Of a stretch of DNA of 34,125 nt, positions 1 through 34,125 are shown piece by piece; positions within the stretch are counted from its first letter, which is position 1, and the number at the start of each line of letters is the position of its first letter. Origin of the DNA: Lachnospiraceae bacterium. Its GTDB lineage: Bacteria > Bacillota > Clostridia > Lachnospirales > Lachnospiraceae. A program made the translations under genes and the position numbers. A model generated the notes under the pieces. That model saw only the letters and a list, made by a program, of their open reading frames with translations. It ran no database searches and was not told the DNA's origin. The stretch is taken from positions 1 to 34,125 of the forward strand of contig JAEEGO010000083.1 in NCBI GenBank assembly GCA_016280355.1, given 5' to 3'.

Positions 1-150
1 AGTTTTTATATACACAGGGCATTTTTAAGCCAAAGGGGAACCAGACCCAAGGGAGACCCCTGAAAAAGAGGGGACATAATTCAGAAAATAGATTTTTGAA
101 AGTCCCCCGAAAGGAGTCCGGAACCCCCGGCAAATTGAATTCGTTTTTGG
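1..150. repeat. Left copy of an imperfect 150-bp direct repeat at the window ends
   Basis: agtttttatatacacagggcattttta...gggacataattcag matches 33976-34125 without gaps; about 6 mismatches in the first 90 nt, about 21 in the last 60. Confidence 0.9.
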
Positions 151-178
151 TCGTAAACGGCCACGGAAGGAAAATCAC

Positions 179-1435
179 TTGAGAATCATCCAGAGGGACA
201 TTGCTGATCTAATACCATACCCCAAGAACCCCCGGAAAAATGATCGAGCCGTTGACAAGGTCGCGAGCTCGATCAGGGAGTTCGGCTTCAAGGTTCCGGT
301 CGTCATCGACAAGGACGGCGTGATAGTCGCAGGCCACACTCGGGTGAAGGCAGCGGAGCAGCTGGGGATCAAAGAGATCCCGTGCATCGTGGCGGATGAT
401 CTCACCGAGGAGCAGATCAAAGCCTTCCGACTCGCGGACAATAAGACGGCCGAGTTCGCCGAATGGGACTTCGAGATCCTGGCGGAGGAGCTGGCCGACA
501 TCAACGACATAGACATGAGCGAATTCGGATTCGACACGCAATTCATCCCGGAAGAGGAGGAGATCGTTGATGACGAATTCGAGGACATAGAAAAACTCGA
601 GGGACACTATGGCGTGCCATATCAGGGAAACAAGAGCCGGATCGCGGACATCATAATATCCATACTTCCGGCGGGGCAGCGCCTCGTAGATTTATTCGGG
701 GGGGGTGGTGCAATCACTCATTGTGCCATGCTTTCCGAGAAGTGGGAGAGCTTTTTATATAACGACCTGAACGAGATGATCACAGGGCTCTTCATGGATG
801 CCGTTCATGGCGTATATCATGACGAGCATCGCGTGATAACCAGAGAAGACTTCGATGAGCTGAAAGATACCGATGCCTATGTAAAATACATCTGGTCATT
901 CGGGAATAATGGCTCTGCTTATCTCTGGGGAAAAGACATCGAGGAGATAAAATGCACAGCGTGCCACGCGCTCATGGATGAAGAGCTGCACGACAGAAGG
1001 CTCGCATATATCCATTTTGTGAAAGCACTGGAGGCCGGAAGGCCGACGAGCATCAATCGCCTTCAGGCGATCGAGCATCTACAAGCGCTCACGCAGCTGG
1101 AAGCTCTACAGAGGCTGGAAGCTCTACAGAGGCTGGAAGCGACAAATTTTGACTATCACGAATACGAATACCGGCCCGGCGATGTCGTATATTGCGACGT
1201 TCCCTACGAGGTGATCGGAAAGAATCGATGTAATGATTATGGAGTCACGTTCGACTCGCTGGCATTTTACGAATGGGCCAAGGCTCAACCGTATCAGGTA
1301 TTCTTTTCGAGCTATGAAATATCAGACGAGAGCTTCTTCTCCAAGAAGGTGAAGTCGGTGCAGAGTCTGATCGGAGCAAACACCAACGGGAAAAAGGTGA
1401 ACGAATACCTTTACAGCAACAGAGAATTCGCATGA
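179..1435 (+). CDS. ParB N-terminal domain fused to a D12/Dam-like DNA adenine methyltransferase
   Basis: N-term ParB-like (DLIPYPKNPRKND...VIVAGHTRVKAAEQLG); C-term GVPYQGNKSRIADII, LVDLFGGGGA, VVYCDVPYE; TTG start with upstream GGAAGG. Confidence 0.85.
   Translation: MRIIQRDIADLIPYPKNPRKNDRAVDKVASSIREFGFKVPVVIDKDGVIVAGHTRVKAAEQLGIKEIPCIVADDLTEEQIKAFRLADNKTAEFAEWDFEILAEELADINDIDMSEFGFDTQFIPEEEEIVDDEFEDIEKLEGHYGVPYQGNKSRIADIIISILPAGQRLVDLFGGGGAITHCAMLSEKWESFLYNDLNEMITGLFMDAVHGVYHDEHRVITREDFDELKDTDAYVKYIWSFGNNGSAYLWGKDIEEIKCTACHALMDEELHDRRLAYIHFVKALEAGRPTSINRLQAIEHLQALTQLEALQRLEALQRLEATNFDYHEYEYRPGDVVYCDVPYEVIGKNRCNDYGVTFDSLAFYEWAKAQPYQVFFSSYEISDESFFSKKVKSVQSLIGANTNGKKVNEYLYSNREFA
1059..1140 (+). 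repeat. In-frame tandem repeat, 18-bp exact unit plus degenerate upstream units
   Basis: gctggaagctctacagag at 1096-1113 and 1114-1131, partial 1132-1140; peptide LQALTQLEALQRLEALQRLEA. Confidence 0.85.
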
Positions 1436-1794
1436 AAAAAAAGACGTGGAAAGCCAGGATAAAAAAAGCCTGTACTGATGCAGGCACATATAGGCCATTC
1501 TTCGACACCGTGATCGACGAGCTCGCTTCGATCATGGAGCGGCGCGACATGGCCGTGGAGGCATTCGAGAAAGCCGGGGGACATGTGCTCGTAAAGCACA
1601 CCAACAAGAACGGCTCAACAAACATCGAGCAGAATCCGGCTCTCCGTCTCGTGAACGACCTGAACAGAGACTCGCTCGCATACTGGAGAGACCTCGGACT
1701 GACACCGGCAGGGCTGAAGCGACTCAATGAGAATCTGCTCAGGCCCGAGGAGAAAAAGACCTTTGCGGACGCTCTCGCTGATCTGGGGATCTGA
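1432..1794 (+). CDS. Terminase small subunit (P27-like)
   Basis: 120 aa directly upstream of terL; size and context; ATGA overlap with upstream gene. Confidence 0.75.
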   Translation: MKKKTWKARIKKACTDAGTYRPFFDTVIDELASIMERRDMAVEAFEKAGGHVLVKHTNKNGSTNIEQNPALRLVNDLNRDSLAYWRDLGLTPAGLKRLNENLLRPEEKKTFADALADLGI

Positions 1795-1796
1795 CC

Positions 1797-3530
1797 ATGC
1801 AGGCCAAGCACTACGCGGACAGAGTCAAAAAATACGCCCAGAAGGTAGTCGATGGCAAGATCATCATTGGAAACGATGCAGTCAACGCCTGCAAGCGGTT
1901 CCTTAAAGACTTAAAGCGAAAGGATCTCGAGTATAGGACAAAGCAACCGGACGCAGCCATCTCCCTCATGGAGGGGCTTTTCGTACACAGGAAGGGCGAA
2001 GCCCTCGACGGCTCTCCGCTCCTGGGGCATCCGTTCAAGCTCGACGACTGGGAGATCTTCATCGTCTACAATCTGCTCGGCTTCTGGTACAAGGGAACCG
2101 AGGAAAGGCGCTACAAAGAGGCGCTGATCATGACCGGCCGAAAGAACGGCAAGACGAGCTTCATCGGCTCGCTCTCATTCGCGGTCGCGATCATACAAAG
2201 ACACTCAGGCTCGACGATCTACGTCGTGGCAGCGGCATTGAAGCAGGCCCTCGAGAGCTTTCAGTTCATCATATTCTCGCTGAAATACAAGGGCATCATC
2301 GACGACTTCGAGGTGAAGGACAATTCCTTCGAGCACTCGATCAAGTACGAGTTCATGAAAGGCGGACGACCTGACGGCACCATCGAGATCCAGATCATGG
2401 CATCGAATCCGGACGCTCAGGATTCCTTCAACTGCAACTTCGCCATCGCTGACGAGGTCGCAGCATATAAAAAGGCGTCGCAGTACAACCGATTCAAGGA
2501 AGCGCAGGCGGCCTATACGAACCGGCTCATGATCGGCATCACTACGGCCGGAGACAACATGAATTCGTTCGGATACGAGCGGATGGAGTACGCGTGCAAG
2601 GTAGCGAGAGGCACCGTCAAGGATGACAGCTTCTTCTCCTTCGTCTGCAGGGCGGATCAGAATCAAAAAGGCTATGTGGATTTCACGAGCGAGATCCAGC
2701 ACCGGAAGGCGAACCCCTCCTTCGGAGTAACGATCCGCCCCAAAGACATCATGAACGACGCGCTGCAGGCACAGAATTCTCCGAGACTGAGGAAGGACTT
2801 CCTCTCCCGGAGATTAAACATATACACGGCAGCATACAAGGCATGGTTCGACGTGGACGAGTGCCGGGCAAGTGACATTCAATACCACTGGACACTCGAG
2901 GAGCTGGCGAAGTCCGGCGTGAGCTGGTATGGCGGAGCTGATCTGTCGAGAATGTACGACCTGACAGCTGCTGCTCTATACGGGCAGTATCAGGGCGTTG
3001 ACGTAGTGATCACGCACGCGTTCTTCCCTGTCACGCAGGCGGCCACCAAGGCCGAGGAGGACAACATCCCTCTGTACGGATGGCAGGATGATGGCTGGCT
3101 GACCATGTGTGGACAGGCCACAATCAACATCTCCGACATCGTCAACTGGTTCGTCGAGATGCGGAACATGGGATTCAATATCCGCTGCGTCGGACATGAC
3201 AGAAAATTCGCCGGTGAGGAATACTTCCCGGAGATGCAGAAGGCCGGATTCTATATCGAGGATCAGCCACAATACTATTACCTGAAGAGTCAGGGCTTCC
3301 GACACATCGAGAAAGCCATCAAGGACGGCAAATTCTATTATTTGCATTCAGAGGCGTATGAATACTGCATCTCGAACGTATCTGCGATAGAAAAGACCGA
3401 CGACGCGGTCAAATACGACAAGATTCAACCGGAACAGCGCATTGACCTATTTGATGCGAGCGTCTTCGCTTGCGTCAAATACCTAAATCAGGCCGAAAAG
3501 GAAAAACAGGCGGCCGACTGGTGGAAATAA
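1797..3530 (+). CDS. terL: Terminase large subunit
   Basis: Walker A-like MTGRKNGKTSFIG, Walker B-like FAIADEVAA, C-terminal nuclease-like GGADLSRMYDLTA. Confidence 0.95.
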   Translation: MQAKHYADRVKKYAQKVVDGKIIIGNDAVNACKRFLKDLKRKDLEYRTKQPDAAISLMEGLFVHRKGEALDGSPLLGHPFKLDDWEIFIVYNLLGFWYKGTEERRYKEALIMTGRKNGKTSFIGSLSFAVAIIQRHSGSTIYVVAAALKQALESFQFIIFSLKYKGIIDDFEVKDNSFEHSIKYEFMKGGRPDGTIEIQIMASNPDAQDSFNCNFAIADEVAAYKKASQYNRFKEAQAAYTNRLMIGITTAGDNMNSFGYERMEYACKVARGTVKDDSFFSFVCRADQNQKGYVDFTSEIQHRKANPSFGVTIRPKDIMNDALQAQNSPRLRKDFLSRRLNIYTAAYKAWFDVDECRASDIQYHWTLEELAKSGVSWYGGADLSRMYDLTAAALYGQYQGVDVVITHAFFPVTQAATKAEEDNIPLYGWQDDGWLTMCGQATINISDIVNWFVEMRNMGFNIRCVGHDRKFAGEEYFPEMQKAGFYIEDQPQYYYLKSQGFRHIEKAIKDGKFYYLHSEAYEYCISNVSAIEKTDDAVKYDKIQPEQRIDLFDASVFACVKYLNQAEKEKQAADWWK

Positions 3531-4724
3531 ATGAGCAAAAGACGACAGAAAAGAGAAAATGGAACCCCGAAAAGGCCCGACAACGCCGTCGCGTTCCTCG
3601 TGACGGATGCCGGAGAGGATATATGTGTCTCAGGATACACATCCCTCGACCACAATCCGGAGATCATGACTGCCTGCAGGACGATCGCGGAGCTGATAGG
3701 CTCCATCACGATCCATCTCATGGCAAACACTGAAAACGGAGACGTTCGCGTAGTGAATGAGCTCTCCAGAGCAATCGACATCGATCCTATATCGACCATG
3801 ACGCGCTCTCACTGGATGGAAAGCATCGTGATGAACATGCTCCTTTACGGGAACGGCAACTCTATTGTGTGGCCGCATACATGGGATGGACTCCTGAGAT
3901 CTCTGGAGCCGATAGCTGCGGAAAGAGTGCTCCTTCAGCCTGACACGGACAATCCATATCGATATTACAAGATCCTGATCGACGGAGTGGCACATTCTCC
4001 CGAGAATATGCTGCATTTTACATACAATCCGGATGACGTCTATCTCTGGAAGGGCAGAGGTCTCCGCGTATCACTCAAAGACGTGGCCATGAATCTCAAA
4101 CAGGCAGCGGCCACAGAGAAGGGATTCATGGAGTCGAAGTGGAAGCCGTCTCTGATCGTCAAGGTTGATGCCATGACGAACGAATTCTCCGGGCCGGAGG
4201 GCAGACGTAAGCTCCGCGAAGACTATCTGGAGACCGGAGAAGTCGGAGCGCCCTGGATAATCCCGGCGCAGCAGTTCGACGTCAAGGAAGTGAGGCCCCT
4301 CTCACTGTCAGATCTCGCAATCTCCGACATGGTACAGCTCGACAAGAGAGCCGTCGCGTCAATCGTCGGCGTGCCTCCGTTCGTGCTCGGAGTCGGAGAC
4401 TACAGCCAGAAAGCGTGGAACAACTTCATTCAGAACAAGATCCGGCCGATCTGCATCGCTATCGCGCAGGAGATGACAAAGAAGCTCATTCTGAGCCCGA
4501 AAATGTATCTGCGATTCAACACATTATCGCTCATGGACTGGGATCTCCAGACAATCTCCACGGTATTCGGAGCACTGTCTGATCGCGGAATGGTCAGCGG
4601 TAACGAGGTGAGGGACAGACTCGGTATGAGTCCCGTGGACGGGCTCGACGAGTACCGGATACTCGAGAATTATATAGGCATAGACTACACGAACCAGCAA
4701 AAGAAACTCATTCAGGAGGACTGA
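3531..4724 (+). CDS. Phage portal protein (HK97 family)
   Basis: 397 aa after terL; typical portal features (WKPSLIVKVDAM, VGVPPFVLGVGDYSQKAWNNFIQNKIRPI). Confidence 0.93.
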   Translation: MSKRRQKRENGTPKRPDNAVAFLVTDAGEDICVSGYTSLDHNPEIMTACRTIAELIGSITIHLMANTENGDVRVVNELSRAIDIDPISTMTRSHWMESIVMNMLLYGNGNSIVWPHTWDGLLRSLEPIAAERVLLQPDTDNPYRYYKILIDGVAHSPENMLHFTYNPDDVYLWKGRGLRVSLKDVAMNLKQAAATEKGFMESKWKPSLIVKVDAMTNEFSGPEGRRKLREDYLETGEVGAPWIIPAQQFDVKEVRPLSLSDLAISDMVQLDKRAVASIVGVPPFVLGVGDYSQKAWNNFIQNKIRPICIAIAQEMTKKLILSPKMYLRFNTLSLMDWDLQTISTVFGALSDRGMVSGNEVRDRLGMSPVDGLDEYRILENYIGIDYTNQQKKLIQED

Positions 4725-4725
4725 C

Positions 4726-5328
4726 ATGGACAGAGACATCAGACAGACGCGGAGCATCGCGTCATATTTCACAACGCGGGAAGACGGCGAAGATCTCCAC
4801 ATTGAAGGATACTTCGCCGTATTTAATAGCAACTACGACATAGGCCCCGGCATGAGCGAGTCCATCGCTCCGGGAGCGTTCAGAAACACGCTCGCGGAGG
4901 ACATCAGGGCTCTGGTCAACCATGACACGACACTCGTGCTCGGACGGACATCTGCACACACACTCGAGCTTCGCGAAGATGAGCGCGGTCTCTGGGGACG
5001 GATCAGTGTCAATCCGAAAGACACTGACGCCATGAACCTGTACGAACGCGTGAAGCGTGGCGACGTGTCGCAGTGCTCGTTCGGATTCGAGATCATCCGC
5101 GAAGATACCGAGATCGGAGAGGATGGAAGCGTTCATTGGACAATCAGAGAAGTCCGGCTCTACGAGGTCAGCTGCTGCACATTCCCGGCTTACGAAAACA
5201 CAAATATCTCCGCGAGAGAAGAACAGCGCAAGGAGATCCTGAAGCGCGAAACCGAAGCGTGGAGAGCAAAGATGAAAGAGAGGTTAAAAAATGGCACTGA
5301 GAGCAATCATGCTGAAGAAGAAGATTGA
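4726..5328 (+). CDS. HK97-type prohead protease
   Basis: IEGYFAVFNSNYDIGPGMSESIAPGAF...LVNHDTTLVLGRTSAHTLEL; between portal and capsid. Confidence 0.93.
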   Translation: MDRDIRQTRSIASYFTTREDGEDLHIEGYFAVFNSNYDIGPGMSESIAPGAFRNTLAEDIRALVNHDTTLVLGRTSAHTLELREDERGLWGRISVNPKDTDAMNLYERVKRGDVSQCSFGFEIIREDTEIGEDGSVHWTIREVRLYEVSCCTFPAYENTNISAREEQRKEILKRETEAWRAKMKERLKNGTESNHAEEED

Positions 5329-6697
5329 TGACAAGAAGAAGGAGCTCGAGGCGCTTCGCGCCAAGGACGCAGACTTCGAGAAGCGCGAGGCTGATCTGGA
5401 GTCATCAATAAACGAGGCCGAGACTGACGAGGAAAAGGCTGCAGTCGAGGACGAGGTCGGCAAGTTCGACGAGGAAAAGAGGGCCCACGATGAGGCGAAG
5501 ACCAATCTCGAGGGCGAGGTAGGCGATCTCGAGGCCGAGCTGAAGGGCATCGAGGAAGCTGATGAGGCAAGAGCAAAAGTAGTTCCGGCAACGGAAGAAA
5601 GGACAAAAGAGATGAACGTAGAGCACACTGTAGAAGGAAACAAGACCGAGAGGAAGCATGGATTCGACATGATCATGCAGCGCGAGGACGTGAAGGCATG
5701 GCTCGGAGAGATCCGCGCACACATTAAGGAGAAGAGGGAGATGACGAACGTCGGCCTGACCATCCCCGAGGTATTCCTGGGAATGCTGAGACAGAACATC
5801 GAGAGATACTCGAAGCTCTACAGACACGTCAACGTCAGGCCCGTGAACGGTACAGCTCGCGAGGTCATCATGGGATCAGTTCCCGAGGGCGTGTGGACAG
5901 AGTGCTGCGCGAATCTGAACGAGCTGTCTCTCGTATTCAACGACGTAGAGGCTGACTGCTACAAGGTCGGCGGATACTTCAAGGTCTGCAATGCAGCTCT
6001 GGAAGACAACGACGTGCAGCTCGCATCCAACATCCTCGAGTGCATCGGTGAGGCCATAGGTCTCGCGCTCGACAAGGCTATCCTGTACGGAAAGAACGGC
6101 GTCAACACTCAGAAGATGCCCCAGGGTATCATGAGCCGTCTCGTGCAGACATCCAAGCCTGACAGCTATCCTGCTACAGCCAGGGAATGGGTGGATCTCC
6201 ACACATCAAACATCAGGACGATCGGATCATCTGTCCTTCCCGTAGGTGGCATCGACCTCTACAAGGACATCGTGAAGGAGTCCTCTGCTATAAAGGGCAA
6301 GTATGCCCGCGGACGCAAGACCTGGGTCATGAACGAGAAGACCTACACTGACCTCGTGGCTGAGGGCATGAGCATCAACGCTGCAGGCGTGATCGTGAGC
6401 GCTACAAACGGCACAATGCCCGTGCTCGGCGGAGATCTCGAAGTCCTCGACTTCATTCCTGACGGAGTCATCATCGGCGGATACTTCGAGCTCTATCTCC
6501 TCGCAGAGAGAGCAGGAACGAGGTTCGCTCAGTCTGAGCACGCGTACTTCGTGCAGGATCAGACAGTGTTCAAGGGCACCGCAAGATATGACGGACAGCC
6601 TGTTATCGCCGAGGCATTCATGGCAATCGGTATCAATGGCGCTACGCCGACAGCGACCATGACCTTCGCATCTGACACAGCGAACCAGGGGGCATGA
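5291..6697 (+). CDS. Major capsid protein (HK97 fold) with N-terminal coiled-coil delta domain
   Basis: charged coiled-coil N-terminus then capsid-like domain (LDKAILYGKNGVNTQKMPQGIM...); position; start may be 5309. Confidence 0.93.
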   Translation: MALRAIMLKKKIDDKKKELEALRAKDADFEKREADLESSINEAETDEEKAAVEDEVGKFDEEKRAHDEAKTNLEGEVGDLEAELKGIEEADEARAKVVPATEERTKEMNVEHTVEGNKTERKHGFDMIMQREDVKAWLGEIRAHIKEKREMTNVGLTIPEVFLGMLRQNIERYSKLYRHVNVRPVNGTAREVIMGSVPEGVWTECCANLNELSLVFNDVEADCYKVGGYFKVCNAALEDNDVQLASNILECIGEAIGLALDKAILYGKNGVNTQKMPQGIMSRLVQTSKPDSYPATAREWVDLHTSNIRTIGSSVLPVGGIDLYKDIVKESSAIKGKYARGRKTWVMNEKTYTDLVAEGMSINAAGVIVSATNGTMPVLGGDLEVLDFIPDGVIIGGYFELYLLAERAGTRFAQSEHAYFVQDQTVFKGTARYDGQPVIAEAFMAIGINGATPTATMTFASDTANQGA

Positions 6698-7023
6698 TGT
6701 ATCGCGTCATATCCTACTTCATAGACCTTCAGGACGGAGAGCATCCCTACAATGTAGGCGATGCTTTCCCCCGTGAGGGGCATTCGGTCAGTGAAGAGAG
6801 AATCGCGGAGCTTTCAAGCTCGAGGAACAAGAGGAAGAAGCCCCTCATCGAAAAGGTGGAAGTTGCGCCGGTGCAACCGGAGAAAGCTGAAAAAGCCCCG
6901 GAGGCGGAGCCCGTAAAGGAGGAGCCGAAGAAGGCGAAGGTGGCAGCGGTACAAAAGGAGGCCAAAAGTGACAGATCAAGAGCTTCTGGCAATGCTCAAA
7001 GCAAATCTCGAAAAAAGAAATAG
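6694..7023 (+). CDS. Hypothetical head-region protein with Lys/Ala/Glu-rich tail
   Basis: ORF with ATGA overlap to capsid gene. Confidence 0.6.
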   Translation: MMYRVISYFIDLQDGEHPYNVGDAFPREGHSVSEERIAELSSSRNKRKKPLIEKVEVAPVQPEKAEKAPEAEPVKEEPKKAKVAAVQKEAKSDRSRASGNAQSKSRKKK

Positions 7024-7279
7024 TGTCAACGACCCATATCTGACACAGCTGATCACTGCAGCCAAGGCAGCCATCAAGCGCGAGGGAATAACCCTGTCAG
7101 AGAGCGACTACAGCGTGGACGAAGCGAACGTGATCGTGATGTATGCGGCCTATCTGTACGAGATGCGCCGGCCCGTCGAAGGACGGACGGACACTCTCAA
7201 TCCGCAGGGAATGCCGTATATGCTCAGATACGCGCTGAATAACATGCTCTTCGCTCAGAAGATGGGAGGCGCGTCATGA
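6968..7279 (+). CDS. Head-tail connector (gp6-like)
   Basis: 103 aa, position after capsid, helical sequence MTDQELLAMLKANLEKRN. Confidence 0.7.
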   Translation: MTDQELLAMLKANLEKRNSVNDPYLTQLITAAKAAIKREGITLSESDYSVDEANVIVMYAAYLYEMRRPVEGRTDTLNPQGMPYMLRYALNNMLFAQKMGGAS

Positions 7280-7653
7280 TGGACGCAGGAATCGTCACGG
7301 TATGCACACTCGAAGACACAGCTGAGCCCGGCAATATGCCGAAGCCGAAGCTGGTGCCTCTGGTATATGAGGACGAGGAGCTGTCGTGGGGATTCGAAGA
7401 GCGCACTGTAGGGCTTAATCGGCAATATCAGGCCAAGGGAGTCTCGGAGCGCGTGGATATGCTCATCCGTATATGGAGAGCGCCTGTCCGCATAGGGATG
7501 TATGCGGTTCTGACGGACTACGAAGGGCAGGAAAACCCCGAGGGCGACCAGTACAGAATCGACAATGTCCAGCAGATCCTCGACGCCAACGGCCTGAAGG
7601 TGACAGACCTCACTCTGTACAGACTGGAGGAGCTCTATGAAGTCGATAAGTGA
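7276..7653 (+). CDS. Head closure / head-tail adaptor protein
   Basis: 125 aa; canonical position; ATGA overlap. Confidence 0.65.
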   Translation: MMDAGIVTVCTLEDTAEPGNMPKPKLVPLVYEDEELSWGFEERTVGLNRQYQAKGVSERVDMLIRIWRAPVRIGMYAVLTDYEGQENPEGDQYRIDNVQQILDANGLKVTDLTLYRLEELYEVDK

Positions 7654-7972
7654 ACAGCTGAAGAAGATCCGGGACACACTCGGCACGGTATCCGCACCGG
7701 TATATCACTATAAGCGCCCGAACAATCAGAAGCCAAGCTGGATAGTCTGGCAGGAAGACGGCTCCTCGACAGACATGTTGTGGGCGAACAACAGAATGGC
7801 GGAGCAGCAGCTTCATGGCACCATCGACCTGTACACCCTGAACGAGTTCGACCCGGTCATGGACGAAGTACAGACGGCGCTCAATAGCATCATGAAGGGA
7901 TGGTCGCTCCAGTCCGTGGAATACGAGGACGAGACGAACCTCATACACTACGAATGGGAGTGGAGCCTATGA
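7637..7972 (+). CDS. Connector/tail completion-like protein
   Basis: 111 aa; position in connector cluster. Confidence 0.5.
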   Translation: MKSISEQLKKIRDTLGTVSAPVYHYKRPNNQKPSWIVWQEDGSSTDMLWANNRMAEQQLHGTIDLYTLNEFDPVMDEVQTALNSIMKGWSLQSVEYEDETNLIHYEWEWSL

Positions 7973-8442
7973 AGATACAAGTCGGAAAGGGCATGGACGA
8001 ATATCTGGCGAAGCTGGGGAATCTTGAGATCAACGCTCCGGAGATGTGCGAGAAAGCTGTCTTCGATGGCGCCAAGATCGTGGCCGATCAGATAAAAGCC
8101 AACATCAAGGAGATCCCGGTGCAGGACAAGTTCGAAAAGTATGCCACAGGCATCAAAACCATCCAGAAGGAGGGCCTGATCCGGAGCTTCGGAATCGCAA
8201 AGTGCCGCAACGATAACGGATACATCAACGTCAAAGCCGGATTCGATGGCTACAATGCACTCAAGACGAAGAAATATCCGAGCGGACAGCCGAACGCTAT
8301 GATCGCCCGAACCGTCGAGGCTGGAAACAGCCATACAAAAAAGCACCCTTTTGTGGCGCCTGCAGTACGTGCCACCAAGGAAAAAGCGGAGATGGCCATG
8401 CAGATGACCATTGACCAAGAAATCAACAAGATCATGAACTAA
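7969..8442 (+). CDS. HK97 gp10-like tail-component protein
   Basis: ATG at 7969 in frame with the longer ORF; gp10-like N-terminal pattern; position before tail tube. Confidence 0.65.
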   Translation: MKIQVGKGMDEYLAKLGNLEINAPEMCEKAVFDGAKIVADQIKANIKEIPVQDKFEKYATGIKTIQKEGLIRSFGIAKCRNDNGYINVKAGFDGYNALKTKKYPSGQPNAMIARTVEAGNSHTKKHPFVAPAVRATKEKAEMAMQMTIDQEINKIMN

Positions 8443-8456
8443 GGAGGATCGAAAAA

Positions 8457-9467
8457 ATGAAAATACCTTTTGATTTGCAGTTTTTCGCGGCTGGACGCGT
8501 CTGCACAGGCTTCTCTAAGCCTTACGTGGCAAAGTACAACTCCAATGCCGGGATCGTATCATTCACGGAGGGCCGCGTGCTCGCGAGAGGCGTGAGCGTA
8601 TCACTTGAGCCGAACAGCTCGAGCGATAATAAGTTCTACGCGGACAATCAGCTCGCAGAGAGCGCAGACGGAACATTCACATCCGGAACCGTGACCCTGA
8701 CAGTCGACGGCCTCTTCATGGATGCCGAGAGATTCATTCAGGGACTGCCCGCAGCAGGAGCAGATAGCTGGACTAATTACGGAGACGACAAAAAGACTCC
8801 CTATATAGCTATCGGCTACATCGCAAGATACATGAGCGATGGCGTGGAGTCATTCGTCCCCACTATACTCCCGAAGACAAAGTTCGGCCTGTTCAATCAG
8901 TCCGCGCAGACTCAGGGAGAGGAGATCGACTGGCAGACACAGGAGATCTCAGCCAACATCATGAGAGCTGATGATAGCAATCATGACTGGAAGATGGTCG
9001 GATCAGGATACACCACAGAGGCAGAGGCAGAGCAGGCACTCCAGACAAAGCTCGGCATCTACGTGGTCAATCCCGTAGTGGAGCCCGTGGCTGACGGCGT
9101 GACCCTCTTCGGCTCGCTCGTGAGCGCTATGCAGTCAGGCATCAGAGTCGCAGGCGGCAAGATCGTCGGAACCCTCAAGTTCATCGAAGGCGGACTCGCT
9201 GAGAGCGGCCCTCTGGCAGGCGACGGAAACTTCCTCGCTCTGCAGTTCCTGAACATTGACCCGAGGGCGACCTCTGTCCGCGTAGGACTCCAGCCTTCAG
9301 AGGGCACCGGCCTCGTGGAGCTGATAGATGATCCCGACAAGAACGGCGTCTTCAAGATCACAGACAAGAACACGCAGAAGTTCATGGTCGTCTCATCTGA
9401 TGGCACACACACCAGCACGACAGAATACGATCTGAGCGGTCTCACAGTATTGGATGCGGGGGCATAA
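8457..9467 (+). CDS. Major tail (tube) protein
   Basis: 336 aa, phi13-like tail tube features (YADNQLAESADGTFTSGTVTLTVDGL), RBS aggagg. Confidence 0.85.
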   Translation: MKIPFDLQFFAAGRVCTGFSKPYVAKYNSNAGIVSFTEGRVLARGVSVSLEPNSSSDNKFYADNQLAESADGTFTSGTVTLTVDGLFMDAERFIQGLPAAGADSWTNYGDDKKTPYIAIGYIARYMSDGVESFVPTILPKTKFGLFNQSAQTQGEEIDWQTQEISANIMRADDSNHDWKMVGSGYTTEAEAEQALQTKLGIYVVNPVVEPVADGVTLFGSLVSAMQSGIRVAGGKIVGTLKFIEGGLAESGPLAGDGNFLALQFLNIDPRATSVRVGLQPSEGTGLVELIDDPDKNGVFKITDKNTQKFMVVSSDGTHTSTTEYDLSGLTVLDAGA

Positions 9468-9470
9468 GAC

Positions 9471-9833
9471 ATGAAAATCAACGGAAGAGATGTGAGCTTC
9501 CTCCGCACCGTGATGGCGAACTGCAAGATCGCCGAGATCTGTCCTGACGGAGACATCGCGAACGCGAGGATGCTCTTCGAAGGAAATTATCAGGACTCGC
9601 AGAGGACGGCGGCCAAGTTTATGGCGATCATGAGCGAAGGATATGAGGAGAACAAGAAATTCAGAGAAGGCGGGGTCTATGAGCCCCGCCCTCTCACTGA
9701 AGAGGAAGCGCTGAATCTCACGGAAGAGGAATTCAGCGAAGCGTTCGGAGAGGCGATCGAAGCCTATGCCGGAGAAAAACCCTCAGTCGAGGCAGAGCCC
9801 GCCAAGGGCAAAAAAAAAGCACAGACAAAGTAG
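9471..9833 (+). CDS. Tail assembly chaperone (gpG-like)
   Basis: 120 aa between tail tube and tape measure; ends just after A9 run. Confidence 0.8.
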   Translation: MKINGRDVSFLRTVMANCKIAEICPDGDIANARMLFEGNYQDSQRTAAKFMAIMSEGYEENKKFREGGVYEPRPLTEEEALNLTEEEFSEAFGEAIEAYAGEKPSVEAEPAKGKKKAQTK

Positions 9834-10018
9834 AGCTCAATCTGGCCTGGTATCTATTCTATGGCCGAAAGCTCAACATGACGCGGCAGGAGATCATCAT
9901 CACTCCGATCGGAGAGATGCAGGACATGATCTCCTGTCTGGCTATTTATGAGGGCATGGCAAAGCCCAAAAAGAAAAGACGGAAGTGGACATACGACGAA
10001 GCGATAAATCTGAGGTGA
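9471..10018 (+). CDS. Frameshifted tail assembly chaperone (gpGT-like), -1 shift at about 9810-9818
   Basis: A9 run at 9810-9818; -1 frame continues as STDKVELNLAWYLFYGRKLNMTRQEIIITPIGEMQDMISCLAIYEGMAKPKKKRRKWTYDEAINLR and stops at 10018. Confidence 0.8.
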
Positions 10019-10022
10019 ACGA

Positions 10023-12689
10023 ATGGCTGTAAACATAGGCCCACGGATAGGCATCGACGGCGAAGCTGAATATAGAAAGCAGATCAACCAGATCATCCAG
10101 CAGACCAAGACCCTCAAGAGCGAGTACGACAAGCTGGAATCTGCAGGCGAAAAGCAGAACACAACTCTGAAAAAGAACGCCGAGATGCACAAGGTGCTCT
10201 CGCAGCAGATAGAGACGCAGAAGGAGCGGGTCAAGCAGCTGTCAGAGATGGTGCAGCAGTCCTCAGAGAAATTCGGTGAGAACGACACCAAGACACTCAA
10301 ATGGAAAGAGGCCCTCAATCAGGCTGAGACCGAGCTGAACAATCTCGAGACAAAGCTCAGAGAGCTCCCTTCAAGCCTCGAGCTCGTGGGTCAGAAGATG
10401 GAATCCATCGGAGGATCCATCAAGAACGCAGGGGACAAGATGACCAGCTTCGGACAGGCCATCGCTCCGGTATCAGCTGCAGCGGCAGCGGGACTCACGG
10501 CATCAGCCAAGACATTCATGGACTTCGAGAAGGGAATGTCAAAGGTGGCAGCCATATCAGGAGCCACTGGAGAGGATCTCGAGGCTCTCACTCAGAAGGC
10601 CAAGGACATGGGAGCTACGACGAAGTTCAGCGCTTCAGAATCAGCCGCGGCATTCTCATACATGGCTATGGCCGGATGGAAGACGGAGCAGATGTTGGAC
10701 GGCATAGCACCGATCATGAATCTTGCGGCGGCATCCGGAGAAGATCTGGCGCTGACCTCTGACATCGTGACCGATGCGCTGACGGCATTCGGACTCAAGG
10801 CACAGGACGCTGGAATGTTCACGGACGTGCTGGCAGCGGCATCCTCGAATTCAAATACAAACGTCGCCATGATGGGCGAGTCCTTCAAGTATGCCGCGCA
10901 GGAAGCTGGATCTATGGGATACAGCATTCAGGACACGGCGCTGGCCCTCGGACTCATGGCCAATAACGGCATCAAGGCTGACATGGCTGGTACTGCCCTC
11001 AGAAATATCATCCAAAGAATGGCAAAGCCCACCAAAGAGTCACAGATGGCCATGGACAGGCTCGGAATATCTCTTGCCGATGACGAGGGTCATATGTACT
11101 CACTCAGGCAGATCATGGACAAGCTGAGGGGCTCCTTCGGACAGATCAATATGCCGATGGAGCAGTTCGATGCTCAGATGGAGCTCCTTATTGAGCAGCT
11201 GGAGAACGGTGAGCTGACTGAGAAGAAGTTCGGAGATGCCACAGACGAGCTCATCCAGCAGGCATATGGCGCGGAAGCCGCCGAGAAGGCAAGAGCGGCC
11301 GCTATGCTCGCAGGAGCAAGGGCAATGCCCGCACTCCTTGCTGTGGTCAATTCTACAGCTGAAGACTACGACAAGCTCGCTGAAGCTATAGACGGAGCGA
11401 GTGAGCCGATGGCCAAGCTTGCAGACGGCTCCATAGTCCCTCTGTCGGAGGCAATGGCATCCGGGCAGGAGATCCTCGAGACCTACACGGGAACTGCTGA
11501 AGAGATGGCCAAGATCATGGAGGATAACGTCGCCGGATCCTGGACTCAGGCAAAGTCCGCCATGGAAGGTGCAGCAATAGAGGCCGGAGAAGTTCTCGCG
11601 CCGTATCTGGAAAAAGCAGCCGAAAAAGTCAAAGAGCTGGCTCAGTGGTTCGGATCACTTGATCAGGAAACACAAGACACTATCGTCAAGACGGCGGCTC
11701 TCGTGGCAGCAGCAGCTCCGCTCCTGATCACAGGAGGCAAAGTGGTATCCGGTGTGGGATCTCTGACACAGGCAGGCGGAAACGTCCTCCAGATGTTCGG
11801 GAAGTTAGTACCGGCACTCGGCACAGCATCAGGAGCACTCGGAGGAGCGGGATCATCAGCTGCAGCAGCCGGAGCAGGAATCGCCGGAATCGCGGCGCCG
11901 GTCGGAATAGCAGTCGCCGCTCTGGCCGTCCTTGCCGGTGCATTCGTCACCGCATACCAAAATGACGAGGAATTCGCCAGAGAAGTTGATACATCGATGG
12001 CCGAGGCAAAGCAGGCCATCACAGACCTGATAAACACCGTAAAGCCTGCATGGGATGCATTCAGCGAAGGCATGGCGCCTATATTCGTGGCCGGAATCAA
12101 GGCGATTACGCGCGCGATCGATAATTTCCACATATATCTGCAGGGATTCATGGACGTGGTGGCCGGATTTCTCACCGGAGACTGGAAGCGCGTATTCACC
12201 GGAATGCAGGAGATGACGGCGGGCGTGGTCAACAATATCATCAGCAAGTTCGAATTCATGCGCGACATGATCGAGGGCATTTTCAAAAATGCGGACATCC
12301 AGTTCCCGCATATAAAACTCCCTCACTTCAAGGTATCGGGATCCTTCTCACTTAATCCCCCGAGCACTCCGTCTTTTTCTGTTGACTGGTATCAGAAGGC
12401 CATGCAGGGCGGCATGAGGCTAAATGGCGCAACCATATTCGGAGCGATGGGGAACAAGCTGCTCGGCGGAGGTGAAGCCGGGCCGGAGTGGATAGTCGGA
12501 GAGAGTTCGCTCATGGGAATGATCCACAGCGCAGTACAGAGCGGATATGTGGGAGGAGGAAACACGATAAGCATCGGCGACACAAACATCATCATCAATG
12601 GAGCCGGTGAGAACGCGGAGGAGATAGCTGACCGCGTTGACGAGATAATCACATTAAGGCTACAGCAAGTGGAGGCGGCATGGGCTTAG
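10023..12689 (+). CDS. Tail tape measure protein
   Basis: 888 aa; N-term coiled coil; TP901-type core (MDFEKGMSKVAAISGATGEDLEALTQKAKDMGATTKFSASESAAAFSYMAMAGW). Confidence 0.95.
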   Translation: MAVNIGPRIGIDGEAEYRKQINQIIQQTKTLKSEYDKLESAGEKQNTTLKKNAEMHKVLSQQIETQKERVKQLSEMVQQSSEKFGENDTKTLKWKEALNQAETELNNLETKLRELPSSLELVGQKMESIGGSIKNAGDKMTSFGQAIAPVSAAAAAGLTASAKTFMDFEKGMSKVAAISGATGEDLEALTQKAKDMGATTKFSASESAAAFSYMAMAGWKTEQMLDGIAPIMNLAAASGEDLALTSDIVTDALTAFGLKAQDAGMFTDVLAAASSNSNTNVAMMGESFKYAAQEAGSMGYSIQDTALALGLMANNGIKADMAGTALRNIIQRMAKPTKESQMAMDRLGISLADDEGHMYSLRQIMDKLRGSFGQINMPMEQFDAQMELLIEQLENGELTEKKFGDATDELIQQAYGAEAAEKARAAAMLAGARAMPALLAVVNSTAEDYDKLAEAIDGASEPMAKLADGSIVPLSEAMASGQEILETYTGTAEEMAKIMEDNVAGSWTQAKSAMEGAAIEAGEVLAPYLEKAAEKVKELAQWFGSLDQETQDTIVKTAALVAAAAPLLITGGKVVSGVGSLTQAGGNVLQMFGKLVPALGTASGALGGAGSSAAAAGAGIAGIAAPVGIAVAALAVLAGAFVTAYQNDEEFAREVDTSMAEAKQAITDLINTVKPAWDAFSEGMAPIFVAGIKAITRAIDNFHIYLQGFMDVVAGFLTGDWKRVFTGMQEMTAGVVNNIISKFEFMRDMIEGIFKNADIQFPHIKLPHFKVSGSFSLNPPSTPSFSVDWYQKAMQGGMRLNGATIFGAMGNKLLGGGEAGPEWIVGESSLMGMIHSAVQSGYVGGGNTISIGDTNIIINGAGENAEEIADRVDEIITLRLQQVEAAWA

Positions 12690-13393
12690 TATATGAATAT
12701 TTGATGTTCGCGGGAACATCATCAGAAGACTTCAAGGCACACATCTCGGGACAGGGCACATTCCTGTCCCCGGAGCGTGATGTCGAGACTATATCAGTTC
12801 CGGGCCGGAACGGAGACCTCCACATCGACAACGGCAAGTTCAACAATATTATCATCACATATCCGGCATTCATCACAGAGGACTTCGATCGGAATTTTTC
12901 GGCCCTGAAGGCTTTTCTTTTGTCACATTCAGGATATGAAGTCCTCGCAGACTCATATCATCCGGATCACTACAGGAAGGCAAGATTCACAGGCAAGATC
13001 GAGCCGGACATGGCCCCGAGGAACACAGCCGGATCATTCGAGCTGTCTTTTGACTGCGATCCGAGGCTTTTTCTCAAGAATGGCGTCCAGACGGTCACAC
13101 TATATGGAGATGATCAGCTGTACAACCGCACGCTGTATTCTGCAAAGCCTCTCCTGAGAGTATACGGCACCGGAATGCTTACAATCGCCGGCACATCCAT
13201 GCAGATCACGACAGCTGAGGAATACACAGACATCGACTGCGAGATCGAGGAAGCCTTCAAAGGTGATGTAAATTGCAACGGGAACATCATTCTCGCAGAT
13301 GGGCGCTTCCCTGAGCTTCCTCCGGGCCTGATAGAGATCACCATGGAGGATATAACAAGACTGGACATTATTCCAAGGTGGTGGACAGTATGA
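12680..13393 (+). CDS. Distal tail protein (Dit-like)
   Basis: 237 aa after tape measure; VPGRNGDLHIDNGKFNN...ISYPAF-type pattern. Confidence 0.85.
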   Translation: MGLVYEYLMFAGTSSEDFKAHISGQGTFLSPERDVETISVPGRNGDLHIDNGKFNNIIITYPAFITEDFDRNFSALKAFLLSHSGYEVLADSYHPDHYRKARFTGKIEPDMAPRNTAGSFELSFDCDPRLFLKNGVQTVTLYGDDQLYNRTLYSAKPLLRVYGTGMLTIAGTSMQITTAEEYTDIDCEIEEAFKGDVNCNGNIILADGRFPELPPGLIEITMEDITRLDIIPRWWTV

Positions 13394-15273
13394 AGCCGAG
13401 ATTATTCGCAGAAGGCGCGACAGAATTCAATACAAACGGAATAGGAACCCTGTCTGATGCCATATCGTGTACCGTTTCAGAAGAGAGAAATGGTAAGTAC
13501 GAGCTCGAGCTGGTATACCCTGCCACAGGGAAGCACTACGAAGACATTATAAACCGGGCGATCATAGCGGTCATTCCTTGCAAGGATGCCACACTGCAGC
13601 CGTTCCGCGTATATCAGATTTCAAAGCCTATCGGGGGCAGAGTCACGATCAACGCCAGACACATCGGCTACGATCTCGCGAAGAATACAGCGATGCCCTT
13701 CAGCATCGAGGCATCGACGACGGCCTGCAATGATACCCTGCAGGCGCTCAAGACGAACGCCGTCGAGACGTGCCCGTTCACCTTCTGGACGGATGTGCAC
13801 ACTATATCAAGTTATACACAGCTGACACCTTCGACCATCAGACAAAGGCTCGGAGGCATCGAGGGCTCAGTATTGGATCAGTTCGGCGGAGAGTATGAAT
13901 GGGATAAGTTCACCGTGAAGCTCCACAGCCACAGAGGACATGATCTCGGAGTCCGGCTGAGATATGGCACGAACATCACCAATCTGACACAGGAGGAGAT
14001 CATCGCCGAAACCGTGACAGGAGTCGTGCCATATTGGTCTGACATGAACGGATCCGAAGTGATCACTCTTCCGGAAAAAGCCGTGTATTCACAGTATGCG
14101 GACAGATACTCGAGCAGGCTGACCATCCCGCTGGACTTTTCCGGACAATATCAGGAAGCTCCCGACGTGGCCACACTCAGAGCCGCAGCCGAAGCATATA
14201 TCACCAAGCACGACATCGGAGTCCCGACAGTCTCTGTCAAGGTCTCATTCATTAATCTGGCGGACACGCTCGAATATGAGGACATGAAATCCCTGCAGAG
14301 CGTCCATCTCTGCGACACTTTGACAGTGCAGTTTGAAAAGCTCGGAATCGATACACAGGCGAAAGTCTCAGCCTACAAGTGGAATGTCCTCGCGGAACGA
14401 TATGACGAGATCACGGTCGGCTCTATACGCACGAGCCTGGCCACATCGATCAATGACCAGAACAGCGCGACCACGGCCTCGATCGACAAGACCAAAGTCC
14501 AAGCCGGGAACGCCATCAACAAAGCCACGGCATGGCTTTCATCCGGTGACGGCTACATCGTAGCCATTAAAGGCACGGATGGAGAGTGGAAGGAGCTGCT
14601 CGCGATGGATACGAATGACATCGAGACGGCTCAGAAGGTTATGCGCCTGAACGAGAACGGACTCGGAGGATCCTCGCACGGTATCGATGGCCCATATGAA
14701 GCAGCCATCCTCGTGGATGGCACCATCGTCGCGGATGCGGTCAAGACCGGAATCCTCACAGATCTGAATGACAAATTCTATTTGAATATGGAAACCGGCG
14801 AGCTGGTCATGAAAGACGGCACGTTCACAGGACTCATCACCGGTTCTACGGCTCGGTTCGGTAGCGGAAATCTACAAACTACATTGAGCTACGGACCGTC
14901 AGCAGGATTTGACGGGCACGACGCGCTTTTAATCTCGGGTAATGACCGTATAGCCATCGAGAGCACCGACTATCAGGTTCGCATGGTGGGGACGAGCACC
15001 CACATGGGCACGCACTCGGGGAATACCTATATAAACACGAATGAGAACTATATAGGTGTCATGGCAAAAAAGATGTCTACCATAACCGGGGGAAATACAC
15101 AGCTGGTCGTTAGCGATACGGGAAGCGTCTATATCAACAACGGACGGCTCACGGATTACGTGGGATTGATAGGGACGGATGAGACGAAACTAATGACCTA
15201 CGAAGCCAACAACCACAAATATCTTGCCGTATATGTTAATGGCTCATCATACGGCAGCGTACAGCTGAGTTAA
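13378..15273 (+). CDS. Tail-associated protein (Tal / prophage tail endopeptidase-like)
   Basis: 631 aa; FNTNGIGTLSDAISCTVSEERNGKYELELVYP; position. Confidence 0.85.
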   Translation: MVDSMKPRLFAEGATEFNTNGIGTLSDAISCTVSEERNGKYELELVYPATGKHYEDIINRAIIAVIPCKDATLQPFRVYQISKPIGGRVTINARHIGYDLAKNTAMPFSIEASTTACNDTLQALKTNAVETCPFTFWTDVHTISSYTQLTPSTIRQRLGGIEGSVLDQFGGEYEWDKFTVKLHSHRGHDLGVRLRYGTNITNLTQEEIIAETVTGVVPYWSDMNGSEVITLPEKAVYSQYADRYSSRLTIPLDFSGQYQEAPDVATLRAAAEAYITKHDIGVPTVSVKVSFINLADTLEYEDMKSLQSVHLCDTLTVQFEKLGIDTQAKVSAYKWNVLAERYDEITVGSIRTSLATSINDQNSATTASIDKTKVQAGNAINKATAWLSSGDGYIVAIKGTDGEWKELLAMDTNDIETAQKVMRLNENGLGGSSHGIDGPYEAAILVDGTIVADAVKTGILTDLNDKFYLNMETGELVMKDGTFTGLITGSTARFGSGNLQTTLSYGPSAGFDGHDALLISGNDRIAIESTDYQVRMVGTSTHMGTHSGNTYINTNENYIGVMAKKMSTITGGNTQLVVSDTGSVYINNGRLTDYVGLIGTDETKLMTYEANNHKYLAVYVNGSSYGSVQLS

Positions 15274-15286
15274 TAAAGGAGGAATC

Positions 15287-18200
15287 ATGGCAATCACACA
15301 GCACATCGATCTCAATCTCATACCGAACAGCGCTCCGGTCGTCGTTCACGTGGATCAGTATGACCACGGCACGGGCCGGATCATAGCGTCACTATATGAG
15401 GACTCGACACCGTACACACCGAGCGCGGCGTCGGTATATGTACAGGGTACAAAGCCGGACGGGAAGTTCTTCGTCTCTTCTGACGGCGTGACACTCGAGG
15501 GCAATGTCGTCACGGCAGATCTCACCGAGGTCATGACGCAAGTGGCCGGTCAGGTCAGAGTCCAGTTCGTAGTCACGGAGCAGACGGGCAGGACTGGCAC
15601 GTTCGTCTTTTGGCTCGATGTGCAGGCTTCAGCCCTGCCGGATAACAGTCAGATGTCTGAGTCTGATATTTCCATGGTCGAGGAAGCCATAGAGACCATG
15701 CAGGGATACGTCTCCGACTCTGCCGAGAGCGCACAGGAAGCAGCTGCATCAGCTACAGCTGCATCACAGAGCGCGGAGGACTCCGAGGCGTGGGCTGTCG
15801 GCACAAGGAACGGAGAGCCTGTTTCTTCAGATGATCCGACTTATCACAACAATTCAAAATACTGGGCCGAGCATGGTGGCGGCGGAGGCGGCCACGTCAT
15901 CATGAACAGCGAGGGAGAGGATATGCCCGCTCGAGGCACCCTCCAGTTTTTAGGCATGAATGTTCGCGACGATGCCACGCACGGCATCACCATCGTGGAA
16001 GGCGGATCCGGAGGGTCAACAATAAAGGTCCACACCAGTGAGGCATCTCTCGCCGGTGAAGACGTGACTCTGACCGACGGCACCGACACCATGACAGAGA
16101 CCTTCGACGAGAACGGGGACGCCACGTTCATGGGAGTGACCATGACCGGAACCCTGACCATCTCATCGACAGACGGAACCGACACAGCAGCCGGAACGGT
16201 GAGCGTGCCATACTTCGGAGTCTATTCGCAGAACATCTCGTTCTGGTCGGCCACCATCCAAGTGTCTACCACGACATCCATATTCGACGGACTGACTGTA
16301 TATGCAAAGAAGAACGGCACGGTCTACGGCTCGGCTGTCTTCTCGAACGGTTCAGCATCAATCACAGTTCCGGAAGCCGGAACCTATACGCTCGAGGTCA
16401 CATATGACTGGAAGACATACCAGAGCGACGCGGTCAATGTATCGGCGGAGACCACATACAGCGTGACGTTCAACGGATTCGCGGAAACCGTGAACGTGAT
16501 CGGAGATTCCGCATTCGCAAATCTCCCCGTCACGATCAGCTGCAGCGGAATGCCGACACAGACCAAGCAGCTGGATGCGAATGCCGAGCTGTCATACCTC
16601 GCACTCCAGCCGGGGACGTATACGTTCTCAGTGGAATATCAGGGCACACCATACTCAGTACAGCAGGTTGTCACCACGGGAGGTCCTTTCACTGTACAGC
16701 TGCAAAGATGGACAGCGACGCTCCAGTTCTCAACTACATCCCCCGGCATGGATGGACAGCGTATATATGTATCGCTCAATGGCTCGGTGATAGGCTCGGC
16801 TGTATTCTCAAATGGCTCGGCCTCGCTTGACATACATGGGACGGGCACATATGACATCAGCTGTACTGTGAGCGGATTCACGTACACGGATCAGGTCGCA
16901 GTCTCTCAGGAGACCACGTACAACGTAACCCTAAACACTTTCGATGCCACGGTGAACATCTCGACGACATCGAGCGAGCTGTACGGGGCCACGATAACGA
17001 TCAAAAAAGACGGAGCCAATTATGCCACGACGAGTTTCAATAACTCCGGCTCAGCATCTTACGTGATCCATGAACAGGGGACATATACATTCGAGTGTAC
17101 CTATGGCGGAGAGACATTCTCTGACGAGGTTCAGGTGACATCACAGACGACATACACGGCGACGATTAACACGTTCAACGTGACGATCACAGCCGCTGCA
17201 TCGGTGCTGGAGGGCGAGACTTTAACAGCCACCAACGGCACCGACACAGAGACAGCTACCATCACCAACGGAGAGGCAAAATTCCGCCTGCCCGCAGGAG
17301 ACTGGGAAGTGGCTGGAATCCCAATGACAATAGTGGCTGGACAGACCTATTCGGAGCAGATCGTGATCTTCGGCTATCATTACAGCGAGACCGACAGTGA
17401 CCCCGCCAGTGGAGACTATCCGACCGGATATGATAACACCGGCTGGACTCCTCTTGCGATGGATCTCGGATCAACCGGAGCGCCTACATATAACAGCTGG
17501 GATCCCGAAGGCACCAACAAGGACATCCTGAAGTGGTTCTATCCGAAGAGCTGCATGGTGAAGTATGACGGCACCGTAGACTACTATCTCGACGAAGACG
17601 ACGAGACGAAGAAGGCGGACGGCACCGCGTCTGATGTAGCAAGCTCGGCTTACGGCGGAAACGCTATGATCGAATGGGGGCAGGACGGCAAGAGGATATA
17701 CTGGAAGATCGTACCTGACAGTGGCAATGACGGCTGGACATTCAAGATCTCCAATGCAGAAGTGCTCGGCCTGAAGCCGTGGAACCACTACGACATCAAC
17801 GGCAAGCCCAACAGACACTGGTATGAGGCGAAGTACTTCGGATCATCGGACGGAACAAGGCTCCGCTCAATCTCCGGAGGCTCGAACTACGTGAACAACG
17901 CCGGCACGACAGAAATCTCTCTGGCTGAAGCAAACAACCTGACGACCAACAAGCTCTGGACGACCGGGACCTTCGTCGATTATATGTTCTTTGCGCTTGC
18001 AAGCACGTTGATCACAAAGAACCTCAACTGTCAGGCGGCTCTTGGAGCAGGACGGAGCGCGTCGGGAAATACCTCGGCAATCGGACAGGGCACCATGAAC
18101 GGCAAGGGCAGATTTTACGGGAAGAGCAACGGCACGGAAGGCGTCAAAGTCTTCGGGGTAGAGAATCCCTATGGAAATATATGGAGGCGCATACGGGGCC

Positions 18201-18577
18201 TGATAAACATCAACGGCTCGTACCGGATAAAGATGACCTACGACCAGACGGACGGCTCGACGGTCGACGGATACAATACGGATGGTTCGGGATATATCAA
18301 TGCCGGAAGCATAGGAACTACAGCGACGTGGGTATATCCGAAGCACGATATAGTCCGCGACAACTGCCTGCTGGCACAGACCAACGGAGGAAGTGAAACC
18401 ACATACTATTGTGACGGCACATACCTGGCGGCAAGCGGTACGTTCTACGCCGTTGTGGGCGGCAATTGGAACAACGCGGGCCGTGATGGGCTCTTCAATG
18501 TCATTCTCAACGCTACGGTCTCCGTTACCGCCACCGACTTTGGCGCGGCCCTGTCTTTGAAACCGCTTGCAGCGTAG
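15287..18577 (+). CDS. Receptor-binding protein: BppU-like N-terminus, tandem Ig-like domains, C-terminal C-type-lectin/FGE-like domain carrying the DGR variable region
   Basis: N-term HIDLNLIPNSAPVVVHVDQYDHGTGRIIASLYEDSTPY; about five ~78-aa beta repeats; C-term VENPYGNIWRRIRGLININGS...VVGGNWNNAGRDGLFNVILN; 3' end nearly identical to downstream TR. Confidence 0.92.
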   Translation: MAITQHIDLNLIPNSAPVVVHVDQYDHGTGRIIASLYEDSTPYTPSAASVYVQGTKPDGKFFVSSDGVTLEGNVVTADLTEVMTQVAGQVRVQFVVTEQTGRTGTFVFWLDVQASALPDNSQMSESDISMVEEAIETMQGYVSDSAESAQEAAASATAASQSAEDSEAWAVGTRNGEPVSSDDPTYHNNSKYWAEHGGGGGGHVIMNSEGEDMPARGTLQFLGMNVRDDATHGITIVEGGSGGSTIKVHTSEASLAGEDVTLTDGTDTMTETFDENGDATFMGVTMTGTLTISSTDGTDTAAGTVSVPYFGVYSQNISFWSATIQVSTTTSIFDGLTVYAKKNGTVYGSAVFSNGSASITVPEAGTYTLEVTYDWKTYQSDAVNVSAETTYSVTFNGFAETVNVIGDSAFANLPVTISCSGMPTQTKQLDANAELSYLALQPGTYTFSVEYQGTPYSVQQVVTTGGPFTVQLQRWTATLQFSTTSPGMDGQRIYVSLNGSVIGSAVFSNGSASLDIHGTGTYDISCTVSGFTYTDQVAVSQETTYNVTLNTFDATVNISTTSSELYGATITIKKDGANYATTSFNNSGSASYVIHEQGTYTFECTYGGETFSDEVQVTSQTTYTATINTFNVTITAAASVLEGETLTATNGTDTETATITNGEAKFRLPAGDWEVAGIPMTIVAGQTYSEQIVIFGYHYSETDSDPASGDYPTGYDNTGWTPLAMDLGSTGAPTYNSWDPEGTNKDILKWFYPKSCMVKYDGTVDYYLDEDDETKKADGTASDVASSAYGGNAMIEWGQDGKRIYWKIVPDSGNDGWTFKISNAEVLGLKPWNHYDINGKPNRHWYEAKYFGSSDGTRLRSISGGSNYVNNAGTTEISLAEANNLTTNKLWTTGTFVDYMFFALASTLITKNLNCQAALGAGRSASGNTSAIGQGTMNGKGRFYGKSNGTEGVKVFGVENPYGNIWRRIRGLININGSYRIKMTYDQTDGSTVDGYNTDGSGYINAGSIGTTATWVYPKHDIVRDNCLLAQTNGGSETTYYCDGTYLAASGTFYAVVGGNWNNAGRDGLFNVILNATVSVTATDFGAALSLKPLAA
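18448..18556 (+). repeat. DGR variable region (VR)
   Basis: 109 nt matching TR 18676-18784 at constant offset 228; 14 mismatches, all opposite TR adenines. Confidence 0.95.
18542..18556 (+). other. Putative IMH-like GC-rich 3' end of VR
   Basis: ggcgcggccctgtct at the VR 3' boundary, invariant with TR except A-to-G at cct[a/g]tct. Confidence 0.55.
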
Positions 18578-18610
18578 CGAGCGGAGTGAGCGAAGCGTGA
18601 AAAGGGTGAA

Positions 18611-18649
18611 TGCCCGAAAGGGCAGAGGGGAAACGGCAACGGTTCCCCT
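18611..18649. other. Two inverted repeats between VR and TR
   Basis: tgccc-gaaa-gggca (18611-18624) and aggggaa-N10-ttcccct (18626-18649). Confidence 0.75.
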
Positions 18650-18675
18650 CAAAGGGATATAGAGAGCGCCACTCG

Positions 18676-18784
18676 CGCCATTGTGGGCGGCAATTGGAAC
18701 AACACGGGCCATGATGGGCTCTTCAATGTCAATCTCAACAATACGGTCTCCAATACCAACACCAACAATGGCGCGGCCCTATCT
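18676..18784 (+). repeat. DGR template repeat (TR)
   Basis: Noncoding near-copy of VR, 30 adenines of which 14 are replaced in VR; 11 AAY codons in the VR reading frame; directly upstream of RT. Confidence 0.95.
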
Positions 18785-18903
18785 CATCCAATCTGGAGAA
18801 CAACTGAATGCTCTCTATGTTCCTCGTCTCTCGACGAAAATCAACTCGATGCAAGCGCCTGCCGGTAGCACAGCACCAGCGAAAGCGGGCGAGAGGATAA
18901 GAC

Positions 18904-20004
18904 ATGAAAACACACAGACATATGTTTGAGGAGATCATTAAAGACGACAACCTCGAGCTTGCAATCAAAGAAGCCTGCAGGAGCAGGAAGAAAAGCCACA
19001 AGAAGAAGACACGCCTCGAACGCTTGAAGACAGATCCGGACAGAATAAAGAAGGTCAAAGACTGGATCCTGAACTATATCCCCATGAGGAGACGGCCACA
19101 TGAGATCTATGACGGCATCGCCAGGAAGAAGAGACAGATCTACGTCCCTTCGGTCCGGGAGACTGTCGTACAGCACGCCGTCATACAGGTGCTCAACAGG
19201 CATCTGATGAATGGAGTATATGAGCATACCTACGCAGCTATCAAGGGACGCGGGCAGCATAAAGCAAAGCAGTACGTCGAGAAATACATCAGGAAGTACC
19301 CAAAGGATGTCAAATACTACTTGAAGATGGGCATCAAGCAGTACTTCCCGTCAGTACCGCAGGACGGACTAATAGCAAAGCTCGAGCGAGAAGTGAAAGA
19401 CACCCGGACAGTCGACCTCGTCCGGATGATACTCTATGCGAGCGAAGACGGCATCCCACTCGGATATTATATATCGCAGTGGTTTGCGAACTACTATCTC
19501 CGCGACATGGATCACAGGATCAAGGACATGGTCGGGAAGAACCTATATATCAGATGGATGGACGACATGGTAATCTTCGCGGGGAATAAGAGAGAGTTGC
19601 ACCGGTACAAAGACACCATCGCGGATATGCTTGCAGATCTCGGCCTGCTTTTAAAGGAAAACTGGAGGATAGAGAGATTCGATCACAGGAAGGGCGGATG
19701 CTTTCTTGACTTCATGGGATTTAGATTTTATCGAAACCGCACAACACTCCGGCGGACCATCTACTATAGGATGACCAAAAAAGCCCGGAGGATAGCAAAG
19801 AAGGAGAAGCCGACCATCTTCGAGATGAAGCAGTTTCTCTCATATCTCGGATGGATAAAACACTCGGACACATACGGCGCGTATCTCGAATACGTTAAGC
19901 CCTGCGTAAGTATACAATACATCAAGCGACGAATATCAAGGCATGACAGAAATACTCGAAAGACAGGCGAAAATAATAGCAGAGCTGACCCAGCTGCTGC
20001 ATGA
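18904..20004 (+). CDS. DGR-type reverse transcriptase (motif A Asp replaced by Gly)
   Basis: 366 aa; LGYYISQWFANYYL (LGxxxSQ motif 4), YIRWMDDMVIF (motif C), GCFLDFMGFRFYR; motif A context YYLKMGIKQYFPS. Confidence 0.93.
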   Translation: MKTHRHMFEEIIKDDNLELAIKEACRSRKKSHKKKTRLERLKTDPDRIKKVKDWILNYIPMRRRPHEIYDGIARKKRQIYVPSVRETVVQHAVIQVLNRHLMNGVYEHTYAAIKGRGQHKAKQYVEKYIRKYPKDVKYYLKMGIKQYFPSVPQDGLIAKLEREVKDTRTVDLVRMILYASEDGIPLGYYISQWFANYYLRDMDHRIKDMVGKNLYIRWMDDMVIFAGNKRELHRYKDTIADMLADLGLLLKENWRIERFDHRKGGCFLDFMGFRFYRNRTTLRRTIYYRMTKKARRIAKKEKPTIFEMKQFLSYLGWIKHSDTYGAYLEYVKPCVSIQYIKRRISRHDRNTRKTGENNSRADPAAA

Positions 20005-20101
20005 AGTCATAAATCAGCTATCACAGTACAAGGAGATCGAAGCCGAAGAGCAGAGACTGGAAGAAATAGAAAGGAGAAGAGATGGACTGGAAGCACGTTG
20101 A
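19943..20101 (+). CDS. 52-aa coiled-coil protein overlapping the RT 3' end
   Basis: MTEILERQAKIIAELTQLLHEVINQLSQYKEIEAEEQRLEEIERRRDGLEAR*. Confidence 0.6.
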   Translation: MTEILERQAKIIAELTQLLHEVINQLSQYKEIEAEEQRLEEIERRRDGLEAR

Positions 20102-20408
20102 AGGGACACAGACGGAGAAGCCAATTGAATTCGACGCCACCACGTCAAAGAGTACCATCTACATCCGCCAGAACATAGAGCGGGTGGAGAAAGAGCAGGA
20201 CGGCCAGACATACGAAGTCTGGGAGTACGACGAGACACAGGTACCGATGAGCGACTTCGCTGCCATAGCGAGCGCACTCGTGTCGTCCAACAAGACAGGC
20301 GTGGCAGGCGCGGAGGATGCGGTGTGTGAACTCTCGGAGAACACAGACGAGAGCATAGCAGCTCTGGAGCAGGCAATATGTGACTTATCGGAAGAGATCA
20401 ACAAGTAA
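20082..20408 (+). CDS. Hypothetical tail/lysis-region protein
   Basis: 108 aa ORF; RBS-like ggagaagag. Confidence 0.65.
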   Translation: MDWKHVEGTQTEKPIEFDATTSKSTIYIRQNIERVEKEQDGQTYEVWEYDETQVPMSDFAAIASALVSSNKTGVAGAEDAVCELSENTDESIAALEQAICDLSEEINK

Positions 20409-20420
20409 GGAGGAGTAAAA

Positions 20421-20594
20421 ATGGCAAACGTATGGAGAAATAGGATCTGGGCCGGGACGAAGACGTTCGACGAGTGCCCGGATCGCTACAAGAAGGATGT
20501 CGAAGCTCTGATGAGGGAAGATGTGGCCAAAGGCAAGCACACCCCGGAGGAATTCGAAGAAAAAACGGGGCTTCCATATTGGGGGGAGTCATGA
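20421..20594 (+). CDS. Small XkdX-like/hypothetical protein
   Basis: MANVWRNRIWAGTKTFDECPDRYKKDVEALMREDVAKGKHTPEEFEEKTGLPYWGES*, RBS aggagg. Confidence 0.6.
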   Translation: MANVWRNRIWAGTKTFDECPDRYKKDVEALMREDVAKGKHTPEEFEEKTGLPYWGES

Positions 20595-20941
20595 GCACAG
20601 AAGTGGTGACGGCCATAATATCCGCGGTGACTACGATGCTGGCATCTCTCGGCACATGGCACATCTCAATGAAGCAGTATCACTTGAGAAACATGGACAT
20701 GGTAACGAAAGCCATTGATGAGGTAAAAGATACGGTGACGGCCAACAATGCCGACATCCAGCAGCATCTCGCTGTGATCGACCTTAAAATCCAGACATTA
20801 TCTGACCGCGTCGAGAAACACAACGGAGTGGTCGAGCGGACATACAAGCTCGAGCAGGAAACTGCAGTACAAGCCGAACAGATCCGTGTGGCCAATCATC
20901 GCATCGCGGATCTGGAAGGAGCAAAGCATGAGACGGCATAG
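20591..20941 (+). CDS. XhlA-like / tail-lysis membrane coiled-coil protein
   Basis: N-terminal hydrophobic segment then coiled coil; upstream of holins; ATGA overlap. Confidence 0.5.
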   Translation: MSTEVVTAIISAVTTMLASLGTWHISMKQYHLRNMDMVTKAIDEVKDTVTANNADIQQHLAVIDLKIQTLSDRVEKHNGVVERTYKLEQETAVQAEQIRVANHRIADLEGAKHETA

Positions 20942-21182
20942 AGAACGCCGGAACACATTCACGAAGAGGGCCGTCAAGGCCCTCCTGATAATTGGAGTCA
21001 TAAACACAGAGATCCCGTATGTCCTCGCAGCCTTCGGCAAGGAGACGAACGAGGCGCTGGCCATCGCATGGATCACGGAGATCCTCGCGGTCATGGTCAC
21101 ATATATGTGTAAGTCCTACTTCGAGACAAAGCAGGAGCGCAAGCAGGATCTGGAAGACTTCATCAACGACAAGGAGGAATAA
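20928..21182 (+). CDS. Holin-like membrane protein
   Basis: ATG at 20928; two hydrophobic segments, charged C-terminus. Confidence 0.55.
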   Translation: MRRHRERRNTFTKRAVKALLIIGVINTEIPYVLAAFGKETNEALAIAWITEILAVMVTYMCKSYFETKQERKQDLEDFINDKEE

Positions 21183-21184
21183 TC

Positions 21185-21484
21185 ATGAACGGAGAATTCA
21201 TCATCGGAGCCGTGGCGCTGATCGCAGTGCTCACCACGGCCACAGTCGAGGCGATCAAAAAGCTCCTCGAAGACAAGGAAATAAGCTACAGCGCGAACGT
21301 GCTCGCTGCAGTCGTCTCAATCATCCTCGCGCTCGCGTCGAGCATAGGCTATCTGGTATACACCGACACAGCCTTCACATGGAAAATCCTGGTCGTGATC
21401 GTGGCCATCGCATATCTGTCATTCCTGTCGGCCATGATCGGCTTCGACAAATTAAAGCAGATGCTCGCGCAGCTGAAAGGATAA
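21185..21484 (+). CDS. Phage holin
   Basis: 99 aa with about three hydrophobic segments, directly upstream of endolysin. Confidence 0.75.
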   Translation: MNGEFIIGAVALIAVLTTATVEAIKKLLEDKEISYSANVLAAVVSIILALASSIGYLVYTDTAFTWKILVVIVAIAYLSFLSAMIGFDKLKQMLAQLKG

Positions 21485-21487
21485 AAA

Positions 21488-22246
21488 ATGACAGCGACAA
21501 AGGCAGAAGTTCAAAGATTCATCGACATGATCGCACCCATCGCTCAGAGACAAGCGGCAAAGCACGGCGGGCAGCTTTATCCCTCAGTGTGCATCGCACA
21601 GGCCGCTCAGGAGTCCGGCTGGGGAACGACTGCGAGAATGCTGCACGCAAACGCACTCTTCGGCGTCAAAGTCGGAAAAAGCGCTTACAAGTTCGGGACA
21701 GCGTGGGATGGCTCGGCCTATAAGACCGGCACCACTGAATACTATGACGGGAACAAGATCCGGCTCGTGGACTGGTTCCGCGCCTATTCAAGTATCGAAG
21801 CAGCGACAGAAGACTATATGGATATGCTCTGTCACTGCCAGAGGTACAAGAAGGCGCTGAATTGCAAAAGCCCGGAGGAAAGCATCAGAGCGATCGTGGC
21901 CGGAGGATATGCGACTGGCCCGGAATATGCCGAGCACGTCATCACCATCATCAAGAACCATCACCTGAAGCAGTACGATCCCGGTGGAAAAACTACAGCG
22001 ACGACCGGAAACCCGTACAAGGAGCCGACATCATCAATCAGGCTCCACAGTCAGGGAGAGGGCGTCAAATGGCTGCAGACAGAGCTCAAGCGCATCGGAT
22101 ACAATCTGGAAGTCGACGGGATCGCCGGGATGCTCACGATCGGAGCGGTCACTGCATTCCAGAAGGATCACCACGGTGAACCATACAATCTCGACGTCGA
22201 CGGAGTATGCGGCCCGAAGACCAGAGCAGTCATAAAATATATATAG
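21488..22246 (+). CDS. Endolysin: glucosaminidase domain plus peptidoglycan-binding domain
   Basis: PSVCIAQAAQESGWGTTARMLHANALFGVK...; C-term VKWLQTELKRIGYNLEVDGIAGMLTIGAVTAFQKDH. Confidence 0.92.
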   Translation: MTATKAEVQRFIDMIAPIAQRQAAKHGGQLYPSVCIAQAAQESGWGTTARMLHANALFGVKVGKSAYKFGTAWDGSAYKTGTTEYYDGNKIRLVDWFRAYSSIEAATEDYMDMLCHCQRYKKALNCKSPEESIRAIVAGGYATGPEYAEHVITIIKNHHLKQYDPGGKTTATTGNPYKEPTSSIRLHSQGEGVKWLQTELKRIGYNLEVDGIAGMLTIGAVTAFQKDHHGEPYNLDVDGVCGPKTRAVIKYI

Positions 22247-22270
22247 CTTACATCTCTTCCAAGGTTAGGG

Positions 22271-22308
22271 CGGGGCATCCTTCGGGATGTCTCGTCTTTT
22301 TTTATTTT
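22271..22308 (+). terminator. Rho-independent terminator of the late operon
   Basis: cggggcatcc-ttcg-ggatgtctcg (10-bp RNA stem with two G-U pairs) then tctttttttatttt. Confidence 0.85.
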
Positions 22309-22320
22309 AAACAGCGAATT

Positions 22321-22343
22321 CCGTCTTGCATTTCATCTTGCAT
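22321..22343. promoter_or_regulatory. Putative integrase arm-type sites (left)
   Basis: ccgtcttgcatttcatcttgcat: two direct tcttgcat units, 12-bp spacing. Confidence 0.65.
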
Positions 22344-22400
22344 CTATTTGGTCACGAATAACCAAACCGCGCAGAATGGGGCTTCGAAAGGGGTCAAAAA

Positions 22401-22408
22401 ATGCAAGA
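22401..22408. promoter_or_regulatory. Putative inverted arm-type site
   Basis: atgcaaga, reverse complement of tcttgcat. Confidence 0.4.
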
Positions 22409-22465
22409 TAAACGGTGGAAAAAAGGCCGTGAGCCCTTGAAAACAGGGCGGAAACGGCCTTTTGT

Positions 22466-22500
22466 CGTTCGGGTTCGAATCCCGTCTATCGCTTTTTCTT
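22466..22500. other. attP: Candidate attP core, resembling a tRNA gene 3' end
   Basis: cgggttcgaatcccg T-arm-like hairpin followed by tctatcgctttttctt; adjacent to integrase; flanked by arm-site repeats. Confidence 0.7.
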
Positions 22501-22542
22501 ATGTCCAGTATTTACGCGGGCTGAGAGCCCCTAAAAAATGTC

Positions 22543-22565
22543 CCGTCTTGCATTTCATCTTGTAT
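22543..22565. promoter_or_regulatory. Putative integrase arm-type sites (right)
   Basis: ccgtcttgcatttcatcttgtat, near-exact copy of 22321-22343. Confidence 0.65.
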
Positions 22566-22648
22566 TTTTTCCCGGAGACGATAAAATTAAAGTAATTGAA
22601 CAAGATGGCACGGGAAAGCCGTGCCGCCACAAAATGAAAAAGAGGGCA

Positions 22649-23677
22649 TCACTTGACGCCCTCTTTTTTAATTATTTCATCGAGATGGGAGTTCATCCGG
22701 TCGGCGTAGTAGTCCGACAGGGACAAGATATTATTTTGATATACTGATTTCATGACAGGAGCGTTCCCGGCCCTGCTCCATCCGCCCATGTCGGCCATGT
22801 ATAGATCTGGGATGGATAAGGCCACACCGGTCGAAGCGTAGAAATGACGGAGCCCGTGGAGGCTTATGTCATACCCGAGACGCTTCGCAAGCCTTCCGAA
22901 TGCCTGTCCGATGCTATTCGGATTCAGCTGCACTATGAAGCCGGAGCCGGTGCCTATGATCTCGAGCACGGCAGCGGGCAGCTTCAGGATCCTGTCAGAT
23001 CCCTCAGTCTTCGGGAGCTCTTTATATATCCATTTACCATTGACGCCCTGCACCATGTCCGCGTGGATATGAGCACAGCCGTCCTTTATGTCTTCATACT
23101 TCAGAGCGGCGATCTCTCCGCGACGCATCCCACACATCGCCAGAGCGATGCAAGGCTTCAGGCGCGGATTCGCCTCTGCAATAAGCCGGGAGACCATATC
23201 ATCCGAAGGAGACACGGGCCTTCTGACAGTTTTGGCCGGAAGCGTCACCCTGAAGACAATATCCGGATAATAGAAGCTGATCGAGGCCCTGACGAGCCCG
23301 TATCGATTCCGGACAGTCTTCGCGGAGAGCTTCGCGGACAGGAATGAGACGTATGTCTGCAGATCCTCGCTCGTGAGTCTCAGCACCTTCTTCGATAGAA
23401 GCCCATTAAAATCATCATCAAGCATCCTCTGATACTCCCGCAGCGTAGACGGCGACAGCACGCCCTCCTTCGCTGCGAGATATCCACGGATGCAGTCCTC
23501 GACGCTGTAGTCGCGTATCGTCCTGCGATGCTTTCCGGATTTAAACTCTGCAGCCTTGAGCTCGGCCTCTGTCTTCGACGGGGCCGTGATGCTGACATAT
23601 TTCCGCTTCCCGTTCTCCATGTGGGAGAAGACCATGACGTTCCATGAGCCGGATTTTAATTTTTTTGCTTTCGGCAT
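22649..23677 (-). CDS. int: Tyrosine recombinase / phage integrase
   Basis: 342 aa; AMCGMRRGEIAALKYEDI, LHGLRHFYAS, catalytic-region Tyr near C-terminus. Confidence 0.95.
   Translation of the reverse strand: MPKAKKLKSGSWNVMVFSHMENGKRKYVSITAPSKTEAELKAAEFKSGKHRRTIRDYSVEDCIRGYLAAKEGVLSPSTLREYQRMLDDDFNGLLSKKVLRLTSEDLQTYVSFLSAKLSAKTVRNRYGLVRASISFYYPDIVFRVTLPAKTVRRPVSPSDDMVSRLIAEANPRLKPCIALAMCGMRRGEIAALKYEDIKDGCAHIHADMVQGVNGKWIYKELPKTEGSDRILKLPAAVLEIIGTGSGFIVQLNPNSIGQAFGRLAKRLGYDISLHGLRHFYASTGVALSIPDLYMADMGGWSRAGNAPVMKSVYQNNILSLSDYYADRMNSHLDEIIKKEGVK
22653..22675. terminator. Terminator-like inverted repeat overlapping the int stop region
   Basis: aaaaagagggc-atcacttgac-gccctctttttt at about 22636-22671. 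Confidence 0.65.
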
Positions 23678-24369
23678 TACTTAAAGACCTCACTCGCACC
23701 ATGCTGGGCCTGCTCTGACGTGAATCCCTCATATTCCAGCTGCTGCTTGAGACTATCTTGAGAGAATCCGCCCATGTCCATATAGCTCTCGGCACATTTT
23801 ACAGCCTGTTCATTCCAATCAGCCCCGCAATTCTCGGCGCCATACTGGGCCTGATCCGGAGTGAATTTCTCATATTCCAGCTGCTTCGCAAGTCCGCTCT
23901 GGCTGAAAGCCTGATGATCGAGATATTGCGCGGCAGACTTGAGAGCCTGCTCCATCCAGTCGGCTCCGCAATTATCAGCGGCCCATGTAGCATCATCAGT
24001 AGAGAATCCCTCATATTCCAGCTGACCAATGAGGCCATCATGTGAGAAGGCCGTGTGGCTGAGATATTGCGTCGCAGACTTGAGCGCCCGGTTCTGCTCT
24101 GTCGTTCCTTGCGGGAGATCCGCGGCAGCACTAACCTCGGCACCGGCATCCTCGAGAACCTTCTGGAGATCATCGACAGCCTTCGAGAGATCCTCAGCGG
24201 CTTTGGATACCGATTCGGATGCAGCCTCTGACGAAGCCTCCTCTGTCGAAACCTCTTCGGTCTGAGGCTCGGAAGTACCCGCTGATGAGTCAGAGCTCAC
24301 ACAGCCCACCAAAAGAGCGGCGCTCGTTACAGCGCCAAGTACAACAGCAGCATATTTTTTCATTTTCAC
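23677..24369 (-). CDS. Ltp-type surface lipoprotein (putative superinfection exclusion)
   Basis: lipobox-like LVGC; three ~48-aa repeats (ALKSATQYL...FSHDGLIGQLEYEGFSTDDATWAADNCGADW). Confidence 0.9.
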   Translation of the reverse strand: MKMKKYAAVVLGAVTSAALLVGCVSSDSSAGTSEPQTEEVSTEEASSEAASESVSKAAEDLSKAVDDLQKVLEDAGAEVSAAADLPQGTTEQNRALKSATQYLSHTAFSHDGLIGQLEYEGFSTDDATWAADNCGADWMEQALKSAAQYLDHQAFSQSGLAKQLEYEKFTPDQAQYGAENCGADWNEQAVKCAESYMDMGGFSQDSLKQQLEYEGFTSEQAQHGASEVFK

Positions 24370-24418
24370 ATCCTTTCCGGAGAATAAAAGAATTCTCCCA
24401 AAACATCATCCGGTGTCT

Positions 24419-24447
24419 ATAATAGGCTTCGACACTTTAGAAGTCAA
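24419..24447 (-). promoter_or_regulatory. Promoter for the ltp-int transcript
   Basis: minus strand TTGACT-17 bp-TATTAT. Confidence 0.7.
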
Positions 24448-24461
24448 AAGGAGGAAGCAAA

Positions 24462-24572
24462 ATGAAAAAGGCATACGAGAGAGCGATCATCGAATTGCTG
24501 GAGCAGACGGATGAGGAATATCTAAAGAAAATTTACACATTACTAAAGGAGCATAAAAAAAAGAAGGGCTGA
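24462..24572 (+). CDS. Small 36-aa protein, plus strand, between two minus-strand genes
   Basis: MKKAYERAIIELLEQTDEEYLKKIYTLLKEHKKKKG*, RBS aaggaggaagcaaa. Confidence 0.65.
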   Translation: MKKAYERAIIELLEQTDEEYLKKIYTLLKEHKKKKG

Positions 24573-24588
24573 CGCCCTCCTTTTTATT
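24561..24588. terminator. Bidirectional terminator between the small ORF and repressor
   Basis: aagaagggc-tgac-gccctcctttttattt, preceded by A-run. Confidence 0.75.
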
Positions 24589-24943
24589 TGAGGAGACCCG
24601 AGATAAAACTGTCGATAACCTCCTGAGACTTCGGATCGAGCTGCTGATAGCGGTCGAGGATGTTCAGGATCAGGTCATACGTCGGGCTGTCCCTGTCGAG
24701 CAGATCGGCCACAATGGCAGCGGTGCGATCTTCCGGGAGATCATACATCTCACCGTCTCCAGTCCTGAGCCATCTCTCTGATATATTAAACTCTTTGCAG
24801 ATTAACTTGACGACTGCATCGCTGATCCCGCTTTTTCCTGTTTCATACAAGGCAACAGTATTTCTTTTTATTCCGATTTTATCTGCGAATTCCTGCTGAG
24901 TTAGTCTTACTGAGTTCCTGATCAGTTTAATCCTGTTATTCAT
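24584..24943 (-). CDS. CI-like repressor (HTH XRE family)
   Basis: MNNRIKLIRNSVRLTQQEFADKIGIKRNTVALYETGKSGIS; start at MNNR preferred given minus-strand GGAGGTGATTGAT RBS. Confidence 0.9.
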   Translation of the reverse strand: MNNRIKLIRNSVRLTQQEFADKIGIKRNTVALYETGKSGISDAVVKLICKEFNISERWLRTGDGEMYDLPEDRTAAIVADLLDRDSPTYDLILNILDRYQQLDPKSQEVIDSFISGLLK

Positions 24944-24988
24944 ATCAATCACCTCCAAAAACTATATTAACAGAGCAATGTCATTCAA

Positions 24989-25031
24989 TCAACAAAAATA
25001 TGTTGACAAATGTTGAGTCACTATATATTAT
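24989..25031. promoter_or_regulatory. Lysogeny switch: early promoter and operator-like repeats
   Basis: tcaaca-N6-tgttga palindrome 24989-25006; plus-strand TTGACA (25003-25008)-17-TATTAT (25026-25031); minus-strand TTGATT-17-TAATAT for repressor. Confidence 0.8.
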
Positions 25032-25065
25032 TATGTCAGTAGTTCAACATGAAGGGGTCAATGAC

Positions 25066-25290
25066 ATGGCTAAATACTACATCTATTATTCAAGGCCCAT
25101 CAGTAAAAAGCGCTTTTATAAGCGAGACAAGACTCTGGACACGTGGAGCGACTACCGGCCCGAGTGCTGGCAGTTCACTGAGGAGGCAGCGGCCCGGATC
25201 GTCCAGAGGAGGAACGCTGCAGCTGACAAAAATCGAATGTACAAAGCACATCCGGAGTACAAGCCGGAATATGGCACAGAGATGGCCTGA
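25066..25290 (+). CDS. Hypothetical early protein
   Basis: MAKYYIYYSRPISKKRFYKRDKTLDTWSDYRPE...; first gene after early promoter. Confidence 0.7.
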   Translation: MAKYYIYYSRPISKKRFYKRDKTLDTWSDYRPECWQFTEEAAARIVQRRNAAADKNRMYKAHPEYKPEYGTEMA

Positions 25291-25301
25291 AAGGAGACAA
25301 G

Positions 25302-25451
25302 ATGGACAAGACAATCGAGATCAAAGTGAAAGAGACAGCCGAGAAGCTGGAGAAGCTCGACGCGGAGAGCCTGCGGATCATTGACAGCGGAATCTCGCTG
25401 CTCGCAGCTCGTCAGGAGCTCGACAAGAAGGAGCTGGCTACAGCGCAGTAA
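25302..25451 (+). CDS. Small hypothetical early protein
   Basis: MDKTIEIKVKETAEKLEKLDAESLRIIDSGISLLAARQELDKKELATAQ*, RBS aaggag. Confidence 0.7.
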   Translation: MDKTIEIKVKETAEKLEKLDAESLRIIDSGISLLAARQELDKKELATAQ

Positions 25452-25678
25452 TGGAAGCAGACGTCATTCGCGAAGCGTTCAAAAGAGCGGGCATCCGGAG
25501 CGATCTCGCAATATCTGCAGAGACAGGGATGAACTACGACAGGCTGCACAAGAGAAGGCTCGCGCCGGGCCGGATCGGAGCGCTGACGATGGCAGAGCTG
25601 AGACTATTCATCCGTCACTCATGTCTGACGGACGAAGACATCATCAAGATAGTGAGGGGAGACAAATGCAAAAGATAA
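25451..25678 (+). CDS. HTH-like small protein
   Basis: 75 aa; start overlaps upstream stop; NYDRLHKRRLAPGRIGALTMAELRLF. Confidence 0.6.
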   Translation: MEADVIREAFKRAGIRSDLAISAETGMNYDRLHKRRLAPGRIGALTMAELRLFIRHSCLTDEDIIKIVRGDKCKR

Positions 25679-26244
25679 TCGGAGTTATATGCTCAATCGG
25701 AGTCCTGGCGTTCTGCATGGTCGCAGGAGCAGCCGGATATAAACAGATCACACTCGCCGAGACAAAGCCGGCCGAAGTTGCACCGGTGCAACCTCAAGAG
25801 CCGAAGCCCGTCTCGGAGAATTCCACCCAAATCGTCAACTATTACATATCAGCCAACACGGCAATCATTAACCAGACCGAAGAGAAGGCTCTTCTGATCC
25901 CGGAGGATGACGACCTCGAGCTTCTGGCCGCTTGCGTAGAAGCCGAAGCCGGGAACCAGTCCCTATACGGAAAGAGGCTCGTCGCTGACGTGATCCTGAA
26001 CCGAGTGGACTCGGATGTATTCCCGGACACAATATCCGGAGTAATATCACAGCCCGGACAGTTCTCGGTATATTCGAACGGCATCCTGCAGAAGACAGAT
26101 CCGTCAGATGAGACCTACACAGCCATCTATATGGAGCTCGAAGAGAGGAGCTATCCTTCGCTCATGTTCTTTAACTGCGGAGGCTTCCTTCCTTACGGAG
26201 AGCCGTGGAGACAGGTCGGCGATCATTACTTTTCTACATTATAA
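25666..26244 (+). CDS. SleB-like cell wall hydrolase with N-terminal membrane anchor
   Basis: hydrophobic N-term then LLAACVEAEAGNQSLYGKRLVADVILNRVDSDVFPDTISGVISQPGQFSVYSNG. Confidence 0.85.
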   Translation: MQKIIGVICSIGVLAFCMVAGAAGYKQITLAETKPAEVAPVQPQEPKPVSENSTQIVNYYISANTAIINQTEEKALLIPEDDDLELLAACVEAEAGNQSLYGKRLVADVILNRVDSDVFPDTISGVISQPGQFSVYSNGILQKTDPSDETYTAIYMELEERSYPSLMFFNCGGFLPYGEPWRQVGDHYFSTL

Positions 26245-26256
26245 AAGGAGGACAAG

Positions 26257-26424
26257 ATGCAGGACTGGATCAAAGCATTCGCGGTCGGATTCGGCACCAT
26301 AGCATTCATCGGTTTCATAATGCTGATGGCCTCGATCCTGCCGTGGCAGGGATACGTCGCACTGTCATTCATTCTTCTGACCATCATCTCATATTTAGGC
26401 ATAAAGGTGGACGAATGGGAGTAA
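26257..26424 (+). CDS. Small membrane protein
   Basis: MQDWIKAFAVGFGTIAFIGFIMLMASILPWQGYVALSFILLTIISYLGIKVDEWE*, RBS aaaggagg. Confidence 0.65.
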   Translation: MQDWIKAFAVGFGTIAFIGFIMLMASILPWQGYVALSFILLTIISYLGIKVDEWE

Positions 26425-26639
26425 AGGCGAACACCAACATCCCGATCCAGTCGAAGGCGGACGTCTACGATCTCCTCTGCAGGGCATACGAGGAAGGTTC
26501 AAGGATGGACTGGACGCTCTTCGGCCGGAGGAAGTCGGGATATAACAGCATAGCAGAATATGTCGGATATGCCTTCAGCCAGCTGGCGATCCGGAACGGA
26601 TCACTCGCATCAGACGAGGCGAAACAGCTCGAATTATAA
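26415..26639 (+). CDS. Hypothetical protein
   Basis: MGVKANTNIPIQSKADVYDLLCRAYEEGSRMDW... Confidence 0.6.
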   Translation: MGVKANTNIPIQSKADVYDLLCRAYEEGSRMDWTLFGRRKSGYNSIAEYVGYAFSQLAIRNGSLASDEAKQLEL

Positions 26640-26703
26640 GGGCCACAGAGAGCCTTTTGAAAGCTCGATAAACCGATTAACAATTCGACAGAGGGATAGT
26701 GAG

Positions 26704-27681
26704 ATGCCATACATGGAGAGGCGTGTGGTGGCCGGTCAGACCATAGAGGTCGAGCGCTACTACACCATCAGGACGGGAGCTCCGGAAGGAGCCAGGGCAA
26801 AAAGGGAGAAGCCTACACCCGAGAGAGTCAAAAAGAATAACGCAAGGAAGAGGGAGGACAACCTCCGGCAGCTGATGAACGCCAACTTCACAGACGAGGA
26901 CTTCATGAGCTGCACCCTGACCTACAGAAAGGGAGAGGAGCCGGAGTCGATCAGACAGGTCAGAGAGGACGCTGCAGACTTCGCCAGACGGTTCCGCAAG
27001 TGTGCGAGGGAGTTCGGACTCGAGCCCAAGTATATATACTGCATCGGCGCGGGACCTCACAGACGGCACATCCACATCACGGTCTCGAAGCTGCCGGACA
27101 TAGTGATCCTGACCGGATGCTGGACACACGGACACGTGAACATCACGCCGCTATACACGAAAGGCCAGTACAGAGATCTGGCTCACTACTACCTCGTGAA
27201 CGCAGAGGACACTCGCAAGCAGGAGGAGGAGCTGGGAGAGAAGCCGGGGAGACGGTTCATCTGCTCCCACAATATGACCAAGCCGAAGGTCACTAAAAAA
27301 TTGATAACGGCCAAGGAGTTCCGGGCCGAGCCGATACAGAGGAGCGAAAAATCAAAGTACTACATCGAGAAGGAGTCGGTGTGGTACGGGATCAGTGAAT
27401 TCACAGGGCTGCCGTTCCTGCGGTACACCCTCATGAAATTGGAGGAGAAGCATGGGAGAAATAAGACTGTACATCTGGACAGACGCGTCGCCCTTCCGGG
27501 CAGACAGAGCCGTCACACGATACGAGCTCGCATTCCTGAAAGAGGACAAGGTGATAGGGACACGCTCGGATCACTTCATTGCGGATCAGAATCAGCAGGG
27601 AGCGATCCTCGAGGGACTGATCGCAGCCATGACGAGGATACAAGACGGCAGCGGCATGAGCTTGACCATAATCTGTCATAA
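26704..27681 (+). CDS. Rolling-circle/HUH-like replication-associated protein
   Basis: GAGPHRRHIHITVSKLPD (HxH) followed by DLAHYYLVNAED; C-terminal part overlaps next gene. Confidence 0.65.
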   Translation: MPYMERRVVAGQTIEVERYYTIRTGAPEGARAKREKPTPERVKKNNARKREDNLRQLMNANFTDEDFMSCTLTYRKGEEPESIRQVREDAADFARRFRKCAREFGLEPKYIYCIGAGPHRRHIHITVSKLPDIVILTGCWTHGHVNITPLYTKGQYRDLAHYYLVNAEDTRKQEEELGEKPGRRFICSHNMTKPKVTKKLITAKEFRAEPIQRSEKSKYYIEKESVWYGISEFTGLPFLRYTLMKLEEKHGRNKTVHLDRRVALPGRQSRHTIRARIPERGQGDRDTLGSLHCGSESAGSDPRGTDRSHDEDTRRQRHELDHNLS

Positions 27682-27919
27682 CCCTGGCGTCATAGCGGCC
27701 ATCAATCAGAGCCAGATCGCCACGTGGTCACGAAATGGCTGGAAGACCTCGAAGGGGAAGGAGGTGAAGCACACCGAGGCATGGCAGCGGATCGAGAAGC
27801 TGATCCGCGACAAGGTGGCCGACATCACAGCAAGACCTCCGGCCGGAGCAGACGATGAAGTCATGAGAAGGCTCGGAGCGGAGTCATTCGACGCACACAA
27901 GAACGTCAAAGGCGCATAA
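27452..27919 (+). CDS. RNase H-like protein
   Basis: RLYIWTDASPFRADRAVTRYELAFLKED...NQQGAILEGLIAAM; RBS ggagg at 27441. Confidence 0.65.
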   Translation: MGEIRLYIWTDASPFRADRAVTRYELAFLKEDKVIGTRSDHFIADQNQQGAILEGLIAAMTRIQDGSGMSLTIICHNPGVIAAINQSQIATWSRNGWKTSKGKEVKHTEAWQRIEKLIRDKVADITARPPAGADDEVMRRLGAESFDAHKNVKGA

Positions 27920-28012
27920 ATCCCCGGAGGGGAAGAAATTGGATGATGAAATTACAAGGCTTTCAAGGCTCCGGAATAGGCGGAAACCGCATAAAGCCAA
28001 AAGGAGGAACAA

Positions 28013-29371
28013 ATGAAAATAACACAGATACCCGTCAATCAGCTGCAGCACCATCCTGACAATCCTCGCGATGAGTATGACATAGACGATCTCGTCGAGA
28101 GCGTAAAGGAAAACGGCATTCTGCAGCCCCTCACCGTAGTCCAGAAGAGCCTCACCCTCTACTACGTTGTGGCAGGGAACCGTCGTCTGGAGGCTGCTAT
28201 GGCAGCGGATCTCGATGAAGTCCCCTGCATCGTCTCAAAGATGGACGAAAAAGAGCAGGCGACGATCATGCTGATCGAGAATATGCAGAGAAAAAACCTC
28301 ACGCCCTACGAAGAGGGAAAGGGCGTGCAGATGTGTCTCGATCTCGGAATGACAGAGGCAGATCTGGCAAAGAAGACCGGATTCAGCAAGGACACCATCC
28401 GCCACAGGAAAAAGCTGTCTGAGCTCGATCAGGACAAGCTCAAGGAAAAATGCAAAGACGGACAGATCTCCATGCAGGATCTCATCAAGCTGGAGCAGAT
28501 AAAAGATCCGGAAGCAAAGAACAAGATTCTGGAGAGCATCGGCACAAATAACTTTAACTTCGAGATACAGAATGCCCTCTCAGCTCAGGAGCGACAGAAA
28601 AAGATGACAGCCATCCGCTTGAAGCTGGAGACATTCGCCGAGGAGATGCCGGAAGACTGGGCGGACTCAGAATTCGAGGTCAAGGTGTGGGGAGTACCGG
28701 AATCATTTGAGATCCCGGAAGACGCAGACGAGAGAGACTACGTCTTCATCCATCAATACCCTGGAAAATCATACGAGAGCTTCAAGCTCTACGCACGCAA
28801 GATCGAGGAGGAAGAGGACGAGGATGACGAACTGCAGGAGATTGACACGAAATGGTCTCGCCTCAACACTATGAGAGATAAGTTCCGAGTCATCAACGAG
28901 GCTTTCAAGCACACCAGGCAGGAATATGTCGTCACTCATGCCAGCGCCATGAATGCAGAGGATCTCCTGATGTGGTGCGGATACATCTTCCTCTCGGACG
29001 AATTCGATTACGCCGGCCCCGATGAAAAGATCTACGACTTGCCGGCACCCTTCAAAAAAGCCACAGACGCATTATATACAAACCTTTCCATGTACGCAGA
29101 GCTGACAGGATCAGAATTCGACACAGAATTCAATGGATCTCCGAGAGGATTCAACTCGGCCATGACCATCATGATATACACAGCCCTCGAAAATCTCGGC
29201 AATATGCACGCAGACTACAATGGCGTCTATAAGGAGAACGATCCGGATGCGGATATTTTATACGACTTCCTCGACAAGCTCGGATATATTCCCAGCGACG
29301 CAGAAAAGCAGATGCTGGATGGAACACATAAATACTACAAAGAGGCAAGCGAAATACAGGAGGAATTCTAA
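28013..29371 (+). CDS. ParB/RepB/Spo0J-family partition-like protein
   Basis: ITQIPVNQLQHHPDNPRDEYDIDDLVESVKENGILQPLTVV...AGNRRLEAAMAA...MLIENMQRKNLTPYEEGKG. Confidence 0.93.
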   Translation: MKITQIPVNQLQHHPDNPRDEYDIDDLVESVKENGILQPLTVVQKSLTLYYVVAGNRRLEAAMAADLDEVPCIVSKMDEKEQATIMLIENMQRKNLTPYEEGKGVQMCLDLGMTEADLAKKTGFSKDTIRHRKKLSELDQDKLKEKCKDGQISMQDLIKLEQIKDPEAKNKILESIGTNNFNFEIQNALSAQERQKKMTAIRLKLETFAEEMPEDWADSEFEVKVWGVPESFEIPEDADERDYVFIHQYPGKSYESFKLYARKIEEEEDEDDELQEIDTKWSRLNTMRDKFRVINEAFKHTRQEYVVTHASAMNAEDLLMWCGYIFLSDEFDYAGPDEKIYDLPAPFKKATDALYTNLSMYAELTGSEFDTEFNGSPRGFNSAMTIMIYTALENLGNMHADYNGVYKENDPDADILYDFLDKLGYIPSDAEKQMLDGTHKYYKEASEIQEEF

Positions 29372-29790
29372 TGGCAAAGACAGAGAAACCCGAAGACCTG
29401 AACAAAGGCAGACTGATCGACACGGTCGGAACGTGCAAATACTGCAAGAACAACGTCTTCATCAAAGCAGCACCGGACTCGACACAGGAAGAGCTCGACG
29501 AGATCGCTTCACAGGCTTGCGACTGCAGGGACGGCAAAGACGCGAGAGAGCTCGAGACCTCAGTGAGAGTCCTGACGCAAAAGATCAACGACAGATATAG
29601 CGGGATGCCCGAAGATGCACGAAGAGCACTCATCTCCTGCCTCAAGCCGGTGGCATACGGCAAGCTCGACAAGGTAAGCGTCAAGGTGGACGACGCCACC
29701 ACGATCAAGATCTACAGATCGACCAAGGGCCTGAACCTGAAGCGCACCGTCAAAGAAGACGACATCATGGACGAATGGAGCCCATCATGA
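29371..29790 (+). CDS. Hypothetical protein with CxxC/CxC cysteines
   Basis: GTCKYCKNNVF...SQACDCRDGKDARE. Confidence 0.7.
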   Translation: MAKTEKPEDLNKGRLIDTVGTCKYCKNNVFIKAAPDSTQEELDEIASQACDCRDGKDARELETSVRVLTQKINDRYSGMPEDARRALISCLKPVAYGKLDKVSVKVDDATTIKIYRSTKGLNLKRTVKEDDIMDEWSPS

Positions 29791-30134
29791 GCATAGTGAC
29801 AGAGTACGAATGCTTGAGCGCATTCTCAGCCCGGCCGAAGGAGTGTGACCATCATCTCATATACGGCACCGGACTCCGAGAGCTGGCAGACAAAGACGGA
29901 CTGATCCTGCCGCTATGCCACGACGAGCACACCATCTGCAAAGACGGAGACAGGACACAGATCATCCACGGGAACGCGGCAGCGGGCAAGCTATCCAAGA
30001 TGCTCGGAGAGGTCATCTGGGAGCAGGACTACATAGCTCGAAGGCTCGCCATTGCGACAGAATCGACAGCAGACCTCTGGAGAGCGGAAGCGAGAGAGCA
30101 GTTCCTGAAGCGGTACGGGATCAAGTTCCTATGA
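29787..30134 (+). CDS. HNH-like fold hypothetical protein
   Basis: ECDHHLIYGTGLRELADKDGLILPLCHDEHT...IHGN; His/Cys spacing HNH-like. Confidence 0.5.
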   Translation: MSIVTEYECLSAFSARPKECDHHLIYGTGLRELADKDGLILPLCHDEHTICKDGDRTQIIHGNAAAGKLSKMLGEVIWEQDYIARRLAIATESTADLWRAEAREQFLKRYGIKFL

Positions 30135-30140
30135 TCACCA

Positions 30141-30213
30141 AAACGTGGTGAGGGGCGGATATATCACGGTGAGCCTCCGGTGGCAGCGGCGCCCCAGCCA
30201 TCAAGCCGGAGGC
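30141..30213 (+). ncRNA. Structured intergenic element (candidate regulatory RNA)
   Basis: gcctccgg (30173-30180) pairs with ccggaggc (30206-30213); inner tggc/gcca; alternative ggggcg (30152-30157) with cgcccc (30190-30195). Confidence 0.45.
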
Positions 30214-30239
30214 AATAAAAAAAGACAGGAGGATAAACA

Positions 30240-30383
30240 ATGTCAAGTAAATTAAATCACAAACTTAGAAGTCAAAGGAGCCACAAGGACAGAGAAGGCA
30301 AGCTGCAGGATTTCCTGAGAGGCGCGTTATACTACAGACTCGCTCACATGATAAAGAGGGCAGCAACAGAGGAAAGCAAATGA
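30240..30383 (+). CDS. Small basic hypothetical protein
   Basis: MSSKLNHKLRSQRSHKDREGKLQDFLRGALYYRLAHMIKRAATEESK*, RBS aggagg. Confidence 0.6.
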   Translation: MSSKLNHKLRSQRSHKDREGKLQDFLRGALYYRLAHMIKRAATEESK

Positions 30384-30431
30384 CAATCGCAATATGCAAG
30401 AGCTGCCCGATGACGAGATTGTGAGGAGAAT

Positions 30432-30878
30432 ATGACGGACGAAGAAAAGATAAACAGACTGAGAAACATACAAAGATGCATACCAATCAAAAACATGGAA
30501 GAATACCAGGGCTTCGAAGCACTGGAGGCCGCTATAGAAGATATCGAGACATTGGACTGGATTAAAAGCAAACTCGGAAATGCGTTCAAAGAACTCGAAG
30601 AGGAAAGTATAGCGAATAATAGGCTGATGGCAGTAAGCGGAATGACCATAGAAGAGCTCACCGACGCATTCATGAAAGGATACAGGATGGTGAGCCCGGA
30701 GAAAAAAGATCAGATTCCGGATATAAGAGTGACGACAGAGGAGGCAGCAGAAGCACTCCGAAATCTCGCAAAGGCAGGAATAAGTCAGGAGGACATCGAA
30801 GTATCTGACCTGCCGCTTTACGATCCGGCCGAACATAACCATCAGATTGAGCCACAGGAAAGGAGCGGCAAGGCATGA
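30432..30878 (+). CDS. Hypothetical protein
   Basis: 148 aa ORF, RBS gaggag. Confidence 0.65.
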   Translation: MTDEEKINRLRNIQRCIPIKNMEEYQGFEALEAAIEDIETLDWIKSKLGNAFKELEEESIANNRLMAVSGMTIEELTDAFMKGYRMVSPEKKDQIPDIRVTTEEAAEALRNLAKAGISQEDIEVSDLPLYDPAEHNHQIEPQERSGKA

Positions 30879-31072
30879 GAAAAGAAAAAGCCCTAATTAT
30901 GGCTCTCAAGATATTTGATACTTGCAAAAAGTACGCAAATGCGGACAGATGCCTAGATTGTCCATTTAATGTGCATGGTTGCATGGTTACGGACGGAAAC
31001 AACATCCCGACGGATTGGCGGTCAAGTGAACTAATTAAATCCATAGAGATACAAGGCAGAAAGGAGCGGTGA
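30875..31072 (+). CDS. Cys-rich small protein
   Basis: FDTCKKYANADRCLDCPFNVHGC; ATGA overlap. Confidence 0.6.
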   Translation: MRKEKALIMALKIFDTCKKYANADRCLDCPFNVHGCMVTDGNNIPTDWRSSELIKSIEIQGRKER

Positions 31073-31075
31073 GGA

Positions 31076-31177
31076 ATGATAATTATTCTTGAACTAATGG
31101 CAACGATAGCGGTATCGTCAGCAATTACCACGTATATCACCTTAAAGTTGGTCGAATGGTGGGAATGCAGAAAGTGA
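31076..31177 (+). CDS. Small membrane protein
   Basis: MIIILELMATIAVSSAITTYITLKLVEWWECRK*, RBS aaggagcggtgagg. Confidence 0.5.
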   Translation: MIIILELMATIAVSSAITTYITLKLVEWWECRK

Positions 31178-31184
31178 GGGACAC

Positions 31185-31343
31185 ATGAACTGTGAAGATT
31201 GCAATTACACCGATCTAGCCGATTGGGAACAAGATAAAAAGACGGGAAAAGCCACTCCAATATATTGGTGCGAAAGATACAAAAGGTTTTGCGCAGATAT
31301 AAAAGAGTGCCAATACACAAGCGGAAAGGAGCAGGAAAAATGA
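31185..31343 (+). CDS. Small Cys-rich protein
   Basis: MNCEDCNYTDLADWEQDKKTGKATPIYWCERYKRFCADIKECQYTSGKEQEK*. Confidence 0.6.
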   Translation: MNCEDCNYTDLADWEQDKKTGKATPIYWCERYKRFCADIKECQYTSGKEQEK

Positions 31344-31489
31344 TTATAGCTATATGGTTCATCGGAATAGCCATGATCTGGATGCTCACACTGGTGAGAT
31401 TCAACGAGATAGGATACTGGACACCCACAAGGCTGCTCGGCTGGATAGCAGTCTGGACAGGAGCATTGATGGCATGGACATATCACTGA
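31340..31489 (+). CDS. Small membrane protein
   Basis: MIIAIWFIGIAMIWMLTLVRFNEIGYWTPTRLLGWIAVWTGALMAWTYH*; ATGA overlap. Confidence 0.6.
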   Translation: MIIAIWFIGIAMIWMLTLVRFNEIGYWTPTRLLGWIAVWTGALMAWTYH

Positions 31490-31491
31490 AC

Positions 31492-31827
31492 ATGGAAAGA
31501 GAGATCCGGCTTAAGGCCGTGCTCCTCGAGTATGACAAAGGCACTGACATATATTCAATCGCGGAGATGTTCAACATCCAGCCCCAGACAGTCATGACAT
31601 ACATCCGCGAGCGGAAGGCCACGAGCAAGCAGGAGGAGATCGAGAACACATCGGCACATAAACTGACAATCAAGAATTGGGCGGAAGGGATCACGGTCTT
31701 AGACACACTCAAAACCCCAAAGGGAAAGATGATGGTAGCGGAGATCCACCCACACGTCATCAGATGTTTTAACAGCGACGGATTCGAGACATTCGGTACA
31801 GCAGAGTTGTATTACATGAACAGATAA
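31492..31827 (+). CDS. HTH-like DNA-binding hypothetical protein
   Basis: MEREIRLKAVLLEYDKGTDIYSIAEMFNIQPQTVMTYIRERK. Confidence 0.6.
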   Translation: MEREIRLKAVLLEYDKGTDIYSIAEMFNIQPQTVMTYIRERKATSKQEEIENTSAHKLTIKNWAEGITVLDTLKTPKGKMMVAEIHPHVIRCFNSDGFETFGTAELYYMNR

Positions 31828-31840
31828 GGGGGCAATCAGA

Positions 31841-32068
31841 ATGACAAATTTACGCGGAGCCTCAATCAAAGAATTTATGGACACCATAGAGGAAATGAGA
31901 ACGCTATACCATTTCACAGATGACCAGGCGAAGATAGTCAGCACATACGATCCTCCATCAGATGCTCACCGGAAGGTTGAGATTTACATGAAGGACGAAG
32001 AGACAGGCGTACACATCACCATGCAGAAGGACATCATAGCAAAGGAGGACGACCTATGGAAAAGATAA
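31841..32068 (+). CDS. Hypothetical protein
   Basis: 75 aa ORF, RBS aaggggg. Confidence 0.6.
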   Translation: MTNLRGASIKEFMDTIEEMRTLYHFTDDQAKIVSTYDPPSDAHRKVEIYMKDEETGVHITMQKDIIAKEDDLWKR

Positions 32069-32463
32069 CAAAAGACGAGTTCAAGAGGCGGATGCGTGCT
32101 GCAGAGATCGAAAAGCGCATCAACGAGGCGGACACGAAGCCGATAGATGAAGACGACATCATTGCGAAAGAGAATCACGCTCTCGCTCTGGACATCAAGG
32201 CAAAGTATGCCGAGACTCATCCGACACAAAAGAGAGGCCCGAAGCCCAAGACAGAGACACCGAAGAAACCGGGAAGACCTAAGAAGGAGCCCGTGGCAGC
32301 GGAGCAGGAAGAGTCACTCAGATTCCTGATCGGTGTGGCCAGAGGAAGGACAAGCGAGATCATCCACAATTCTGAGGCACACATCAAGACAGCCGGAAAG
32401 CTGGCAGACCTTGCGGAAATATATGACACGCACATCAAAAGAGTGGAGGAGATGCTGAAATGA
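32056..32463 (+). CDS. Hypothetical protein with AT-hook-like segment
   Basis: KRGPKPKTETPKKPGRPKKEP. Confidence 0.65.
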   Translation: MEKITKDEFKRRMRAAEIEKRINEADTKPIDEDDIIAKENHALALDIKAKYAETHPTQKRGPKPKTETPKKPGRPKKEPVAAEQEESLRFLIGVARGRTSEIIHNSEAHIKTAGKLADLAEIYDTHIKRVEEMLK

Positions 32464-32858
32464 TCATAGCTGTAGATTTTGACGGAGTGCTCTGCGAGAA
32501 GAAATGGCCCGACATCGGAGCACCGAACAAAAAGCTCATAAACCATCTAAAGGCGCTGCAGACTCTGGGCCACAAGATCATCCTCTGGACGTGCCGGACA
32601 GATGATCCCTTCATGGACGGGAGGACAGGACAGTCGAGATTCCTGCTCAATGAAGCGATACACTTCTGCGCGGAGCAGGGACTGACATTCAATCAGATCA
32701 ACGAGCCTGATCCGGACAGCCTGAAGATGTACGGCGGGAACCCTCGCAAGATCTACGCCCATGTCTACATCGATGACAACAATGCAGGAGAGGAGTTCAT
32801 GACGAGATACACCGTCCCGTTCGTGAACGCCAAGACCTACCAAGAAGAGGCGCTATGA
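32460..32858 (+). CDS. HAD-superfamily hydrolase
   Basis: MIIAVDFDGVLCEKKWP, IILWTCRTDDP, VYIDDNNAG. Confidence 0.88.
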   Translation: MIIAVDFDGVLCEKKWPDIGAPNKKLINHLKALQTLGHKIILWTCRTDDPFMDGRTGQSRFLLNEAIHFCAEQGLTFNQINEPDPDSLKMYGGNPRKIYAHVYIDDNNAGEEFMTRYTVPFVNAKTYQEEAL

Positions 32859-33301
32859 TGACCGCGAAAACATTCCTCCGAGAGGTGAGGCACGAGCAGA
32901 CAGAGGTCGCACGGCTCGAGAGCAAACTCGAATACTTGAAGAAGTCCACACTGCCGGGAGGCATCAGATACGACAAGGACAAGGTGCAGACATCACCGGA
33001 CGACAGGATCAGCGACATCATGGCCGAGATCGGAGACATCGAGATGGAGCTGGAGGCAGACATCAAGAAGCTCCTCAAAGACATCTCGCAAGCATACAAG
33101 ATGATCGGCAGCCTGACATCCTCCCGACACAGAGACGTGATGCGATGCTATTATCTCCCGGATGTGGAGCCGGGCGGAGAGCTGCCAACGTGGGATGATG
33201 TGGCCGATCGGATGCACTACACAAGAGAGCACGTGCTCAGACTCCACGGCGAAGCTCTGAAAGAAATGAATGATGCTACTAAATGTTACTATAAAGCGTG
33301 A
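32855..33301 (+). CDS. ArpU/sigma-70 region 4-like late transcription regulator (DUF1492-like)
   Basis: C-term RHRDVMRCYYLPDVEPGGELPTWDDVADRMHYTREHVLRLHGEALKEM. Confidence 0.75.
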   Translation: MMTAKTFLREVRHEQTEVARLESKLEYLKKSTLPGGIRYDKDKVQTSPDDRISDIMAEIGDIEMELEADIKKLLKDISQAYKMIGSLTSSRHRDVMRCYYLPDVEPGGELPTWDDVADRMHYTREHVLRLHGEALKEMNDATKCYYKA

Positions 33302-33375
33302 TATTATGGCATTAAGGAATCCGGACGAACCGGTTCCCCTGTTTTGTTTCTCCCAAGAACAATCATTATCCCAAG

Positions 33376-33399
33376 AAGGGCTGACGCGAGTCGGCCCTT
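33376..33399 (+). terminator. Terminator-like hairpin upstream of HNH gene
   Basis: aagggctgac-gcga-gtcggccctt then cgctgctttt. Confidence 0.6.
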
Positions 33400-33409
33400 C
33401 GCTGCTTTT

Positions 33410-33772
33410 ATGGACATCTACAAGACACCCAAATGGGAAGCAAAAAGAGCGAGCATATTGAGGCGTGATGGCTATCAGGATCAAGTCCTGAAAAGATACG
33501 GCAAGCTGAAGCAGGCCAACATCGTGCATCACGTTTTTCCGCTGGGAGAGTTCCCGGAGTACGCATGGGAAGACTGGAATCTCGTAAGCGTGTCGATGGA
33601 GACACACAACAAGCTCCACGACCGGAACACGGACGAACTGACCGAGCAGGGCATCGAGCTCCTGATGAGGATAGCAAGACGCCAAGGGATTCCGGTGCCG
33701 GAAAAATATACACATCCGATCAAGAGGAGGCCGAGCCATGGCAGACGTATGGCATACTGGTCAGCCGGATAG
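33410..33772 (+). CDS. HNH endonuclease
   Basis: YKTPKWEAKRASILRRDGYQDQVLKRYGKLKQANIVHHVFPLGEFPEYAWEDWNLVSVSMETHNKLHDRN; start uncertain (TTG 33344 possible). Confidence 0.85.
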   Translation: MDIYKTPKWEAKRASILRRDGYQDQVLKRYGKLKQANIVHHVFPLGEFPEYAWEDWNLVSVSMETHNKLHDRNTDELTEQGIELLMRIARRQGIPVPEKYTHPIKRRPSHGRRMAYWSAG

Positions 33773-33920
33773 GAAAGGCTGGTACAACTGCAGACTGGAC
33801 GGCGAGGAGATGAGGCTCTACTTCTTCATCTGCGAATTGAATCCTCGCAAGCGCTATTGGAATGACGAAACCGGAGCGCGGATCGATGACGACGAGATCG
33901 AGTGGCGCGAGCCGCGATGA
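33738..33920 (+). CDS. Small hypothetical protein
   Basis: MADVWHTGQPDRKGWYNCRLDGEEMRLYFFICELNPRKRYWNDETG. Confidence 0.6.
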   Translation: MADVWHTGQPDRKGWYNCRLDGEEMRLYFFICELNPRKRYWNDETGARIDDDEIEWREPR

Positions 33921-33975
33921 AGTACCCGCCCGGGGTCAAAAATCTCGAACACACGGGCGGACGGTGGCGCGGGTA

Positions 33976-34125
33976 AGTTTTTATATACACAGGGCATTTT
34001 TAGGCTAAAGGGGAACCAGACCCAAAAGAGACCCCCGAAAAAGAGGGGACATAATTCAGAACATAGATTTTTCAAACCCGGGCGAAAGGGATTCGAAACC
34101 CCTGACGATCCGGGTATATTTTTGG
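33976..34125. repeat. Right copy of the imperfect 150-bp direct repeat
   Basis: see 1-150. Confidence 0.9.

Follow-up and report, generated by a model that had tools for sequence, protein, structure and literature searches.

A probably active diversity-generating retroelement acting on a tail adhesin gene in a Lachnospiraceae siphophage

Diversity-generating retroelements (DGRs) are catalogued in large numbers, more than 30,000 so far, and the domains annotated as carrying their variable repeats (VR) have C-type-lectin folds (PMC8144416). The DGR of Bordetella phage BPP-1 has the order mtd-avd-TR-brt, makes an adenine-specific transfer from its template repeat (TR) to its VR, and acts on a tail adhesin. 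Reverse transcription in BPP-1 is halted by a motif that lies where avd ends, immediately 5' of the TR; the spacer recruits the reverse transcriptase (RT) and primes cDNA synthesis (PMC12875486). Of the DGR RTs encoded in complete genomes, about 62% co-occur with Avd-like genes (PMC8934634), and thus DGRs without Avd are already known and form a large minority. Among these are DGRs of rumen and gut phages, namely the IMG/VR loci L002, L003 and L005, the Butyrivibrio phages Idris, Arawn and Closwp03, and the Faecalibacterium phage FP_Epona. The RT of Idris and Arawn was observed to be part of a DGR with both TR and VR (L015 5492-5844 and L016 3492-3844).

The window analysed here is a MAG contig in its full length of 34,125 bases. 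Its element shares with the rumen and gut group the VR-TR-RT layout, the kind of spacer RNA, a stem bracketing the TR and a homologous variable domain, but differs from it in RT sequence (34-93% identity) and in the N-termini of the target proteins. With BPP-1 it has in common the order of the elements except avd, the adenine-specific transfer, the RT family, a target that is a tail adhesin of (here predicted) C-type-lectin fold, a GC-rich inverted repeat 3' of the VR (here a candidate) and possibly, on the side of BPP-1, a weak pairing around the TR. Unlike BPP-1, it has no Avd, only short gaps on either side of the TR, WMDD in place of YMDD, a longer bracketing stem and a hairpin farther from the VR.

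Judged from its sequence, we read the element as a complete and probably active DGR in a temperate siphophage, whose host very probably belongs to the Lachnospiraceae, with a probability of about 0.96. A DGR diversifying the phage receptor-binding protein is also what the initial annotation had proposed, and the adenine-only TR/VR pattern, the DGR-type RT, the predicted fold and the independent VR variants in relatives bear this out. Against this reading stand the absence of any Avd that we could find, the WMDD box, a spacer that scores below Rfam thresholds and the recovery of just one near relative (L002) from the collections searched. DGRs of this kind being well known, the further interest of the locus is in its layout without Avd and in the covarying stem around its TR. 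It also lets one see directly which part of a phage adhesin is diversified, and its host family is of importance in rumen and gut.

Table 1. Positions in the window of the DGR, its target and the neighbouring tail genes
Feature	Position	Strand	Basis or remark
Tape measure gene	10023-12689		upstream of target
Dit gene	12680-13393		phrog_33 Dit
Tal-like tail protein gene	13378-15273		directly 5' of target gene
Target gene, 1096-aa tail adhesin / putative receptor-binding protein	15287-18577	+	ORF; match to tail protein family phrog_5302 (E 3e-61)
BppU-like N-terminal (baseplate attachment) domain of target	15311-15703	+	PF10651 BppU_N, borderline
C-terminal variable domain, predicted C-type-lectin (formylglycine-generating-enzyme-like) fold	17360-18574	+	AlphaFold2, Foldseek
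VR (variable repeat)	18448-18556	+	21 nt left between VR end and target CDS end
GC-rich hairpin TGCCC-GAAA-GGGCA, candidate target-recognition inverted repeat, GRNA loop	18611-18624	+	54 nt 3' of VR
Second GC-rich hairpin, GAGGGGAAACG-gcaa-CGGTTCCCCTC	18625-18650	+	
5' arm of TR-bracketing RNA stem, AGGGATATAGAGAGCG	18653-18668	+	
TR (template repeat)	18676-18784	+	aligned to VR
3' arm of TR-bracketing RNA stem, TGCTCTCTATGTTCCT	18809-18824	+	
Structured spacer RNA (Sp), related to Rfam RT-18 / RT-4 RNAs	18823-18903	+	
DGR reverse transcriptase, 366 aa	18904-20004	+	PF00078 E 2e-15; phrog_1423

The repeat pair, the reverse transcriptase and their relatives

Re-alignment returned exactly the repeat coordinates, the gapless 109-nt length and the 14 mismatches that had been counted by hand in the initial annotation. 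All 14 fall on adenines of the TR, which are replaced in the VR by G (8), T (4) or C (2); mismatches at other TR bases, which the same annotation had held would speak against a DGR, are absent. Since the TR has adenines at 30 of its 109 positions, the hypergeometric probability of finding 14 of 14 mismatches on them is 9e-10. The homology ends abruptly at either side. In the VR frame the differences amount to nine amino-acid changes (I>V, T>A, H>R, N>I, N>A, N>V, N>A, N>D, N>F) and one silent one (CTA>CTG), and the TR holds 11 AAY codons, a recount which agrees with the earlier figures; 29 of the 30 adenines occupy codon positions 1 or 2.

Towards its 3' end the VR has a GC-only stretch, GGCGCGGCCC, followed by a single A/G difference, and this is a candidate IMH. 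This difference, at TR 18781 and beyond the GC-only block on its 3' side, is the silent A>G change; the VR of L002 also has G at that site. It may be a fixed difference between IMH and IMH* (VR-side and TR-side initiation) and not a mutagenesis event, in which case 13 clear mutagenesis events remain.

The ORF downstream of the TR, for which a DGR-type LGxxxSQ motif had been reported, is intact and groups with DGR RTs. Its motif reads LGYYISQ, of the LGxxxSQ and not the QGxxxSP type, and its phrog family also contains the bRT of BPP-1, whose structure (8ub7) is the best PDB match of the A1 profile of the RT (E 1.5e-45). The catalytic box, of the form xMDD, is WMDD (window 19555-19566, RT residues 218-221), as it is in L002, L003 and L005. 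YMDD is found in 103 of 127 related DGR RTs, and WMDD is limited to the small clade to which the window belongs.

Taken alone, the window offers no more than an RT beside a duplicated 109-nt segment, which might have arisen by chance, or by the simple duplication of the end of a gene that happens to lie beside an RT of another kind (retron, abortive-infection or group II intron type). A role in prophage immunity has indeed been proposed for the homologous RT in the Idris genome paper, where the retroelement goes unmentioned (PMC7372960). Besides the improbability of the adenine pattern and the closeness of the RT profile to BPP-1 bRT, it is the comparison with relatives that tells against this origin. 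The nearest of them, L002, has an RT 93% identical to that of the window and a TR that differs by one base, and yet the two VRs differ at 21 of the 30 TR-adenine sites, against 1 of the 79 other sites; this sole exception tracks a T/C difference between the two TRs. Across the window, L002, L003 and L005, wherever a TR has a base other than A at a column that varies among the TRs, its own VR matches it (102/102). Such tracking is the mark of concerted, repeated copying from TR to VR, which duplication does not predict. Moreover, the adenine pattern has recurred independently in more than 100 loci. On these comparisons a chance or duplication origin is already refuted, and we regard it as scarcely credible.

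The same regularity holds within each relative and between them. TR/VR mismatches lie at adenines in L002 (19/19), L003 (15/15) and L005 (16/16), so that the adenine-only pattern persists in relatives having WMDD. Ten TRs are common to at least two loci, each with different VRs whose differences are nearly all at TR adenines; for phages Idris and Closwp03, which share a TR, the VRs differ at 13 positions, all of them A, and the upstream bases are identical (300/300). Over 127 non-redundant elements, 1865 of 1935 TR/VR mismatches are at adenines, a figure inflated by a search criterion that favours adenine mismatches. The replacements of changed adenines across all VRs (G 1019, T 575, C 433) resemble those of the window. 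Thus VR variation in related phages, the lack of which the initial annotation would have counted against a DGR, is present and is confined to TR adenines. A blastn search of the VR-RT stretch of the window against phage genomes gave no match, and therefore there is no near relative among named phages; in the collections searched by exact DNA patterns, L002 was the only further copy of the same phage.

The diversified tail protein

That the target acts as a tail adhesin is supported by gene order, the BppU-like N-terminus, Ig-like repeats in the middle of the protein and the predicted C-type-lectin fold of the variable domain. Matches also include phrog_1067 and related tail families, and the match to PF10651 BppU_N is borderline (E 7e-5, 23.0 bits against a cut-off of 23.1). 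The VR is located in the C-terminal 405 residues, for which AlphaFold2 gave a model of high confidence (mean pLDDT 95.0, pTM 0.94). When this model was compared with the PDB by Foldseek, eight matches had E < 0.001 and all were DGR variable proteins: three chains of Thermus aquaticus TaqVP (5vf4; best E 3e-9, probability 1.00) and five variants of BPP-1 Mtd. The next match, Treponema TvpA (2y3c), had an E of 0.5. TaqVP is the closest solved structure (13% identity), but with a TM-score of 0.45-0.49 for the model as a whole the arrangement is only partly shared. When a 34-member alignment of the variable domain was used, sequence searches found no significant PDB structure and no Pfam domain, and thus the kinship is visible by fold comparison only. 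The predicted fold agrees with that of the VR domains annotated in other DGRs.

From the position of the target after tape measure, Dit and Tal genes, together with its BppU-like start, we infer with good reason that the protein binds a receptor, and diversification would then tune host receptor binding. Alternatively, the DGR could be real and active but act on a protein other than the receptor-binding tip, one whose ligand is, for example, mucus, host debris or another bacterium. Some support for this comes from the ability of phage Ig-like domains and lectin folds to bind mucus glycans as well; on the other hand, the gene order and the BppU-like N-terminus are those of a siphophage adhesion device, and the predicted fold matches Mtd, which is the receptor-binding protein of BPP-1. 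We consider a non-receptor target unlikely.

Avd and the template RNA

No scanned ORF of the window matched either PF22296 or phrog_3206, both of which recognise the Avd of BPP-1 (the positive control, E 2e-37 with PF22296), and PF22296 likewise found no Avd in the whole MAG, which is 80% complete, and nothing above cut-off in 36 relative phage records, many of them fragments. As an Avd probe PF05635 proved uninformative, its control giving no match, and PF22296 was used instead. The gaps between VR and TR and between TR and RT are 119 nt each (median about 134 nt in relatives), too short to leave room for an avd gene. To judge from this gene content, the RT-RNA complex of the window has to do without Avd or rely on a different helper.

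The two GC-rich hairpins between VR and TR have counterparts in relatives. The first has the GRNA loop expected by the published rule for target-recognition inverted repeats (PMC3240598), and the pair, at 18611-18650, lies farther from the VR (54-69 nt) than the 4-34 nt reported. Beyond them begins a 16-bp stem whose arms enclose the TR and which forms part of the minimum-energy structure predicted for 18651-18903 (z -3.8). We measured flank pairing in relatives by ungapped helix scores with permuted partners, RNAduplex energies being diluted by long bulged pairings. Among 125 loci, 62% of flank pairs showed pairing at a selection-matched threshold when tested with their own partner, against 2-6% when permuted. 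In 73 anchored stems, positions 7-13 are paired 95.1% of the time, a share that drops to 46.8% (sd 1.8) with permuted partners, and all four Watson-Crick types occur at every one of these positions; the counts ignore phylogeny, but the arm sequences vary greatly. The outer ends, in turn, are conserved, reading AGGG on one side and UCCU on the other. Stems of a similar kind are present in DGRs that are much more distant, those of Psychrobacillus phage Perkons, the crAss-like cr52_1, Vibrio phage VP58.5 and the archaeal virus ANMV-1, and in BPP-1 there is perhaps a weak pairing of AGGGCAGGCTGG with CTGGCCTTTCCT. Separately, the ends of the TR itself are complementary in the window and in L002 (about 18674-18686 with about 18764-18776, CGCGCCAUUGU and ACAAUGGCGCG); as a general feature this was rejected, the relatives scoring 6.0 with their own and 5.7 with permuted partners.

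Since the 5' arm stands at the place matching the stop motif of BPP-1, the stem may be a stop for reverse transcription. A broader proposal is that a near-universal stem, with 5'-AGG...CCU-3' ends and a covarying middle, brackets the TRs of bacterial and archaeal virus DGRs, whether or not they have Avd, that the template is delimited by this stem, the 5' arm of which is the cDNA stop, and that in the Avd-less group the stem and a spacer RNA of RT-18 or RT-4 type replace the role that Avd has in BPP-1. Covariation was shown for the group of the window; for the proposal as a whole, which is tentative, we would put the odds somewhat against.

Scanned with Rfam, the spacer of the window gave one weak match, to RT-4 (RF03025), with 23.3 bits and E 0.31, below threshold. 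Relatives differ in this respect, matching RT-18 (RF03021) or RT-4 exactly between TR and RT: RT-18 reaches the gathering score in the spacers of L002, L003, L005, L020, L010 and L009 (in the last of which no TR/VR pair was found) and RT-4 in those of L012, L014, L018, L022 and L023, while RT-17 (RF03020) coincides with the spacer more weakly. Thus, in the loci examined, the orphan families RT-18 and RT-4 appear by sequence to be DGR spacer RNAs. Of wider use are the linking of orphan Rfam families to DGR spacers and a compact Avd-less DGR whose template RNA has its limits marked by a covarying stem; both make DGR function without Avd testable.

In the DGR as we picture it, the TR transcript would be held between the arms of the 16-bp stem and followed by the structured spacer, and the RT would bind this transcript and begin cDNA synthesis in the region of the TR 3' end and spacer. 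Misincorporation opposite adenines would follow, until the RT halted near the 5' arm, and the cDNA would replace the VR with the help of the GC-rich hairpin 3' of it. With each round the residues at the adhesin tip would change and hence, most likely, the host-surface molecule bound.

Several of these features might also be read as decay, in a DGR that was active until recently but has since died or is dying, for instance because Avd was lost, the box changed to WMDD or the spacer RNA eroded: there is no Avd in contig or MAG, WMDD is restricted to a small clade, and the spacer of the window scores low against the Rfam RNAs and has no UAGUA motif. Yet phages with clearly varied VRs are also without Avd, and the WMDD relatives have 15-19 adenine-only differences each. 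The UAGUA motif is missing in 34 of 126 loci, for which reason we rejected its loss as a mark of decay. Furthermore, the RT ORF is uninterrupted, and all non-A bases are identical between the TR and VR of the window, from which it follows that the last homing was recent. A dead or dying element is thus quite improbable, and an active DGR is the reading that we retain.

The phage genome

The contig is that of a siphophage and encodes terminase, portal, tape measure, Dit and Tal proteins, an endolysin of the glucosaminidase type and, on the minus strand, an integrase, from which we take the phage to be temperate. Beside the integrase gene (22649-23677), at 22466-22494, there is a sequence resembling a tRNA 3' end (GGGTTCGAATCCC...) which is a candidate phage attachment site; no second copy of it was found in the 80% complete MAG. 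Adjoining the integrase gene on its other side is a lipoprotein gene (23677-24369, minus strand) with three Ltp repeats (PF07553, E 1.6e-40), a candidate for a prophage superinfection-exclusion lipoprotein. Near the start of the contig, an ORF at 179-1435 begins with a ParB-type domain, to which an adenine methyltransferase domain of the D12 class is joined, and includes a repetitive LQALxxLEALQRLEALQRLEA stretch.
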